64,000 bases of DNA from Chloroflexota bacterium (GTDB lineage: Bacteria; Chloroflexota; Anaerolineae; Aggregatilineales; J027), in NCBI GenBank assembly GCA_024434115.1, contig QMIT01000001.1, positions 248,001-312,000 on the forward strand, written 5' to 3'. Position numbers and translations under genes: made by a program. This document shows, piece by piece, positions 1 through 64,000 of this stretch. A model generated the notes under the pieces. The model saw only the letters and a program-made list of their open reading frames with translations. It did no database searches and was not told where the DNA came from. How positions within the stretch are numbered: the stretch's first letter is position 1; the number at the start of each line of letters is the position of its first letter.

Positions 1-3000
1 CGCAGCCGACACGGGGAATCTACCGATATTGAGGTGCAAATTCAGCGGCCTTCGGATGGTGAAATTCGCTGGATATGGTCAAGAACTTTTCCAGTGTTTG
101 ACGCCAATGGAAATTTCTATCGAGTTGCTGGCGTATTAGAGGACATTACTGAACATAAATCGGTGGAATTACGCCTAGTCACGTTACTAGAAAGTGAACG
201 CGACCAGCGGATTTTCGCTGAAGCCCTCCGCGATTCCGCCAATGCGATTAGCAGTGCCGCCGATGAACAAGAGGCCCTAAGCCAAATATTAGAGTATTTA
301 GGGCGGGTTGTGCCACATGACGGTGCCAATATATTATTGTTTAATCCAGCAACCGGATTTGGGCATGTCGCAGGCAGTCACGGCTATGGGAATGACTTGG
401 GTTTTGCCGAGTTTTCCAGAGTGGTCGGTCTCAATGTGCTGGGGATGCCAATTTTGCGGGAGATGGCCGAAACCCGCCGACCAAAAGTCTTGCCGGATGT
501 ACAAAAAGAACCCCACTGGACGGTGCATGAAAATGAGCAATGGATTCGCTCTTGGGTCGGCGCCCCAATTATGCGGGCCGATACCGTCATCGGTTTTATC
601 AACCTAGACAGCGCCTCGCCCGATTTCTATAACGAAGATCATCGAGATCGGTTGGTGGCCTTCGCCGGGCAGGTGGGAGTGACGTTAGAAAATGCGCGGT
701 TGTTGAAATTGGAGCGTGAACAGCGGCTTTTTGCTGAGGCCCTCCGTGATACTGCTGCTGCCATCAACAGCGCACTGACCTTTGATGAAGTGCTGGCTCA
801 GGTTTTAGCCAATGTGGATCGTATGGTTCGTTACGATTCCGCCAATATCATGTTGCTGGACGAAACAAAATCGCAGGCCACTGTCGCCAAATTCAGTGGC
901 TATGAGGAACCGGAGCGGCGGCGTTTTATCCAAAACATTGTGCTCGAAGTCGCCAAAACCCCCAATCTACAACAGATGATCCTCACCCGACAACCCCTTG
1001 TGATCCCGGTGGTTAAGGAGTTCACCGACTGGGTGCCTCTGCCTGAAGCGGCTTGGATAGAGTCAACGGTGGCTGCCCCGATTATCCGCGATCAAGAGGT
1101 CATCGGGTTTATACATTTAGATAGCGGTCAAGCCAAATCTTTTAATGCAACGGATGCACAGCGCTTACAGGCTTTTGCCGATCAGATTGGGGTGGCCCTC
1201 GAAAATGCGCGACTTTTTGAGCTAGAACGCGACCAACGGCTTTTTGCCGAGGCCCTCCGCGACGCAAACGCCGCCATAAGCCGTACCCTTGATTTGAGTG
1301 AGGTCCTCGGTCAAATTTTGCTCTATATCGCCCGTGTAGTGCCGCATGATGCCGCCAATATCATGCTGATTAATCCCGATAATGCCAGTGTGACAGTGGT
1401 GCGAGCCAATGGCTATAGCCCCCAAGAACTTGAATACATTCAAAACAGCCGCCTGCAATTTATCGAAGCTGGTCATTTGCGCCAGATGTTTGAGACAGGC
1501 CTTCCGACCATTGTGGCAGATGTCAGAGCGCTCGACAGTTGGTTCGATATGCCTTATCTCTCTTGGATCCGGTCTTATGTAAGCACCCCCATCCGACGTG
1601 AAGGTAATATGATCGGATTTTTGAATCTCGATAGCCGCACGGTGGGTTTTTTCAAACAGAAAGATGCTGATCACTTGGTAGCTTTTGCTGACCAAGTGGG
1701 CATCGCCATTCACAATGCCCAACTCTATGAATCCGAACGTCAACAGCGGGTCTTGGCCGATACCTTGCGTGATATTGGGATTGTCCTTACAGGGTCATTG
1801 CATCAACAAGAAATCTTGCCCAAGATATTGGAGCAGGTCGCGCGTGTTGTGCCCTATGATGCGGCTGGTGTTTGGATGAAACGCGACCATGAATGGCGGC
1901 TTTCAGTTGGGGTCGGCTATGACCGTTTTGGGGTAGAGGACGAAGCCTATGCCGTAGTGTTTACCGAAGATAATAGCGACATCATCAATTGGCTAAAGCA
2001 AAACCCACAGGTGATTATTATTTCGAGACTGCCCTATGAAGGCTCAGACGTTCGAATTGAGGCCTTTGAATGGATTCATTCATGGGTGGTGGCCCCGATT
2101 GTCAGTATGGGCGAAGTCATTGGCTACTTTTCCCTTGACCATACCCAACCGGACTTTTACGGCCCCCAGCACAAGCCTGTTTTGGAAACCCTCGCCAACC
2201 AGATTTCGATTGTAATGGAAAATGCACGCTTGCTAGAAGGCGTTGAACATGAAGCGGCTGTTCTGGAAGAGCGGGTGATTGAACGTACTGTCCAGTTACA
2301 GCGCGAACGAGCACAACTGGAGGCTATTCTGGACGCAATGGGCGAAGGGGTAATCTACAGTGAGTATGAACGGGCCAGTCAAAAATCGCAGGTGCAGTTT
2401 GTAAACAATGCCGTCTGCCACCTAACCGGATTCTCCGTCTCGGAACTGGTAGACCGTCCAATCGGCGAACTGATCCGCGACTTATTCGGCCCAGAGGGTG
2501 AAGAGCAGCTTTTGTTAAGTGCCTACAGTCGTTTCAACGGGGGTTATACCGACCAGAGATTATCTGACCGGAAGGTTCAGCGCGTCCAGTTGACCCTGCT
2601 CCAACGCGATGGCAGTGAGCTAGAAATAGCCCTTACCAGCACTTCATCGGGCACACAGGACACGCCCCTGCACTGGCAGTTAATGTTAGTGCGCGACATC
2701 AGCCAAGAGAAAGCCCTTGAAGCTCAAAAGAGCCGTTTTGTCGCCAATGCCTCGCACGAACTCCGCACACCGCTGGCAAACCTGAAAACGCGCCTGTACC
2801 TACTGCGCCGCCAACCGGAAAAACTCGATGCTCATGTGGATGTGATTGAACGCACCACCGAACGCATGATTAGCTTGGTCGAAGACTTGTTGAATGTCTC
2901 TCGATTTGAACGCGGCATTATTCCATTCGAGCCTGCCCCTACCGATCTGGTGCGACTGATTAAAGAGGTACTCGACGACCAGCAAATAGACGCAAACCGC

Positions 3001-3384
3001 AAGTCTATCCAGTTGGTGCGTGTACTTCCGGATGGCCCGCTCGATCTCCATTTAGACCCCAAACGGATGCACCAAGTGATCACCAACGTGGTCGTGAACG
3101 CCATCAGTTATACCCCTGAGCATGGCGTCATTACGGTGAGTATAGCCCTACACGAGACCCATGTATTGATCCAAGTCCATGATACCGGGCCGGGCATTGC
3201 CCCCGAACAATTGGAGCACGTGTTTGACCCCTTCTTCCGCGCCAGCGAAGGCAAGGTGAGCGGCACTGGGTTGGGCCTGACGATTGCGAAGGAAATTGTC
3301 GAGCGCCATCATGGGGCGATTTGGGCGGAAAGTGAATTGGGCAGCGGCAGTGTGTTTAACATTTTGTTGCCCCTGCCAACCTAA
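1..3384 (+). CDS. Multi-GAF hybrid sensor histidine kinase, 5' end outside window
   Basis: The reading frame is open from base 1, so the start lies upstream; the in-frame GTG at 34 falls inside a PAS/PAC domain and is not the real start. Counting from the first visible codon: PAC tail (1-65), four GAF domains beginning near 68, 240, 411 and 580, a short coiled coil (about 747-775), a PAS domain (775-905), HisKA with the phosphoacceptor His919 in SHELRTPL, and a C-terminal HATPase with an N box, DTGPGIAP (G1) and GTGLGLTIAKE (G2). No transmembrane segment is visible, so the visible part looks cytoplasmic. GAF modules usually sense small molecules or redox state, but the ligand here is unknown. 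No response regulator is adjacent. It is convergent with the glycine decarboxylase genes. Confidence 0.93.
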   Translation, partial: RSRHGESTDIEVQIQRPSDGEIRWIWSRTFPVFDANGNFYRVAGVLEDITEHKSVELRLVTLLESERDQRIFAEALRDSANAISSAADEQEALSQILEYLGRVVPHDGANILLFNPATGFGHVAGSHGYGNDLGFAEFSRVVGLNVLGMPILREMAETRRPKVLPDVQKEPHWTVHENEQWIRSWVGAPIMRADTVIGFINLDSASPDFYNEDHRDRLVAFAGQVGVTLENARLLKLEREQRLFAEALRDTAAAINSALTFDEVLAQVLANVDRMVRYDSANIMLLDETKSQATVAKFSGYEEPERRRFIQNIVLEVAKTPNLQQMILTRQPLVIPVVKEFTDWVPLPEAAWIESTVAAPIIRDQEVIGFIHLDSGQAKSFNATDAQRLQAFADQIGVALENARLFELERDQRLFAEALRDANAAISRTLDLSEVLGQILLYIARVVPHDAANIMLINPDNASVTVVRANGYSPQELEYIQNSRLQFIEAGHLRQMFETGLPTIVADVRALDSWFDMPYLSWIRSYVSTPIRREGNMIGFLNLDSRTVGFFKQKDADHLVAFADQVGIAIHNAQLYESERQQRVLADTLRDIGIVLTGSLHQQEILPKILEQVARVVPYDAAGVWMKRDHEWRLSVGVGYDRFGVEDEAYAVVFTEDNSDIINWLKQNPQVIIISRLPYEGSDVRIEAFEWIHSWVVAPIVSMGEVIGYFSLDHTQPDFYGPQHKPVLETLANQISIVMENARLLEGVEHEAAVLEERVIERTVQLQRERAQLEAILDAMGEGVIYSEYERASQKSQVQFVNNAVCHLTGFSVSELVDRPIGELIRDLFGPEGEEQLLLSAYSRFNGGYTDQRLSDRKVQRVQLTLLQRDGSELEIALTSTSSGTQDTPLHWQLMLVRDISQEKALEAQKSRFVANASHELRTPLANLKTRLYLLRRQPEKLDAHVDVIERTTERMISLVEDLLNVSRFERGIIPFEPAPTDLVRLIKEVLDDQQIDANRKSIQLVRVLPDGPLDLHLDPKRMHQVITNVVVNAISYTPEHGVITVSIALHETHVLIQVHDTGPGIAPEQLEHVFDPFFRASEGKVSGTGLGLTIAKEIVERHHGAIWAESELGSGSVFNILLPLPT

Positions 3385-3413
3385 AAAAGAAGGCGAGTGG
3401 GTGTCTCGCCTTC
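3383..3413 (-). terminator. Rho-independent terminator for the gcv genes
   Basis: There is a perfect 9-bp stem, GAAGGCGAG (3389-3397) with CTCGCCTTC (3405-3413), and a 7-nt loop. On the minus strand the stem is followed by six T residues (complement of 3383-3388), so it ends transcription coming from gcvPB. The plus side lacks a T tract. Confidence 0.85.
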
Positions 3414-3439
3414 ATAAAATGGGGTTATGGTTGGTATGG

Positions 3440-4957
3440 TTATTGAGCGGTTGCTTCAGCCGATTCGATATAAGTTGGGCGACAGCACAGCACCAAATCC
3501 TTCGCTGCTTTCACCTCGTCCACCCGTTTCACTGGGGTGATATGCGGAGCGTTGTGCAGCAGGTCAGGATTATTTTGTGCCTCCTCCGCAATTTTCAGCA
3601 TAGCCTCAATAAAACTGTCCAGCACTTCTTTGTTTTCAGTTTCCGTCGGCTCAATCAGCAGGGCTTCCGGCACAATCAACGGGAAATAGTTGGTTGGCGG
3701 GTGGAAATTATAATCCATCAGCCGCTTGGAAATATCCAGCGCATGAACCCCCGGCGCTTTTTCCGGCCAATGCCCATTCACCACCAATTCGTGACCACAC
3801 ATCCGGTCAAACGGCATCAAATACGTCCCCTTGAGACGGGCGCGGATGTAATTGGCATTCAGGACGGCGTAATGGGTGACTTTGGGCAAATCGCTGCCGT
3901 ATGCCGAGATATAAGCATAGGCGCGGACGTGCATCCCAAAATTTCCATGAAATGCCTTCAAGCGACCAATAGACTTGTCCGGCATGACCCATCCATACAG
4001 CGGGGCATCGTCTTCATCTTGGGGTTCTTCAATGATCTCAACCACCGGGCCGGGGCGGAAGGGGGCGAGTTTTTCATTACAAACCACCGGGCCGCTGCCG
4101 GGGCCACCCCCACCATGCGGCGTGGAGAACGTCTTGTGTAAGTTATAGTGCATCACATCAAAGCCGAGTTCACCCGGTTTGGCGACCCCCAACAGGGCAT
4201 TCATGTTCGCCCCATCCATGTACATCAAGCCGCCTGCCTCATGCACAATCTTGATGATTTCGACAATGTGTTCTTCAAACACGCCGAGGGTGCTGGGCAC
4301 GGTAATCATCATGCCTGCCAGTTCTTCTTTGTGTTGTTCACAGGCTTTGCGCAGCACGTCGAGGTCTACATCCCCGTTTTTGTCGGAGGGCAGTTCAATC
4401 GCCTGCAAACCTGCCATTGAGGTGGTGGCGGGGTTGGTGCCATGTGCGCTGTCAGGAACGAGAATCTTGGTGCGTTTCACATCCCCGCGATCAATGTGAT
4501 ATTTGCGGATCATCAAAATGCCTGCAAATTCGCCATGTGCACCAGCGGCGGGCTGAATACTGACCGCATCAAATCCGCTGATTTCGCACAGCCATTCCTG
4601 CAAGCGGTACATCAGGGCCAAAGCACCCTGCGTCGTCCCCTGACTTTGCAGCGGGTGGACATGCGCAAAACCGGGTAGACGAGCCATATCTTCGTTAATT
4701 TTCGGGTTGTACTTCATCGTACACGATCCCAGCGGATAAAAGCCTTTGTCAATTGAATAATTGAACTGGCTCAATTTGATGAAGTGGCGCACCACATCGA
4801 GTTCGCCCATTTCAGGGAAATCAAGATCGGTACGACACAAATCCGTCGGAATATCGGTCAATGGCACATCGGGATCAGGCAAACGGATGCCCTGCCGTCC
4901 GGGTTGACTGAGTTCATAACTCGTTTTTTCGAGTGGTTGAGGTGTTGAGTTTTCCAT
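3440..4957 (-). CDS. gcvPB: Glycine dehydrogenase (decarboxylating) subunit 2, GcvPB
   Basis: PLP-bearing subunit of the two-subunit P protein of the glycine cleavage system. It decarboxylates glycine and transfers the aminomethyl group to the lipoyl arm of GcvH. The PLP lysine is Lys275 in NLHKTFS, followed by the glycine-rich HGGGGPGSGP; DSAHGTNPA and MYMDGANMNA are also typical. At 505 aa it has the usual size. I start at the ATG at 4957; an upstream in-frame TTG at 4981 overlaps the gcvPA stop and is less likely. AAGGGA lies about 13 nt ahead of the ATG. It is last in gcvH-gcvPA-gcvPB, 20 nt after gcvPA, and is followed by a strong terminator. No gcvT is present in the window. Confidence 0.95.
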   Translation of the reverse strand: MENSTPQPLEKTSYELSQPGRQGIRLPDPDVPLTDIPTDLCRTDLDFPEMGELDVVRHFIKLSQFNYSIDKGFYPLGSCTMKYNPKINEDMARLPGFAHVHPLQSQGTTQGALALMYRLQEWLCEISGFDAVSIQPAAGAHGEFAGILMIRKYHIDRGDVKRTKILVPDSAHGTNPATTSMAGLQAIELPSDKNGDVDLDVLRKACEQHKEELAGMMITVPSTLGVFEEHIVEIIKIVHEAGGLMYMDGANMNALLGVAKPGELGFDVMHYNLHKTFSTPHGGGGPGSGPVVCNEKLAPFRPGPVVEIIEEPQDEDDAPLYGWVMPDKSIGRLKAFHGNFGMHVRAYAYISAYGSDLPKVTHYAVLNANYIRARLKGTYLMPFDRMCGHELVVNGHWPEKAPGVHALDISKRLMDYNFHPPTNYFPLIVPEALLIEPTETENKEVLDSFIEAMLKIAEEAQNNPDLLHNAPHITPVKRVDEVKAAKDLVLCCRPTYIESAEATAQ

Positions 4958-4977
4958 TTGTATTTTAGTATCCCTTA

Positions 4978-6357
4978 TCAATGATGGTGATGGTGATCGC
5001 CATCGTGAAGCTCACCCGCAGCAATTGCCCGCAGGCCTGCTACCAGCATGTCAATTTCGTCTTTGCTGTTCATTTCAGTCACGCACAGCAACATTTGGCT
5101 TTCGCGGGTGGGGAAGTCCTTGCCCAGATCGTACCCGCCGATGATGCCAAAGTGATAGATCAATTCATCGTTGATTTCACTGACGGGCTTCGGACAGGTG
5201 ACGACAAATTCCTTAAAGAACGGACGGGTGGTGTCTACACTGAACCCCTTCAATTTGCCGATTTCCTGCGCGGCATAGTGCGCTTTGTGCCAGCACAATT
5301 CAGCCACGCGGCGCATTCCCTGTTTACCCATCGCGGTCATATGGACACACGCGGCCAGCGCCATCAAGCCCTGATTGGTACAGATGTTGCTAGACGCTTT
5401 TTCGCGCCGGATGTCTTGTTCACGCGGGCGCAGGGTCATGACATAGGCCCGCCGACCATCGCCGTCAATGGTTTCGCCCACAATCCGGCCTGCGATGCGC
5501 CGAACGTGTTCGTTTTTCACCGCGAAGAAGCCGAGGTATGGCCCGCCGAAACTCATCGGGATACCCAATCCTTGTCCTTCACCAACCACAATATCTGCCC
5601 CAAGTTCACCGGGCGATTTGAGCAAAGCGCAGGCTACCGGGTCAGTCACGATACACACCAACGTACCATGTGCGCGGGCCGCTTTGATGATTTCCGTGTA
5701 ATCCTCAATCTGCCCAAAGAAATTGGGGTATTGCAGGGCGATCATCGCTGTGTTGTCATCAATCATATCGGCTAGATCAACCATCGTCGCCGTCCCGCTG
5801 CGATCACCCGAAAACTTGACCGGACGATTCTGATGATAGGTGCGGGCGACTTCCCGGTAATGGGGGTGAATGGTCGGCGAGAAAATCACTTTCTGGCGTT
5901 TATCCCGGTGGGCGGCCATCGCAACCGTGACGGCTTCGGCAAGGGCGGTTGCGCCGTCATAATGGCTGGCGTTCGCCGCGTCCATCCCGGTCAGGCGTGA
6001 AATCATCGTCTGAAATTCAAAAATGGCCTGCAACGTGCCCTGACTAACTTCGGGCTGATACGGCGTATACGCGGTATAAAATTCGCCGCGCAGCAGCATA
6101 TGATTAACCAGCGACGGGATATAGTGATGATAGGCCCCTGCACCGAGGAAAATGGCATAGTCGCTGGCCGAGACATTAAAGCGGCTAAGGGCTTCCATCT
6201 CGGCGGCGATTTCCATCTCGGTCATGGGGTCAGGCAAATCAAGGGCGGGGAAGCGGTGCTTCTCCGGGACGGCGTCAAATAACGCCTCAATCGAGTCTAC
6301 GCCAATCGCTTTGAGCATAGCCTCGCGGTCAGCATCCGTATGTGGAATATAGCTCAT
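4978..6357 (-). CDS. gcvPA: Glycine dehydrogenase (decarboxylating) subunit 1, GcvPA
   Basis: Non-PLP subunit that pairs with GcvPB to form the glycine decarboxylase. It begins MSYIPHTDADREAML, the typical N-terminus of the family, so the ATG at 6357 is chosen over the longer open frame reaching 6447. AGAGGTAGG lies upstream as a ribosome site. Family landmarks include FLGAGAYHHYIPS, YTPYQPEVSQGTLQ, QYPNFFG and FGGPYLGFFA. About 459 aa, normal length. The protein ends HDGDHHHHH, a natural five-histidine tail that is unusual for the family. It lies 67 nt downstream of gcvH and 20 nt upstream of gcvPB, so one transcript is likely. Confidence 0.95.
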   Translation of the reverse strand: MSYIPHTDADREAMLKAIGVDSIEALFDAVPEKHRFPALDLPDPMTEMEIAAEMEALSRFNVSASDYAIFLGAGAYHHYIPSLVNHMLLRGEFYTAYTPYQPEVSQGTLQAIFEFQTMISRLTGMDAANASHYDGATALAEAVTVAMAAHRDKRQKVIFSPTIHPHYREVARTYHQNRPVKFSGDRSGTATMVDLADMIDDNTAMIALQYPNFFGQIEDYTEIIKAARAHGTLVCIVTDPVACALLKSPGELGADIVVGEGQGLGIPMSFGGPYLGFFAVKNEHVRRIAGRIVGETIDGDGRRAYVMTLRPREQDIRREKASSNICTNQGLMALAACVHMTAMGKQGMRRVAELCWHKAHYAAQEIGKLKGFSVDTTRPFFKEFVVTCPKPVSEINDELIYHFGIIGGYDLGKDFPTRESQMLLCVTEMNSKDEIDMLVAGLRAIAAGELHDGDHHHHH

Positions 6358-6424
6358 GTGTGTGTGAAACCTACCTCTGATGTGGAATATAAAGGATGGG
6401 CTAATTGACCCATCCCCAGAAAAG

Positions 6425-6817
6425 TTAGCGGGAACTGCAATACTCAACGTAGGCGGCGGCGTTCATCAGACCATTCAGTGGGCTGAGGTCTTTCACCCGT
6501 AATTTAATAAACCAGCCCTTACCAAATGGGTCGCTGTTGACCGATTCAGGTTCTTTTTCAAGTTGGCTGTTGACCTCGATGACTTCACCACCGACTGCGG
6601 TATAGACATCGGAAGCGGCCTTAACACTTTCGACTACCCCAACCGAGCCACCCGCGCTGAGGGTTGTGCCAACATCGGGCAATTCAACATAAACAATATC
6701 GGAGAGCTGGTCTTGGGCATAATCACTGATACCAATTGTTACCACATCACCTTCGACGCGGAACCATTCGTCACTTTTGGCGTACTTCAAATCTTCTGGC
6801 GTTTTCCAATTAGCCAT
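6425..6817 (-). CDS. gcvH: Glycine cleavage system H protein
   Basis: Small lipoyl carrier protein that shuttles the aminomethyl group between the P, T and L proteins. The lipoylation site is Lys66 in ESVKAASD. The N-terminal FRVEGDVVTIGISDYAQDQLSD and the later PFGKGWFIKL are standard H-protein blocks. 130 aa, normal length. The ATG at 6817 is preceded by AAAGGAC. It is the first gene of the minus-strand gcv group; the promoter should lie in the 222-bp gap to the divergent gene at 7040. I looked for a glycine riboswitch there and saw none. Confidence 0.96.
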   Translation of the reverse strand: MANWKTPEDLKYAKSDEWFRVEGDVVTIGISDYAQDQLSDIVYVELPDVGTTLSAGGSVGVVESVKAASDVYTAVGGEVIEVNSQLEKEPESVNSDPFGKGWFIKLRVKDLSPLNGLMNAAAYVEYCSSR

Positions 6818-7039
6818 GAGAAGACAAGTCCTTTCAACCGTGAAAAAATAGGATGATTTGTCAATCTTGTAGTAGAAGTATAACGCTAGAGTGGGGGCGT
6901 GGCGAGTTTCAATTCACATGCAATTTTCAGCTAACTTGCATGAACGTCAAAGAATTCATTGAGAAATACCCTATAAGCAATTAGCTTGAAATGAAGTGTA
7001 CTATAGTTTACCGTGAGGTTATTTGAATAGGGCGAACCT

Positions 7040-8020
7040 ATGCAAAACACAAAATCTATTTCGAGATTTGTAGTTCTTTTTGCCATTGGAATATTCGTTT
7101 GTGTTGGGGCTATTCTTCTCCGTGAGATTGGCTTAATTTCAACAAGGAGGTTTGAAGTTGAAGTTTTGGATTTTGAATGGAATTTCGAGGAAATTTTAGA
7201 TTATATAGATGCTGACTATCCAAATGGGGCAGTAGATATTGAATATGATTCCGATCGGTATAATCGCACATTTTTTATCGAGATTAGGTTTAAAGCGCCT
7301 CCTGCTGGAGCCATGAAATTTGCTGAAAGCATTTGCGATGGCGTTTTATACCAAGGATATGATCCTTTTGATACCATTGATGGAATTCGACCTTTTCCGG
7401 ATGCTAAATTAATATTTGGATCAGGGCGTATATACTATTCTTATTCGCCCAATGCGTCACAAGATGTTTTTGGATACCGCTGTGCACTATATTTTGGCTC
7501 GTCAAGATGGGAGCATATTCTTGTTGATACCAGCAATCGGAATTTATATGAGGTGAGGTATGAAATACCTGTTGGTGGATTAAGCCCTCGGTACTCCCCT
7601 CGATTATTTGATGATCCTAATGGGGAGATTGAATATATTAACCCAACTACTAACTTTCCTTTCATGATTATTGGACTGGTATCCATTGATGGAGAATATA
7701 TTTTAGTTGGTGAAACAATATGTTTTGAAACAAGACAGAATTTCGATTATTGGAGTCAAAATGGGCTTCCTGTAGATATTTACCCACCCAGCCTTATTGA
7801 CACGAAAGTAGATATTTCTATTGATGGCACCCTTGTGGTGGATACAACAATTTCGGATCGGTGGACACTGTCACATCCTAATCAGAAAGATGTCGACACT
7901 GATCTCTTATTCAACTCCTGTGTGTTCCGAAGAAACTGGCAGCAAGGATTACATGAAATCACAGTACGTATTCATGCCTCAGAGGTCATGGAGGAGACTT
8001 GGACGTATGTTGTTCAGTGA
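7040..8020 (+). CDS. Unrecognised membrane-anchored extracellular protein
   Basis: 326 aa. An N-terminal hydrophobic helix (about residues 9-29, FVVLFAIGIFVCVGAILL) after a few basic residues suggests a signal anchor, with the rest outside the membrane. The body is acidic and aromatic, rich in D, Y and F, with two cysteine-containing patches (ESICDGVLY, GYRCALYFG) and ends in a beta-rich segment. I recognise no domain or catalytic motif. Codon use is clearly more AT-rich than in the gcv or kor genes, which may point to transfer or relaxed selection. The start is the ATG at 7040, with only a weak ribosome site. A hairpin plus T run follows. Confidence 0.75.
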   Translation: MQNTKSISRFVVLFAIGIFVCVGAILLREIGLISTRRFEVEVLDFEWNFEEILDYIDADYPNGAVDIEYDSDRYNRTFFIEIRFKAPPAGAMKFAESICDGVLYQGYDPFDTIDGIRPFPDAKLIFGSGRIYYSYSPNASQDVFGYRCALYFGSSRWEHILVDTSNRNLYEVRYEIPVGGLSPRYSPRLFDDPNGEIEYINPTTNFPFMIIGLVSIDGEYILVGETICFETRQNFDYWSQNGLPVDIYPPSLIDTKVDISIDGTLVVDTTISDRWTLSHPNQKDVDTDLLFNSCVFRRNWQQGLHEITVRIHASEVMEETWTYVVQ

Positions 8021-8060
8021 AACTCTCTTAGATGGAGAGTATAAATAAGACGTATAAGAA

Positions 8061-8110
8061 CGACACGTTATTCTGTTAGATGCGCCAAAATAACGTGCCG
8101 CATGTTTTTT
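8061..8110 (+). terminator. Probable terminator after the anchored protein gene
   Basis: CACGTTATT (8064-8072) pairs with AATAACGTG (8089-8097), and the outer CG/CG pairs extend the stem. The loop is 16 nt, and a run of six T follows at 8105-8110. The T run starts 7 nt after the inner stem, so termination may be imperfect. Confidence 0.6.
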
Positions 8111-8138
8111 ATGAAGGGGATGGTCAAGTTGCTGTATT

Positions 8139-8543
8139 CTATTCGCTGTCTACATCCAGCCACTTGCGGAGCGTTTGATAAACTTCTGTCGAAGCCACCA
8201 AGTTAAACGTGATATGCCCACTAGCGTCGGCTACAATGGAGGGGCGCATGACAAGCCGGTTATCTTTGGTGAGGCCGAGGGCCATATACGAATTGCCTGT
8301 GCCAACCTGACGGGTGGTGGCAAGTCCCGGAACTGGATAAAGATTTTTGAGACGGCGCACGAGTTCACTATACTGTAACCGCAGTGCCAATTCGAGCGGC
8401 CCAAAGCTGGCAGAAATGCTGACAAACGAGCCTTCACGACTCATGGCTAAAATTGGCTGATCGGGGTTTTCCTGTGCGGTGGTGAGGCGCAGTACATTAT
8501 CGGGTTCCAGAACAGCTTTATCTAAGACTTGGTAATTTCGCAT
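8139..8543 (-). CDS. Hypothetical small protein
   Basis: 134 aa from the ATG at 8543 (MRNYQVLDKAVL), which has GGGAG about 13 nt upstream; a TTG at 8573 would add ten residues. No signal peptide or membrane helix is seen. The sequence alternates charged and hydrophobic residues with short beta-like stretches (LAMSREGSFVSISASF, LVMRPSIVADASG) and looks like a compact cytoplasmic domain. I do not recognise the family. It is convergent with the gene ending at 8020 and divergent from the lipoprotein at 8769. Confidence 0.65.
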   Translation of the reverse strand: MRNYQVLDKAVLEPDNVLRLTTAQENPDQPILAMSREGSFVSISASFGPLELALRLQYSELVRRLKNLYPVPGLATTRQVGTGNSYMALGLTKDNRLVMRPSIVADASGHITFNLVASTEVYQTLRKWLDVDSE

Positions 8544-8768
8544 AGCCCATATACTCCCAACAGGTGGCGACAAATAATAAATCTGTTGTAGTGAAAAAAT
8601 AATGTGTTCATTATATCACTATCGCTTGGTCTAGCCGTTGGCTAAATTGCCGATATTCTTATCACTAGAAGTTTAGTCATGTAATAGCAGGAAAAACGCC
8701 ATAGAAAACAGCCCTATTCAATGGTACAGTTTTCCCTTACCGCCTTAATGGTTTCTGGGAGGATGTGG

Positions 8769-9524
8769 ATGAAGCGTGTTGCCATTTGGAGTAGTTTGCT
8801 GGTGGTCATGGGATTCTTAACGGCTTGTGCAGCATTTGAAGACCCCAGCAAAAAAGCAACACAAAATGCTGAAAGTACGGCGCTTTGGGCAACCGTTGGT
8901 GTGGCGCAAAACCAAAATGAAACGATTGTGGCCCTCATTGCCACTGCCGATAATGCCTCGCTGTTGGCGCAGCAGGCCACACAGGTCAGTGCCGAACGCG
9001 ATCAACTACGTGCGACGGTGAACGCGATTGCCAATAACCCCGTTAGTTCAGGTCTACCGAATGTACCCTTTGGCTCGACTCCACCAGCCCTCGACGGCGG
9101 TGTTCCGGCTGGCCCTCAGCCGACTTCCCAAACCAGCGGCTCAACCAATAATAGCATCGGTACTTATGTTACAGCGACCACTGCCTCAACTTTGACGGCA
9201 GACTTCTGCGCGGCGGATTCGTTAACCACCTTTGCTGCCGATTCGCCTGTCATCTACTTTGTGACGGTGGCCCGCAATGTGCTGGCGAATGTCGAGTTTT
9301 CGGTGCGTGTGTCCTCTAATGGTGAGGTGGTTGATCAAGACACCGCTTTTTGGACAAGTGATGCGGTCTATCCCGAAACGTGCATTTATTACGCCCTCGA
9401 CAACGCCAATATCCCCAATTGGGCCGCCGGGACGTACACCGTCGAGCTATTGGCAAATAATCAATCGGTCTCCCAAGTGACCTTCCAAATTTTGGGTGCG
9501 ACGGATGCTATGGAGGAAGGTTGA
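8769..9524 (+). CDS. Secreted lipoprotein of unknown function
   Basis: 251 aa. The N-terminus MKRVAIWSS is followed by a hydrophobic core and a lipobox ending LTAC, so it should be lipid-anchored on the outer face of the membrane. A helical, Ala/Gln-rich stretch follows (about 25-90), then a Ser/Thr/Pro-rich linker, then a C-terminal domain of about 110 residues with three cysteines (DFCAADS, ETCIYY) and a beta-sandwich look. GGGAGG at 8757-8762 sits 6 nt before the chosen ATG and decides this start over the earlier ATG at 8721. Convergent with the propeller protein at 9546. Confidence 0.8.
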   Translation: MKRVAIWSSLLVVMGFLTACAAFEDPSKKATQNAESTALWATVGVAQNQNETIVALIATADNASLLAQQATQVSAERDQLRATVNAIANNPVSSGLPNVPFGSTPPALDGGVPAGPQPTSQTSGSTNNSIGTYVTATTASTLTADFCAADSLTTFAADSPVIYFVTVARNVLANVEFSVRVSSNGEVVDQDTAFWTSDAVYPETCIYYALDNANIPNWAAGTYTVELLANNQSVSQVTFQILGATDAMEEG

Positions 9525-9545
9525 ACCTACCTCCTTATTTTTGAT

Positions 9546-10553
9546 CTATTTTTGTGTGGCTTGAAAGTTATCACGGAATAAGCCTTCGTGGGCGAAAAGG
9601 TAAATCTGGCTAGTAGTCCCGGTGACGGCTTCCACATATGCCAAATAGGTTTCATGTTCATAGAGCAAACTGAAAAACCATAGGCTGCTTCCAGTTTCCA
9701 CCATTTCCCCTGTAATGACTGGATTATGGGCATATTTTTCCCACTCGATACCGTCATCACTTATGGCAAGCCCAAGATTTGTGCCGCTCCGGTAAAGCAT
9801 GACATAGCCATCTGGGGTTTTTACGACACGGGGTCGCTCGACTCCACCACGAAAATCCCAGTCGCCTTCAATTTCCGCCTGCATCACCGGATTATGGGTA
9901 TATTTGGTCCATGTAATACCATCTTCGCTCATCGCCATGCCGATTCGCATTTTTCGATCTTCAGAGAATCCTGAATAGTACATCCGATAACCTGTCTCAT
10001 TACGCAGAACGATGGGTACGCTTACTTGTGCAGCATCCCATTCCCCTGTCGCACCCGGATATAAGATAGGCTTAGGATCAGGTATCCAAGGGCCACTGGG
10101 AGCCGATGCCGTTGCACGCCCAATCGCGCCACCCCCGATAGGTGCCTGATAGGTATCCCATGTGTAAAAATATAATACCCATGTACCGTCAATCTCGACC
10201 AAAACACTGGAAGCCATGATGAGGACATTTGCATAGTCAATGTCTTTGCTTTCAAGCACAGGATTATCCTCATAGTCCAGCCAAGTGTAGCCGTCTGCAG
10301 AAGTCGTGTAGCCAACCGTTACAGATCCGGGCCAGCTTTTGAAACCGTTGCGAAACATATGGAATTGATCTTCATAAAAGACCATCGCCCCCGGATTGAT
10401 CCATTTCGAATCCCAACCGCCCGAAAGATTGTTTCCAACTGCCGGACTTGGATTTTGCAGGACAAAAGGTGAATTCATTGTAGGCTCATCTTGTGCGTAA
10501 CTTGGCGTGGCAAAGACTAACAGTATCAATACGAGCAGTAAGCGGAACCTCAT
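9546..10553 (-). CDS. Secreted five-bladed beta-propeller glycosidase-like protein
   Basis: 335 aa with a clear signal peptide (MRFRLLLVLILLVFATPSYA, then QDEP). The mature part repeats blade motifs such as ADGYTWLDYEDNPVL, EDGITWTKYTHNPVM and DDGIEWEKYAHNPVI, spaced as in the five-bladed propellers of GH43, GH32 and GH130 enzymes. These enzymes cleave or phosphorolyse glycosidic bonds of plant or microbial polysaccharides; the substrate cannot be read from the sequence, and I cannot assign the catalytic acids with certainty. AAAGGAACG precedes the ATG. It stands alone on the minus strand. Confidence 0.75.
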   Translation of the reverse strand: MRFRLLLVLILLVFATPSYAQDEPTMNSPFVLQNPSPAVGNNLSGGWDSKWINPGAMVFYEDQFHMFRNGFKSWPGSVTVGYTTSADGYTWLDYEDNPVLESKDIDYANVLIMASSVLVEIDGTWVLYFYTWDTYQAPIGGGAIGRATASAPSGPWIPDPKPILYPGATGEWDAAQVSVPIVLRNETGYRMYYSGFSEDRKMRIGMAMSEDGITWTKYTHNPVMQAEIEGDWDFRGGVERPRVVKTPDGYVMLYRSGTNLGLAISDDGIEWEKYAHNPVITGEMVETGSSLWFFSLLYEHETYLAYVEAVTGTTSQIYLFAHEGLFRDNFQATQK

Positions 10554-10772
10554 GGTTACGTTCCTTTGTATAGGGTAAGTGTATTTGGAGGGTAGGACGA
10601 ATGAGAAGTGGGATCAAGAACCAATTTTTCTGCAATCCATAGAGCCAATTACGATGTAACGAGATGAAAATTTTGTGAATCGCCATCAGTTTATTTGTAC
10701 GAACTAGACAAATGAATCGGGGTGTGTTACTATATATATACTCTGAATAATGTTATCAATCAGATTCATCAG

Positions 10773-11507
10773 ATGATTCACAATCTTCCACCCCAACGAC
10801 CTGTTACAGCCAGACATCTCAATTTGGAGTCTGAGCTATTGGATTATTTGGCTGAGGCCAGTTGCCAGCCAGAAGCCGATACGCGCATCCCAGCCTTGGG
10901 CCAATTAAGCAGCGAGTTGCATGTCAGCGTCAGTAAACTGCGCGAACAATTAGAGGTGGCGCGGGTCATGGGGTTGGTCTCTGTCCGCCCGCGCACAGGC
11001 ATCCACCGACAGGATTACAATTTTATGTCGGCGGTACGTCTCAGCCTCTTTTTTGCCCTTGCCAGCGACATCACCGCTTTTGATGAATACAGCAATTTAC
11101 GGAAACATGTGGAGATGTCTTTTTGGCATGAGGCGGTGGCCCGTCTGACCGATGAGGACAAATTGCGTTTGCGTCAATTGGTGGCACAGGCATGGGAAAA
11201 ACTGCGTGGTTCACCCATTCGTATTCCCCATGCCGAACATCGTGAATTTCACCTGACCATTTTCTCCCGTCTCGATAACGTGTTTGTACGCGGCCTGCTC
11301 GAAGCCTATTGGGAAGCCTATGAAGCGGTTGAACTAAACAAATATGCGGACTTGGCCTATCTCAGCGAGGTCTGGTCATATCACGAGCGCATCACCGAAG
11401 ACATTATTCGGGGAGATGTGGATAGCAGTTTGAGAGCGTTTGAGGAGCACACCAAATTACTGCCGTCGTACCATAATGAACATCGGGGTAATGGTGCGGT
11501 GAAGTGA
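10773..11507 (+). CDS. GntR-family transcription regulator, FCD (FadR-like) type
   Basis: About 244 aa from the ATG at 10773 (MIHNLPPQRPV); a GTG at 10722 is also in frame. The N-terminal winged helix contains LGQLSSELHVSVSKLREQLEVARVMGLVSVRPRTG, a standard GntR recognition region. The C-terminal all-helical FCD domain keeps three histidines in EFHLTI, SYHERI and EEHTKL, the usual metal/effector ligands of FCD proteins. FCD regulators typically respond to organic acids. It lies 103 nt upstream of and codirectional with korA-korB, so it may control that 2-oxoacid oxidoreductase; this is inference. A TATATA stretch lies at 10731-10740. Confidence 0.88.
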   Translation: MIHNLPPQRPVTARHLNLESELLDYLAEASCQPEADTRIPALGQLSSELHVSVSKLREQLEVARVMGLVSVRPRTGIHRQDYNFMSAVRLSLFFALASDITAFDEYSNLRKHVEMSFWHEAVARLTDEDKLRLRQLVAQAWEKLRGSPIRIPHAEHREFHLTIFSRLDNVFVRGLLEAYWEAYEAVELNKYADLAYLSEVWSYHERITEDIIRGDVDSSLRAFEEHTKLLPSYHNEHRGNGAVK

Positions 11508-11610
11508 ATGGGTGATTGACGAATGGATGTGCTGAAAATTGGGCCAAGTGGCCCAATATTTATCTAAGCTCTGTATAAAAGCCCCATTGGAGAGTAGGAG
11601 TATCAATTTC

Positions 11611-13476
11611 ATGACTGTTGTGGACTTACAACAAGCACCAGCGACCCAACTCCATAGTGGTCAGCGCATCGTGAACGATTTTTCGTTCGTGGTGGCGACA
11701 ACGAATGGGACGGGGAGCCAAACCTCGAACAATACCCTGCTGCGGGCATTGTTCAAAATGGGTGTTCCCGCTACCGGGAAGAACCTGTTTCCGTCAAATA
11801 TTTACGGCCTGCCCACGTGGTTCTATATTCGCGTCAATAAAGATAATTACCGCGCCCATCGCAGCCATGCGGAAGTGCTGGTGACTTATAATTTTGACAC
11901 TTTTGCAGAAGACCTTGCGGCATTGCCCCCCGGCGGCGTTTGTATCTATCCAATGGATGCCCCCACTGGTAAGAAAAAATGGAATGTCGTGACCCCCAGC
12001 CGCGACGACATTTATTATTACCGTATTCCCGTGGATGAACTAACCGCCACCATGAATCCCGATCAGGCCCTCAAGGAATATATTGCTAACATGGTCTATG
12101 TTGGCGCGTTGGCCTATCTCTTTAATATTGATATGGGCGAGATCGAACGTGCCCTCAGCTATCACTTTAGTGGCAAGGCCAAACCGATTGCCATGAACTT
12201 TGGCTTGGTCAAGCTGGCCTATGATTGGGCGAAGGACAATCTCCAAAAGATTGACCCCTATTGGTGCGAAGCCATGCCCGATGCCACCTTCACCAAAGAT
12301 AAGATCATGATCGAAGGTAACGCGGCGGCGGCGCTCGGTGCGGTCTTTGGCGGCGTCCAATTTGTCGCATGGTATCCCATTACCCCCAGCAGTAGTGTCG
12401 CCGAAAACCTACAAAGTTATCTGGCCGACTATCGCCATGATGAAGAAGGACGTGCCACCTACGCCATTGTCCAAGCGGAGGATGAATTGGCCGCCATCGG
12501 CATGATTGTCGGGGCAGGCTGGGCTGGCGCACGCTCGATGACCGCCACCAGCGGGCCGGGCATTTCCCTGATGGCCGAATTTACCGGACTAGCCTATTTT
12601 GCCGAAGTGCCCGCCGTGATCTGGGACATCCAGCGCATGGGGCCAAGCACGGGCCTACCCACCCGTACCTCGCAGGGCGACCTCATCTTTACCCACTTCC
12701 TCGGTCATGGCGATACCCGTCAAGTCGTGCTGCTGCCTGCCAATATGGAAGAATGTTTCCGCTTTGGCTGGGAAGCCTTCGACTTTGCGGAACGCCTGCA
12801 AACGCCAGTCTTCGTCTTGAGTGACCTCGATTTGGGCATGAACCAACACGTCAGCGCCAAATTTGAATATCCAGAGCGTCCAATGGATCGTGGTAAGGTC
12901 TTGACCGCCGAAGAGTTGCAGAAACTGGGGGGTCAATGGGCACGTTATAAGGATGTGGACGGCGATGGCATCACCTATCGTACCCTCCCCGGCACAGATC
13001 ACCCCAACGCAGCCTATTTCACGCGCGGGACGGGTCACAACGAAAATGCGGGTTACAGCGAAAAGGTTGAGGACTGGCATAACAACTTGCTTCGTTTGGC
13101 CCACAAGATGAATACCGCCCGTGAACTGCTGCCCCAACCTGTGGTTCAACAGAATAAAGGTGCCAAGATCGCCATCGTTTCCTATGGAAGCAACGACTAT
13201 GCCATCAAAGAGGCGATAGACTATCTCAAAGCACGGCACGACATCAGTGTGGATTATTTGCGGATTCTGGCTCTGCCGCTCTCGCCCAAAGTCGGTGAAT
13301 TTATCAACGGCTATGACCGCGTCTACGTGGTTGAAAACAACGAAGAAGGCCAGATGGCCCAAATTATGCGGATGGATTTCCCACAGAAAGCGCCCGATCT
13401 TGTCAGTGTTGCTCGCTGCAATGGGATGCCGCTGGATGCCGAGTGGATTTTGAGCCAAGTGTTGGAAAGGAAATAA
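11611..13476 (+). CDS. korA: 2-oxoacid:ferredoxin oxidoreductase, fused gamma-alpha subunit
   Basis: 621 aa. Residues about 15-220 form the gamma-type domain (VNDFSFVVATTNGTGSQTSNN...). The alpha domain follows, with GNAAAALGAVFGGVQFVAWYPITPSSS and EDELAAIGMIVGAGWAGARSMTATSGPG, and then domain II (KIAIVSYGSNDYAIKEAI). The gamma-alpha fusion with a separate beta subunit is the KorAB (2-oxoglutarate or related 2-oxoacid) arrangement. It would oxidatively decarboxylate a 2-oxoacid to acyl-CoA and reduce ferredoxin. AGGAG at 11596-11600 fixes the ATG at 11611. korB follows after 3 nt. The exact substrate (2-oxoglutarate, pyruvate or branched-chain) is not certain. Confidence 0.92.
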   Translation: MTVVDLQQAPATQLHSGQRIVNDFSFVVATTNGTGSQTSNNTLLRALFKMGVPATGKNLFPSNIYGLPTWFYIRVNKDNYRAHRSHAEVLVTYNFDTFAEDLAALPPGGVCIYPMDAPTGKKKWNVVTPSRDDIYYYRIPVDELTATMNPDQALKEYIANMVYVGALAYLFNIDMGEIERALSYHFSGKAKPIAMNFGLVKLAYDWAKDNLQKIDPYWCEAMPDATFTKDKIMIEGNAAAALGAVFGGVQFVAWYPITPSSSVAENLQSYLADYRHDEEGRATYAIVQAEDELAAIGMIVGAGWAGARSMTATSGPGISLMAEFTGLAYFAEVPAVIWDIQRMGPSTGLPTRTSQGDLIFTHFLGHGDTRQVVLLPANMEECFRFGWEAFDFAERLQTPVFVLSDLDLGMNQHVSAKFEYPERPMDRGKVLTAEELQKLGGQWARYKDVDGDGITYRTLPGTDHPNAAYFTRGTGHNENAGYSEKVEDWHNNLLRLAHKMNTARELLPQPVVQQNKGAKIAIVSYGSNDYAIKEAIDYLKARHDISVDYLRILALPLSPKVGEFINGYDRVYVVENNEEGQMAQIMRMDFPQKAPDLVSVARCNGMPLDAEWILSQVLERK

Positions 13477-13479
13477 CTC

Positions 13480-14508
13480 ATGGGTCGTACCAAAACAAAT
13501 GAACTGGGTTTGTTAGCAGCGGATTATAACGGCAGACCCTCAACCCTCTGCCCCGGCTGCGGTCACAACTCGATTTCAAATCAAATTCAACAGGCTGCTT
13601 TTGAACACAGCCTAGATCAACATTTTGTCGTCAAGATGAGCGGGATTGGTTGCTCATCCAAGACCCCGGCCTATTTTATGGGCCGCTCGCACGCCTTTAA
13701 CACCATTCACGGGCGTATGCCTTCCGTGACGACGGGGGTCATGCTGGCAAATCATCAACTCAAAGCCATCGGGGTTTCCGGTGATGGTGATACGGGCAAC
13801 ATTGGCTTTAGCCAATTTAAGCATCTGGTACGTCGCAATGTGCCGATGGTCTACATCATCGAAAACAATGGCGTCTATGGCTTGACCAAAGGTCAATTCT
13901 CCGCTACCGCCGACTATGGTCAAAAGACCAAGTATGCGGGCAAGAATGAATTGCCCGCCATTGACCTCTGCGCGGAGGCGTTGTTGGCGGACTGCTCCTT
14001 TGTGGCGCGTTCCTTCTCCGGCGATGCCAAGCAAATTCGTTCTTTGCTGCGGGCGGCCTTTAGCCATCGCGGAACCGCCGTGATTGACATCATCAGCCCC
14101 TGCGTTACCTTCAATGACGCTGCCGACTCCACCAAGAGTTACTTCTGGGGTAAGGAACACCGCGAAATCTTGAACGAAGTAGGGTTTGTGCGCGGCCAAG
14201 ATGACATTGCGGTGGATTATGAAGAGGGCAAGTCACAAGATGTTCAATTGCACGATGGCGGTTGGGTGCGCCTCAAGAAACTGGACGAATCCCACGACCC
14301 AACTGACCGAACCAGCGCTTTCCGTGTTTTGGAGCAGGCGCGTAAGGAACAGGTTATCATCACAGGCTTGATCTACATTGACCAAGAGCGGTCAACCATT
14401 GTGGAAAATGCCCGGATAACCGATACTCCATTGGTCAATTTGCCCGAAGATCAGCTTCGCCCCTCCAAAGCGACTTTGGATCAGGCATTGTCTGAACTAT
14501 TCGGCTAA
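13480..14508 (+). CDS. korB: 2-oxoacid:ferredoxin oxidoreductase, beta subunit
   Basis: 342 aa TPP-binding subunit. It has the beta-subunit signature CPGCGHNSI, the IGCSSKTP block and the TPP/Mg motif GDGDTGNIGFSQFKHLVRRN with ENNGVYGLTKGQ. No extra ferredoxin domain is seen, so an external ferredoxin must accept the electrons. AAGGAAA at the end of korA serves as ribosome site. It pairs with korA, probably cotranscribed, and is followed by a hairpin terminator. Confidence 0.94.
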   Translation: MGRTKTNELGLLAADYNGRPSTLCPGCGHNSISNQIQQAAFEHSLDQHFVVKMSGIGCSSKTPAYFMGRSHAFNTIHGRMPSVTTGVMLANHQLKAIGVSGDGDTGNIGFSQFKHLVRRNVPMVYIIENNGVYGLTKGQFSATADYGQKTKYAGKNELPAIDLCAEALLADCSFVARSFSGDAKQIRSLLRAAFSHRGTAVIDIISPCVTFNDAADSTKSYFWGKEHREILNEVGFVRGQDDIAVDYEEGKSQDVQLHDGGWVRLKKLDESHDPTDRTSAFRVLEQARKEQVIITGLIYIDQERSTIVENARITDTPLVNLPEDQLRPSKATLDQALSELFG

Positions 14509-14535
14509 TTAGCTGTTGATCTCACGTTAAACTTT

Positions 14536-14577
14536 GCCTCATCCGGTGTATACTAGATGAGGCTTACTTTTTATTTA
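14536..14577 (+). terminator. Rho-independent terminator after korB
   Basis: GCCTCATC (14536-14543) pairs with GATGAGGC (14556-14563); the loop is 12 nt and TTACTTTTTATTT follows. It separates korAB from the helicase gene. Confidence 0.85.
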
Positions 14578-14599
14578 ATCTATAACTTGAGGTCTTGAT

Positions 14600-16927
14600 A
14601 TGGCTAATCTCAGCTATTTGCAGGATGAATTTTTCATAGAACAGGAACGACTTGCTAGAACAGTTGAATTTATAAGACGGGAAATCCACAGATTTGAGGA
14701 GCGATTGACCCATGTCCCCGATGACTGGAATGAAGTAGTATTCGCTAAACGTGATTCTAAACGAAAAACTCGGCTCGAAAGCGTCATTAAACAGCCATAT
14801 TTTGGTCGTCTTGATTTTAGAGAAGACGGAAATGTAGACATTGAGGAACACTATATTGGAAAGGAAAGTATAGAAGGAGGTACCTTTTCCGTAGTTGGTT
14901 GGCGAACAGATTTTGCCCAATTATGGTATGCACATATTGCAGGGCGAGTGGTATATGAATCTCCAGATGGAAAAGTCTATGGAAATATATATTTAAAACG
15001 CCATATCCAGATTGAAAAATGTGAACTTAGGGATATTCGAGATGAAATAAATCGTTACTTAGTTCAAGATATTGAAATAAGTTCTTCCAATCTAGAAACC
15101 TTACTTGACCCAGATGAATACCTGCGCGAAATTCTGGAAGGGAAGAGAGGTACTGAGCTACAAGAAATTGTTTCAACGATCCGATTTCATCAAAATACTA
15201 TTATACGTACTCCATTAGATAAGATATTGATAGTTCAAGGATCAGCGGGGAGTGGAAAAACCACTGTTGCTTTACACCGAGTAGCTTATCTGTTGAGGCC
15301 AGAAGGCTTCCCAAATAAAAGGTATCAGCCGCAAAGAATTTTGATTATTGGGCCTAATACAATGTTCCTTGAGTTTATTTCGAATATTTTGCCAAGCCTA
15401 GATATGGAGCTAAAAGATCAAGTTCCCCAAAAAACTTTCGTTGAATGGATATTGGAAATTACTGATTTGAAAGATGACTTAGACGCAGATGTGCTTCAAG
15501 ATAAAACAATTTTGGATATTTTAGATGGTAAAAAACCAAGAAATGAACGTGTCAGCCTTTATCGAAGAAGTCAGTTAAAAGGCTCTCTACAGGTTCGCGC
15601 CCTTCTAGATCGCCTAATTGAATTTCATAGAAATAAAATATTTCCTCAAGTTGATGTTAAATGTAAACCAACTGGAAGAGGCAGTCTTGGTCTAGAATAT
15701 TTTGTTTCACGTGAGAGGGTGGCTCAAATTTTAAAACAGACATCTCACTTACCACTAAATCGCCAAAGGGAAACTATAATTGAGCGAATTACGCAGGATA
15801 TGTTTGAGCAACATGAAAAGTTGTATCCATCTCGTGTCGATAAACTGAAGTCTTGGATTGCTTATCCCCCAAGAAATGTCCCAGAAGAAACAGTAAAACA
15901 ATGGAATGAATGGGTCACTCCTTATAAGATTTCACAGTTGGAAACCACACGAAGAAATGCTGTTTTAAGCGGTCTAAAAAGTCATATTAGAAAGGAAGTA
16001 GAGAAACGTTTTATAAGATTTTCTCCAGTTAATGCCTATAAAGAGCTTTTAACTAATGGTCGCCTCCTGCGCGATTTATCATTGGGAATAATTAAATGGG
16101 ATATTATCCAAAATCTTCTATTTAAGGGCGAACTCGAATCCTTTCAAATACTACTTGAGGATATTGTTCCACTGGCATATTTATATTTAGCTGCTGAAGG
16201 CAATATAAACGCGAAGATAAATTATGACCATATTGTTGTGGATGAGGCACAGGACTTGTCGCCTCTTGAAATGTGGATTCTAAGGCAATTTGTAACGACT
16301 GGTTCCATGACGATTTTGGGAGACCTAGCCCAATCAATCTATTCATATCGAGGCATTAATGATTGGGAGGACTTAAATGAAGTATTTTTGCAAGACACCA
16401 TTGATTATCAAATAATGACGGCGACTTATCGCACTACTTATGAAATTATGTCGTTTGGAAATAAAATTCTTGAAAGCCCCGTTTTTCGAGGCAAATATCA
16501 GCAATCTGACCCTTTCAAGAGATATGGTGAACCCGTCAAGTATCAACAGGCCAACACCATAGATGAATTGGTTGAACTTATCGAAAATCAATTGGGCAGT
16601 TGGGAAATTCAATATCAAAGTATAGCAATTATATGTAAAACTTTGGAAGAATGTGCAATTATAAAAACCCAGTTAAATAATTCTGCCCAATTGGTAACTG
16701 ATGCTTCAAAATATCGAACTGGACTTATAATTATTCCCTGTTATCTGACTAAAGGACTTGAGTTTCAAGCCTGTGTGATTGCTAATGCAAGCCAAGAACA
16801 ATACACAGATTCAGAATTAGATGGTCGTCTATTGTATGTGGCTATAACTCGCGCTCAACATGAATTGGCTGTGTTTTGGCTCGATCAAGTATCCTCTCAT
16901 CTTAGCAAAGCTATAGATTCTCAGTAG
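14600..16927 (+). CDS. helD: HelD-like UvrD-family ATPase (RNA polymerase recycling type)
   Basis: 775 aa. The long N-terminal arm (1-205: MANLSYLQDEFFIEQERLA..., then a YFGRLDF domain) is characteristic of HelD rather than UvrD or Rep. Walker A is GSAGSGKTT (214-222), motif II VDEAQDLSPLE (from 547), then GDLAQSIYSYRG, and a C-terminal YVAITRAQHEL. Firmicute HelD pulls stalled RNA polymerase off DNA using ATP. The gene is visibly AT-rich, with many AAA, ATA and TTA codons, unlike korAB and pckA on each side, which suggests acquisition from a low-GC source. It stands alone between a terminator and the phosphatase gene. Confidence 0.85.
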   Translation: MANLSYLQDEFFIEQERLARTVEFIRREIHRFEERLTHVPDDWNEVVFAKRDSKRKTRLESVIKQPYFGRLDFREDGNVDIEEHYIGKESIEGGTFSVVGWRTDFAQLWYAHIAGRVVYESPDGKVYGNIYLKRHIQIEKCELRDIRDEINRYLVQDIEISSSNLETLLDPDEYLREILEGKRGTELQEIVSTIRFHQNTIIRTPLDKILIVQGSAGSGKTTVALHRVAYLLRPEGFPNKRYQPQRILIIGPNTMFLEFISNILPSLDMELKDQVPQKTFVEWILEITDLKDDLDADVLQDKTILDILDGKKPRNERVSLYRRSQLKGSLQVRALLDRLIEFHRNKIFPQVDVKCKPTGRGSLGLEYFVSRERVAQILKQTSHLPLNRQRETIIERITQDMFEQHEKLYPSRVDKLKSWIAYPPRNVPEETVKQWNEWVTPYKISQLETTRRNAVLSGLKSHIRKEVEKRFIRFSPVNAYKELLTNGRLLRDLSLGIIKWDIIQNLLFKGELESFQILLEDIVPLAYLYLAAEGNINAKINYDHIVVDEAQDLSPLEMWILRQFVTTGSMTILGDLAQSIYSYRGINDWEDLNEVFLQDTIDYQIMTATYRTTYEIMSFGNKILESPVFRGKYQQSDPFKRYGEPVKYQQANTIDELVELIENQLGSWEIQYQSIAIICKTLEECAIIKTQLNNSAQLVTDASKYRTGLIIIPCYLTKGLEFQACVIANASQEQYTDSELDGRLLYVAITRAQHELAVFWLDQVSSHLSKAIDSQ

Positions 16928-16960
16928 AATATATCAAATAAAGGATTGGAATAAGTCAGT

Positions 16961-17620
16961 ATGCAGACCCGCTTAACGTTGGTTAGGCATGGACAAACGG
17001 AGTGGAATGCCACCGGAAAATGGCAGGGCCATGCCGCTGTGCCGCTTGATGATGTAGGGCATATGCAGGCCCAAGCCCTTGCCCAATATCTAACGACATG
17101 GAATATCCATCGGATGTATTGCAGTGATCTCAGTCGCTGTATCCAGACCGCTCGATATATCAAAGAGGCGCTGGAATTAGATTTCATAATAGACAATCGC
17201 CTACGTGAAATTGATGTGGGCGAATGGCAGGGCCTGACCGAACAGGAAGTACGGGCGTGGGATACCGAACGTTTTGCCCAAGTCATGGCAAATCCCTTTA
17301 ATGTGCGGCGTCCGGGCGGTGAAAGTTTTAACGACCACAGTGCCCGTGTCTCGCCTGCTATTTTGGAATATGTTAAAAATCATCAAGGGGAGCATCTATT
17401 GGTGGTGACACATGGTGGTACGATCCATGCCATTGTGCGTGGTGTACTGCGCATGGAAGTGCCCGCTGATAAACGCCAGATTCCCAATACCTCATTAACA
17501 GACATCATCTTCGACGCGGACAAGAATGAGTGGCGGTTAGTCTCGGCGGGCCTGATTCCGCATTTGGAACTTACCGAAATGATTCTTCCCACTACTGTAG
17601 CCAATCCTGAATTGAAATAG
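16961..17620 (+). CDS. Histidine phosphatase family protein (phosphoglycerate mutase-like)
   Basis: 219 aa. It has the catalytic LVRHGQTEWN motif at residues 7-16, a WQGHAAVPLDDVG block, the acid-base Glu region (REIDVGEWQGLT) and the second catalytic His in VVTHGGTIHA. The family includes cofactor-dependent phosphoglycerate mutases, CobC/alpha-ribazole phosphatases and broad phosphatases; nothing here separates them, and no cobalamin genes lie nearby. The C-terminal extension HLELTEMILPTT is short. It starts 33 nt after the helicase stop, with AAAGGA about 20 nt upstream. Confidence 0.88.
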   Translation: MQTRLTLVRHGQTEWNATGKWQGHAAVPLDDVGHMQAQALAQYLTTWNIHRMYCSDLSRCIQTARYIKEALELDFIIDNRLREIDVGEWQGLTEQEVRAWDTERFAQVMANPFNVRRPGGESFNDHSARVSPAILEYVKNHQGEHLLVVTHGGTIHAIVRGVLRMEVPADKRQIPNTSLTDIIFDADKNEWRLVSAGLIPHLELTEMILPTTVANPELK

Positions 17621-17724
17621 TAGAAGGAAGGGGGAAAGGGATAGCTTCAAGTCCGCTTAAAATAGTCTAGAGCTAGAAAAAAATTGAATCAATGGGTGAG
17701 GAGATTCTACCCAAAGGAGAGTTT

Positions 17725-19347
17725 ATGGCTAACCTTTCTGTATCTGCTTCTGGGGAACACGTTCATGTCCGTAGCCACATCGGACTTGAAGAACATGGCT
17801 TTGAGGAAAAGCGGCGGGTCTACTGGAACTTGAACCCTGCCGAATTTTATGAACATGCCCTGCGAAATAGCGAAGGGATTTTGACGGATGCGGGTGCGCT
17901 GCGTGTCTTGACCGGGCAGTTCACCGGACGTTCGCCTAAAGATAAATATATTGTTGATGAGCCAGAAGTGCGTGAAGACATTTGGTGGGGCAATAACCAA
18001 GCCGTCACACCTGACGTGTTTGACCGCCTGTACGAGCGCCTGCGCCACTATCTGCTAGAAAAAGAACTCTATGTAGTGGACGCCTTCGCCGGAACGGATG
18101 TAAAATGCCGTTTGCCCATCCGCATTATCAGCGAAGCGGCCTATCATGGCCTGTTCTCGTGGAATATGTTTGTCCGTCCCACCCGTGAGGAACTCGCCGT
18201 GCATGAACCGGCCTTTACCGTTCTCGCTGCCCCCCATCTCGGCGCGAAACCCGAAGAAGATGGGACACGTACCCCCACCTTTATCGGTATCAGCTTTTCC
18301 CGCCGCATGATTATCATCCTCGGAACCCTCTATTCCGGGGAAGTCAAAAAGGGCATTTTCACCGTCATGAACTATCTCATGCCGAACTTGGGCATAATGC
18401 CCATGCACTGTTCCGCCAACATCGGCCCTGCTGGAGATACGGCTGTGTTTTTTGGCCTCAGTGGGACAGGCAAAACGACCCTATCCGCTGATTCATCCCG
18501 TACCCTCATCGGTGATGACGAACACGGGTGGAGTGACGACGGCATTTTCAATTTTGAAGGCGGCTGTTATGCCAAGACCATCAAATTGAGCGCCGAAAAA
18601 GAACCCGAAATCTATGCTACTACACAGCGCTTTGGCACGATCTTGGAAAATGTGCCGCTGGATCCGCGTGATCGTCGGCCCGATTTTGACGACGAATCCC
18701 TGACCGAGAACACCCGCTGTTCCTACCCGATTGACTTCATCCCGAACGCCAGTGAAACGGGTTTGGGTGGTCATCCCGAAAACATCATCTTCCTAACCGC
18801 CGATGCCTTTGGTGTGTTGCCGCCTGTCTCCAAGCTGACCCCCGAACAGGCCATGTATCACTTTATCAGTGGATATACCGCCAAAGTCGCGGGTACTGAA
18901 CGGGGTGTCACCGAACCCTCGGCGACCTTTAGTGCCTGTTTTGGTGCGCCATTCATGCCCCTCCATCCCACTGTTTATGCCGAACTGCTGGCGGAAAAAA
19001 TCCGCGAGCATGGCAGCAATGTCTGGCTAATAAACACGGGTTGGTCAGGCGGGCCATATGGGGTAGGGTCGCGCATTGATTTGCCCCATACCCGTCGCAT
19101 GATTCATGCTGCCCTAGAAGGCGAGTTGGATAAGGCCGAGTTTGTCGAAGAGCCGTTTTTTGGTCTGCACATCCCCAAAGCCATTCAGGGTGTGCCATCC
19201 AAAGTGCTGAACCCACGCGACACATGGCCTGACCCTGCTGCCTATGACGCCAAAGCGCGTGAATTGGCTTCCATGTTCCGCAAGAACTTCGAGAAATTTG
19301 CGGATCGCGCCAGTGACGCCGTCAAAAACGCTGGGCCAAAAGCCTAG
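17725..19347 (+). CDS. pckA: Phosphoenolpyruvate carboxykinase (ATP)
   Basis: 540 aa, the normal length. It converts oxaloacetate and ATP to PEP, CO2 and ADP, the first committed step of gluconeogenesis. It contains the N-terminal LTGQFTGRSPKDK, the P-loop GLSGTGKTTLS (from residue 244), GDDEHGWSDDGIFNFEGGCYAK, which carries metal and oxaloacetate ligands, and NTGWSGGPYGVG. AAAGGAGAG ahead of the ATG at 17725 fixes the start over a TTG/ATG further up. It appears monocistronic, with a GC-rich hairpin downstream. Confidence 0.97.
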   Translation: MANLSVSASGEHVHVRSHIGLEEHGFEEKRRVYWNLNPAEFYEHALRNSEGILTDAGALRVLTGQFTGRSPKDKYIVDEPEVREDIWWGNNQAVTPDVFDRLYERLRHYLLEKELYVVDAFAGTDVKCRLPIRIISEAAYHGLFSWNMFVRPTREELAVHEPAFTVLAAPHLGAKPEEDGTRTPTFIGISFSRRMIIILGTLYSGEVKKGIFTVMNYLMPNLGIMPMHCSANIGPAGDTAVFFGLSGTGKTTLSADSSRTLIGDDEHGWSDDGIFNFEGGCYAKTIKLSAEKEPEIYATTQRFGTILENVPLDPRDRRPDFDDESLTENTRCSYPIDFIPNASETGLGGHPENIIFLTADAFGVLPPVSKLTPEQAMYHFISGYTAKVAGTERGVTEPSATFSACFGAPFMPLHPTVYAELLAEKIREHGSNVWLINTGWSGGPYGVGSRIDLPHTRRMIHAALEGELDKAEFVEEPFFGLHIPKAIQGVPSKVLNPRDTWPDPAAYDAKARELASMFRKNFEKFADRASDAVKNAGPKA

Positions 19348-19369
19348 CTAATCTCTCTCTTCTCCTGTT

Positions 19370-19394
19370 CCCCTCTCCATGTAATGGGGAGGGG
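19370..19394. terminator. GC-rich hairpin downstream of pckA
   Basis: CCCCTCTCCAT (19370-19380) faces ATGGGGAGGGG (19384-19394) with a 3-nt loop and one wobble pair. There is no T tract, so it may act as an mRNA 3' stabiliser or a dispersed intergenic repeat rather than a classical terminator. A similar C/G-arm hairpin occurs at 34591-34618. Confidence 0.5.
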
Positions 19395-19420
19395 TGGGGA
19401 TAAATTACACGGACACCCCA

Positions 19421-19921
19421 ATGGACTACTTCAAAGACCTCGTGCAAGACCAAGTTCAGGGCCAATTGTGGCAAACCGATCCAGGTGTTGTCTTGGTCAT
19501 GGGCGATGTCTCCCTGCCAAAGCACCTCACCGCATCCGCAACCCTCTTGGCAGGAGGCAACTTCATTATGCGTTATGCCATCCCCTACTTGGGCATGAGC
19601 CACTTATCCGTTGTGCCAAGCATGTTTGTCTCCGAACGTGGCGCGGTCTTGACGGGTTGGACGGGGTGGAATTTTGGCGTAGGCAACTATCAACTCTACC
19701 CACGTGCCGAATTCTATGGCTTGCGCTCCGATGGCGAAAAAGCCCAATCCTACCTGCGCGAACTCGATTTTGGTGCTGATTTGCGGGTACTGGCCTATCA
19801 CAAAAACGACGACCTCCTGCCCATCACCCAAGTGGATTATTTGATTTATGCCCCCTCCCTTACCCCGCCGCCCTTTTTAGAACAATCCCTCCCCACACCC
19901 CCCGACGAAAATAACGCATAG
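19421..19921 (+). CDS. Hypothetical protein, cytoplasmic
   Basis: 166 aa from the ATG at 19421 (MDYFKDLVQDQVQ); a GTG at 19394 would add nine residues but has no room for a ribosome site. The N-terminal part is helical, the middle is glycine- and aromatic-rich (GWTGWNFGVGNYQLYPRAEFYG), and the tail is proline-rich and acidic (TPPPFLEQSLPTPPDENN). No transmembrane helix or known motif is seen. It lies 73 nt after pckA in the same direction and could be read through from it. Confidence 0.65.
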   Translation: MDYFKDLVQDQVQGQLWQTDPGVVLVMGDVSLPKHLTASATLLAGGNFIMRYAIPYLGMSHLSVVPSMFVSERGAVLTGWTGWNFGVGNYQLYPRAEFYGLRSDGEKAQSYLRELDFGADLRVLAYHKNDDLLPITQVDYLIYAPSLTPPPFLEQSLPTPPDENNA

Positions 19922-20132
19922 TCCGCCTTATCACATTTGCCAAACCTTAACGGCCAATTATGGCTTTCCACCATGCCAAGTGCCATCACTTGACAAGTGC
20001 ATCCCGTTTTATACCTCCCATTCTGATCTTTGTCCCATCCTTGTTATCAGGATGTGTTGCGCATATCTCGCCAATTTGTAGTATCCTATAGCGCGTTGTG
20101 TTGATGCTCGTAAATGGCTAAGGAGTTTTCTT

Positions 20133-21332
20133 GTGAAACGAATGCGCGTATTCCTCTTTGCGCTGCTTATCCTGCTGATTGGTGCTGCCGGACACGTACT
20201 TCCCGCCAAAGGGCAGGGTGGCTACCAATGGCCTGCACCGCTGAATCCCGGCCAAATGCCGACCAATAATCCAATGCTGCCACCCGTAACCGCCATGCCG
20301 ACGCCCCCGCTCCCAGAGCCATTGATCCCCGGCACGCTGTTTTTTAATATTCAGGATTTTTCCGATGGCTATCGTATCCTCAATCTGACGCTCGACAGCC
20401 GTCTATACGCCTATAACATCAGCAACCGAGATGGGGTTTATCCGGTCAGCAACAATGGACAATATGGCATCGTTAAGGAATTGGAAAATGAAACGACCTC
20501 CACCTGTGCCATCATTGATTTGCTGACAGGCTTGGAAGTGGATCGCTTCGAGACTGACAGCGCTTGTGCCGCCACCTTCTGGTCACCCGACAGTACCCGT
20601 ATTCTGTTTACCACCCTCGACGAACAAGGCAATTCAGCCCTCGCTATCCGCCAAGATGCCCAAAATACGCTCTTCCGGCCCCGTCCGGCAGGTGAGGTAG
20701 ACATGGGTGGGATTTCACCCGAGGCCAATTTCATCTACATCGCGCAGGGGTGGGTCTCCGACTCGGTAGTGACATTCGACATGGGTTTGCAGGGGGCGCT
20801 TTCTCAGCAGTTGTTTGCGCGGGTGGGGGCATTGGACGCCGCCTATCCTGCCAAAGACTTGACCTTAGAGCAGACGGGACGCCGTTTTGTAGCATGGCGT
20901 TCTGCCCAACCACTGGAAAGTTTCTTCCGGGGGTTGTGGCTGACTGACGTGGCTGATGAAGGCAACAGTTTCCCCTTGGCTCCCGCCGGTACAATCGCGT
21001 GGTTTTCGGCCTATGCCCCCGACGATACGGCAATCGTCTATTGGGCGGCCACCGAGGGCGCATTTGGCCCAGTTCATCCGCTGCGACTGGTGGTGTATGT
21101 TCCGGCTACCGATGAACAAAAGGTGCTGCTGCAATTCGACGGCCCCTCCGGTGAAAACCTCGTCACCCGTCCGGGCATTATTGTATGGAATCCCGAAGGC
21201 ATCTATTTCCATATTTCGCAGCAAGAAGGCGCACCCAGCCCCTTGCAGACCGGGACCTACCGTATTCAACCCGATGGCTCAAATCTGGAATATGTCACGC
21301 CGGAATTGCTGTGGAGCAGTTTGCTACCCTGA
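20133..21332 (+). CDS. Secreted TolB-like propeller protein
   Basis: 399 aa with a signal peptide (MKRMRVFLFALLILLIGAAGHVLPAKG). After a Pro-rich linker (PNPMLPPVTAMPTPPLPEP-like), the body has repeated beta units such as SNNGQYGIVKE, WSPDSTRILFTTLDEQGNSAL, ISPEANFIYIA and YAPDDTAIVYWA, typical of PD40/TolB-type beta-propellers. Such domains usually serve as binding surfaces; no enzyme motif is visible. TAAGGAG at 20120-20126 lies before the GTG start. The 211-bp region upstream holds its promoter but nothing else I can name. Confidence 0.75.
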   Translation: MKRMRVFLFALLILLIGAAGHVLPAKGQGGYQWPAPLNPGQMPTNNPMLPPVTAMPTPPLPEPLIPGTLFFNIQDFSDGYRILNLTLDSRLYAYNISNRDGVYPVSNNGQYGIVKELENETTSTCAIIDLLTGLEVDRFETDSACAATFWSPDSTRILFTTLDEQGNSALAIRQDAQNTLFRPRPAGEVDMGGISPEANFIYIAQGWVSDSVVTFDMGLQGALSQQLFARVGALDAAYPAKDLTLEQTGRRFVAWRSAQPLESFFRGLWLTDVADEGNSFPLAPAGTIAWFSAYAPDDTAIVYWAATEGAFGPVHPLRLVVYVPATDEQKVLLQFDGPSGENLVTRPGIIVWNPEGIYFHISQQEGAPSPLQTGTYRIQPDGSNLEYVTPELLWSSLLP

Positions 21333-21365
21333 AAGTGGTTGCCAATCGGACGATTAGCGGTTTAT

Positions 21366-21398
21366 TCCCCAACGCGGGTCTTGCGTCTCCGTTGGGGA
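21366..21398. terminator. Hairpin after the propeller gene
   Basis: TCCCCAACG (21366-21374) pairs perfectly with CGTTGGGGA (21390-21398), with a 15-nt loop. The downstream T content is low, so strong intrinsic termination is uncertain. Confidence 0.5.
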
Positions 21399-21490
21399 TG
21401 GTCTACACTCTCCCGCGCTTTTGGCTTAACACACAAGAATATAAACAACATGCTGCTCCATAAATGGGGGGCAGTTGAAGGAGCTTTGCA

Positions 21491-22129
21491 ATGATGTTGA
21501 AGTCTCATGCTTTTTGGGGGAAACGTGCTGTCTTTGCCCTAGTAATCGTGGCCGCATTTTTAGCAGGCACCGTTGCCAATCAATTTCAGGCGGCACAAGC
21601 CGAACCCAACCGCGATGGGTTTAGCAATCAGATTATTGAAATTTCGTCCGGCGTGACCCGCGATAACCCGGTAGTGGTCTATGCTCTGCCCGATTCAACC
21701 TCGCAAAAACTCGATACCCTGTTGTGGGGGGATCGTGTGTTGTATCGTGGTATCGAACAAACCGACCCGGCGGGTGTCCGTTGGCGTCAGGTAGATTTGG
21801 CCGAGGGCATTACGGGCTGGATCACCGCCAGCTTGGATGACCTCAACACTAAGCGCTTGGTTATCAGCGACGCCGTATTCACCACCCCCGGCATTGGTGT
21901 TGGTGTAACGATCACCGTTGCCGCCGATGGTGCAGGGGCGAATCTACGTGAAAATCCCACCGTTGGCGCGACTCGCGTCCGCAAATTGACTGCTGGCGAG
22001 ACCCTGACTGTTGTCGCTGGCCCCTATCAAGCTGAATATTTTGTCTGGTGGCAGGTACAAGATGCCAGTGGCGCGATGGGCTGGGTCGTGGACGTGCAGG
22101 CGTGGTTTACCGCTTCGGTAGCCCAATAA
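21491..22129 (+). CDS. Secreted or anchored bacterial SH3-domain protein
   Basis: 212 aa. An N-terminal hydrophobic segment (about 11-33, VFALVIVAAFLAGTVANQF) forms a signal peptide or anchor. Two SH3b-like units follow: one around 50-120 (VVVYALPDSTSQKL... GITGWIT) and one around 140-205 (GANLRENPTVGATRVRKLTAGETL... GAMGWVVD). SH3b modules commonly bind cell-wall or extracellular ligands. GAAGGAG (21477-21483) precedes the ATG. It ends at a good terminator and is convergent with the solute-binding protein gene. Confidence 0.82.
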   Translation: MMLKSHAFWGKRAVFALVIVAAFLAGTVANQFQAAQAEPNRDGFSNQIIEISSGVTRDNPVVVYALPDSTSQKLDTLLWGDRVLYRGIEQTDPAGVRWRQVDLAEGITGWITASLDDLNTKRLVISDAVFTTPGIGVGVTITVAADGAGANLRENPTVGATRVRKLTAGETLTVVAGPYQAEYFVWWQVQDASGAMGWVVDVQAWFTASVAQ

Positions 22130-22160
22130 CTGCTCGTCATCCTCAATTGAACTGAATTGC

Positions 22161-22190
22161 ACAGGCGGGTTCATGGACTCGCCTGTTTTG
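22161..22190 (+). terminator. Terminator after the SH3 gene, overlapping the end of the opposite gene
   Basis: ACAGGCG (22161-22167) pairs with CGCCTGT (22180-22186), two further inner pairs extend it, and TTTTG follows. The right arm lies inside the last codons of the minus-strand gene ending at 22171. Confidence 0.75.
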
Positions 22191-23478
22191 TTGTTGGATT
22201 TATTGGGGCATCCTCATTCAAAATCTCATTGGCAAGGTCGTTGAGCGCCGATAACTCCCGTTCCAGCGTCATTGGGCCATCTAAAATCCGCCCGATGGCA
22301 AATTCGATTTCCAACCGCACCACATCTTGCGCCGCCACGCTTGGCTCAAAATAGCCCCCTTGATTCGCCATCTCCCACGCCGTCCGCCATTGTGGATAAA
22401 AATCATCGACCATCATCTCCCATGCCGATAATCGAATCGGCAAGCTACCTGTCGCCCGGTTCCACGCTGCATTGATTTCCGGCGAGACCCACCAGCGCAA
22501 AAACAGCCATGCCGCGAGATCAGCCTCCGGTGAATGGCTAAAAATACTGAGTATCGGGCCGGAAATATAGGGTTTGTTGGAGATGGGGGCAATGTCCCAC
22601 TCAAACGGGTTTTTGTTAATGGCCTCCCGAATAATAGATAGAGCCGACGTACTGCCAAAATAAAACAGGGCACGACCTGCCGTAAATTCATCTTGTGCTG
22701 CGAACGAGGTCGTTTGACGGACAATGCAGCCTTCCTCCAGCAGCCCTATCATCATTTCAAGCGACTTGTGCATCCCCTCAGTGTTTAGCGTATAAGCACC
22801 TGCGTCGAAAATCGTATTGCCATTCGTTGCCGCCAAACCTGCCCAAACTGGAGCGCGTGTCTCTAATTGAAAAGCCGGGGCGTCGGTTTGTGCAAAATAT
22901 TCGCAGGCCATTTCACGCAATTCGCCTAAATTGGCTGGCAGGGATTCAAAACCAATTTCCTTGAGTGCCTTCATGTTGACATACAACGTTTCGGCAAACA
23001 GGCGTTCGGGCCAACCTAACTGGATATTGGTAAATGGGTCATACCCTAATTCCGATATGCCGGGGACAAAATCGGCCTCATCATAAAACCCCCACTCCGC
23101 ATCTTGGATAAATGGGGTTAAATCCAAAACAGGGCCACCCAATGCAAACGTGGCCGTTTCATATGGTGCGGCGACAAATAGATTGGGCAGGGCGCGATTT
23201 TCCGGCGGGGTGGTCAATTGCAGGATGATCTGGTCATAGAGCAAACCGGGATTTTGCCAACTGCGCGGTTCAACGGTAATCTTCCACTCGTTTTCCGTAT
23301 TGAATTGCGCCACTAGCTCATTTAATGCCCTTTCGCGTTCACCCGTGTGGGGATGCCAAAAAATGATGGTCTGACCAATCGGGTCAACTGTTTGGGCATG
23401 GCTATTGGCAGATGGCAGCATGATAGCGATCAGAAGCGTGGTCAGGCAGCAGAATAGGAAGTGGGTTGGTGATTTCAA
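22171..23478 (-). CDS. Extracellular solute-binding protein (ABC sugar-type), orphan
   Basis: 435 aa. It has a signal peptide (hydrophobic core LFCCLTTLLIAIMLPSA, cleavage after SHA). The mature protein opens IIFWHPHTGERERALNELVAQFNTENEW, typical of family 1 (sugar/polyol) binding proteins, and ends with the WWVSPEINAAWNRATGSLPIR block of that family. It would capture a ligand for an ABC importer, but no permease or ATPase gene is adjacent. The start is a TTG at 23478, with GAGGG about 10 nt upstream; the signal peptide requires this start. It is divergent from the metallopeptidase gene with only 57 nt between. Confidence 0.85.
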   Translation of the reverse strand: MKSPTHFLFCCLTTLLIAIMLPSANSHAQTVDPIGQTIIFWHPHTGERERALNELVAQFNTENEWKITVEPRSWQNPGLLYDQIILQLTTPPENRALPNLFVAAPYETATFALGGPVLDLTPFIQDAEWGFYDEADFVPGISELGYDPFTNIQLGWPERLFAETLYVNMKALKEIGFESLPANLGELREMACEYFAQTDAPAFQLETRAPVWAGLAATNGNTIFDAGAYTLNTEGMHKSLEMMIGLLEEGCIVRQTTSFAAQDEFTAGRALFYFGSTSALSIIREAINKNPFEWDIAPISNKPYISGPILSIFSHSPEADLAAWLFLRWWVSPEINAAWNRATGSLPIRLSAWEMMVDDFYPQWRTAWEMANQGGYFEPSVAAQDVVRLEIEFAIGRILDGPMTLERELSALNDLANEILNEDAPINPTTKQASP

Positions 23479-23535
23479 TCCGGCAGGCCCTCATGTGGGT
23501 AAATATACAAAACAAAGATTAATCGGAGCAGCACA

Positions 23536-24882
23536 ATGAAACAAGGCTTTTTTGCATTAGCGAGTTTATTGCTTGTAGGGACATTTGTTTTAGTGGTGGT
23601 ATTCGGTGGGCCAGCATTGGCGACGGGCCGTCCACAGCAGCCTTTTTTGCCAACCGCCACCTTCTTACCCGTTGAGAATTTGGAATATACGCTTGAAACC
23701 GTCGCCTTGACCGCTGACCCTATTGTATTTGACGATCAGACCGTTGATGGTTATGTCTTTTCTAATATGACCTATGTGACCCAATACCCACAGGGGATGC
23801 AGTTCACCGCGACCATTACCCCACCCGAAGGCCGCGAAATTCTCGCCGTCAATGTCATGTATGAATCAGCGGGGGGTGGCAAAGGTCGTGCTCAAGCGGA
23901 TTTGACTGCCAATCCCAACGAATGGCAGGGGGTTCCTTTTGATCGTGGCGGCCTCCCCCCGTGGCAAAAATTTAAGATCACCTTCCGTGTCAGCGATGAT
24001 TCCGGCGCGTCTATCGAGACAACTCCGGTGGATGTCGTCTACATTGACCCAACCCGCGAGTGGTATCGTATCGAAAGCCAAGATGTTATCGCTTATTGGT
24101 TCGACTTCCCGGAGGAATTAGGTGTCGAGGTCGTGACGGCCTTTGTCCAAGTGCGCGATAAATATGAAAAAGGCTTTGGTGGTTTGCTGCCTTTCAAGCC
24201 AATCGTGGTCATTTTCCCTCCCGGCGATTCCATTGGCGAATTTGAGCCGGGCGGCATTGCCAATCCCCGTACCACCGGGCAAGCCAGTGATGATACCCAG
24301 TCGGCGGTACTGCGTGTACGGGGTTTGGAGATTGAGGAGATTCGCAAGGATTGTATCTGGAACGAACCGCGTGATTTGGCATGGCAGATGCGTTTTGCCG
24401 CTTCAGTGGCGACCCATGAAGTGGCCCATCTCTATCAATTTGAATTTTTTGATGGTCGTGGCCCCGCATGGTGGATTGAAGGGCAGGCGACCTTTTTTGA
24501 AACTGATTCTGGCCCATTCGATCAGCGGATGCGCCATTTAGCCGAAATGGGGGTGGATTTGGCGACCCTGCAAGATCAAGGGCCAAGTGGCATGGTCGGC
24601 TCACCTGCGGCGGATGGCTGCACCCATCTCGGTTATGAAATGGGCACTTCCTTTATCAATTGGCTGGTCAATACCTATGGCGGTTATGACATGCACCGTC
24701 AAATTGTCGAATTGATGGATTCCAATGTCAGTTTACCAGAAGCATTAGAGCAAGTGACGGGTGTTTCATTTTTGGATTTGGAGCGTCAATGGCGCACCTA
24801 TATTGGCTTAAATCCTGAGCCTGTGATAATCCCTACGCTCGAATATCAGTTCCCTGCTACCGCCACCCCCTTCGGACAATAA
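23536..24882 (+). CDS. Secreted gluzincin-type zinc metallopeptidase
   Basis: 448 aa with a signal peptide (MKQGFFALASLLLVGTFVLVVVFG, then GPALATG). An N-terminal beta-rich region (40-175) precedes a catalytic domain with the zinc motif HEVAH, followed about 15 residues later by WWIEGQATFFE, which supplies the third (Glu) ligand. This is the peptidase MA-like gluzincin arrangement. A DGCTHLGYEMGTSFINWLVNTYGG block follows, as in those families. It probably acts outside the membrane on unknown protein or peptide substrates. The ATG at 23536 has only a weak GGAG nearby. Confidence 0.82.
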   Translation: MKQGFFALASLLLVGTFVLVVVFGGPALATGRPQQPFLPTATFLPVENLEYTLETVALTADPIVFDDQTVDGYVFSNMTYVTQYPQGMQFTATITPPEGREILAVNVMYESAGGGKGRAQADLTANPNEWQGVPFDRGGLPPWQKFKITFRVSDDSGASIETTPVDVVYIDPTREWYRIESQDVIAYWFDFPEELGVEVVTAFVQVRDKYEKGFGGLLPFKPIVVIFPPGDSIGEFEPGGIANPRTTGQASDDTQSAVLRVRGLEIEEIRKDCIWNEPRDLAWQMRFAASVATHEVAHLYQFEFFDGRGPAWWIEGQATFFETDSGPFDQRMRHLAEMGVDLATLQDQGPSGMVGSPAADGCTHLGYEMGTSFINWLVNTYGGYDMHRQIVELMDSNVSLPEALEQVTGVSFLDLERQWRTYIGLNPEPVIIPTLEYQFPATATPFGQ

Positions 24883-24901
24883 TTGCGGGTTAATGGAAAA
24901 G

Positions 24902-24930
24902 GCCATGAGTTTTCACTAACTACTCATGGC
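24902..24930. terminator. Bidirectional terminator
   Basis: GCCATGAG (24902-24909) pairs with CTCATGGC (24923-24930), with a 13-nt loop. It lies exactly between the convergent stops at 24882 and 24931. The minus side is followed by CTTTTCC. Confidence 0.65.
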
Positions 24931-25323
24931 TTATCCGAATAAAAAACGATTGATTGATTCAACGGTTGTTCCTTCATTTAGCTCCAAAACTCCATAATGA
25001 GGGTCCATATCTACCGATAAAAATAGCGGATAGCTTGAGGGAACAAATTGCCTATGCCATATGATGAAAGTGGCGGAATCAAGGCTTGGATCCAATGCCA
25101 CTGAGTTCCCGTATAGTTGGATAGGTGTTCCGACCTCACCATCAATTGCAGTTGGTATTTGACAGTATAAGAGGATGAAATTGCTTGTTGGTTCAAAGAA
25201 TTCAGTGGAAGGCCACTTTTTCTCGATTTCTTGCCGATAAATTTTGGGGTCAATCTCAAAATCTATTTTTTGCTGACGCTCTATGGCAGGATTGGAAAAA
25301 GTAATCCAAAATGTTACGCTCAA
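24931..25323 (-). CDS. Hypothetical small protein
   Basis: 130 aa, starting at a TTG at 25323 (MSVTFWITFSNPA) with GAGGG about 12 nt upstream. No signal peptide or membrane helix is seen. It has a beta/aromatic-rich composition (FFEPTSNFILLYCQIP, TFIIWHRQFVPSSYPLFLSVDMDP). I recognise no family. Its base use is AT-richer than that of mutS upstream. It could be a small immunity-like or contact protein, but nothing in the context proves this. It is last on the minus strand behind mutS and the RAYT-like gene, 28 nt after the latter. Confidence 0.55.
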   Translation of the reverse strand: MSVTFWITFSNPAIERQQKIDFEIDPKIYRQEIEKKWPSTEFFEPTSNFILLYCQIPTAIDGEVGTPIQLYGNSVALDPSLDSATFIIWHRQFVPSSYPLFLSVDMDPHYGVLELNEGTTVESINRFLFG

Positions 25324-25351
25324 TTGACACCATCCCTCTCTATATTGAAAG

Positions 25352-25861
25352 TTACGGCTGATAGCTGCTATAGGGCCAATCAGCGGGATGACTGACCAAT
25401 CCCAGCGTGACGGGTTTAAAAATCAAATCTGCGACCTTATTGGAGACAGCATAGGGGCTTTCCAACAATTGAGTGTGATACCCCGCCTGCCAAATTTGAT
25501 AGACGGGGGCGTTCCATGCTGGGTTAAAAAACGTGATACTGTCAATCAAATCCTCATCATGCGCCAAAATTTGCTGCGTCAGGCTGAGGGTGCTGGCTTC
25601 CTTAAACGTCTCTACATACAGATGATAATCGCGTTCGGCCTCCACTTCCAACACAAACTGCACGCTCTCTGGCAGCACTACATACCCCCACAACTGATGA
25701 TTGGGGTGGATGGCGGCGGTGGTTGCTTTCAATTGGGCAATCACAGCGGCAGCAAGGTGCGGTTTTGCCAGCAGCGGTGCTTGATTAAACGTCGGTACGC
25801 TGCAAAAAAACCGATACGGCTCATCGGGTTCAGGTGGGTGGCGGTGCAGAGGATTGTGCAT
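25352..25861 (-). CDS. RAYT/Y1-transposase-like protein with a degenerate HUH motif
   Basis: 169 aa. The overall plan follows REP-associated tyrosine transposases (IS200/IS605-like Y1 fold): an N-terminal beta strand (RFFCSVPTF), a strand LWGYVVLPESVQFVLEV where active proteins read MPNHVHLL, a Tyr in PYAVSNKVADLI (Tyr137), and the closing VSHPADWPYSSYQ. Both HUH histidines are replaced (Ser66 and Gln68), so cleavage of DNA is not expected. It starts 8 nt after the mutS stop and is probably cotranscribed, with AGGAG about 13 nt upstream inside the mutS end. Probably a domesticated DNA- or RNA-binding relative. Confidence 0.7.
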   Translation of the reverse strand: MHNPLHRHPPEPDEPYRFFCSVPTFNQAPLLAKPHLAAAVIAQLKATTAAIHPNHQLWGYVVLPESVQFVLEVEAERDYHLYVETFKEASTLSLTQQILAHDEDLIDSITFFNPAWNAPVYQIWQAGYHTQLLESPYAVSNKVADLIFKPVTLGLVSHPADWPYSSYQP

Positions 25862-25869
25862 CAATTACC

Positions 25870-28482
25870 CTACTCCTCTTTTGCCATGCGCTGCAATTCA
25901 TACAGCTTGGTCAGCGCGTCTATCGGCGAGAGGGTGTTAATTTCCAGCTTCCGCAGTTCATCCATCACCGGATGCCGCTTGTCGTCAAACAACGAGATTT
26001 GATAGTCGGAATCCTTTTTGCGCTTTTTAACGCGGAAATCGCTGGCTTGGCTTTCCAATTGTCCCAAAATTTCATTGGCCCGGTTAATCACCGCTTTGGG
26101 AATCCCCGCCAATTTAGCTACATGCACCCCATATGAACGATCCGCCCCTCCCGGCTGAACATGATGCAAAAACACCACATGGTCGCCTTCTTCTGCCACC
26201 GCTACATTGTAATTCCGCACACGTGGCAGGATATTTTCGAGTTCAGTCAGTTCATGATAGTGGGTAGCGAATAGGGTCTTGCAGCCGAGGCGGGGATTAT
26301 TGTGCAGATACTCGACTACCGCACGCGCAATCGCCATACCGTCATAGGTACTCGTCCCGCGTCCAATTTCATCCAAGATCACCAAGCTGGCAGGTGTTCC
26401 ATGTGCCAAAATCGCGGCGGTTTCCGTCATCTCGACCATAAACGTAGATTGTCCAGCATGAATCTCATCCTGTGCGCCGACACGGGCAAAAACGCGGTCT
26501 ACTGGACGGATGGTTGCCGCATCCGCTGGCACGAATGAGCCAATCTGGGCCATCAATACAATCAAGGCCACTTGGCGCATATAGACACTTTTGCCTGCCA
26601 TGTTGGGACCGGTAATGACAATAATCCGCTGATTAGGGTCAAAATAGGCATCGTTCGGGACAAACTGCTCCCCCTGCAAGGTGCGCTCCACGACGGGATG
26701 ACGGCCCTGCTGAATTTCCAATACATCATCTTCGGTCAAGAATGGCCGCACATAGCCATTACGCGCCGCTACCTCAGCAAGCCCGGCGAATACATCTAGA
26801 TGGGCAATGGCGCGGGCTGTTTCGAGCAATGCCTTGCTTTGACTGCCAATAAATTCACACAATTCACGGAACAGGCGGGTTTCGACTTCAAGGGCGCGTT
26901 CTTCGGCGTTGAGGATCAGTGATTCATACTCTTTCAACTGCGGCGTGATATAACGCTCGGCATTGACCAGCGTCTGCTTGCGGAGGTAATCGTCTGGCAC
27001 AAGGTTGGTGTTGGCGTGCGAAACCTCAATGTAATAACCAAAGACCTTGTTAAAGCCGACTTTTAAGCTCTTAATGCCCGTCCGGTTGCGTTCGACATTT
27101 TCCAGATTGTCCACATATTCTTTGGCTTCCCGTACCGCGAAATAAATCCCATCCAACTCATCCGAATATCCCGCCCGAATGACTCCCGTTTGGTTCATTA
27201 GCGCCGGCACTTCGTCGTTGATGGCATTCTCAATTTGCTCCCGAATATCCGGCAGGGGCGCTAACCGTTCGGAGAGGGCGTTCATCTGGGGATGCTCTGC
27301 CACCAGATTGCGTAATTCTGGTACAAGAGCGAGGGTGTTGGATAGGGACTGCAAATCACGCGGGCCAGCTTTGCCCATAATGACCCGATTGGTCAGTCGT
27401 TCAAGGTCAGATACTTGTTTGAGCAGAGCAATCAATTCGGCGCGAAGTGTCCCCTGTGAATAAAAGACCTGCACCGCGTCCAAACGGGCATTGATGCGTT
27501 TAACATCGAGTAGTGGTTGCCCCAGCCAATTCCGCAGCAGGCGTGCCCCCATTGGCGTGACCGTGTGATCGAGTACATCTAACAGCGAACCGCGTGTGCG
27601 GCCTGAACGAAGGGTCTTGATGATTTCCAAATTGGCACGGGTCGAAGCATCTAGCGCCATAAAGCCGGAGGTCGAATACGTGCGGATGGAATTCAGATGT
27701 TCCAATGATGAGGGCTGTGTTTCCCCCAGATAATGCACAATCGCTCCCGCCGCCCGCATCGCCAAGGGCTTTTCTTCCAGCCCATACCCTTCAAGTGTAC
27801 GGACTTCAAACTGTCGCAGCAGAATAGACCGAGCCGCGCCCGCCTCAAAACGATAATCGGGCAAAGGGGTCAAATTGGTGTCAGGCGGCATGGTCACTTT
27901 GCGTTCCATCCAGCTTTGCGCCATCAAAACCTCACGCGGGGTCAAGCGGGCGAGTTCTTCCAAAACGGCTAGGGGAGTGTTTTCTCCTTGAAATTCAGTC
28001 GCTGCGAACTCACCTGTGGTAATATCTACATAAGCGAGTCCTGCATATGACCATGAACCACCGTTGTAGTCCATCTCTGGCACAAGGGCCAAGAGATAGT
28101 TATTTTGGCGGTCAGCCAGCATGGATGGTGCGACTATCGTGCCGGGGGTGACCACTTGCGTAACTTCGCGGGGAACGATGCCATCAACGGGTTCCGATCC
28201 CATTTGGTCTACCACCGCGACGTGATAGCCCTTTTCAATCAGACGGGCAATATAATTTTCCGCCGCGTGAAAAGGCACGCCCGCCATCGGGACGCGCTCG
28301 GATTTACCAAAGGGTCGTCCGGTGAGGGTCAGGTCAAGTTCGCGGGCGACCAGTTCGGCATCGGCATCAAACGTTTCATAAAAATCCCCCATACGAAAGA
28401 AGACAATGGCGTGGGGAAAGTTCTTTTTGATGTCAAGGTACTGCTGACGTGAAGGAGTGTTGCTGGATTGTTTGCGATTCAT
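25870..28482 (-). CDS. mutS: DNA mismatch repair ATPase MutS
   Basis: 870 aa. It starts MNRKQSSNTPSRQQYLDIKKNFP, then the mismatch-binding FFRMGDFYETF (the Phe-x-Glu motif). Domains run mismatch recognition, connector, core/lever, clamp, then the ATPase with Walker A GPNMAGKS, DEIGRGTSTYDG and THYHELTEL. It recognises base mismatches and loops and recruits downstream repair factors. The open frame continues upstream to 28701, but the extra residues lack family similarity and a TATAAT box sits at 28529-28534, so translation starts at the ATG at 28482 or 28485. No mutL is present in the window. Confidence 0.96.
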   Translation of the reverse strand: MNRKQSSNTPSRQQYLDIKKNFPHAIVFFRMGDFYETFDADAELVARELDLTLTGRPFGKSERVPMAGVPFHAAENYIARLIEKGYHVAVVDQMGSEPVDGIVPREVTQVVTPGTIVAPSMLADRQNNYLLALVPEMDYNGGSWSYAGLAYVDITTGEFAATEFQGENTPLAVLEELARLTPREVLMAQSWMERKVTMPPDTNLTPLPDYRFEAGAARSILLRQFEVRTLEGYGLEEKPLAMRAAGAIVHYLGETQPSSLEHLNSIRTYSTSGFMALDASTRANLEIIKTLRSGRTRGSLLDVLDHTVTPMGARLLRNWLGQPLLDVKRINARLDAVQVFYSQGTLRAELIALLKQVSDLERLTNRVIMGKAGPRDLQSLSNTLALVPELRNLVAEHPQMNALSERLAPLPDIREQIENAINDEVPALMNQTGVIRAGYSDELDGIYFAVREAKEYVDNLENVERNRTGIKSLKVGFNKVFGYYIEVSHANTNLVPDDYLRKQTLVNAERYITPQLKEYESLILNAEERALEVETRLFRELCEFIGSQSKALLETARAIAHLDVFAGLAEVAARNGYVRPFLTEDDVLEIQQGRHPVVERTLQGEQFVPNDAYFDPNQRIIVITGPNMAGKSVYMRQVALIVLMAQIGSFVPADAATIRPVDRVFARVGAQDEIHAGQSTFMVEMTETAAILAHGTPASLVILDEIGRGTSTYDGMAIARAVVEYLHNNPRLGCKTLFATHYHELTELENILPRVRNYNVAVAEEGDHVVFLHHVQPGGADRSYGVHVAKLAGIPKAVINRANEILGQLESQASDFRVKKRKKDSDYQISLFDDKRHPVMDELRKLEINTLSPIDALTKLYELQRMAKEE

Positions 28483-28528
28483 CATGAAAATTTTAGGCTT
28501 TTTTCGGTTGGGAAGCAGGTGAGTATCC

Positions 28529-28534
28529 ATTATA
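28529..28534 (-). promoter_or_regulatory. -10 box of the mutS promoter
   Basis: TATAAT on the minus strand, 44 nt ahead of the mutS ATG. A TTGCCT-like -35 lies only about 14 nt upstream, so that half is weak. Confidence 0.5.
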
Positions 28535-28639
28535 ATGTTAATTGTAGCAGGCAAGGGGGAAAAGATGCAGTCTTGAGGAGCCTGCAAGGAGCAAAAACAT
28601 ATTAGAGTGCATTTTAGTAACAGGTGATGGGAGCTACAT

Positions 28640-29341
28640 ATGGGAGCCAAAACGACCATTCTAGTGATTGACGATGATGAAATCATCCAAAAACTGATCA
28701 CAACGAACTGCGAACGCGAAGGGTATCATGTCGTCGTGGCTTCAAATGGGCGAGATGGACTGCGGATGCTTTACCAGAACAAGATTCATCTGGTTGTTCT
28801 GGATTTGGGCTTACCGGATATGGATGGGTACATGGTGTGCCAGCGTATTCGGGAAGTGAGCAAAGTTCCGGTGGTGATGCTGACCGCCTTTAATGAGCCG
28901 GAGTATATTGTGCGCGGCTTTGATGTTGGAGCCGATGATTACATTGAAAAGCCCTTTAATAAAGAGGTGTTGATGGCCCGGATTCGCGCCAATCTGCGGC
29001 GGGCTTCGACCCCCTACACGCCCACTCGCAGCGGCATTCAATACAATGATCGTTATCTTTCGATTAATTTAGATGAACGGCGTGTCACTGTGGATGGCGC
29101 TCCTGCCAAGTTAACCCCAATCGAGTTTAAGCTATTGGAGATGCTGGTTCGCTTTGCCCCGCGTGTAGTGGATTACCGCGCCTTGCTCGAAAACGTGTGG
29201 GGCTTTGAATACATCAACGATATAGACTATCTACGAGTTTATATTTGGCATCTCCGCAAGAAGATTGAAGTAGACCCCCAACAGCCAATCTACATCCTCA
29301 ACGAAATGGGTGTTGGCTACCGCTTCGAACACCAGCACTAA
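28640..29341 (+). CDS. OmpR-family response regulator, orphan
   Basis: 233 aa. The receiver domain has the acidic pocket IDDDE, the phosphoacceptor Asp55 in VVLDLGLPDMDG, the T switch (MLTAF) and the Lys of IEKPF. The C-terminal winged helix has LTPIEFKLLEMLVR, RALLENVWGFEY and RVYIWHLRKKIE. It is a DNA-binding regulator controlled by phosphorylation. No kinase gene is adjacent; it is divergent from mutS. GGGAG precedes the ATG. Confidence 0.93.
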   Translation: MGAKTTILVIDDDEIIQKLITTNCEREGYHVVVASNGRDGLRMLYQNKIHLVVLDLGLPDMDGYMVCQRIREVSKVPVVMLTAFNEPEYIVRGFDVGADDYIEKPFNKEVLMARIRANLRRASTPYTPTRSGIQYNDRYLSINLDERRVTVDGAPAKLTPIEFKLLEMLVRFAPRVVDYRALLENVWGFEYINDIDYLRVYIWHLRKKIEVDPQQPIYILNEMGVGYRFEHQH

Positions 29342-29418
29342 CGATTTTCAATTCAACATAGACTCCGCCGCACAGCAGTCCCTGACGAAAGTAACTCGAA
29401 AACGGGCTGCTGCTGCGC

Positions 29419-29424
29419 TATAAT
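29419..29424 (+). promoter_or_regulatory. -10 box ahead of the aminotransferase gene
   Basis: TATAAT lies 39 nt before the ATG at 29464, with CAAGGAG (29444-29450) as ribosome site. No convincing -35 is visible at 17 nt. Confidence 0.45.
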
Positions 29425-29463
29425 GTTCCTATATCCCCAATTTCAAGGAGTTTCTTTCAAAAT

Positions 29464-30831
29464 ATGAGCAGTCACTTTGAATATGTCATTGGCCCAAACG
29501 CCAAAGCCTATCTTGAGCGTGATGCTAAAGTCGTCTCCCCTTCCTATACCCGCGATTATCCTTTTGTGATGTCACATGGGCGTGGGGCCGAAGCATGGGA
29601 CGTGGACGGGCGGCGTTTTCTGGATTTGACGACGGGTGTCGCCGTCAATGCAACGGGCCATTCCCATCCAAAAGTCGTGCAGGCCATCAAGGATCAGGCC
29701 GATAAATTCCTACATATGGCGGGAACCGACTTTTACTATGCGTTGCAGGTCGAATTGGCTGAACGACTTGCCGCCATCGCCCCCTTCGAAGAAAACGCCC
29801 TCGTATTTTTTGCCAACAGTGGCACCGAAGCAGTCGAAGGTGCATTGAAACTGGCGAAATATTACACGGGTCGCAGCCAAATCATCGGCTTTTTGGGCAG
29901 TTTTCATGGTCGCACCATGGGGTCATTAAGCGTGACCTCTAGCAAGCCCATCCAACGGCGCGGCTATTTCCCCACCGTGCCCGGTGTTACGCATGTGCCC
30001 TATCCCAATGCCTATCGCCCCATGTTGGCAATGGACGGGTATAGCGATTATGGTGAACGTATCGTAGATTACATTGAACACACCTTATTCAACACCATTA
30101 TTCCGGCAGATGAAGTGGCAGCAGTCTTGGTTGAACCCATTCAAGGCGAGGGCGGTTATGTCGTGCCAACCCCCGGATTCTTCCCGGCCCTGCGTGCGCT
30201 GTGCGATAAATATGGCATTATGTTAATCGCCGATGAAGTCCAGTCTGGCATTGGTCGCACCGGCAAATGGTGGGCCATTGAAAACTTTGGCATTGAGCCA
30301 GACATTATTTCGAGCGCAAAAGGCATTGCCAGCGGGATGCCGCTCGGTGCGATTATCGCCCGTGAAAGCATCATGGGTGAGTGGGTTCCCGGCTCACACG
30401 GCAACACCTTCGGCGGTAATCCACTCAGCTGTGCGGCATCGTTGGCAACCCTCGACCTTATTGAAGGGCGTGGCGGTGAACCCAGCCTGATGAAAAACGC
30501 GGCAGAAGTCGGCCAATATATGATGGATGCCCTTGAGGAAATGATGCCCCGTCACCCAAGCATGGGCGTGGTACGTGGGATTGGCATGATGTTTGGTGTG
30601 GAACTGATTATGGACCAGCAGACCAAAGAACCCGCCAAACAGTTAAAATTGGATGTGCTCAATCACGCCTTTAACAATGGCTTGCTGCTGTTGGGGTGTG
30701 GTCAAAGCACGATCCGTTTTATGCCCCCACTGAACTTGGATAAGTCAACGGCAGATGAGGCATTACATTTGTTTGATACGAGCCTTTCTGAGGCCGAAGT
30801 TGCGCATGGTCTTGTACCATCCCACGCTTAA
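29464..30831 (+). CDS. Class III (PLP) aminotransferase, 4-aminobutyrate/ornithine-type
   Basis: 455 aa. Class III landmarks: DLTTGVAVNATGHSHPKVVQA, FFANSGTEAVEGALKLAK (phosphate-binding GT), SFHGRTMGS, VEPIQGEGGY, LIADEVQSGIGRTGK and the PLP lysine in ISSAKGIASGMPLGA. Length and motifs fit 4-aminobutyrate or similar omega-aminotransferases better than the shorter ArgD. It would transfer an amino group from an omega-amino acid to 2-oxoglutarate or pyruvate; the substrate is not determinable here. Neighbours give no pathway clue. It stands alone between its promoter and a hairpin. Confidence 0.9.
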   Translation: MSSHFEYVIGPNAKAYLERDAKVVSPSYTRDYPFVMSHGRGAEAWDVDGRRFLDLTTGVAVNATGHSHPKVVQAIKDQADKFLHMAGTDFYYALQVELAERLAAIAPFEENALVFFANSGTEAVEGALKLAKYYTGRSQIIGFLGSFHGRTMGSLSVTSSKPIQRRGYFPTVPGVTHVPYPNAYRPMLAMDGYSDYGERIVDYIEHTLFNTIIPADEVAAVLVEPIQGEGGYVVPTPGFFPALRALCDKYGIMLIADEVQSGIGRTGKWWAIENFGIEPDIISSAKGIASGMPLGAIIARESIMGEWVPGSHGNTFGGNPLSCAASLATLDLIEGRGGEPSLMKNAAEVGQYMMDALEEMMPRHPSMGVVRGIGMMFGVELIMDQQTKEPAKQLKLDVLNHAFNNGLLLLGCGQSTIRFMPPLNLDKSTADEALHLFDTSLSEAEVAHGLVPSHA

Positions 30832-30887
30832 TCAGTTAAATTCGCTAACCCCTCTTCGGAAAACACCCATAAACCGATAAAATGGAT

Positions 30888-30920
30888 GGGCAGGTCTAAT
30901 TGTTGGGCCTGCCCTTCTCC
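30888..30920 (+). terminator. Hairpin terminator after the aminotransferase gene
   Basis: GGGCAGG (30888-30894) pairs with CCTGCCC (30908-30914), two inner pairs extend it, and TTCTCCTT follows. Confidence 0.55.
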
Positions 30921-30938
30921 TTGAGTAGAGAAATTGAG

Positions 30939-31658
30939 ATGCAATACGAATCTAGTGACCAAGTAGATACCCGTGAGGCGGTTGGGCCAGACAAGCCACG
31001 TTTTTCAGCACTGCCCTTGCCTATCCCCGCCATGCCTGACACACCAGTACCACAGGTTGCTCCACCGCAAGCCCAACCATTGCCCACTGCTATCCCGGCC
31101 CGCCCCGGTTGTGTGGCAGCGGCTTCGGCAGTGTTGTTTTTTATTGCGATGTCATCGGCTTGCCGTTTCAGCGTGGCATTGTCGGATGGCGACTTGTTTG
31201 GTGCGTTGGCAAGTTTCGCATCCAGTACGCTCTTGCTGGCGATAGCAGGCGGCCTATTTAGGATGTATCGTTGGGCGGTCAATTTGGTGCTGATTTATAG
31301 TGTTGTCCGGATAGGAGAAATGTTGGGTGCATTGTTGATTTGGCTCTCGCTAGTCAATCCTTATATGACCCATCCCGTCTCAAAAATTATCTTATTGGGG
31401 ACGGGTCTAGTCCTAGCTTTGGGGCTACTCATTCTGCCCGGTGTGGTATTTTGGTGGTTCTGGCGACGACGACGTGACTTTGGGGCGCATCCCCTCGTTG
31501 AAAATTGGGGAAGATCGCTCTATGTTTTGGCGGCGGTCATTATGATTGCGGGTTCTGCCAGCGCCCTCATAGATACCAACAACACTATGCCCGAAGAACT
31601 TGAATCGGAACTCAAACAACTGCGCCAGATGGATGCCCAAATGTATGAGACGTGGTAA
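30939..31658 (+). CDS. Integral membrane protein of unknown function
   Basis: 239 aa from the ATG at 30939 (MQYESSDQ). The first 60 residues are Pro-rich and soluble (LPIPAMPDTPVPQVAPPQAQ). About five hydrophobic helices follow: CVAAASAVLFFIAMSSA, an Ala/Leu helix near LASFASSTLLLAIAGG, VNLVLIYSVVRIGEML, IILLGTGLVLALGLLILPGVVFWWF, then LYVLAAVIMIAGSASAL. The C-terminus is short and acidic. I recognise no family. The stop lies 3 nt from the convergent stop at 31662. Confidence 0.72.
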   Translation: MQYESSDQVDTREAVGPDKPRFSALPLPIPAMPDTPVPQVAPPQAQPLPTAIPARPGCVAAASAVLFFIAMSSACRFSVALSDGDLFGALASFASSTLLLAIAGGLFRMYRWAVNLVLIYSVVRIGEMLGALLIWLSLVNPYMTHPVSKIILLGTGLVLALGLLILPGVVFWWFWRRRRDFGAHPLVENWGRSLYVLAAVIMIAGSASALIDTNNTMPEELESELKQLRQMDAQMYETW

Positions 31659-31661
31659 TGG

Positions 31662-33512
31662 TTAGCGGCGCGTGGGCCGATTATTTCGCACAAACTCCTG
31701 TGGGTCACTATAGGTTGCTAACAGACGATTGAGATCGAGCCGGGGCCAGTCAAAAGGGTCAGTTTCCAGAATATTGGTCTGACTTAGATCGAAGTGTAGA
31801 TGATAAGGGAAAGCCCCCTCGGCATTCCCCACATTGGCGATTTGCTGCCCGCGTTGTACCCGATCCCCAACACGTACCACGATTTGCTCCACATGGGCAT
31901 AGCGCCCATACATCACTTTGCCATTGGTAATTAGGGGGTCGTGACGAATGACCACCACGTTGCCCCATCCAGTTAGGCGTCCAGCGAATATGACCGTGCC
32001 TGATGCCGCCGCATAGACTGGGCTATGAGCATCGGCATCCCAAAAGGGCTGGTTAAGATTTAAATCCGCCCCACTATGATAAGCCTCGGCGGGCTGACCC
32101 AAAAAATAACGCACGGCAAAACCCGTCGCATCGAACCAATTCCCCGGCCAGACCTGCGTATCCGCCCGTTCGGTGCTGGTGCCAATTGGCGCATCATAAC
32201 CATCGGCCAGATAGGGGCTAGAGGGACTCGTGCCGACAATTTCACGCCAGCGCACCGCATCAAAGGCGATTTCTTGGTTCGATTCGCCTGTGAGATCATT
32301 CAAAAATATCACCCCTGACCGCCCATCATTCGCATTGAGTTGATAAATGCCGAGCGGCACCCACAGATTGCGATAGGCCGACTGGTTCACGTTGATTTGC
32401 AGTAAACTTGGCTGACCGACGGCCCCATAGAGCCGATAGCGGGCACTGGTGGTGGTGGCATGACGGGCGGGCACAAATACTGAGATTTCATACCAACCAC
32501 TGCGAGTAATGCCGGGTGTCCACAACGCCCAAGCCTGCGTCTGGGTAGCGACAGTTGTTTTATAGCGTACCTGCCAACCCCATGTACCGGGGAAGGTCTG
32601 GAATACCTGACTCGGTGGTTGTCCGGTATAGGTGCCAAAGGTGAAGCGGGGGTCATTGTCGGGGGTGACAACGATTTCCTGCCCGTAGGTACCGCTGCTA
32701 GGCGGTGGGGCGGTAGGGGGTGGGGGCGTCACCGGGCCGGGTTTCATGGGCTGATTGATGGAGGGAAATTGGGATGCACCAATCACACCGAAGCGCCACC
32801 AACTAAGACCACTGGCTTTATACTGCTGAATGGCATAATTCCGGGCTTGCTGAATTTCGGCGGCGGGGGCGTTGCCTTGAAGGGCCGGGATAATGGGCAG
32901 GCCATAACTGCCCCAGACTTGATAGACCTCATCAATGACCTCTTGAACAGGTCGTTGAAACGAGGCCCAATAGGTTTGGGGATGGACGCTGTTGATAAAG
33001 GGTTTCCATTCATTCGGAAAGATGCTGTTGTAGTGATGGCGACGGGGATCCATGCTCATGCCGATATGGAACTTACCCCCTACACCACGTCGGATACGGG
33101 TCATATAGGGACGGATGGCAGCACTGCCCCCCTGCCAAAATCCGGCATAGGGTTCGACATCCAGTATCATGCTGCGAACGCCGGGAACTTGGCAGGCTTG
33201 GATAATTAGATCGGTCTCGGCTTCGATATTGACGCCTTTTGGCACACACCACGCATGAAATTCCATGCCGTTAGCCTCTAAAACCTGTACCCATCGCGCA
33301 ATGGAGGCTGGCCCGGAAATTGCCATTGAAGGCTTGGTATCAAAGGTAGACATCCAATCATCGCCGTCACTGGTTTTGACCCATACCTGTGTGACATAGG
33401 GTGCCCACTGCTTGATCGTGCGTACCAAGTCTTCAATAGTGTTTTCGGCAACCGCCGCGCCGCGCCAATGCCAAAACGCCACCTTGCCATCAAAGGGCGT
33501 AATTTGTGCCAC
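31662..33512 (-). CDS. TIM-barrel / golvesin-like / M23 peptidase fusion
   Basis: 616 aa. Residues 1-255 look like a glycosidase-type TIM barrel (VAFWHWRGAAV..., SMILDVEPYAGFWQ, HPQTYWASFQ). A Pro-rich linker follows (near PVTPPPPTAPPPSS). Residues about 285-425 resemble golvesin/xanthan-lyase-type binding domains (WGWQVRYKTT..., RSGWYEISVFVPA). The C-terminal 170 residues are an M23 endopeptidase with zinc ligands HSGAD and YHLHFD, plus GRYAHVEQ. M23 enzymes cut peptidoglycan cross-links. No signal peptide is visible from the GTG start at 33512 (GGGAG 10 nt upstream), so export is unexplained. Confidence 0.8.
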   Translation of the reverse strand: MAQITPFDGKVAFWHWRGAAVAENTIEDLVRTIKQWAPYVTQVWVKTSDGDDWMSTFDTKPSMAISGPASIARWVQVLEANGMEFHAWCVPKGVNIEAETDLIIQACQVPGVRSMILDVEPYAGFWQGGSAAIRPYMTRIRRGVGGKFHIGMSMDPRRHHYNSIFPNEWKPFINSVHPQTYWASFQRPVQEVIDEVYQVWGSYGLPIIPALQGNAPAAEIQQARNYAIQQYKASGLSWWRFGVIGASQFPSINQPMKPGPVTPPPPTAPPPSSGTYGQEIVVTPDNDPRFTFGTYTGQPPSQVFQTFPGTWGWQVRYKTTVATQTQAWALWTPGITRSGWYEISVFVPARHATTTSARYRLYGAVGQPSLLQINVNQSAYRNLWVPLGIYQLNANDGRSGVIFLNDLTGESNQEIAFDAVRWREIVGTSPSSPYLADGYDAPIGTSTERADTQVWPGNWFDATGFAVRYFLGQPAEAYHSGADLNLNQPFWDADAHSPVYAAASGTVIFAGRLTGWGNVVVIRHDPLITNGKVMYGRYAHVEQIVVRVGDRVQRGQQIANVGNAEGAFPYHLHFDLSQTNILETDPFDWPRLDLNRLLATYSDPQEFVRNNRPTRR

Positions 33513-33637
33513 CGTTACTCTCTCCCATTGCAGATCAACCGAGAAGATTAAAAGGTGATTTACCGTAACGCTATCGTCTCATCTAGTAATGCTAAACCGA
33601 GTTGGGCGGAATTACAAATGGATTATAGACCAATTCG

Positions 33638-33666
33638 TTTACGCTCTATGCTCAATTTGCTATACT
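33638..33666 (+). promoter_or_regulatory. Sigma-70-like promoter for mtnP
   Basis: TTTACG (33638-33643), 17 nt spacer, TATACT (33661-33666). The ATG is 44 nt downstream of the -10 box. Confidence 0.55.
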
Positions 33667-33709
33667 GGGCGGGGGTTTTAATCGCACCGCAACTATTGAA
33701 GGCGAGACC

Positions 33710-34579
33710 ATGACAGAGCAATTCAGTATTGGCATCCTTGGCGGCTCCGGTTTATATCAAATGGCAGCACTGAAAGATGTGCAGGAAATTGAGATAGACA
33801 CGCCGTTTGGCAAACCGAGCGATCACTTGATCACCGGGACGTTAAGCGGTCAGCGGGTGGTGTTTATCCCCCGGCATGGCCGTGGACATGTGCTGAATCC
33901 GAGCGAAGTGCCGTATCGTGCCAATATCTATGCCCTAAAAATGATGGGTGTTCAATATGTGGTGTCGGTGAGTGCGGTGGGGTCATTGCGGGAAAAATTC
34001 GCGCCGGGGCATGTGGTTATTCCCGATCAATTGGTGGATTTTACGAAAGGCAAACGGGAGACAACGTTTTTTGAAAAAGGCGTAGTGGCGCACGTTGGAG
34101 TTGCTGACCCGACTAGCCCTGAATTGCGCGAACCCTTAGCCCAAGCCGTCATAGATGCAGGTGGCACAGTACATCGCGGTGGCAAACTTATCACCATTGA
34201 AGGGCCACGCTTTAGCACGCGCGGGGAAAGTACCCTCTATCGCCAATGGGGGTTGGATATTATCGGCATGACGGCCTGCCCCGAAGCATTTTTGGCACGT
34301 GAGGCAGAGATGGCCTATGCGATTATGGCACATGTCACCGATTATGATGTGTGGCGCGAGGGCGAAGAAGCAGTTTCGGCGGCGTCCGTATTTGAAACTT
34401 TCCATCACAATTTGGAGATTGCCCAACAAGCATTAGTCAAGTTGATGCCTAAATTGGCGACGATTCAATCGGCGGAAGCGCATCATGCCTTGAAGGGGGC
34501 GCGGGCCACTGCGCCCAATCGGATTCCCGATGACTGGCAACGCTATTTGTCGCCTCTGCTGACGCATCTGTTAGATTAA
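33710..34579 (+). CDS. mtnP: S-methyl-5'-thioadenosine phosphorylase
   Basis: 289 aa. Family blocks: IGILGGSGLY, TPFGKPSDHLITG, PRHGRGH (phosphate-binding), PYRANIYALK, VSAVGSLRE, TIEGPRFSTRGES, GMTACPEAFLAREAEM and the Asp-containing DYDVW. It splits methylthioadenosine into adenine and methylthioribose-1-phosphate, recycling the by-product of polyamine and related pathways. An adenosine/adenine deaminase-family gene lies 2.8 kb away on the other strand and could handle the purine product. The C-terminus is slightly extended. Confidence 0.94.
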   Translation: MTEQFSIGILGGSGLYQMAALKDVQEIEIDTPFGKPSDHLITGTLSGQRVVFIPRHGRGHVLNPSEVPYRANIYALKMMGVQYVVSVSAVGSLREKFAPGHVVIPDQLVDFTKGKRETTFFEKGVVAHVGVADPTSPELREPLAQAVIDAGGTVHRGGKLITIEGPRFSTRGESTLYRQWGLDIIGMTACPEAFLAREAEMAYAIMAHVTDYDVWREGEEAVSAASVFETFHHNLEIAQQALVKLMPKLATIQSAEAHHALKGARATAPNRIPDDWQRYLSPLLTHLLD

Positions 34580-34590
34580 AACTCTCCATT

Positions 34591-34623
34591 TCCCCTCCTG
34601 CCCTTGTTGAGGAGGGGATTTTC
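34591..34623 (+). terminator. GC-rich hairpin terminator after mtnP
   Basis: TCCCCTCCT (34591-34599) pairs perfectly with AGGAGGGGA (34610-34618), with a 10-nt loop followed by TTTTCC. The arms resemble the hairpin at 19370-19394. Confidence 0.65.
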
Positions 34624-34642
34624 CCCACGAGAACCCCCCTTG

Positions 34643-35929
34643 ATGAAAGTCTATCAGACACGACGAACTCAGAGGCGTGAACGGGCATTGCTGGTCATCG
34701 CAGGGCTGTTTATTCTATTGAATCAAGTTGGTCTTATCCTTGTGCAAAGTCGCAGCGTTACCGCCATTTGGCCTGTGCTGGTGTGGGTGGGGTGCGCGGT
34801 TGGGTTGCATCGGACGGCGAATCGGCAACTGCCGCATCGTGACCCCCTGCTGCTGCCTGCCATTTTGCTGTTGGCCGGGTGGGGACTCAATTTAATCCAC
34901 CGCTTGCTGCCAGCGTTCGCGGATCGTCAGGCCTATTCGATGATGTTCAGTGCGGTAGTGGTAATGGGCCTCATGTATTTACCCAATGACCTGCTGTGGC
35001 TGCGGCGCTATCGCTATACGTGGCTGGTGATGGGCCTCATCTTGTTGGCCGCGACGATTTTGGCGGGGGTCAATCCGGCGTTCGTGGGGGGGCCAAAGTT
35101 GTGGTTGGGGGTGGCTGGGCTATTCTATCAGCCTTCGGAATTGGTCAAACTGCTGCTGACGGTATTCCTTGCCAGCTATCTCACCGACCATTGGGTAACA
35201 TTGCGGTACGACGTGTTTCGGATTGGGCGGGTACAACTGCCATCACTGGGGTTTTTGGCCCCGATGCTGCTCATGTGGGGCGTATGTGTAGTGATTTTGG
35301 TTTGGCAGCGGGATTTGGGGACAGCCACCCTGTTTTTCGTAATCTTTATGCTCATGCTCTATCTTGCCAGTGGACAGTGGATTGTGTTGGCGAGTGCCGC
35401 GATTTTGTTCATTGGGGCGATGGTGGTCGCCTATGAGACCTTCGCGGTGGTAGCGCTGCGGGTTAACATCTGGCTTGACCCATTCGGCGGAAATGCACCG
35501 GACAATGAATCTTTTCAGGTGGTGCAAAGCCTGATTGCAGTGGCGAGTGGGGGTGTGATTGGGGAGGGTATTGGGCAGGGCGTCCCGACCTTCATTCCAG
35601 TGGTACATTCTGACCTTGTGTTTGCTGCACTTGCCGAAGAATGGGGCTTGGTTGGGGTGGTTGGTTTAATTATCAGTATCTTGGTGATTGTATTACGCGG
35701 CCTGCGTGTAGCGATGAAATCCCAACGCCGGCCCTTTGCAGCATTTTTGGCGGCAGGGTTAAGTATTATGATTGGCACACAAAGCCTGTTAATCATCGGG
35801 GGGTCGCTGCGCCTTGTGCCACTGACCGGGGTGACGCTGCCCTTTGTGAGTTATGGCGGGTCGTCGCTGCTGACCTCGTTTGTGGCGGGGGGACTGCTGC
35901 TTATTTTGAGCGAGGAGAGCGAGACATGA
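34643..35929 (+). CDS. rodA: SEDS-family peptidoglycan polymerase (RodA/FtsW-like)
   Basis: 428 aa polytopic protein with about ten membrane helices. SEDS landmarks: WLGVAGLFYQPSELVKL, a QRDLGTATL block, the loop region (NIWLDPFGG... ESFQVVQSLIAVASGG), PVVHSDLVFAALAEEWGLVG and the C-terminal PFVSYGGSSLLTS. The acidic residue corresponding to the catalytic-loop Asp of the HTD motif is kept (Asp324). It polymerises glycan strands from lipid II. The stop codon overlaps the ATG of the PBP-like gene (ATGA), so the two are translationally coupled, as rodA-pbpA usually are. The start at 34643 has no clear ribosome site. Confidence 0.9.
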   Translation: MKVYQTRRTQRRERALLVIAGLFILLNQVGLILVQSRSVTAIWPVLVWVGCAVGLHRTANRQLPHRDPLLLPAILLLAGWGLNLIHRLLPAFADRQAYSMMFSAVVVMGLMYLPNDLLWLRRYRYTWLVMGLILLAATILAGVNPAFVGGPKLWLGVAGLFYQPSELVKLLLTVFLASYLTDHWVTLRYDVFRIGRVQLPSLGFLAPMLLMWGVCVVILVWQRDLGTATLFFVIFMLMLYLASGQWIVLASAAILFIGAMVVAYETFAVVALRVNIWLDPFGGNAPDNESFQVVQSLIAVASGGVIGEGIGQGVPTFIPVVHSDLVFAALAEEWGLVGVVGLIISILVIVLRGLRVAMKSQRRPFAAFLAAGLSIMIGTQSLLIIGGSLRLVPLTGVTLPFVSYGGSSLLTSFVAGGLLLILSEESET

Positions 35930-37392
35930 ATAACACCAGCATGACTCGTGAACTGCGCCAACTGGCCCGGGGTATCCTCGCCGCGTTTGGGGTAGTGCTG
36001 CTGGCGTCGGTGTTTTATGGCGTGGTGCAATCGAAATCACTGACCAATCGTTCAGATAATCCGCGTCGTGTTATTGCGGAGCAGACCCTCCGACGTGGCA
36101 TGATCGTAGATCGCAATGGGGTGGTACTGGCGACGAGTAGCCCTACGACTATTGGGGATCGTCTGCGCCGTATTTACCCCTATCCTGAGATGATCGGTGG
36201 GGTGGGGTATTTTAGTTATACACATGGGACGAGTGGACTGGAAGGGACGTTTGACGATTTACTGCGGGGGGAGTGGCAAGAATTTGGTGTATGGGACGAA
36301 TTGACCCAAGACCTGCTGCATCAACAGCCGGATGGGGGGGATTTGCGAACCACACTCGATTTACGCATTCAGCAGGCCATTACCCATAGTATCGGTAATC
36401 GGAATGGGGCGGCGGTGGTCATTCATGTGCCAGATGGGGCGGTGCTGGCGATGGTCAGCCAATATACGCTTGACCCCAACGTGCTCGACATAAACTGGGA
36501 TGAATTTGCCCAGATTCAGCGCCAACGCCTGATTCATAATCGGGTGACGGAGGGATTGTATCGCCCCGGCAGTATTATGGAATTGGTGATGCTGATTGGG
36601 ATGCTGGCAGATGGGGACTCGCTGGATCGGGTAGTCGAAAATGGTACTCAGCCTGTTTCGGTTGGAGGGACGGGATTCCCAGCAAGTGCTTTCGGCTGTG
36701 TAGATGAACAAGCAGCGGCCTTTACCAATGACCTCCTGCTGAAAGAGGCGCTGGCGTGGGGATGCCCTCAGCCCTTTGTGCAGGCGTTTGGGGAGAGCCT
36801 CACCGCCGAAAGTTATGATGCTCTGCTGCGTCAACTTGGCCTGTTGGATAAGCCAGAGTTATATGACTTCCGCACAGTTGTGGGGCGACTTCCTGTGCTG
36901 CCGGATGAGACATCAGAATGGACTTTGGAGGCATTGGGTCAAGGCCATCTCCGGGTATCCCCGCTGCAATTAGCCCGATTGATGGCGGCGATTGCAAATG
37001 ATGGCAGTGCCCCGCCGCTGTATATCGCCGATGCGTATCGGATGGCAGGTGAACGGGAGTGGCGATCACTTGACCGCCCCTTATTGGAAAAAGCCTTGAT
37101 GCGGGATGAAATCGCCGAGCAACTACGCGATGTGATGCGGTTTGCGGCGGAAAATTCACCGTTGGTGGCACTGGCGAATGACGCCGAGTTGTCGTTACAG
37201 GGGTATGTCTTACATGGACAGGTCGGGGTGACTTATATCAATCAGCAGATGAATAGCTGGTTTCTGGGTTTTATGGATGCGCCAGATGGCTCGTCAGTCG
37301 TGGTGGTTGTCCTGATTGAAAATGCCGAATCCCCCGGTGAAGCGGCGGTGGTGGCGGGGGATGCTTTTCGGGCGACAGTCGTAAATCAGTAG
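35926..37392 (+). CDS. PBP2/FtsI-like protein lacking transpeptidase catalytic residues
   Basis: 488 aa. It has one N-terminal membrane helix (about 17-36), a short dimerisation-type region (RGMIVDRNGVVLATS, GTSGLEGTFDDLLRG) and a transpeptidase fold. The SxxK site reads YRPGSIMELVM, so the lysine is Glu219 after Ser216. The SxN site reads AWGCPQPF (Gly279, Cys280, Pro281), and KTG is GQVG (Gln432, Val433). Secondary landmarks survive (VSPLQLARLMAAIANDG, SWFLGFMDAPDGSSVVVVVLIEN). No frameshift is present, so it is a maintained pseudoenzyme. It overlaps the SEDS gene by 4 nt and probably activates or scaffolds that polymerase. Confidence 0.88.
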   Translation: MNNTSMTRELRQLARGILAAFGVVLLASVFYGVVQSKSLTNRSDNPRRVIAEQTLRRGMIVDRNGVVLATSSPTTIGDRLRRIYPYPEMIGGVGYFSYTHGTSGLEGTFDDLLRGEWQEFGVWDELTQDLLHQQPDGGDLRTTLDLRIQQAITHSIGNRNGAAVVIHVPDGAVLAMVSQYTLDPNVLDINWDEFAQIQRQRLIHNRVTEGLYRPGSIMELVMLIGMLADGDSLDRVVENGTQPVSVGGTGFPASAFGCVDEQAAAFTNDLLLKEALAWGCPQPFVQAFGESLTAESYDALLRQLGLLDKPELYDFRTVVGRLPVLPDETSEWTLEALGQGHLRVSPLQLARLMAAIANDGSAPPLYIADAYRMAGEREWRSLDRPLLEKALMRDEIAEQLRDVMRFAAENSPLVALANDAELSLQGYVLHGQVGVTYINQQMNSWFLGFMDAPDGSSVVVVVLIENAESPGEAAVVAGDAFRATVVNQ

Positions 37393-37399
37393 CGAATAG

Positions 37400-38416
37400 C
37401 TACAAATAGCGGGTTCGCAAATCGGCAAATTCGGCTTGATAGGCGTTGATTAACTCGGTCTTGTGGTCAGCAGGCAAAATGGTCACGCGCAGGGCATCCA
37501 TCACAAATTGCTCAATGCGGGCAGCATCAAACCCAAAGGTGTCGGCACACCGAATATATTCCTCGGTCAGGGTGGTGTTAAACATCGGCGGGTCGTCCGA
37601 GTTGATGGTGACATATAACCCAGCTTCGATGAGTCGCGGCAGAGGATGATTTTCCAGCGTATCCACAACCTTTAAACAAACATTACTGGTGGGGCAGACC
37701 TCCAATGGAATTTGGCGCTGGCGTAGTTCTTCCACAAGCGCCGGGTCTTCCAAACAACGGACCCCGTGCCCCAAACGCACTGGATTGGCAAATTTGAGCG
37801 CACTCCACATGCTTTCCGGCCCAACGGTTTCACCGGCGTGGGGGATGCTGATGAGGCCAGTGGCTTTGATTTTGGCATAGGCTTCGGGGTATTTTTCGGG
37901 TGGATTATCTACTTCAGGGCCACCTAATCCCAATGCGATCACCCCCTTGCCCATCCCGCTGATAGCCCAATCTGCTATGAGATTGCCGACCTCGACCTCA
38001 CATTCGCGCGGAATATCCACAATGTAATTCATCGTGACACCCAACGCAGTCTCACCCCATGCACGGGCACGATTGAGGGCGTCGAGTTGTTCATCAAAGG
38101 GAAGATAACGCGGTGGGGTATAGGTCAGTTCGGTGTAACGGATATTTTGGGCCGCCTGCCCTTCCAAAAATTCACGCCCAAGCAGTTCAATATCGTCGGG
38201 GGATTGGATGCACTGGCAGATAACCCCGTAGACTTCGGCAAAATGTGGAAAATCGCGGAAGGTATACCACTCCCGGATACCTTCCACTGTATCAGACGGG
38301 AGTGGGATGTGATTACGCTGCGCCAACTTCAGGAGGGTTTCGGGGCGGGTTGACCCCTGCAAATGCACATGGAGTTCAACCTTTGGCATGGCCCGAATGA
38401 AGTCATAGAGGGTCAT
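37400..38416 (-). CDS. add: Adenosine/adenine deaminase family protein
   Basis: 338 aa. Zinc ligands and catalytic residues of the family are intact: ELHVHLQG (HxH), PHAGE (His and catalytic Glu), RLGHGVR and INSDDPPMF. It would deaminate adenosine, or possibly adenine, giving inosine or hypoxanthine; the two subfamilies cannot be told apart with certainty by eye. It is the last gene of a minus-strand group, 5 nt after the CpXC gene. With mtnP nearby, a purine salvage role is likely. Confidence 0.9.
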   Translation of the reverse strand: MTLYDFIRAMPKVELHVHLQGSTRPETLLKLAQRNHIPLPSDTVEGIREWYTFRDFPHFAEVYGVICQCIQSPDDIELLGREFLEGQAAQNIRYTELTYTPPRYLPFDEQLDALNRARAWGETALGVTMNYIVDIPRECEVEVGNLIADWAISGMGKGVIALGLGGPEVDNPPEKYPEAYAKIKATGLISIPHAGETVGPESMWSALKFANPVRLGHGVRCLEDPALVEELRQRQIPLEVCPTSNVCLKVVDTLENHPLPRLIEAGLYVTINSDDPPMFNTTLTEEYIRCADTFGFDAARIEQFVMDALRVTILPADHKTELINAYQAEFADLRTRYL

Positions 38417-38421
38417 TTGGA

Positions 38422-39780
38422 TTATTCCCCATCATTGATAACTTGTTCGGCCTGTTCTCGCAGAGTGCTAATACGGGCGACCATATCATGTGCGCCGCGT
38501 GCTGACAGCGTTTCAATCAGGTTATCCATGTAGTCCAACAGCGATGGGCCGATTTCTTTGGCGCGTTCAATCAACAGCAGGCGTGTTTCCAATTCGTTTT
38601 CGGTCTGCAAAAGTTCGTTGATAAACTGGACTTCTGGCGGGGCGCTCTGCTGCATAATCTGGCTGATGATCTGATAGACCTGCTGCAATTTGAGGGCGAG
38701 TTGGGCATCCTTGCGTTGGGAGGCATCTTGCAGCGTCGCCTCTAATACATTGATAAACAGGTCATCAATCAGCGGGAGGGCTTCTTGGACGGCTTGTTCA
38801 ATATCGGGGCTGTTGATGATTTGTTGCAGCAGCATAGCTGATTGCTGAACCATTGCCCGCTGTTGATTATCTACCGCCTCGGTCAATTCGGTCAGACGGG
38901 CGCGGAGACCTTCAAGGGTCTGTTGTTTGGATACCCGACCTGACCCCTCGATGCGTTCGGTCAATTTCTCGAAGAACGTATAGTCGAGGGCGGGGCGAAT
39001 AAGACCCACCAGCGCTTGTAAGGCTTCGTCATCATCCTGATAGCTGATGGCGAGATCAATCAGCTTGGCTTGGGTCAGCTTATCCCCCAACTCATTGAGG
39101 TCTTGGGTGACGCGCTCAATAGCCGCTTCTTGACGGGCGGCGACTTCGAGCAGTTCTTTGCCATAAGAGGAGTTTTCTAACAAGATTTGGCGCAGATACA
39201 ACATTTGCTCGGCAGTTTCGCGTCGTCCATTCATGACGGCAGTTTCAATTGCGGCGTTAATCATTTCAAAGAAGGTTTCGTCCAAAGAGGCATCATTTTC
39301 GGCGGCCAGCTTGGGTAGCTCCTCCTCAGATGTACGGAGCATGTCCTCGACCAGTTTCAATTTTTCGCGGCGCTCGTTAATCATCTCTTTGGTCAAGCCA
39401 TCAAATTCCAAGATGGTGTCGGCCATACCCTGCAAAGTAAAAGTGCGGCGGGGGTTAAAGAGATAACCTTTGCGTTTTTCGGGGGGCAGGCTGTCGGTAA
39501 TGGCGCGGGTCATCGTACCGATGATACGTTCCTGCTCGTCCAATTTTAAGTTCAGTTCCATCGGGATGTTAACCAACAACAACTGTTTGTCGGGGTCGTG
39601 ATAGGCCAGTGGGGTGCCAACCGCCATTTGGTAGCCGCAATTGGGACAGCGTACACGATTAACTTGCCCCGCGAGAAAACGCACTTTAGCAGATGGGTCG
39701 CGCCCAACATCTAAGATTTGCTCCACTGGAGCGGCAAAATTATTGCGGCAGTTTGGGCAGGTAATGGTCATTTGGGACAT
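38422..39780 (-). CDS. CpXC-domain zinc-ribbon protein
   Basis: 452 aa. The N-terminus holds two CxxC pairs (TCPNCRNNF and RCPNCGYQM) spaced as in the CpXC domain, with the PLAYHDPDKQLLLVNIP segment typical of that family. The remaining 350 residues are almost all helical and acidic, with long Glu/Leu-rich coiled-coil-like stretches. No membrane helix is seen. The function of CpXC proteins is unknown. It lies 29 nt after the sensor kinase and 5 nt before add, with AGAGGAA before its ATG, so the three are probably cotranscribed. Confidence 0.82.
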   Translation of the reverse strand: MSQMTITCPNCRNNFAAPVEQILDVGRDPSAKVRFLAGQVNRVRCPNCGYQMAVGTPLAYHDPDKQLLLVNIPMELNLKLDEQERIIGTMTRAITDSLPPEKRKGYLFNPRRTFTLQGMADTILEFDGLTKEMINERREKLKLVEDMLRTSEEELPKLAAENDASLDETFFEMINAAIETAVMNGRRETAEQMLYLRQILLENSSYGKELLEVAARQEAAIERVTQDLNELGDKLTQAKLIDLAISYQDDDEALQALVGLIRPALDYTFFEKLTERIEGSGRVSKQQTLEGLRARLTELTEAVDNQQRAMVQQSAMLLQQIINSPDIEQAVQEALPLIDDLFINVLEATLQDASQRKDAQLALKLQQVYQIISQIMQQSAPPEVQFINELLQTENELETRLLLIERAKEIGPSLLDYMDNLIETLSARGAHDMVARISTLREQAEQVINDGE

Positions 39781-39809
39781 TTGCTGGGTTCCTCTGGGTA
39801 GGGTCGAAT

Positions 39810-41423
39810 TTAGGTGGGTTGTTGCATCTGCCGGGGCAGGGTAATGCTAAAGGTCGTGCCTTTGCGGTCAGGATAACTGGTCGCGGTGATCGTGCCGCCA
39901 TGTGCCTCAATGATGGCACGTGCAAGAAAAAGCCCCAAGCCTGTGCCGGGGGTGCTGCGCGAGAGTGAGTCATCGGAGCGATAAAATCGTTCAAAAATGC
40001 GTTCGGCTTCGTCGGGACGGATTCCAATGCCCTGATCGGAAACGGTCAGTTCAATCCAATCCTCATCGTATTGACCCGTGATTTTGACCTCCCCACCGAC
40101 AGGCGAATACTTGATGGCATTGGAAATGAGATTGTCAATGACCTGACGCAGCCGCCGGGGATCGCCGAGAATAACCGGGAAATCGGGAGGGAACTCGACT
40201 TTGAAGGTATGTTTATTGGTCTGCGTTTGGAAGCGCTCCACCGAGGCTCGAATCAGTTTATCCAAAGCGATCTCATCAATTTCTAGCCGCACCATGCCTT
40301 CCACCTGAATTTTGGAGGCCATCAGCAGGTTTTCAATGAGTTCGGTTAGGCGATCTGCTTCTTCTTCGATGATGTTCAACCCACGCCGCATGGTATCTAT
40401 ATCCCATTCGGCGTCTTCACGGCGTAGCGTCCCAGCATACCCCTTAATCAAGGCGACAGGCGTCTTGAGTTCGTGCGAAACCACTGAGATAAAGGTACTT
40501 TTCATTTCCTCGGCTTCACGAAAACGAGTAATATCACGTACAGTGGCGATGATGTTGCGCAGCGACCCATCTTTAAAAAACAGCGGGGCATAGGCGATGC
40601 CGATACTGAGCGATAACCCATCAAGGCGTTCCACATCACCTTCGACATAAAGCGTCGTAGGGGTGTGGTCGAGCGGGGTGGTTTCTTCAGGTGTGGCATT
40701 AAACGGCCAGCCCTCTGCGATAGCCTTCTCAAGTGTCACGGTGGGTTCGGGTTTGGCCCAGCGGATGATGTCTTCATGCAGGCGACCCAACGCATACTCG
40801 GGCATCCAGCCAATCATGCGGGAAAGGGTGGCATTGATTCGCATGACACGATGGTCGGCATCCAAAATAATCACCCCATCGCCACTGCCATCCAAAATGG
40901 CGGCCAGACGCTGCTTTTCGGCAATTATGGCCTGATACAATCCAGCGTTATGCACAGCGATGGCGGCTTGGTCGGCAAAACTCTGCAAAATCATGTGGTC
41001 GTCGTGGGACGGGTTGCCGGGATAGGGGCGGAACACATAGATAATGCCCAACATCTCGCCGGAAATGCGCATGGGCAGGTAGACAATTTGCTGAAGATTG
41101 GCTTCTAGGCGGCGGCTGACCAAGCGCAGACGCAGTTTCAGGTCGTCTTGGTCAATTTCCTCTTCATTTTCACCATTGACCACTTCCAGCAAAGGCTTGA
41201 ATAATTCCATCTGTTCGGCGGTGATCCCCAAGACGGCCTGCACGCGGAGGGTGTTGTCTGGGCCGCGCAGGGCGATCATACCAATTGTGCCGCTTAACAT
41301 TGAAACAGAGGCTTCCAAAACGAGGCGCAAAACCTCATTCAGATCAAGTTGGGCTGTAATTGCCCGCGAAATCTGGAGTAGATAGTCCCGTTGGTGGATG
41401 CGGAAGTCAGGTAAGATAATCAT
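39810..41423 (-). CDS. GAF-PAS sensor histidine kinase
   Basis: 537 aa, no membrane helix. Domains: GAF (about 15-165), PAS (170-300), HisKA with phosphoacceptor His317 in SVVSHELKTPVALIKG, and HATPase with N box (NLISNAIKYSP), DQGIGI and GTGLGLFLARAI. It should autophosphorylate and pass phosphate to a regulator not encoded next to it. First gene of the kinase-CpXC-add group. A TACACT box 9 nt ahead of the ATG suggests a very short leader. Confidence 0.92.
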   Translation of the reverse strand: MIILPDFRIHQRDYLLQISRAITAQLDLNEVLRLVLEASVSMLSGTIGMIALRGPDNTLRVQAVLGITAEQMELFKPLLEVVNGENEEEIDQDDLKLRLRLVSRRLEANLQQIVYLPMRISGEMLGIIYVFRPYPGNPSHDDHMILQSFADQAAIAVHNAGLYQAIIAEKQRLAAILDGSGDGVIILDADHRVMRINATLSRMIGWMPEYALGRLHEDIIRWAKPEPTVTLEKAIAEGWPFNATPEETTPLDHTPTTLYVEGDVERLDGLSLSIGIAYAPLFFKDGSLRNIIATVRDITRFREAEEMKSTFISVVSHELKTPVALIKGYAGTLRREDAEWDIDTMRRGLNIIEEEADRLTELIENLLMASKIQVEGMVRLEIDEIALDKLIRASVERFQTQTNKHTFKVEFPPDFPVILGDPRRLRQVIDNLISNAIKYSPVGGEVKITGQYDEDWIELTVSDQGIGIRPDEAERIFERFYRSDDSLSRSTPGTGLGLFLARAIIEAHGGTITATSYPDRKGTTFSITLPRQMQQPT

Positions 41424-41497
41424 AGCCTATCTAGTGTAACATTCCTGAAAGGACAACGGAAGATAGCCGTCAGTTTCTAATAGAATTCTGTTGTGGT

Positions 41498-41503
41498 TAT
41501 AAT
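41498..41503 (+). promoter_or_regulatory. -10 box giving a probably leaderless fhaA-like mRNA
   Basis: TATAAT ends 7 nt before the ATG at 41511. With the usual 6-8 nt distance from the -10 box, transcription would start at or next to the start codon. No ribosome site is visible, which fits a leaderless message. Confidence 0.5.
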
Positions 41504-41510
41504 CAGGCCC

Positions 41511-42359
41511 ATGAGTAACTCAAATGATCCCCACTCCACACGACCCCGACGCGGGCGTACCTTATCGTTAGAACGTATTGAGGGCCGCCTGCAAACATTG
41601 ATTGAAGACAACCTAACGCGCCTGCTAGATGGTCGGTTGCAGCCGCAAACACTGGCTCGCAAACTGGCCCGTGCTTTAGAAGAAGGCATCCGTAAAGAGG
41701 TGGATGGCCTGTCCGCCCCTGATCTTTACACCGTCGTGCTGAACCCGGATGATATGGAAGATTTGACGGCCCGCTATCATGATGTGGCCTCACGCTTGGC
41801 CGAGCAGTTGGCGACACTCGCGGCTGATTGGCATCTTAGTATGAACCAATCCCCGCGTGTGGTATTGATTAGTGATATTCGACTCGACCCATTTGAGGTG
41901 GATATTAAAGCTGACCGCACGCCGCCAAGTTTTGAGAAAACGCAGCAAATGGAAGCCGCGGTGATCTCTCCAACGCCGACTCCCCAGCGCGAGGCAACGT
42001 TGGTTTTGGCGGGTGGGCGACAAATTCAACTAGATCGGCCTGTGATCAATATTGGACGCCGCACCGATAACCACATTATGGTAGATGATAAGCGGGTCAG
42101 CCGACAGCACTGTCAGATTCGCCTGCGGTTTGGGCGGTTTGTGATCTATGACCTTGAAAGTAAGGGCGGTACACAGGTTAACGGCTTGCAGATCAAAGAA
42201 CATATTTTGCAGGCGGGGGATGTGATTTCGCTGGCGGGGTATCAGATGGTGTATACCGAAGACCGCAGCACCTCGGAAATTGATCTTGGTGTGTTTAGTG
42301 ATACTCAATCATTTGAAACCCCTAATGACGAATCACCGGATGGAGACAGTACCCTTTGA
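41511..42359 (+). CDS. FhaA-like protein (DUF3662 plus FHA domain)
   Basis: 282 aa from the ATG at 41511 (MSNSNDPHSTRP). The N-terminal 120 residues (LSLERIEGRLQTLIEDNLTRLL ... QPQTLARKLARALEEG) match the DUF3662 region of actinobacterial FhaA. A Pro/Thr linker follows, then an FHA domain (about 170-255) with NIGRRTDNHIMVDDKRVSRQHC and GTQVNG, which bind phosphothreonine. In Mycobacterium, FhaA regulates cell-wall synthesis under Ser/Thr kinases. The stop overlaps the TTG start of the fhaB-like gene. The rodA/PBP pair lies 4 kb upstream. Confidence 0.85.
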   Translation: MSNSNDPHSTRPRRGRTLSLERIEGRLQTLIEDNLTRLLDGRLQPQTLARKLARALEEGIRKEVDGLSAPDLYTVVLNPDDMEDLTARYHDVASRLAEQLATLAADWHLSMNQSPRVVLISDIRLDPFEVDIKADRTPPSFEKTQQMEAAVISPTPTPQREATLVLAGGRQIQLDRPVINIGRRTDNHIMVDDKRVSRQHCQIRLRFGRFVIYDLESKGGTQVNGLQIKEHILQAGDVISLAGYQMVYTEDRSTSEIDLGVFSDTQSFETPNDESPDGDSTL

Positions 42360-42796
42360 GTAATGACGTGGTGCTGTTGATCCTCCGATTGGCGGCAAGT
42401 GCAGCACTCTTGGGGTTTGTCGGGGCGATTGGATGGATGTTGTGGCAGGATTTTCAGCAGTCCGCCAAAGTCGCGGTTAAGCAGTCGGCATTTTCACGGG
42501 GGCGGTTGGTGGTGACCGAAAGCGACGTTGAGGGAGTGCAGCCGGGGCAGAGTTGGGTGTTGCAGCCTGTCACCAAATTGGGGCGGGCTAACACCAATAC
42601 TATCGTCATCGCGGAACCCTTTGCCTCGAATGAACATGCGTTGGTGGCATGGCGGGGTGGGCAGTGGTGGTTGGAGGATTTAAAAAGCAGCAATGGCACA
42701 TTGCTAAATGGGGTGCGGATTCAAGAGCCAACGGTGCTTTCAGCGGGGGATGTGATTGGCTTCGGGCGGGTGATGATGCGGTTGGAAATTGAGTGA
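42356..42796 (+). CDS. FhaB-like membrane-anchored FHA protein
   Basis: 146 aa. An N-terminal membrane helix (about 5-29, VLLILRLAASAALLGFVGAIGWML) is followed by a cytoplasmic FHA domain with KLGRANTNTIVI, FASNEHALVAW, SSNGTLLNGVRI and LSAGDVIGFG. The layout (one helix plus FHA) matches FhaB/FipA. The TTG start overlaps the fhaA-like stop (TTGA), so translation is coupled. FhaB-type proteins bind phosphorylated partners in the division or elongation machinery; no Ser/Thr kinase gene is in the window. It is convergent with the retropepsin gene, 4 nt apart. Confidence 0.83.
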   Translation: MSNDVVLLILRLAASAALLGFVGAIGWMLWQDFQQSAKVAVKQSAFSRGRLVVTESDVEGVQPGQSWVLQPVTKLGRANTNTIVIAEPFASNEHALVAWRGGQWWLEDLKSSNGTLLNGVRIQEPTVLSAGDVIGFGRVMMRLEIE

Positions 42797-42800
42797 TGAT

Positions 42801-43187
42801 TTATCGGTTGCCGTGTAGCCCCAAATTTTTGAAATCGAGAATGGCATTAGCTTGGAGTAAAAAATCTAGTCCGAGGATGCCTCTAATTGAGTAGCCATAA
42901 TCTATAGCACCCATTTGGATTTTAAATGGGTTAATCTCGATTTCACCAACTTCAATCGCCTCTATCTGCTTTTCAACCACAACTTCCGAACCACCAATCC
43001 CAACCATTGTACGAATTCGATCTGTCAATTCTAGCTCAATTCCCAACTCAACTAGATCATCGGTCTTAAAGATGGTTGCTGCGGAACCTGTGTCCAAGAG
43101 GATATTTGACAAATGAACGGTTTTGCCATTCGCTCGTAAAGTGACCGTAACAAAGGGAAGATTTTGGATGATACTAATTTGAGTCAT
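42801..43187 (-). CDS. Retropepsin-like aspartyl protease
   Basis: 128 aa, a single-domain retroviral-type aspartic protease: LLDTGSAATIF with catalytic Asp32, a flap-like region IGGSEVVVEKQ, and ILGLDFLLQANAILDF matching the closing strand motif. Such single-domain proteins must dimerise to form an active site. No signal peptide. It overlaps the upstream 87-aa gene by 4 nt, so the two form a coupled pair; the substrate is unknown. Confidence 0.85.
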   Translation of the reverse strand: MTQISIIQNLPFVTVTLRANGKTVHLSNILLDTGSAATIFKTDDLVELGIELELTDRIRTMVGIGGSEVVVEKQIEAIEVGEIEINPFKIQMGAIDYGYSIRGILGLDFLLQANAILDFKNLGLHGNR

Positions 43188-43447
43188 ATATTAGGTGTGC
43201 GCCCAAAAATATCTAGTACCCCAATATTTAATTCTTCACGGTCTGTGTGCAGGAAATAGAGTTCACGCTGGCGATTTGCGGAATGTAAGGTTTTATATGC
43301 TTCCCATGCTTCATGCCAATCATCACCAAAGACCTCGATTATTTTCAGTTCGGGGATCACCCGTTTTTCCCCTTCGGAATAGGCTCCAATGGCTTCCAAT
43401 AATAACCAGCGCTTAGGGTATTGGCGGCGTATTTCTTGCCAGTTCAT
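43184..43447 (-). CDS. Small hypothetical partner of the aspartyl protease
   Basis: 87 aa (MNWQEIRRQYPKRWLLLEAIGAYSEG...), soluble and mixed alpha/beta, ending FGRTPNI. AGGAG lies 8 nt before the ATG at 43447. Its stop overlaps the protease start by 4 nt. I recognise no named domain. The arrangement suggests an inhibitor, adaptor or antitoxin-like partner, but that is inference from the pairing alone. Confidence 0.75.
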   Translation of the reverse strand: MNWQEIRRQYPKRWLLLEAIGAYSEGEKRVIPELKIIEVFGDDWHEAWEAYKTLHSANRQRELYFLHTDREELNIGVLDIFGRTPNI

Positions 43448-43473
43448 TGCATTACTCCTCTATCATTTTGTTC

Positions 43474-45075
43474 TTATTGTACTTCCTTTCCGAAAATGGG
43501 TTGGAAGGTGGGCGTTGGGGAAAACCCATAGGGCATGAGCGTTGACTGCGGCATCGGCGATTCACTGGAGGTGTCTTCTTCTCCCGACATAATTTCAGTT
43601 TTGAAACTGGTCGTCGTGCCCAACCACCAATCAAACAAAATATTCCATTCTTCCACATAGTCGCCATCATAATCGCTTAAATCGGGGCTGGGGGTCAGTT
43701 CTGTCACGACCTGACGCGGGATGCCCCCCGCTGCACGCACTAACCACAACGAGGCTTGACCGTCGGCATTGATCCGCGCAAACAAAATGAAATTGCCATC
43801 CATTGACCACAATGGGCGTTCGTCGCGGAACTGAGGATCATTGGTCAGTTGTTGGGGCATGGCATTGCCAAAAGCATCTGTGATCCATATACGCCGTTCG
43901 AGTAGGAAGCCATTCCGACTGAAATCTTGCGGGCCACTGGCAATAGCATTAGACACGGCTTGGGAGCGCATAGCAGAATAGGCGAGACGGGTGCCATCCG
44001 GTGACCATGCTGGCAAGATGGCCGCAAAATCGGGCGGGGAAAGCCGCTGACCATTAACTTCGATTCTTTTGGATTGGGTAGTGGACGTTCCCATGCCGAC
44101 CACAAGAGCAACCGCGTCTTGATCGCCCCAAATCGAATTGGGTGGGGCAGGGGCAACAAAATCCTCATAGGGTAGGGTCGGGGCAGTACCGATAATTTCA
44201 GGGGTCTGACTCTCAATGGCTTCAGAATCGGCATAGATAGCATAGAGGGAGACGCCATCAAACACGGTGGTATTGGAAGAGAGGTTATACTGCCAAAATA
44301 AAAGCCGTCGGCCTTGTGGACTCCATCCGACCAGCCGCAAAATGCCTTCATCAAGGAACTCGTAAAGCTCTAATTGCTCCCCTGTTGCTATCGCCACCTT
44401 GCGGAGCGACTGGTAATTGGGCAAGGTGCTTGCGCCTTGGATAAACCATTCATAGGCAATCCATTGCCCATCGGGACCCCATGCAAAATTTCGCACAAGG
44501 CCACTGGATTTTTGGGTTTCATTGGTCTCCGGTTCGACCAATTGAACAGGATTGGAGCCATCGGCATTGACGATCCACAGGCTACCACTGAGGGTGGCAT
44601 AGGCGAGGATGTCCTCCAATGGCGACCACGCATGTTTGATGATGGGGTCGGTATCGGTATCCCCAATAGGGCGTTCGTTGCTACCATCCGCCGCCATTAT
44701 GCGTAACTGGCCTAGCGCGGGATCCCCTTTTTGGAAAGACAGCCAACTACCTGAAGGTGACCACTTGGGGGCGGTGCTGCGGCCATCATTGGTCAGGCGC
44801 TGTGGCTGCCCATCCGGCAAAATTTTTGTCCAAATATCGCCACCTTGCACATAGGCCACCTTGCCCAAGCGGCTCATTAATTCGGCTTCGGTGAGGTTAT
44901 TTAATTCGTTTTGCAGACGGCTGACTTCGGTTTGAAGCGCGGTAATGGTCTGGGTGGCGGCAAGATTGGGTCGAGGTTCGTCTTCAATGCCAACTTCGAC
45001 TTTGCGGCAGCCATTGAGCAGCATGAGGACAGCAGCTAACATGAGCGAAAGGCCAATTTTTAGAGGTCGGGTCAT
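43474..45075 (-). CDS. TolB/PD40 propeller lipoprotein
   Basis: 533 aa from the ATG at 45075 (MTRPLKIGL); a GTG at 45093 would add six residues. A lipobox ending LLNGC predicts a lipid anchor. Next comes a coiled coil (about 40-68, ITALQTEVSRLQNELNNL), then a propeller of PD40 repeats: APKWSPSGSWLSFQK, HAWSPLEDILAYA, FAWGPDGQWIAYE, GWSPQGRRLLFW, PAWSPDGTRLAYS and LWSMDGNFILFAR. A C-terminal disordered tail follows. Probably a surface binding protein. It is 27 nt upstream of the small protein/protease pair and 79 nt downstream of the two-component genes. Confidence 0.85.
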   Translation of the reverse strand: MTRPLKIGLSLMLAAVLMLLNGCRKVEVGIEDEPRPNLAATQTITALQTEVSRLQNELNNLTEAELMSRLGKVAYVQGGDIWTKILPDGQPQRLTNDGRSTAPKWSPSGSWLSFQKGDPALGQLRIMAADGSNERPIGDTDTDPIIKHAWSPLEDILAYATLSGSLWIVNADGSNPVQLVEPETNETQKSSGLVRNFAWGPDGQWIAYEWFIQGASTLPNYQSLRKVAIATGEQLELYEFLDEGILRLVGWSPQGRRLLFWQYNLSSNTTVFDGVSLYAIYADSEAIESQTPEIIGTAPTLPYEDFVAPAPPNSIWGDQDAVALVVGMGTSTTQSKRIEVNGQRLSPPDFAAILPAWSPDGTRLAYSAMRSQAVSNAIASGPQDFSRNGFLLERRIWITDAFGNAMPQQLTNDPQFRDERPLWSMDGNFILFARINADGQASLWLVRAAGGIPRQVVTELTPSPDLSDYDGDYVEEWNILFDWWLGTTTSFKTEIMSGEEDTSSESPMPQSTLMPYGFSPTPTFQPIFGKEVQ

Positions 45076-45154
45076 GCCTGTTTTGTGTCTCACTCTTGGC
45101 GACGATTTAGCGTAGATAATGCTCTATCGCGTGCAACCTGACAAGGGCCGTAGA

Positions 45155-46075
45155 TTAACCGATAGGCACACGCACGGCGACGACGGTGCCCTGTCCGGCG
45201 CGACTGCGAATGGTGGTTTGACCGCCATGCCGTTCGATGATGGCGCGTACAAGGGTTAGGCCCAAGCCACTGCCTTCGACCCCGCGTGTGGCGTGTCCAC
45301 GATAGAGTTCATCCCAAACATACGGCAACTCGTCTTCGGCGATACCCGGCCCAGTATCGGCGATTTCGATTGTTACCATCGTACCGCTTTCAAAAGCCCG
45401 CAGTTCAATCGTATCACCGGGGCGCGTATATTTGATGGCGTTGTCCAGCAAATTGAAGGTTGCTAAAAATAATAAATCGCGGTCACCATTAATTTTGGGG
45501 AGGGGCCATGGGGCTTTGGGGATGCTGAGGTTCAATCGCCGATCTGCGGCACGGGGGTCTTCCTCGGCGACCATAAAGACTTCTTCGAGGATTTCATTCA
45601 AATCAACTGGCTCGCGTTCCAATTCGCCGATTTCCAATTGGGCCAACTTGCGTAAGTCGGCGGTAAGGTGGCTAATGCGAACCGTTTGGGCTTTGACACT
45701 GTTGAGGGCCTCTGATCGGGTTTCTGGCGAACCCGAATCGGCGAGATTGGCTAACCCGGCATGAATAGCGGTGAGGGGGTTTTTTAATTCGTGGTCAAGG
45801 CGGCGGAGAAAACGGCGGCGCTCATCGGAGGCTTGGGCTTGGATTCGCAACGTTTCAATTTGAAGCTGCTTTTCGTTGCCGCGTTTGTATCGCCAGATAA
45901 GCGCCACTGCCGCCAAAATGACTAAACCAGTGCAGAGGGTCAAGGAGGCGAGATCAATACGGACATACACGATGGGATTATCGGTCTGGGCATCAATCAG
46001 TAGGGCGATCAATAAGGCCGAAAACGCGATCCACCCAAGCGCAAAACCCCATCGTGAGCGCGGAATTTCGGTCAC
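45155..46075 (-). CDS. Membrane sensor histidine kinase
   Basis: 306 aa. Two N-terminal membrane helices (about 8-27 and 42-61) enclose a very short outside loop, so it likely senses within or at the membrane. HisKA has His95 in RRLDHELKNPLTAIHAG. HATPase has NLLDNAIKYTRP, DTGPGIAEDE and GSGLGLTLVRAI. The GTG start overlaps the response regulator stop by 4 nt, so the pair is translationally coupled. The cognate partner is the regulator at 46072. Confidence 0.93.
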   Translation of the reverse strand: MTEIPRSRWGFALGWIAFSALLIALLIDAQTDNPIVYVRIDLASLTLCTGLVILAAVALIWRYKRGNEKQLQIETLRIQAQASDERRRFLRRLDHELKNPLTAIHAGLANLADSGSPETRSEALNSVKAQTVRISHLTADLRKLAQLEIGELEREPVDLNEILEEVFMVAEEDPRAADRRLNLSIPKAPWPLPKINGDRDLLFLATFNLLDNAIKYTRPGDTIELRAFESGTMVTIEIADTGPGIAEDELPYVWDELYRGHATRGVEGSGLGLTLVRAIIERHGGQTTIRSRAGQGTVVAVRVPIG

Positions 46076-46788
46076 ACCGCCGCCTCCACTGTGCCAATAA
46101 AACGATAGCCCTGTCCGGGGACGGTTTCAATATACTGGGGGTCGGTGGGATCGTCATCCAATGCCCGCCGCAGTTCAGCAATCCGAGTATCCACCGCACG
46201 GGTGCCCGCCGGATAATCCCAACCCCATACGGCATCCAACAGACGTTCGCGGGTGATGAGTTCGTCGGGGTGGGTCATCAAATAAGCCAGCAACGCAATC
46301 GCCTTCGGAGTCAGGGCCAATTCCTCGCCATTGAGCCATAAACGACGCGCCATACGATCTAGCGAAATGGGGCCGCTGGTGAGGCGAGAGGCGGTGCTGA
46401 GGGGGGGCTGACCGGGGCGGGCACGGCGCAAAACAGAACGAATACGGGCCACCAATTCATGGGGGTCAAAGGGCTTGTTCAAATAATCGTCCGCGCCTTC
46501 TTCCAATGCCATCGCTCGTTCGGTGGATTCGCCCACACGGGTCAGCAAAATCACGGGTGTCCAATTACCAGACTGGCGTAGGCGGCGTAGGGCTTCGCGG
46601 CCATCTATGTTTGGCATCAGGACATCCATCACGATGAGATTCGGCTCGAAATGGCTAGTTTTATCGAGAGCCTCTTGTCCGTCGGTGGCGATTTCGACGG
46701 TGAACCCAGATCGCCCAAAGAAAGAAGCCAAATTGGAGCGGATGGCTTCTTCGTCATCTACCAAGAGGATTTTCGGTTTTGTATCCAT
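46072..46788 (-). CDS. OmpR-family response regulator
   Basis: 238 aa. The receiver has VDDEEAI, phosphoacceptor Asp55 in LIVMDVLMPNIDG, LLTRV and NKPFDP. The winged-helix domain has LTPKAIALLAYLMTHPDELITRERLLDAVWGWDY and RTVPGQGYRF-like end blocks (IETVPGQGYRFIG). AAAGGA precedes its ATG. First gene of the pair with the membrane kinase. Targets may include the lipoprotein gene downstream, which is inference. Confidence 0.94.
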   Translation of the reverse strand: MDTKPKILLVDDEEAIRSNLASFFGRSGFTVEIATDGQEALDKTSHFEPNLIVMDVLMPNIDGREALRRLRQSGNWTPVILLTRVGESTERAMALEEGADDYLNKPFDPHELVARIRSVLRRARPGQPPLSTASRLTSGPISLDRMARRLWLNGEELALTPKAIALLAYLMTHPDELITRERLLDAVWGWDYPAGTRAVDTRIAELRRALDDDPTDPQYIETVPGQGYRFIGTVEAAV

Positions 46789-47020
46789 GCTGTGAATCCT
46801 TTAGTCTGTTTATTAGTGCTGCCCCACCAAACAGACACTGTCTTACCTGTTATTGTAGTCGAATATAGCGAGAGGTAAAGTGAACCCTACTCCCTGTCTT
46901 ATCAATCTCTAAATTTAACCCAATTCTGTTGCGATGGTAGGTTTGGAGTGTTACAAGTCCGCTACACCCCGTTACGATTCCGAAAAAAAACCTGTTTTGG
47001 GGGTACTAGAGAGGGAGGGC

Positions 47021-47026
47021 TATAAT
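47021..47026 (+). promoter_or_regulatory. -10 box ahead of the SDR gene
   Basis: TATAAT lies 37 nt before the ATG at 47063. TTGGGG sits 18 nt upstream as a possible -35. The 274-bp gap from 46789 to 47062 otherwise shows nothing recognisable. Confidence 0.5.
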
Positions 47027-47062
47027 AAAATCCTGCATATCTCAAATTGGGGAGTGAAGATA

Positions 47063-47854
47063 ATGGATTTAGGATTGGATGGAAAAAAAGTTTTTGTGGC
47101 CGCAAGTCGCAGTGGGTTGGGGGCTGCTACGGCCCGACGATTCAGCCTTGAAGGGGCGTTGGTTGCCATTAATGGCCGTAACCTTGAAACCCTGACGGAA
47201 ACGGCGCAGATGATTGAACGTGAATCAGGACACACTGTTTGGCCGATTGACGGCGACATTCACCACGAAACTGGGGCCAAGCAGGTGATTGAGGCGACTA
47301 TTCAAAAATTGGGTGGGCTGGATGTTTTAGTGACAAACGCGGGAGGGCCACCACCCGGTAATTTTGAAAAATTTCAGATGAGCGATTGGGAAAGTGCCTA
47401 TCGTGCGTTGATGGCAGCACCAATTCAGATGATCCAGACTGCTTTGCCTGCGCTGCGCCAATCGGCAAGCCCAGCGATTTTGTTGATTACCTCCCTGACG
47501 ACTAAACAGGCGGGTGATAATCTTATATTGTCGAACGTCATGCGAGCAGGATTGGCAGGGTTGGTCAAATCGCTGGCGAATGAGCTAGGGCCAAGCGGGA
47601 TTCGTATCAATGCCATTTTGCCGGGATGGACAGAAACTGAGCGAGTGACTCAAATTTTGTCGGTGGTGGCCTCATCTAGTGGGTCAACAATGGACGAAGA
47701 ACGGGTCAAACGGCAAACAAACATTCCCTTGCGGCGGATGGGCCGACCCGAAGAATTTGGGAATGTGGCGACATTTATCTGTTCCCCGGCGGCGGGTTTT
47801 ATTCATGGAGCGCTGATTCCGGTGGATGGCGGTGAAATTCGAGCCACGATGTAG
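47063..47854 (+). CDS. SDR-family oxidoreductase, FabG-like
   Basis: 263 aa from the ATG at 47063, with GGGGAG upstream; the longer open frame to 46934 has no support. Rossmann fold: VFVAASRSGLGAATARRF for nucleotide binding, NGRNLETL suggesting NADPH, VTNAGGPPPG, and the C-terminal IHGALIPVDGG. The usual YxxxK is absent: the segment reads LSNVMRAGLAGLVKSLA, as in a known FabG-like SDR subgroup. The activity is therefore uncertain. Confidence 0.87.
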   Translation: MDLGLDGKKVFVAASRSGLGAATARRFSLEGALVAINGRNLETLTETAQMIERESGHTVWPIDGDIHHETGAKQVIEATIQKLGGLDVLVTNAGGPPPGNFEKFQMSDWESAYRALMAAPIQMIQTALPALRQSASPAILLITSLTTKQAGDNLILSNVMRAGLAGLVKSLANELGPSGIRINAILPGWTETERVTQILSVVASSSGSTMDEERVKRQTNIPLRRMGRPEEFGNVATFICSPAAGFIHGALIPVDGGEIRATM

Positions 47855-47910
47855 CGAAGGAAATTGTAGAAGGGGATAGAGTTCTCTGCTATCCCCCTTG
47901 ATAGGTCAGG

Positions 47911-48339
47911 TTATTGATCTGCCAACGACAGGATATAAGCAATGATCGAGTCTACTTGTTGATCGTTCAGGCGCACACGATAGTCGGAGGGGTGGATGCC
48001 ACGTGCATAGCCATCCGGGACTTTGGCGCGTGGTTCAAGGATGGATTCACGGAGATAGGCTTCGTCGGCGATGACAATTGTTTCGTTGGTCAAGAGGCGT
48101 TCGGAATTATATAGGCCGTTAAATGCGGCGGCGGTTCGACTGCCAACATAATGACAGCCGATGCACCCATAATCGTAGGCAAGGCTTTGGCCGCGTGCAA
48201 CCGCGTTGGGGTCAAGGGGCGGTGTAGCAGAAACAAGCTCATCTGAGGCCATAAAACTCGAAAAAATGCCAGCGAATAAGACGAGGGCCGTCAACACAGC
48301 CATGATGCTGGGCAGACAGGCGGAATTGGTGGTGCTCAT
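47911..48339 (-). CDS. Membrane-anchored class I c-type cytochrome
   Basis: 142 aa from the ATG at 48339 (MSTTNSACLPS). One N-terminal helix (about 12-31) anchors it, facing outward. The haem site is CIGCH (59-63). The C-terminal GYARGIHPSDY corresponds to GYxxGIMPxxY in related cytochromes, so the distal ligand Met is replaced by His116, followed by RLNDQQVDSIIAYILSL. It probably carries electrons in a respiratory chain, but no oxidase genes are nearby. Confidence 0.85.
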   Translation of the reverse strand: MSTTNSACLPSIMAVLTALVLFAGIFSSFMASDELVSATPPLDPNAVARGQSLAYDYGCIGCHYVGSRTAAAFNGLYNSERLLTNETIVIADEAYLRESILEPRAKVPDGYARGIHPSDYRVRLNDQQVDSIIAYILSLADQ

Positions 48340-48484
48340 GATTTCCCAAAAATCCTTGCATTGTGAAATACTACACAAATAAATAACATAGCCCGAACTT
48401 GCCACCCTGTATAGTTTGCCTCATAATCGCCATAGGGTGTTGAAAGTCATCTATTTTTTCGCAGAAGAAGGGCTAACATTCTTC

Positions 48485-50560
48485 GTGTCCCATATATTTG
48501 TCAGCTATTCACGCCGAAATCTTACGTTTGTAACGCAGTTGGTGAAGGACTTGCAGCAGGCGGGTTTGGCCGTCTGGTTTGACCAGATCAGCATTCAACC
48601 GGGTGATATTTGGGAAGCGGCGATTGAGAAGGGTCTCAAAGAAGCGATTGCGGTAGTTGTGGTTATATCACCGGACTCAATGGCGTCGGAGTATGTGCGC
48701 AAGGAAGTCAATTTCGCACAGGAATCTGACCAACTGATTCTGCCCGTTTTGTATCAGCCTGCCCAATTGTTTCTCAATTTGCAGACGATTCAATGGGTGG
48801 ATTTGAGCAGCGAGACGGTGTATCCGACCAATTTGCCAAAACTGATTGCGGTGTTGAGTCGTGAGCCGGGATTATCCAACCATTCAGCACCAGAGGAAGC
48901 TGTCGCGGTAGATGATACGCGAAAACTGAGTCCCACCTTGTTACAGCGTTACCTGCATATTGTTACCCTCATCGCTGAACGGACTGCCGGACATTTGGAA
49001 TGGCGACGATTGGCGGGGAGCATCAGCACTGCCAGCCAACTCCACACAGGGGCACAGGCACTGGCCCTCACGCGATTGAATCCACCGACAGGTAGCCGCC
49101 TTGCTGCTTACTTGGCAACGAGTCCCTCCGCGCAAATTTTGCACCTGATTTGCCGTATCGAAAAAGATGTATTTTTTGTAGAGGATGAGCAAGGGCAGGA
49201 CACGGAACTTTCAATTGGGGATTTGGCACGTACCTTGCAGCATAGCCCGGTCAAAGTGCTGGTCATACAAGGACGGGTCTCGCTGGCGGGGATGCAAAAG
49301 CTATTGGAACAATCCTCGGTGCAAGTTGTCCTTACTGTTGGGGCATCGGAGGTTGCGCAACAATTGTTTGCTGAACATTTTTATTCGACCCTTGCCATCG
49401 GCAAGACGGTGCAAGAAGCATATCAAACCGCTTTGAATGGCATGGGGACTGACGATACCCACGATTTTCAACTGATTGCCAAACAAGATGCGGTGGTGTT
49501 GGACTATCTACCTATCGAAAAGCGTGCCGTACAGCCAATTATTGACCCCGGTTTGCCACCGATGCGAAATGTGCCGATCAACCTCGATTTTGTAGGACAG
49601 GGGCAGTCGCTGTTGGAAATGGGCGCAAAACTTAATGACAGCCGACAGCTTATGATTTATGGCCTAAGCGGGATTGGCAAAAGCTGGCTGGCGAGTGAGT
49701 ATATTGCCCGCTATGGCTGGCGCTTTTCGGACGGCATAGTCTGGGTACAGGTGTCGGAGCAGACCCGCGCAGAGGATATTTTTAATCAACTGCGACTGCT
49801 GCTGGAGTTGCCGCTGAGTACCCCATTGGCAGATTTAGAAAATGTACTGCGTCAGCGCCGTGTGCTATTGGTGCTCGACCAAGCGAATGAGTGGGGAAGT
49901 GGGACAGAATTGACTGAACTGGCCCAATTTGTCAGCCGACTTGACCCGCTAGGTGGTACACGGGTGATGTTGACCTCGTGGGAGAGCATCTCGGGTTTCT
50001 CGGAGGTGAGTGGGGCACGCGATTTGACATTGGTCGAAATGCAATCGGCTGACGCGGAAGCATTGATCCAAAAGTTAATCGCTGACCATGACCTTGCTGC
50101 TGAATTTCAAGACGAAAAAGTATTGCGTCAGTTCATCGAAAAGACGATATTCACTCCTTGGTTGATTAAAGAGGCATTGCGTTTAGCACGTCTTGACGGA
50201 GTAGAAGCAGCATTGGAAGATTTGGAGACCCTATCGGCAGATACCACACGCTTGTTTGAGCATCATGTTGGGGTGCAGTATCAAAATTTACCTACTCCGA
50301 CTCGAGCCTTTTTGCGCCAGCTACAAGGGCTGTCGGATGGGTTTGACCGAAGATTGGTACAGGCGATTGATTCCCAAAGCCGTGAACATTTGCGACAATT
50401 AATCCAGCGCCAACTACTGCGTCGTGAGGATCGGTTATATACAATCCCGCCAACGGTGCGGCTCTATCTGCGGCAACGGTATCCTTTGAGTGAGGCCGAG
50501 CAAGACACGATTGACCAACAAGTTATCCGCTATTGGGTGCAGGCCGGGGGAGCAAGCTAG
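48485..50560 (+). CDS. TIR / CHAT-like / NB-ARC STAND protein
   Basis: 691 aa from the GTG at 48485 (MSHIFVSYSRRN, AGAAGGG 12 nt upstream), which gives a typical TIR N-terminus; the open frame reaches 48416. TIR (1-130): HIFVSYSR, WFDQISIQPGDIWEAAIEKG with Glu44 in the catalytic position, and VVVISPDS. Residues about 165-355 look like a CHAT domain without its His/Cys pair (VLVIQGRVS, FAEHFYSTLAIGKTVQEAYQTAL). NB-ARC: Walker A GLSGIGKS (393-400), Walker B VLLVLDQA and GGTRVMLTSW, then a winged-helix region. No repeats are attached; the sensor is probably the TPR protein 2 nt downstream. Likely a defence or cell-death NTPase. Confidence 0.83.
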   Translation: MSHIFVSYSRRNLTFVTQLVKDLQQAGLAVWFDQISIQPGDIWEAAIEKGLKEAIAVVVVISPDSMASEYVRKEVNFAQESDQLILPVLYQPAQLFLNLQTIQWVDLSSETVYPTNLPKLIAVLSREPGLSNHSAPEEAVAVDDTRKLSPTLLQRYLHIVTLIAERTAGHLEWRRLAGSISTASQLHTGAQALALTRLNPPTGSRLAAYLATSPSAQILHLICRIEKDVFFVEDEQGQDTELSIGDLARTLQHSPVKVLVIQGRVSLAGMQKLLEQSSVQVVLTVGASEVAQQLFAEHFYSTLAIGKTVQEAYQTALNGMGTDDTHDFQLIAKQDAVVLDYLPIEKRAVQPIIDPGLPPMRNVPINLDFVGQGQSLLEMGAKLNDSRQLMIYGLSGIGKSWLASEYIARYGWRFSDGIVWVQVSEQTRAEDIFNQLRLLLELPLSTPLADLENVLRQRRVLLVLDQANEWGSGTELTELAQFVSRLDPLGGTRVMLTSWESISGFSEVSGARDLTLVEMQSADAEALIQKLIADHDLAAEFQDEKVLRQFIEKTIFTPWLIKEALRLARLDGVEAALEDLETLSADTTRLFEHHVGVQYQNLPTPTRAFLRQLQGLSDGFDRRLVQAIDSQSREHLRQLIQRQLLRREDRLYTIPPTVRLYLRQRYPLSEAEQDTIDQQVIRYWVQAGGAS

Positions 50561-50562
50561 GC

Positions 50563-51852
50563 ATGGGAACGATCACTAATCCATCTGCACTGACACGCGA
50601 ACAACAGGCGGCTCTCAATAATCTACGCGGCATTTTGGGTCGCCAATTGCGGCCTGCCAGCAAAACTGACCCGACCCTGTTGGCAGAGTTGATTCTGCAA
50701 AATGCGACACTAATGCGCGAAAACGGTCTTGCTGGTGAATTATTAGATTATCTTCAGCGGGTGCGTGAAAAGCTGGATGCCGAAAATCCTCTCTACGCCC
50801 GCTTGGGTATTGAGATCGCCGTGACGCTGGATGCGATTGATGGACGCCAGCATGAGGCGGGGGAGCTTTTTCAAACTACATTGGCTTGGTATCGGGCGCA
50901 CCCGATACCATTGGCCGAGGGGCAAGCTCGCATCGCCTATGGCCGTTTTTTGATTCATCGTAGCCAACTCCAAGAGGCGATGGCGCAGTATCAACAGGCA
51001 CTAGAATTGTTGAAGGAGTATCCGGCAGAAACGGCCCTTGCTCAAAGCGAAATGGGCAGAGCGTTGGTGGGGCAGGGCAAATTCGGCGAGGCGGTCAGTC
51101 GTTTTGAGAAAGCCTATGGTTTATCCAGCGGCGATGGCAAATCCACCGTGCGCCTGTTAAATGATTTTGCAGCCGCATTGATTGAGTTGGGTGAGATGGA
51201 GCGGGCTGAAAAATTGCTCACTGAAGGGATAGAGACCGCCACCCAGCAGGGGTTATGGTTGGTGCGGGCCAATCTGCGCCGTCAAATGGCTTATATCTAT
51301 CACCTGCGGGCTGAAAAATCGAGTGATGCGGCGGCGGCACAGCCCTATCTGGATGAGGCCGAACGTTTACTTCAACAGACAGCCGCCGAGATGCTACCGC
51401 TGCAAAACACACTGGATTTGGCGGTGGTGTATCATGATTTGGGTCGGATTGAAACCCAACAGCGCCAATTTACTGAAGCCGAAGCTCACCTGCGTTTGAG
51501 CCTTGAATTATTCCAGCGATTGGGCAATTTGCGGAATGAGGCGGTGGCTGAAATAACACTGGGCACACTGGTGGTGTTAAAAAATGGGGATATTGCGGCG
51601 GGGAATGAGCATCTCCATCGCTCACTCCAATTGGCAGATAAGGTGGGGGATGGGTTTACCCTGCGTCAAGCGGCTGAGACTTTGACCCGCCTGCATCAGC
51701 TTCAGGCGAATCGGGCCAAAACACAACCCCGCGAAATTCGTATACAGGTTATTGACCAGCTTTCCTTTAGTCGAGCAAAATTGGTGGACTATGGATTGCC
51801 AGAGGCGGCCCAAGTGATGGCAAGCATGATGACGGAACTTGAGGCGTTATAG
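50563..51852 (+). CDS. TPR-repeat protein, presumed sensor of the TIR/NB-ARC protein
   Basis: 429 aa from the ATG at 50563 (MGTITNPSALTREQQ), 2 nt after the TIR gene stop, with GGGGGAG in the end of that gene. Almost entirely helical. TPR-type units are visible, for example ARIAYGRFLIHRSQLQEAMAQYQQALEL, SEMGRALVGQGKFGEAVSRFEKAY, LNDFAAALIELGEMERAEKLL and VYHDLGRIETQQRQFTEAEAHLRLSLELF. TPR arrays bind proteins and usually sit C-terminal in STAND NTPases; here the array is a separate polypeptide. Confidence 0.85.
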   Translation: MGTITNPSALTREQQAALNNLRGILGRQLRPASKTDPTLLAELILQNATLMRENGLAGELLDYLQRVREKLDAENPLYARLGIEIAVTLDAIDGRQHEAGELFQTTLAWYRAHPIPLAEGQARIAYGRFLIHRSQLQEAMAQYQQALELLKEYPAETALAQSEMGRALVGQGKFGEAVSRFEKAYGLSSGDGKSTVRLLNDFAAALIELGEMERAEKLLTEGIETATQQGLWLVRANLRRQMAYIYHLRAEKSSDAAAAQPYLDEAERLLQQTAAEMLPLQNTLDLAVVYHDLGRIETQQRQFTEAEAHLRLSLELFQRLGNLRNEAVAEITLGTLVVLKNGDIAAGNEHLHRSLQLADKVGDGFTLRQAAETLTRLHQLQANRAKTQPREIRIQVIDQLSFSRAKLVDYGLPEAAQVMASMMTELEAL

Positions 51853-51854
51853 TT

Positions 51855-51884
51855 GATAAAGCGAGAACAGATAAAGCGAGAGCA
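51855..51884 (+). repeat. Two-copy 15-bp tandem repeat abutting a start codon
   Basis: GATAAAGCGAGAACA (51855-51869) is followed directly by GATAAAGCGAGAGCA (51870-51884), one mismatch, and then the ATG at 51885. Each copy carries a weak purine-rich ribosome-site-like GCGAGA. Confidence 0.8.
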
Positions 51885-52724
51885 ATGACGACTGATCTAG
51901 ATTTTCCATTTGACAATGAGACGGTGTATTGCGAGAACCATCCTAATCGAGCGGCGATAGAGCACTGCGAAGTCTGCCAGAAGGCCCTGTGTGGCTACTG
52001 CCTCTATTACACGGTAGATGGGCAGCGGCTTTGTAAAGAACATGCCATGCAAGCCGAGGCACAAGGGGTGCAAGTCATTTCGCCTGCTATCTATGCGGCA
52101 GGTATTATTCCAGCGCAGGCCCGTGCTACCGAATCGGCAGAAAAGGTCGAGGGGGAAGTACGTAAAGTAAAAGGGGCGATTGCTGGCAAAAAGGTCATGT
52201 ATCAGGCCAATAACAATGATGTGATGGCGTTCGTTGCTTTATTGGTTTCAGTCATCACTGTCCCGAGCCTTTGCTGTATGGGTGGTGCGTGCTTGCCATT
52301 GGTCGGCTTTTTGCTATCCGTGTTGGCACTGGTTAATGCCAAAGATGCGGTGGATACCAAACGTACCCGTCAGCAAGCATTTATTGGCCTAGGGGTCTCT
52401 GGGGTGTTTGGGTTAGGCCTTGCGGCCTGTGTTGCGTTTTATGCGGTGGCGATGGCAGGAGCGTTTCAGTCGAACTCAGGGTTCAACTATTACTTCCCGA
52501 CCTCCAACCCGACCTACTATTATTATCTGACGCCAAGTGTTCAACCCATTGCAACCTCAACGCCGCGCCAAACGGCTACCCCATCACCGAGCGCGACATC
52601 GCGGGTGCAAACGAATCCCACCAAAGCGGCATCTCCTCAACCTAAACTCAGCGATGAGGAGGTTGAATGGTGGGAGGCCCTTAGCCAAATATTCGATAGG
52701 TCAGTACCAGTGGGATTTGAGTGA
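51885..52724 (+). CDS. B-box-type zinc-finger membrane protein
   Basis: 279 aa. The N-terminus has a B-box-like zinc site (VYCENHPNRAAIEHCEVCQKALC, CLYY, RLCKEH). A linker with an amphipathic helix is followed by two or three membrane helices (about 114-155 and 165-195, including a Cys-rich SLCCMGGACLPLVGF), then a Tyr-, Thr- and Pro-rich tail that probably lies outside. Function unknown; such proteins are common in Chloroflexota. It starts 32 nt after the TPR gene and may belong to the same transcript. Its last 44 nt overlap the convergent glycosyltransferase gene. Confidence 0.75.
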   Translation: MTTDLDFPFDNETVYCENHPNRAAIEHCEVCQKALCGYCLYYTVDGQRLCKEHAMQAEAQGVQVISPAIYAAGIIPAQARATESAEKVEGEVRKVKGAIAGKKVMYQANNNDVMAFVALLVSVITVPSLCCMGGACLPLVGFLLSVLALVNAKDAVDTKRTRQQAFIGLGVSGVFGLGLAACVAFYAVAMAGAFQSNSGFNYYFPTSNPTYYYYLTPSVQPIATSTPRQTATPSPSATSRVQTNPTKAASPQPKLSDEEVEWWEALSQIFDRSVPVGFE

Positions 52725-54732
52725 AATCAGGATGGTCGGGCTGGGTATCGGTACGGAGCAGACGTCTGCCGTCCGGGTAATGATACACACCGATACGGAG
52801 GCTTAGGCCCTCTTGATCCAAAACACTGGCATCGGTCAGCGGAATGATATGCTCATCCCGGATGATGTCACCGGAGCGCCACCACGACATATGGAATTGA
52901 TCGTTTTGTGGCTGGCTGTCGTGCTGTGAAATTTGCGTACCATCCGCCCCGACCAGATGCACAAAAATGTGATAATCGGCGTCGGGTTGTTTATGCGCTT
53001 GCCACCAGAGGGTCACTTTTAAGCCTGCGGGGGTCTTTTCGGCGCGATAACTCAACAATTCCACCCCGTCTTGGAAATTGGCCTGAATGGATAGAGCATC
53101 ATCTGGTGCGGCCACCAAAATGGGCCAGTTCTGCCACAGGGGCCAATAGATGACCATTTCGCCCCCGGCAATCACGGTTGGGCCAGTAATGGTAAAGACG
53201 GTAATGGGTTGCAGCGCACCGGGCCATGAAGTCAGGCAGGGATACCACCCCGGAAAAAGGGCCAGCAGAAAAGGCGGTTCTTTCAACATCAAGCGGGCCA
53301 ACTGCAAATTATTTTCGCAGGTAAAACGCTCCGTGCCTTTGGTCGCGTCAATTACTTCCGGAGAGACCAAGCCTTCTAAGTCCAAAATCCGCCGATCTGA
53401 AACGTGGGCAATGGCGCCGATGTCATTCAAGGCGATGAGTTGGTCGGGCGTGGTGTGGCTTTGGAACCAATAGCCAACGGCGACGTGCATTTTGCGGAGT
53501 TGGCTGACATCGTTTGAGACTTGATCGGCGTTATAGAAGCCCCGATTAAAGATGAAGATACCTAGAATAAATACCAATATCCCGGATAAGAAAGATCGGG
53601 TAGCTGGTTGGTAGAGGCGCAGCGATTTTAGACGTGGATGCTGGAATCCTTGCAGCAGCGCATCTATACCGATGACGGCGATTAGGGCATGAAATGGAAT
53701 GGCGGGCGTGACATAACGCCCATGGTTCATGATATAGCGTTCTGGCCCCAAAAATAGCACCACCAGCACAAATAGGATGGGCCACAAGGGCCACAAAAAT
53801 GCAGGCCCGCCTTTTTTACTTGATCGCCACAACAGATAGACCGTGCCAATCGCGGCAAGAATGACCAGCCCCCAACCTTGATCGCGTAATGGCGTCCAGA
53901 AAAATTCGCGGGGCAAGTCGGGCCATGTTTTCCCCAAAAACGACTTGGCGCGAAAGGTGTTGGGCAGGGGGTAGTCGTCTATCAGCAGGCAGGCGATAGG
54001 ATAGGCACTTGCCAGCACTAGATAGGATACCATGCTCGTCCATGCCCGCCGGAACTTCTTGAGGATGCCTTGAAAAGCGATTCTTTCACGTATGGGGATC
54101 AAGACAAAGGCATCCAGCCCAATGAGCAGGCACAAAAAATAGGCTTCGGGACGGACAAGGCTGGTGATGGCCGCTAAAATCGCGGTGCGCTGCGAAAAGG
54201 CACGATTTTGTTGAATATCCTCAAGGTGACTCCACAGCGTTATGATACAAAAGGCGGTAAAGGCAGTCGTCTCCATGCCGGAAAGCCCCATCCACATAAA
54301 GCGTCCAGTCAGGGCGGTTAGGGTACCCGCCGCTAGACCGATCCAGCTTTTGCGGGTGGCCCACCAACCGAAACCCGTGATGGCGATAATGCTTAATACA
54401 TGCCAAATTGCCCCGAGCGCAATCGCAATATCCACCTGCTGCATCACCGAAGGGTTGGTGACGACGTAAATGGCGGCAAGCGCCAAAACCCAAAATGGGC
54501 TGGTCGCGCCTGTTGTCAGCGTCGAATCGTTATAGGACAGCCCTTTGCCCTGCGCCAGATGGTCGGCAAATCGGACATGAATCCATGTGTCATCAAGGAG
54601 CGCACCAACTTGTCCATCATTTTCGTCTAACGTGAGACGCACGGTATAGAGCAAGTAAGCCGATGCAATAAGGGTTACTACCAAGAAAATGCCGAGGGTA
54701 CGCTTCGGCTTTTCAAGAAAAATCTGGAACAT
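52681..54732 (-). CDS. GT-C-type polytopic glycosyltransferase
   Basis: 683 aa. About eleven membrane helices fill the first 430 residues. The first outside loop has DDTWIHVRFADHLAQGKGLSYN with the catalytic-type Asp pair, then TTGATSPFW, as in the AftB/ArnT-like lipid-linked sugar transferases. The C-terminal 230 residues form a soluble beta-sandwich (LKVTLWWQAHKQPDADYHIFVHL), probably outside and carbohydrate-facing. It would move a sugar from a polyprenyl phosphate to a cell-surface glycan. Last gene of a long minus-strand chain; 19 nt after the GNAT gene. Confidence 0.78.
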   Translation of the reverse strand: MFQIFLEKPKRTLGIFLVVTLIASAYLLYTVRLTLDENDGQVGALLDDTWIHVRFADHLAQGKGLSYNDSTLTTGATSPFWVLALAAIYVVTNPSVMQQVDIAIALGAIWHVLSIIAITGFGWWATRKSWIGLAAGTLTALTGRFMWMGLSGMETTAFTAFCIITLWSHLEDIQQNRAFSQRTAILAAITSLVRPEAYFLCLLIGLDAFVLIPIRERIAFQGILKKFRRAWTSMVSYLVLASAYPIACLLIDDYPLPNTFRAKSFLGKTWPDLPREFFWTPLRDQGWGLVILAAIGTVYLLWRSSKKGGPAFLWPLWPILFVLVVLFLGPERYIMNHGRYVTPAIPFHALIAVIGIDALLQGFQHPRLKSLRLYQPATRSFLSGILVFILGIFIFNRGFYNADQVSNDVSQLRKMHVAVGYWFQSHTTPDQLIALNDIGAIAHVSDRRILDLEGLVSPEVIDATKGTERFTCENNLQLARLMLKEPPFLLALFPGWYPCLTSWPGALQPITVFTITGPTVIAGGEMVIYWPLWQNWPILVAAPDDALSIQANFQDGVELLSYRAEKTPAGLKVTLWWQAHKQPDADYHIFVHLVGADGTQISQHDSQPQNDQFHMSWWRSGDIIRDEHIIPLTDASVLDQEGLSLRIGVYHYPDGRRLLRTDTQPDHPDFTQIPLVLTYRIFG

Positions 54733-54751
54733 GATTCACTCTCAGGGATTC

Positions 54752-55303
54752 TTAGGGGTTTAATGCCTGCCATTCATCACGCAGGATGCCCATGATATGT
54801 ATATCGAAATACTGTCCATCGCGGAAAGCGGCTTGGCGTTTGACCCCCTCTAGTTGAAAGCCTACCTTTTCATAAGATCTGATGGCGCGGGGGTTAGTGT
54901 TGTAGACATATAGCTCAACACGATGGAGGTTGAGTTCAAGGAAGGCATAACGCAAAATGACACGGGTGGCATCTGTGCCATAGCCTTGACCCCAATAATT
55001 GGCGTCGCCAATAGCAATGCCAAACACCGCACAACGATTTTTCCAGTCCGGGGCTTTGATCGAGATGCTGCCAATCAACTGATTATGGTCAAGGGTGCGA
55101 ATGGCGAAATCATAATCATCGCTTTTTCGCATTCGTTCAAACCATTCGGTTTCGTCTTCCTGTGTCTGGGGGAAAACAGCATCTGTCCACAGATAACTGA
55201 GAAGTTCCAAGTTCCCAAACCATCGTCCGAATTGAGGGATGTCTTCACGGGTGATGGCGTTGAGGTAGATTTTTTCCCCTTGTAACAACTGATTGCCGAG
55301 CAT
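54752..55303 (-). CDS. GNAT N-acetyltransferase, RimJ/RimL type
   Basis: 183 aa. GNAT fold: LNAITREDIPQFGRWFGN at the start, IGSISIKAPDW, the acetyl-CoA loop YWGQGYGTDATRVILRYAF, LHRVELYVYNTNPRAIRSYEKVGFQLEG. It would acetylate an amino group on a protein N-terminus, amino sugar or small molecule; the substrate is unknown. It sits among envelope glycosylation genes, 19 nt from both neighbours. Confidence 0.88.
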   Translation of the reverse strand: MLGNQLLQGEKIYLNAITREDIPQFGRWFGNLELLSYLWTDAVFPQTQEDETEWFERMRKSDDYDFAIRTLDHNQLIGSISIKAPDWKNRCAVFGIAIGDANYWGQGYGTDATRVILRYAFLELNLHRVELYVYNTNPRAIRSYEKVGFQLEGVKRQAAFRDGQYFDIHIMGILRDEWQALNP

Positions 55304-55322
55304 GGCAGGCCCTCTTTCTTAG

Positions 55323-56288
55323 TTAATCGGCGGCATTGCTTCCGTCCATCGCAGCCAGTGGCATGGATGGATTTTCGGCAGGGTGGGCAACTGGTTTAGC
55401 AAGTTTTTCGGATTCTAACACTCGTTCTAGGGCGGCAATGGCGACTTCGATCATCGAGTCATCGGGCTGGCGGGTGGTCAAATGTTGCAGCCAAAGATTG
55501 GGAGTAATCACCAATTTTACCAGCGGGTTTTCGGCATGGCGGGCGGTGAAACGGAGGATTTCGTAGGATAGGCCCGCAATCGCCGGGATGAGTAAAATAC
55601 GGGAGGCCAAGAGTGCAAAGAAATTGCTGGGGCGCCCGACTAGGCCACCAATAAAAATGCTGAGAACCACGACGGTTAACAAAAAGGCCGTGCCACAGCG
55701 GGGGTGTTCAATGGGTTGGGTCTGAACTTCATTCGGGACCAAATCGCGGCCCGCTTCATAAGCATTGATGGTTTTGTGTTCCGCGCCATGATAGCCAAAC
55801 AGCCGTTTGACATCGGGCATGAATCCGATAATCCCCAGATAACCCAGAAACAGCGCTAATTTAATCGTGCCTTCAATTGTTTCGAGGGCGAAATGATTGT
55901 CAATGCCAAACAATTCTTTTGCACCAGTAGTGGCCGCTGTTGGTAGGACAAAAAAGAGGCCGATGCCAAGACTGAGCGATACAATCACCAAAGCCGTTGC
56001 TGTCTTACCTGTAATGACTTCTTCCTCTTCGCCGATGGCAACGTTGGCGCTCCAAATGAGGGCTTTTGTGCCAAGTCCCAGCGCATCCCACAGGCCAATT
56101 AAGCCACGTACAAAGGGTATTTTGCTGATACGCCCGCGATACAGCGCCGAGTTGAGTTTCTCCTCACGCACGACGATTTTGCCTTCGGGGTCACGCACGG
56201 CAATCGCGGCTAGATGGACACCGCGCATCATCACGCCTTCCATCACAGCCTGTCCACCATAGTTAAATTTCGGTTTTGTGGGTGCCAT
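55323..56288 (-). CDS. DUF1385 (YqhQ-like) membrane protein
   Basis: 321 aa. Family landmarks: NYGGQAVMEGVMMRG at the N-terminus, VRGLIGLWDALGLGTKAL, GYHGAEHKTINAYEAG and HPRCGTAFLL, with four to five membrane helices. The invariant HGAEHK and RCGT blocks suggest metal binding. Function unknown. Its ATG lies 26 nt inside the upstream glycosyltransferase gene, so translation is probably coupled. Confidence 0.92.
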   Translation of the reverse strand: MAPTKPKFNYGGQAVMEGVMMRGVHLAAIAVRDPEGKIVVREEKLNSALYRGRISKIPFVRGLIGLWDALGLGTKALIWSANVAIGEEEEVITGKTATALVIVSLSLGIGLFFVLPTAATTGAKELFGIDNHFALETIEGTIKLALFLGYLGIIGFMPDVKRLFGYHGAEHKTINAYEAGRDLVPNEVQTQPIEHPRCGTAFLLTVVVLSIFIGGLVGRPSNFFALLASRILLIPAIAGLSYEILRFTARHAENPLVKLVITPNLWLQHLTTRQPDDSMIEVAIAALERVLESEKLAKPVAHPAENPSMPLAAMDGSNAAD

Positions 56289-57714
56289 TTTTCAATCCTA
56301 TACTGACTCGGACAATCCAACCACTACTAAGCAACCATATGATTATCACGCTACTATGGATGACTCGCAGCCAATCGCCGGGTAAACCTGTGGTTTCTAG
56401 CCGGAAAATCGCCGGGGTCTCCCATTTACCGATGCTGGCCCGCTGCCATGCTCCCACCAACGGGGAATGAGCAGGCGAGTAGTGTACCATAGCATAGCGT
56501 GTTTCGTCATCGGGATGGTTGTCGCCGAAGACCTTTGCATAATGCGGGGTGACATCGGTGAATGTCCCCAAAACCTGCACGATCACTCCTAATACACACA
56601 TGCCCAGCATTAGGCTTGCCCACTTTCGGCGTAGGGGAATCATGCCCAATGGTAAACACCACAGCGGGACAAGTGGCACTAAGAAACGCGGCCCCCACAC
56701 CCATCCACCATGCCATGCCCACCATGCCCCGTAAAAGATGAGGGCTGTCCCAGCAATTATGATAAGTGTCCATGCCAGCGCGGGATTTTTGCGATGCAGT
56801 CGAGGCCACAAAATAAGGCTCAAAATCAATGGTGGGCTATAGAGAAAAATACTCTTGCCGGGACTGAATAATAGACCAACTATGCCACCAAGGGGCAGCA
56901 AGTGAAAGGGTTCTCCCTCATATCCTGTAGTCATGAAATTATGAAAACGCAGATAATTATGTAAAGTAAGGCCAACCAGGGCGAGGAGCGGGCCAACTCC
57001 GAATAACCCCAAGTGCAACCAGAGGCGGAATGGGGGGGTATTTTTCCAGATCAAATAAACCAAAGCTGGCAAATAAATCAGGGCACTGGCACGGGTCAAG
57101 ATAGCAAGGCCAATGGCAAAGGACGAGAGTATAATGCCGCGTGTCGAAATTTTGTCGCATAGGGGGGCGATAGCAAGGGTCAAGCAGCCAGCGAGTACGC
57201 CCTCGGCGAAATAGAGACGGGCATAGGGCCATGCTAAGGTGCCGAATCCAGCAATAAACGTTACAAATCCGGCACAGGGGAGGGAGTAGAGGCGGCTGGC
57301 GATATGGAAAATGCTGGCAATGGCAATGCTCATGGCGGCGGCGGGAATTAACTGAACGGCAATCGCGGCAAGGGCATAACGATTGGATTGGGTGGCCTTG
57401 CCTAGTTCATCGGCGGCAAAAACGACTGGGGAAGATAACAGGGGCAGACCGGGATCATATTTGCTATAGGTGCGCCCATCATGCCCGACTATGGTTTGGG
57501 GGAGGTTGCTGGGTGGAATGGCAAAGGTGTGCTGCAAGGCGATGGCACGGGCTGTTTCATACATCACTTGACCGTCGCTGCTATAGAAGGGTGTGCCGAT
57601 GGAAAAAATGTAGGCCGAAAAGAAAAATAGACCAATGGCAAGCGTGGTGAGGGGCAAGGGACGCTGACGGGATACGCCCCCTGCAAAATTCAATCTAATT
57701 AAGCTGGAGCGCAT
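56263..57714 (-). CDS. Polytopic glycosyltransferase-like membrane protein
   Basis: 483 aa from the ATG at 57714 (MRSSLIRLNFAGG). About eleven membrane helices. The first loop (TPFYSSDGQVMYETARAIALQHTFAIP ... DGRTYSKYDPGLPLL) has the Asp and arrangement of GT39-like lipid-linked sugar transferases, and the middle GLLFSPGKSIFLYSPPLILSL with WGPRFLVPLVPL is typical of the group. Donor and acceptor unknown. It overlaps the GH-A-like gene upstream (20 nt) and DUF1385 downstream (26 nt). Confidence 0.78.
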   Translation of the reverse strand: MRSSLIRLNFAGGVSRQRPLPLTTLAIGLFFFSAYIFSIGTPFYSSDGQVMYETARAIALQHTFAIPPSNLPQTIVGHDGRTYSKYDPGLPLLSSPVVFAADELGKATQSNRYALAAIAVQLIPAAAMSIAIASIFHIASRLYSLPCAGFVTFIAGFGTLAWPYARLYFAEGVLAGCLTLAIAPLCDKISTRGIILSSFAIGLAILTRASALIYLPALVYLIWKNTPPFRLWLHLGLFGVGPLLALVGLTLHNYLRFHNFMTTGYEGEPFHLLPLGGIVGLLFSPGKSIFLYSPPLILSLILWPRLHRKNPALAWTLIIIAGTALIFYGAWWAWHGGWVWGPRFLVPLVPLWCLPLGMIPLRRKWASLMLGMCVLGVIVQVLGTFTDVTPHYAKVFGDNHPDDETRYAMVHYSPAHSPLVGAWQRASIGKWETPAIFRLETTGLPGDWLRVIHSSVIIIWLLSSGWIVRVSIGLKNGTHKTEI

Positions 57715-59146
57715 TACTACCAACAGCCGCCCAAACGTGACGTGGTTCCCCTTCCAAAATTAGAATGCGGGGTGAACCACCGATAATGACATTGCCGTTT
57801 GCATCAGGTACAGCAGGCGGAGTTTCGATCACATGCACATTGATGCCCTCTGGCCCAACGCCAATGCGTGGAGTTGGCAGGGCATTGCCAGATGAATCCA
57901 AAATAGTTGGTTCGTCGCGGAATTTGGACTCGACCCAAAAATTAACCGCTTGGGTATGGGCCGTCCAAACCACGTACAGAGTGCGGCCTGCCTGCTGCAA
58001 AATCACCAAACGTCCATTTTGGCTGCGGCTAGCAGTGGCGGTAAGGGTGGTGTTAAACAATTCGATAGCGAGGGCATAGGTATCAAAGGCGGGGCGGCGG
58101 CTGTTATCGGGTCGCAGTAATCCATAGGGTGGGGTTGTGCCAGTCGTAAAATTGGAGTCAAACAGTTTGTAAACAGCGATGCGTGAAGCCCCTGCACCTA
58201 ACGCCATTGCTGTCCCTTGAATCATAAAATCGGCCTGCTGCTCTAATGAGATTTGCAGTGAGGCATCTGGCAAGCCGCCGTCGGAATCGGCAGTGGGAAC
58301 GGCATTTAATTCTGTTACCCAGATGGTTTTGTCCTCAAATCCGGCCTGATCTAACATGGTGCGGACTCTGCTGGTGATGTCGCCCGCGCTGTCGGAGGTG
58401 ACGATGATACCGGGTAGGGGGGTGGGGGAAATCACGATATTGAGCGTCACACCGTCAAAAAAGTCGTTGTTGTCGGCAGCGGCGGGGTCATCTGCCACAA
58501 TGCTCAAAAGCTGCTGCAAAAATAACTCGCGCCCAGCGGCAATATCATTCCACCAGACAAGACCGCCCACATAAATACTTGCTTTGCTATTGACCGATTT
58601 GATGGTCTGATTGGCGATTTTCAGTAGGCGATAATAGTCTTGGGCCGAGCCTGCAAGCGTGGCAGGCTGACCGGGGTCATCGGTACGAATATCGGGTTTA
58701 TCCCAAATAATCCAGCGCCGGATGTTGGTGGTCATACGTTGGGCCATCAATTCGCGCAAAAAAATAGCCCAGAGATTATTGGGGCTATCAATGGGTTCGT
58801 ATAGTCCGGAAGGAACACCATTAGTTTGTCCATTGGCACTGGCCCAGACGGGTGTCCCAATAATAACCCCTACCACCTCACGACCTGAAGAGACCGCTTT
58901 TGTAATCCACTCCTCACGTAGGGCATTGGGTTCAAAACTCCCCGGCCCCTGTGGCTGCAACTTCGACCAATCAAAGGTAATGCGCTCCCACGAAACGCCT
59001 AGTTCCTCGGTATCATCGGGTCGCCAATAGCCATCTACCACCCCAAAAACGCGAATAGGGTCTTCTGGTTCTTGCGCAAGCGACGGGGTGTTCAATAGAG
59101 ATAAAACCACAACGAGCAGCAAGCAAAAAAAGGCTATCTTTTTCAT
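57695..59146 (-). CDS. Secreted GH-A clan TIM-barrel protein, acid/base residue replaced
   Basis: 483 aa with a signal peptide (MKKIAFFCLLLVVVLSLLNTPSLA, then QEPEDP). The TIM barrel resembles GH39/GH5: SWERITFDWSKLQP, GVIIGTPVWAS, then RRWIIWDKPDIR where active enzymes have WNEPD; Asn-Glu is Asp149-Lys150. The nucleophile-side IWVTELN keeps Glu279. A C-terminal beta domain follows. With the acid/base missing it is probably a binding protein or altered enzyme. The ATG overlaps the recJ stop by 4 nt and it overlaps the following glycosyltransferase. Confidence 0.8.
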   Translation of the reverse strand: MKKIAFFCLLLVVVLSLLNTPSLAQEPEDPIRVFGVVDGYWRPDDTEELGVSWERITFDWSKLQPQGPGSFEPNALREEWITKAVSSGREVVGVIIGTPVWASANGQTNGVPSGLYEPIDSPNNLWAIFLRELMAQRMTTNIRRWIIWDKPDIRTDDPGQPATLAGSAQDYYRLLKIANQTIKSVNSKASIYVGGLVWWNDIAAGRELFLQQLLSIVADDPAAADNNDFFDGVTLNIVISPTPLPGIIVTSDSAGDITSRVRTMLDQAGFEDKTIWVTELNAVPTADSDGGLPDASLQISLEQQADFMIQGTAMALGAGASRIAVYKLFDSNFTTGTTPPYGLLRPDNSRRPAFDTYALAIELFNTTLTATASRSQNGRLVILQQAGRTLYVVWTAHTQAVNFWVESKFRDEPTILDSSGNALPTPRIGVGPEGINVHVIETPPAVPDANGNVIIGGSPRILILEGEPRHVWAAVGSNALQLN

Positions 59147-60873
59147 TTGACCCGCTCCGAGGGGTGAATATCAAGCACTTGCATTTGTAGGGTGAAACGG
59201 TCATTCCACTCATTGACTTGCAGATGATAGGCAATGTCAATCACGGGAGGCAGATCACTAAACCAATGACCCTGCCCAAAGGCAATTGCATCCATACCAA
59301 ATGGCCCATCACCCACACGCAATTTTAGATGATTATTCTCCTTGCCGACGAGACGCGCTTCTCGCACGCGCAGCCTACGGGTAACAAACACAGGTTCGGG
59401 ATTTTCAGTCCCGGTTGGCTCTAGTGCTTGAAGTTGACTGACCAAATCCATGGTGAGGCTCGACATTGGGACATCGGCATCCACGATCAGCGTAGGCCGC
59501 GAATCGTGCTGTGAGAGTTCCGTCTCGGCGATTTCAGCAAGGCGTTGTTGCAGCACAGGGATGTTTTCATTTTGTACGGTGAAACCTGCTGCTTGGGCGT
59601 GTCCCCCATGTCGCAGCAGCAAATCAGCACAGCGATCTAGTGCGGCGGTGATATTAAATTCGGGGATGCTGCGGCATGAGCCATGCGACTCCGTTTCGCC
59701 CATTTCGACCACGACTGAGGGGCGATAAAACTCTTCAGTGAGGCGTCCAGCCACCAAGCCGACAATCCCCGGCAAAAATTCGGGGTGAGCGGCGAAAATA
59801 AGAGGGGGAGTGTCGCCATTCCCGTTATGGGTGGCTAGGGCCATTTCGCGGGCCAGTTCATAGGCGGCAAGGGTATATTCTTGGCGGCGGGTGTTGAGGC
59901 TTTGCAGTTCTTTCGCCAACTCGGTTGCTTCCTGCCAATCTTCGGTGACCAGCAGTTTATAGGCGGTGGTAGCGCTTTGCAGGCGTCCGGCAGCATTGAG
60001 ACGTGGGCCAATGATAAAGCCGATGGTTGTGGTAGTGACGTTTTCGGGCGAGACCCCCGCTTCCTCCAACAATTTATAGAGACCGGGGCGGCGGGCTTTG
60101 GAAAGTTCATGCAGGCCCAGTTGCACTAATTTGCGATTTTCGGCGCGGGCCAATGGTGCAAGGTCAGCAACCGTGCCAACCGCCACCAAATCCAATAAAT
60201 CGCGCTGCGAAATAGGAGGTGGGGTGCGATCTTGTTCAGAAAAAACTTTTAATAGAGCGGAGGCTAATTTAAAGGCGATGCCGACTCCCGCCAACATGTC
60301 TTCGGGGTAGGGGCAGTTGGTTTGTTTAGGATTCAATACGGCATAGGCGGGTGGGATGATTTCACCAATAGAGTGATGGTCGGTCACAATAATGTCGAGT
60401 CCAGCATCGCGGCCTGCTTGGACTTCTTCAACGGAGCGGATGCCGCAGTCTACCGTTACGACCAATTTTGTGCCGCGTCGGGCAAGTTCGAGCAGGGCCG
60501 GGGTATTGAGGCCGTAGCCTTCATCAATTCGATTGGGGATGTAATGTTCAACTACCCCGCCTAGAGCGCGAAGGGTTGTGACCAAGACGGCGGTGCTGGT
60601 GACACCATCGGCATCGAAGTCGCCATAGACGACGATTTTCTCTTTGCGTTTAATAGCTTGACGAATACGACCAACCGCTTTACCCATACCCAACATTTGC
60701 ATAGGGTCATGGAGCGGCAAATCACCCATCAGAAAACTACGGGCTGCCTGAGGGGTGGTAAGGCCGCGATTATAGAGCACCTGCGCTAAGACTGGCCCTA
60801 GATCGCTTAGAGCATTGACAAAATGGACGGGGGCGGCGGGCGCAAATTGCCAGCGTTTTGGCTGGTGACTCAC
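59143..60873 (-). CDS. recJ: Single-stranded-DNA-specific exonuclease RecJ
   Basis: 576 aa, normal length. DHH phosphoesterase: VVYGDFDADGVTSTA, VTVDCGIRS, IIVTDHHSIGE and VAVGTVADLAPL; DHHA1 region with GRLNAAGR-type IGPRLNAAGRLQSA and RHGGHAQAAGFTV; OB domain at the end. It degrades single-stranded DNA 5' to 3' in recombination and repair. GTG start at 60873 with GAGG upstream. It heads the long minus-strand chain of envelope genes, an odd pairing for a repair enzyme. Confidence 0.95.
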   Translation of the reverse strand: MSHQPKRWQFAPAAPVHFVNALSDLGPVLAQVLYNRGLTTPQAARSFLMGDLPLHDPMQMLGMGKAVGRIRQAIKRKEKIVVYGDFDADGVTSTAVLVTTLRALGGVVEHYIPNRIDEGYGLNTPALLELARRGTKLVVTVDCGIRSVEEVQAGRDAGLDIIVTDHHSIGEIIPPAYAVLNPKQTNCPYPEDMLAGVGIAFKLASALLKVFSEQDRTPPPISQRDLLDLVAVGTVADLAPLARAENRKLVQLGLHELSKARRPGLYKLLEEAGVSPENVTTTTIGFIIGPRLNAAGRLQSATTAYKLLVTEDWQEATELAKELQSLNTRRQEYTLAAYELAREMALATHNGNGDTPPLIFAAHPEFLPGIVGLVAGRLTEEFYRPSVVVEMGETESHGSCRSIPEFNITAALDRCADLLLRHGGHAQAAGFTVQNENIPVLQQRLAEIAETELSQHDSRPTLIVDADVPMSSLTMDLVSQLQALEPTGTENPEPVFVTRRLRVREARLVGKENNHLKLRVGDGPFGMDAIAFGQGHWFSDLPPVIDIAYHLQVNEWNDRFTLQMQVLDIHPSERVK

Positions 60874-60934
60874 AGGTACCTCTATTTTTTAGCGTGCGGT
60901 CTGAATTACTCCAATTTTTAAATAGCACACTTCA

Positions 60935-61489
60935 CTATTGGGCTGGTTGTGGCGGTTCAATCCACCCTTTCGATTCGGCAAAATTTGTTAAGACGGGAAT
61001 ACGTGGGCGCTTGCCGCTATAGGCTTGAAAACCCAAAAACCACGAATAGAGCCAGAGCAGGGGGGATAGTGGGAATAGGATAATCATGACGACCCATAAC
61101 ATACGGGCGTTGATCATGTTATGACGTGTAAAAGAGGTGTCCCAGTCCTGTACCATGCCGCCGAAAAAGGCTATTAAAGGAACGGGATAAAATAGGGCAC
61201 TGACGGCAAAATCGGTGGTCGTGCGTCGTTCGGCTTGGCGTTTATATTCACGACGTGGCATCGGGGCGACCCCTAGTCCACGTACCTGCCCACCGATGGA
61301 TTTGGCCTGCCGATTGGCATTATAGAGCGGGTTGAGGGCTTGATTTTTGGCCTGTCGCGCTTCCCGTCCGGGGGTATTGATAAGTTGGCGGCCTTTGCTT
61401 TTGGCCTGTCCCAACTCACGCCTCGGCATATTTTGGATATCTTGAGCTTTGCGTTGAGAGTTTCTTAAATCACGCAGCGGGTCTGGCAT
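60935..61489 (-). CDS. Small membrane protein with a basic N-terminal domain
   Basis: 184 aa from the ATG at 61489 (MPDPLRDLRNSQRKAQ). The first 95 residues are Arg/Lys/Gln-rich and probably helical or disordered, with repeated ARQAK, NRQAK and RREYKRQA patches that could bind nucleic acid or acidic lipids. Two membrane helices follow (about 99-118 and 133-158), then a short tail. I recognise no family. It stands between recJ and the divergent fmt. Confidence 0.7.
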   Translation of the reverse strand: MPDPLRDLRNSQRKAQDIQNMPRRELGQAKSKGRQLINTPGREARQAKNQALNPLYNANRQAKSIGGQVRGLGVAPMPRREYKRQAERRTTTDFAVSALFYPVPLIAFFGGMVQDWDTSFTRHNMINARMLWVVMIILFPLSPLLWLYSWFLGFQAYSGKRPRIPVLTNFAESKGWIEPPQPAQ

Positions 61490-61562
61490 AATCCTATGCT
61501 CCATGCAATCATAGTTGATGTGAACACTTTGATTATAACAGCTTTACGAGGTAATCAGCTAA

Positions 61563-62507
61563 ATGACCCGACGAGTTGTTTTTATGGGAACACCGGAATT
61601 CGCTGTTCCATCATTACAAGCCTTGATAGATGCTCCCGATTTTAAGGTGGTAGGGGTGGTGACACAGCCCGACCGACCCGCCGGACGTGGCAAACAGCTT
61701 CAACAAAGCCCGGTCAAGCAACTAGCCCTGCAACATGGGATTGAAGTGTTTCAGCCCGAAAAATTGCGTGGAACGGAGGTCATGACAAAACTGCGTTCTT
61801 GGTATCCGCATCTGCACGTGGTCGCCGCATATGGGCAAATTCTCAGACAGGCGGTTCTGGATTTGCCAGAATTTGGCAGTATCAATGTTCATGCCTCCCT
61901 GCTTCCGCGCTGGCGGGGAGCAGCCCCCATCCAAGCAGCGATTTTGGCGGGTGATGCGGTAACGGGCATCACGATTATGCAGATGGATGCTGGTCTCGAT
62001 ACTGGCCCGATGTTGAGCCAAGCGCAGGTCGAAATCTTGTCATATGATACAGGCGAAACTTTACACAATAAGTTGGCAGCGGTGGGTGGGCCATTGTTGG
62101 TCAATACCCTGCGTGGATTTTTGAGTCATGACATTTTGCCGCAACAGCAAGAGGATACACTCTCGACCTATGCGCCGCGTATCAATAAAGAAGATGGCAA
62201 AATCAATTGGGGTGATTCTGCGGTTGCGATTGATCGGCGGGTACGGGCGTTCAATCCATGGCCGGGTACATTTACTACCCTCAATGGGCAGACCTTAAAA
62301 TTACATCTGGGAGTTCCGCTGGCTGGAAATCCGCATCAATTAAAGGCAGGCCAAATTTCGATTCATGATTCGGATGCGCCGCTGGTGATTGGCACAGGCG
62401 AGGGCCGTTATGCCCCATCTCGTCTCCAATTGGAAGGGCGCAAGGCAATGGGCGTACTGGATTTCCTCAACGGAGTATCTGATATTGATGGGGTGATTTT
62501 GGAATAG
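61563..62507 (+). CDS. fmt: Methionyl-tRNA formyltransferase
   Basis: 314 aa. It begins RRVVFMGTPEFAVPSLQAL, has VVTQPDRPAGRGKQLQQSPVK and the catalytic block INVHASLLPRWRGAAPIQ, with the later Asp in MDAGLDTGPML. The C-terminal domain (RVRAFNPWPGTFT) binds tRNA. It formylates initiator Met-tRNA using 10-formyl-THF. The usual partner def is not adjacent in the window. A terminator follows. Confidence 0.96.
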   Translation: MTRRVVFMGTPEFAVPSLQALIDAPDFKVVGVVTQPDRPAGRGKQLQQSPVKQLALQHGIEVFQPEKLRGTEVMTKLRSWYPHLHVVAAYGQILRQAVLDLPEFGSINVHASLLPRWRGAAPIQAAILAGDAVTGITIMQMDAGLDTGPMLSQAQVEILSYDTGETLHNKLAAVGGPLLVNTLRGFLSHDILPQQQEDTLSTYAPRINKEDGKINWGDSAVAIDRRVRAFNPWPGTFTTLNGQTLKLHLGVPLAGNPHQLKAGQISIHDSDAPLVIGTGEGRYAPSRLQLEGRKAMGVLDFLNGVSDIDGVILE

Positions 62508-62515
62508 AAATTGAG

Positions 62516-62545
62516 GGGAGGAATCACAAAATCCTCCCAGTTTAT
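62516..62545 (+). terminator. Terminator after fmt
   Basis: GGGAGGA (62516-62522) pairs with TCCTCCC (62532-62538), with a 9-nt loop, followed by AGTTTATT. It fills the gap before the convergent aldo/keto reductase stop at 62546. Confidence 0.7.
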
Positions 62546-63496
62546 TCATTCGGTAAAGAGGGCTTCCATTTTTTCCACAACATCGGTATTCAATCTAATA
62601 TCAACCGACTTAAGCGTTTCTTCGAGTTGTTCAACACGGGTCGCCCCGGTGATCGCACTTGTTACGGCAGGGTCGCGCAATGTCCATGCGATGGCAAGCT
62701 GGGAACGGGTTACGTTTAGTTCATCAGCAAGTGCCTTAAATTCTTTGACCCGTGCCACGACATCCCGATCACTGTCTAGCCAGCGATTGCGCAGCCACTC
62801 CAATTGACCCAGACGGCTGTCCGCAGGTACGCCGTTGTCATATTTGCCAGTCAGCAAGCCGCTTGCCAATGGCGACCACACGACCAACCCCGCGCCATTT
62901 TTCTTGGCAACGGGCAGCACATCGTCTTCAAATTTCTCGCGTACCAAGATGCTATATTGAGGCTGCTCGACCTGTGGTTTATAGAGATTGTATTTTTCGC
63001 AGAGATCAAAGGCGGCTTGGATTTGTGCCCCTGTCCATTCACTCGTTCCCCAATAGAGGATTTTGCCTTGATGAATGAGGTCATCCATTGCGCGGATGGT
63101 TTCTTCAAGCGGGGTGTCGTCGTCGTAGCGGTGACAGAAGTAGAGGTCGAGATAATCTGTGCCAATGCGCTGGAGCGACTTATGCACACTTTCCATGATG
63201 TGCTTGCGTGAAAGCCCTCGGTCATTGACGTCATCGCTCATCGGCCAGAAAAGTTTGGAGGAGATGACGAGGGTATGACGTGGAAACTGCGCCAAGACTT
63301 TACCCATCATACGTTCGGATTCACCATTCGCATAAACGTCGGCGATGTCGAAAAAGTTGACGCCTGCGGCATAGGCCCGTTCGATAATTTGGGTGGTGAT
63401 GTCTTGGTCTTTGACCAACTCCCCAAAGGTTGTCCACCCACCGAGACTGAGTGCGCTAATTTTTAATCCGGAGTTACCTAGACGCCGATATTGCAT
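62546..63496 (-). CDS. Aldo/keto reductase, KvB-beta-like
   Basis: 316 aa from the ATG at 63496 (MQYRRLGNSGLKISALSLGG), with GGGAG upstream; the longer frame to 63664 lacks support. Catalytic tetrad: Asp and Tyr in FFDIADVYANGESE, Lys in ISSKLFWP and His in YFCHRYDDDTP. NADPH-binding blocks include SPLASGLLTGKY and ITGATRVEQLEE. It reduces aldehydes or ketones; the physiological substrate is unknown. Single gene, divergent from the His-rich membrane protein. Confidence 0.92.
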   Translation of the reverse strand: MQYRRLGNSGLKISALSLGGWTTFGELVKDQDITTQIIERAYAAGVNFFDIADVYANGESERMMGKVLAQFPRHTLVISSKLFWPMSDDVNDRGLSRKHIMESVHKSLQRIGTDYLDLYFCHRYDDDTPLEETIRAMDDLIHQGKILYWGTSEWTGAQIQAAFDLCEKYNLYKPQVEQPQYSILVREKFEDDVLPVAKKNGAGLVVWSPLASGLLTGKYDNGVPADSRLGQLEWLRNRWLDSDRDVVARVKEFKALADELNVTRSQLAIAWTLRDPAVTSAITGATRVEQLEETLKSVDIRLNTDVVEKMEALFTE

Positions 63497-63645
63497 GAAC
63501 AATGCTCCCTTGTGGTAGAAATTAGTGCCAAAAAGCTCAGTATAACACACAGATATTCGCAACTTCACGGGTGTTGTGGCAAAATGGAATTGTCTGCTAT
63601 CCATCTGAAAATTACACGGGATTTTGACTACCGGAGGGTAAACCC

Positions 63646-64000
63646 TTGGCTTTACACGACCCATTTAAACCTGAAGAATATTTGGTCGCGGCGGTTGGCG
63701 GTTTGGGCTTAACTGCGGCGATGGTTGGCGCGGCGATGTCGGTAATGGACGTTCGGCCTGATGACGCACGTATCGCGGTGTATGCTGGATTGGTCATTAT
63801 CGCAGGGGCGGTTGCCTTGTGGTTGGTGCTGCTTAAGCCGTGGCTCCAATTTGATGATTTAACAACACCCCATTTCACCGGACATCATCACGATCACGAC
63901 GAGGAGCATCATGACGAACACCATGAAGAGGGGCTGGGTGAGGGCTTGGCGACGGCATCCCCCGCTGAAGTCGCAATTGGCGTAGCTCAGGCGGCTCAAG
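63646..64000 (+). CDS. His-rich small membrane protein, 3' end outside window
   Basis: The frame is open from a TTG at 63646 to the window end (118 codons). GGAGG at 63633-63637 lies 8 nt before it, which strongly supports the TTG start. Two membrane helices (about 14-33, VAAVGGLGLTAAMVGAAMSV, and 43-64, IAVYAGLVIIAGAVALWLVL) are followed by a cluster GHHHDHDEEHHDEHHEE that could bind Zn, Ni, Cu or Fe. The tail turns Ala/Glu-rich (TASPAEVAIGVAQAA). I recognise no family. It could be a metal-handling or respiratory-complex accessory protein. Confidence 0.75.
   Translation, partial: MALHDPFKPEEYLVAAVGGLGLTAAMVGAAMSVMDVRPDDARIAVYAGLVIIAGAVALWLVLLKPWLQFDDLTTPHFTGHHHDHDEEHHDEHHEEGLGEGLATASPAEVAIGVAQAAQ

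Follow-up and report, generated by a model that had tools for sequence, protein, structure and literature searches.

The SEDS-PBP locus

The window, i.e., the whole 64,000-nucleotide stretch of Chloroflexota DNA analyzed here, encodes a SEDS glycan polymerase followed directly by a PbpA-type class B penicillin-binding protein (PBP), whose three catalytic motifs are all missing (Table 1). The SEDS gene likely starts at the ATG at 34643, with a TTG at 34604 also being in frame, and its residues are numbered here from 34604. It ends at 35929, and the PBP gene starts at 35926 in a 4-nt ATGA overlap.

Table 1. Features of the SEDS-PBP locus and its neighborhood (positions within the window)
Feature	Position	Strand	Basis or remark
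Phosphorylase-superfamily gene (methylthioadenosine phosphorylase type)	33710..34579	+	PF01048
SEDS glycan polymerase gene	34643..35929	+	PF01098, 235 bits
Codon of SEDS catalytic Asp D337 (in VVHSD)	35612..35614	+	Present in all 70 dead-type and all 36 intact-type loci
PbpA-type class B PBP, catalytically dead (pseudo-transpeptidase)	35926..37392	+	488 aa, no internal stop
N-terminal transmembrane helix, aa 4-34	35935..36027	+	Helix 4-34 in structure model
Pedestal/dimerization region, aa 34-157	36025..36396	+	PF21922; best-conserved part in dead family
Degenerate transpeptidase domain, aa 158-488	36397..37389	+	PF00905; PbpA fold, Z 42.2
Former SxxK, now S216-I-M-E219	36571..36582	+	Alignment
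Former SxN, now G279-C280-P281	36760..36768	+	Cys and Pro invariant in the order's dead family
Former KTG, now Q432-V433-G434	37219..37227	+	GH in most relatives
FhaA-type gene (FhaA_N + FHA)	41493..42359	+	PF12401, PF00498
FhaB-type FHA gene	42356..42796	+	PF00498, gene order

The SEDS protein combines membership of the SEDS fold family with the catalytic aspartate and its surrounding residues, as expected of a SEDS glycosyltransferase. Like D337, residues W167, Q176, E179, D237 and E345 are invariant across 70 dead-type loci (those in which the PBP lacks its motifs), and K182 is found in 94% of them. The spacing of W167, Q176, E179 and K182 equals that of Trp102, Gln111, Glu114 and Lys117 in E. 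coli RodA, of which Asp262 is, by motif, the equivalent of D337 (PMC10449877). Hence, the original prediction of a SEDS gene that keeps its key motifs and overlaps its neighbor by 4 nt is borne out on both counts, the aspartate being present in 70/70 dead-type loci.

The PBP displays the class B PbpA-type architecture, namely a transmembrane helix, a PbpA-type pedestal and a transpeptidase fold. Pfam detects the PbpA dimerization domain (PF21922, PBP_dimer_2) at aa 57-139 and the transpeptidase domain (PF00905) at aa 161-471, with 74.2 bits against a cut-off of 22.1. The closest solved structures by sequence are those of Eggerthella lenta (4mnr) and M. tuberculosis PbpA; the predicted structure (pLDDT 91.4, pTM 0.89) matches the latter (3lo7) with a Z of 42.2 and an rmsd of 2.5 over 395 residues. 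The protein keeps a complete PbpA-type fold, in line with the transpeptidase landmarks noted earlier.

Loss and replacement of the catalytic motifs

The catalytic positions were placed by alignment to M. tuberculosis PbpA and the intact relatives, and this alignment recovers all three substitutions read originally from the single sequence: S-I-M-E for SxxK, G-C-P for SxN and Q-V-G for KTG. The catalytic SxxK, SxN and KTG that define an active class B PBP are absent from the window's protein and from every readable relative in the order. The first position of the former SxxK is most often G (28 of 48, followed by S in 10, T in 5 and A in 4), such that the window's serine is not typical; position 219 in the order's dead family is Q or E in 44/48 and K in none. 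Recurrent replacements are seen across the order, with YQPGGALQ in place of SxxK, CPxPF in place of SxN and GHxxxAY in place of KTG. As no Ser-Lys pair is left, covalent penicillin binding by this PBP is expected to be absent.

These replacements raise the question of whether the former active site was rewired to a different chemistry, for instance via Cys280 or the histidine recurring at position 432. The invariance of C258, C280 and P281 (48/48 and 67/67 rows) and the presence of His432 in 35/48 sequences would fit such a scenario. However, a search across the transpeptidase domain of the order's dead family for a new invariant Ser or Lys found none, the window itself has Q432, the same cysteine occurs in the SCN motif of active PbpA and the shrunken relatives described below lack the cysteine region. 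A switch of chemistry is therefore judged very improbable. In a crude regular-expression test for disulfide covariation, C258 and C280 were both present in 14 of the intact relatives, both missing in 23 and mixed in 22.

Distribution of dead and intact orthologs

Relatives were searched within Chloroflexota at the order, class and phylum levels, and orthologs were recovered in most of the 60 related genomes searched. All three motifs are missing in 50/50 scorable orthologs of the same order, counting that of the window. Motif states are practically all-or-none: 77 loci have none (62 full-length dead and 15 shrunken dead versions), 58 have all three and a single one has only the KTG. A locus cut by a contig end (L104), which was initially scored as shrunken, is excluded from these counts, although it is still a row in the SEDS tree. 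The intact orthologs, 36 of the 58 being linked to a SEDS gene, occur only in other families, f13 being a single, doubtful exception; some of those without a SEDS neighbor are probably paralogs. Given this all-or-none pattern and the retention of SxxK and KTG in the other PBPs of the same genome, the motif loss seen in these alignments is far beyond chance.

When named public genomes were scanned with an alignment of the partner SEDS protein, a comparable picture emerged, with 80 loci mostly from metagenome-assembled genomes titled Anaerolineae, Aggregatilineales or Chloroflexi. Among these, 74 have a PBP, and the 72 that are readable in length are dead without exception (72/72). Among the named genomes, 'Chloroflexi bacterium isolate CFX10' is the nearest relative, its SEDS protein being 96% identical. 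Our literature search found no description of a naturally dead SEDS-partner PBP or of dead PBPs in Chloroflexota, which is weak evidence of absence.

Selection and the shift of constraint

Comparison of the window with three congeners at a dS of 0.44-0.52 gives a dN/dS of 0.09-0.10 for the PBP gene; a more distant congener gives 0.12 at a dS of 1.5. The SEDS gene shows 0.05-0.06 in the same genus comparison. Purifying selection acts on both the transpeptidase domain and the pedestal. Loss of the catalytic residues with retention of the fold and of purifying selection is the hallmark of a pseudoenzyme; with a dN/dS of 0.09-0.12 within the genus and open frames in nearly all loci, the gene does not behave as a pseudogene. 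The substitutions are conserved and the gene is under purifying selection, and the combination of an intact SxxK in close relatives with neutral evolution of this copy, which the original prediction had named as the contrary outcome, was not encountered, the close relatives all being of the dead type. The initial observation was right but understated, in that the dead PBP is not a one-off decaying gene.

The distribution of constraint along the protein differs between the two types. Mean pairwise identity among the intact relatives is 41.3% in the transpeptidase domain and 37.6% in the pedestal, as against 37.7% and 45.7%, respectively, in the order's dead family. When pairs are matched at 35-45% pedestal identity, that of the transpeptidase domain falls from 40.9% in intact to 33.5% in dead versions, and the active-site rims drop likewise, with 55.3% as against 39.8%. 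Judged by sequence conservation, constraint is gone from the active site and remains on the membrane-proximal pedestal.

A functionless, decaying relic could be argued from the erosion or shrinkage of the transpeptidase domain in some families and from the broken gene of Chloroflexi bacterium OLB13 (L226, about 8168-9634), where the dead PBP lies in two frames owing to a frameshift or a sequencing error. However, a dN/dS of about 0.1, open frames across many families and retention of the PBP even where it is unlinked from the SEDS gene make decay a highly unlikely account, and a neutral relic is rejected by the purifying selection together with this retention.

Gene fusion, domain shrinkage and unlinking

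In addition to the overlap in the window, the two genes are neighbors in most loci, and in several families they form one open frame (f11, f16, f32, f50, f58, most of f39 and one of two f7 members; e.g., L227:6992-9643 and L253:6986-9616). The structure model of the L227 fusion (pLDDT 89.7, pTM 0.66) has confident domains, with their mutual placement only modestly so. Other one-frame loci are L111, L074-L077, L089, L090, L096-L103, L127, L135 and L152-L155. An intact PBP is found in a one-frame locus in a single case (L133), the fusions otherwise being of dead or shrunken types. The long frames at L016, L022, L026, L033, L038 and L088 were rejected as fusions and represent overlapping frames.

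Three families (f11, f22 and f32) have shrunken versions, which retain the N-terminal 210-230 profile positions and have lost the transpeptidase segment of about 100 residues that connects the SxxK helix with the later strands, including the SxN. SEDS and PBP are unlinked in four genomes; the lone SEDS genes might be taken for cases of PBP loss, but this proved wrong, as a full-length dead PBP is encoded elsewhere in each genome.

These variants also bear on the notion that the dead transpeptidase domain serves as a non-catalytic ligand sensor, whose ligand would be a stem peptide, lipid II or some other factor and which would gate the SEDS protein, perhaps in conjunction with phospho-signaling by the FHA proteins of the ancestral gene cluster. 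The full-length fold with new recurrent motifs at the former active site in most families, and the FhaA/FhaB genes within the same cluster, would be consistent with such a role. Against it, the region is deleted altogether in f11, f22 and f32, and conservation near the former active site is strongly reduced, as seen in the rims at matched pedestal identity. A sensor function is accordingly considered unlikely.

Gene neighborhood and evolutionary history

The gene order FhaA-FhaB-(MTAP)-SEDS-PBP is common to the dead and intact types, which can hence be regarded as orthologs. The phosphorylase gene lies upstream of the SEDS gene in most relatives with enough flank, and there, it and the FhaA/FhaB-type genes are part of a conserved cluster that includes SEDS-PBP. 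The FhaA-type gene adjoins SEDS-PBP in many of them and is displaced in the window; in its genus, opposite-strand genes for adenosine deaminase, CpXC and histidine kinase proteins lie between the FHA genes and the SEDS-PBP cluster.

In Actinobacteria the corresponding region has the order fhaA-fhaB-pstP-rodA-pbpA-pknA-pknB. The Chloroflexota locus resembles this RodA-PbpA system in its short PbpA-type PBP with the PF21922 domain and PbpA fold (Z 42), in the SEDS gene directly upstream and in the presence of FhaA/FhaB in the cluster. It differs in the phosphorylase gene between the FHA and SEDS genes and in the loss of all three motifs, M. tuberculosis PbpA having kept SxxK, SCN and KTG.

The SEDS trees group the dead type in a single well-supported clade that leaves out f22, L106 and L127; for L127 (f58) the PBP tree provides no resolution. 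Three changes of state are needed on the careful tree, a number also lying in the 5-95% range of the bootstrap trees. We read this pattern as one old loss in the Anaerolineae, probably followed by one or two later losses. L106 (G065:C189, minus strand) has an in-frame, low-complexity ELGELE-like repeat in place of about 100 residues from the SxxK helix to the SxN and keeps its KTG, while its sister or congener L114 is intact. It may represent a recent loss or a misassembly, and was left out as firm proof of independent loss.

Other wall enzymes of the genome

Besides the SEDS gene of the window, its genome contains two more, of which the first lies in a dcw-type cluster (L257, FtsW) and the second beside minC/minD-type genes (L256, RodA), along with an FtsI gene (L258) adjoining mraY/murD-type genes; names of wall genes beyond the Pfam hits are our reading of the sequences. 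The RodA-type gene (L256, G000:C18, about 6457-9620) immediately follows the minC/minD-type genes. The other PBPs comprise FtsI, two more class B and four class A proteins, all of which have SxxK and KTG (7/7), and there are seven YkuD proteins. The intact PBPs and YkuD proteins indicate that cross-linking capacity is present. The suggestion that the lineage has a reduced or unusual peptidoglycan finds no support in a genome with FtsW, RodA, FtsI, other PBPs and YkuD proteins, and a reduced peptidoglycan is rejected on the strength of these genes.

A related idea is that the SEDS protein and the dead PBP make a non-standard polymer or an uncross-linked glycan, for which no transpeptidase is needed. 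It would account for a third SEDS gene besides the FtsW and RodA types with a partner unable to cross-link; however, all residues known for lipid II polymerization are kept (PMC10449877), and the transpeptidase is normal in the intact orthologs that share this gene order. The making of another polymer is thus quite improbable.

Functional implications

The PBP is, in our assessment, probably a conserved pseudo-transpeptidase retained as an activator or scaffold of a third SEDS polymerase, with cross-linking left to other enzymes. Under this proposal, loss of the active site from a PbpA-type class B PBP would be an ancient event in the Anaerolineae lineage; the transmembrane helix and pedestal of the PBP would bind and switch on the neighboring SEDS protein, or hold it in place; the latter would polymerize lipid II; and the peptide cross-links would come from intact class A or class B PBPs or from L,D-transpeptidases. 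The physical complex, the activation and the identity of the cross-linker are inferred. The core of the original prediction, the coupling of a dead PBP, probably as an activator, to a SEDS polymerase that is still live, is well supported by conservation, selection, synteny, fusions and pedestal constraint, and only its extension to a reduced peptidoglycan falls away. An activator would be further favored by the intact fold, the invariant SEDS catalytic residues, the retention of the PBP in genomes where it is no longer next to the SEDS gene and the shrunken versions, which keep the N-terminal part without the SxxK-SxN segment. Counting against it are the unlinking of the two genes in four genomes, the modest confidence with which the L227 fusion model places its two domains and the full-length transpeptidase domain of most families, which exceeds the needs of a pure pedestal activator.

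There are precedents for the individual elements of this proposal. As in the RodA-PBP2 systems of E. coli and T. thermophilus, a SEDS polymerase is paired with a class B PBP, and the PBP2 pedestal, reported as an allosteric hub for RodA, has been proposed to activate it through ECL4 (PMC8078798). Unlike in those systems, the natural PBP here is predicted to be unable to catalyze and hence to lack the cross-linking function that the PBP partner supplies in a SEDS-class B PBP synthase; additionally, the pedestal is of another type and the SEDS protein is a third one besides FtsW and RodA. Further, B. subtilis PBP2B and S. aureus PBP1, both FtsI homologs, are reported to be still needed when dead, while another PBP cross-links, and with C. 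difficile SpoVD they exemplify proteins that are required while their catalysis is dispensable (PMC8078798, PMC12713402). These are laboratory mutants of proteins that keep the motif in nature; here, by contrast, an entire clade has the dead state as its long-standing wild type. The Chloroflexota PBPs, dead yet conserved, with constraint on the pedestal and in some cases a fusion to SEDS, would fit this picture as natural partners that only activate. Also weighing against the activator reading, RodA active without its cross-linker is toxic in E. coli (PMC6207328); therefore, a further cross-linking enzyme must be coupled to the Chloroflexota polymerase. A bolder version, which is tentative and on balance doubtful, envisages a class-wide dedicated SEDS complex with an obligate pseudoenzyme partner, in which polymerization is split from D,D-cross-linking and the partner is, in some families, cut down to a minimal activator within a fusion; the strands would then either fall to L,D-transpeptidases or stay uncross-linked for a special role in the wall.

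SEDS polymerases are thought to require a class B PBP as an allosteric activator, and activation is hard to disentangle from cross-linking in the known SEDS-PBP pairs, where a single protein does both. The Chloroflexota proteins suggest that evolution has split the two across a whole clade. With versions that grade from intact via dead, fused and shrunken to unlinked ones, the minimal activating part of the PBP could be read from sequence and tested in vitro. A further implication of the split is a polymerase system with a PBP partner of its own that beta-lactams should be unable to acylate.
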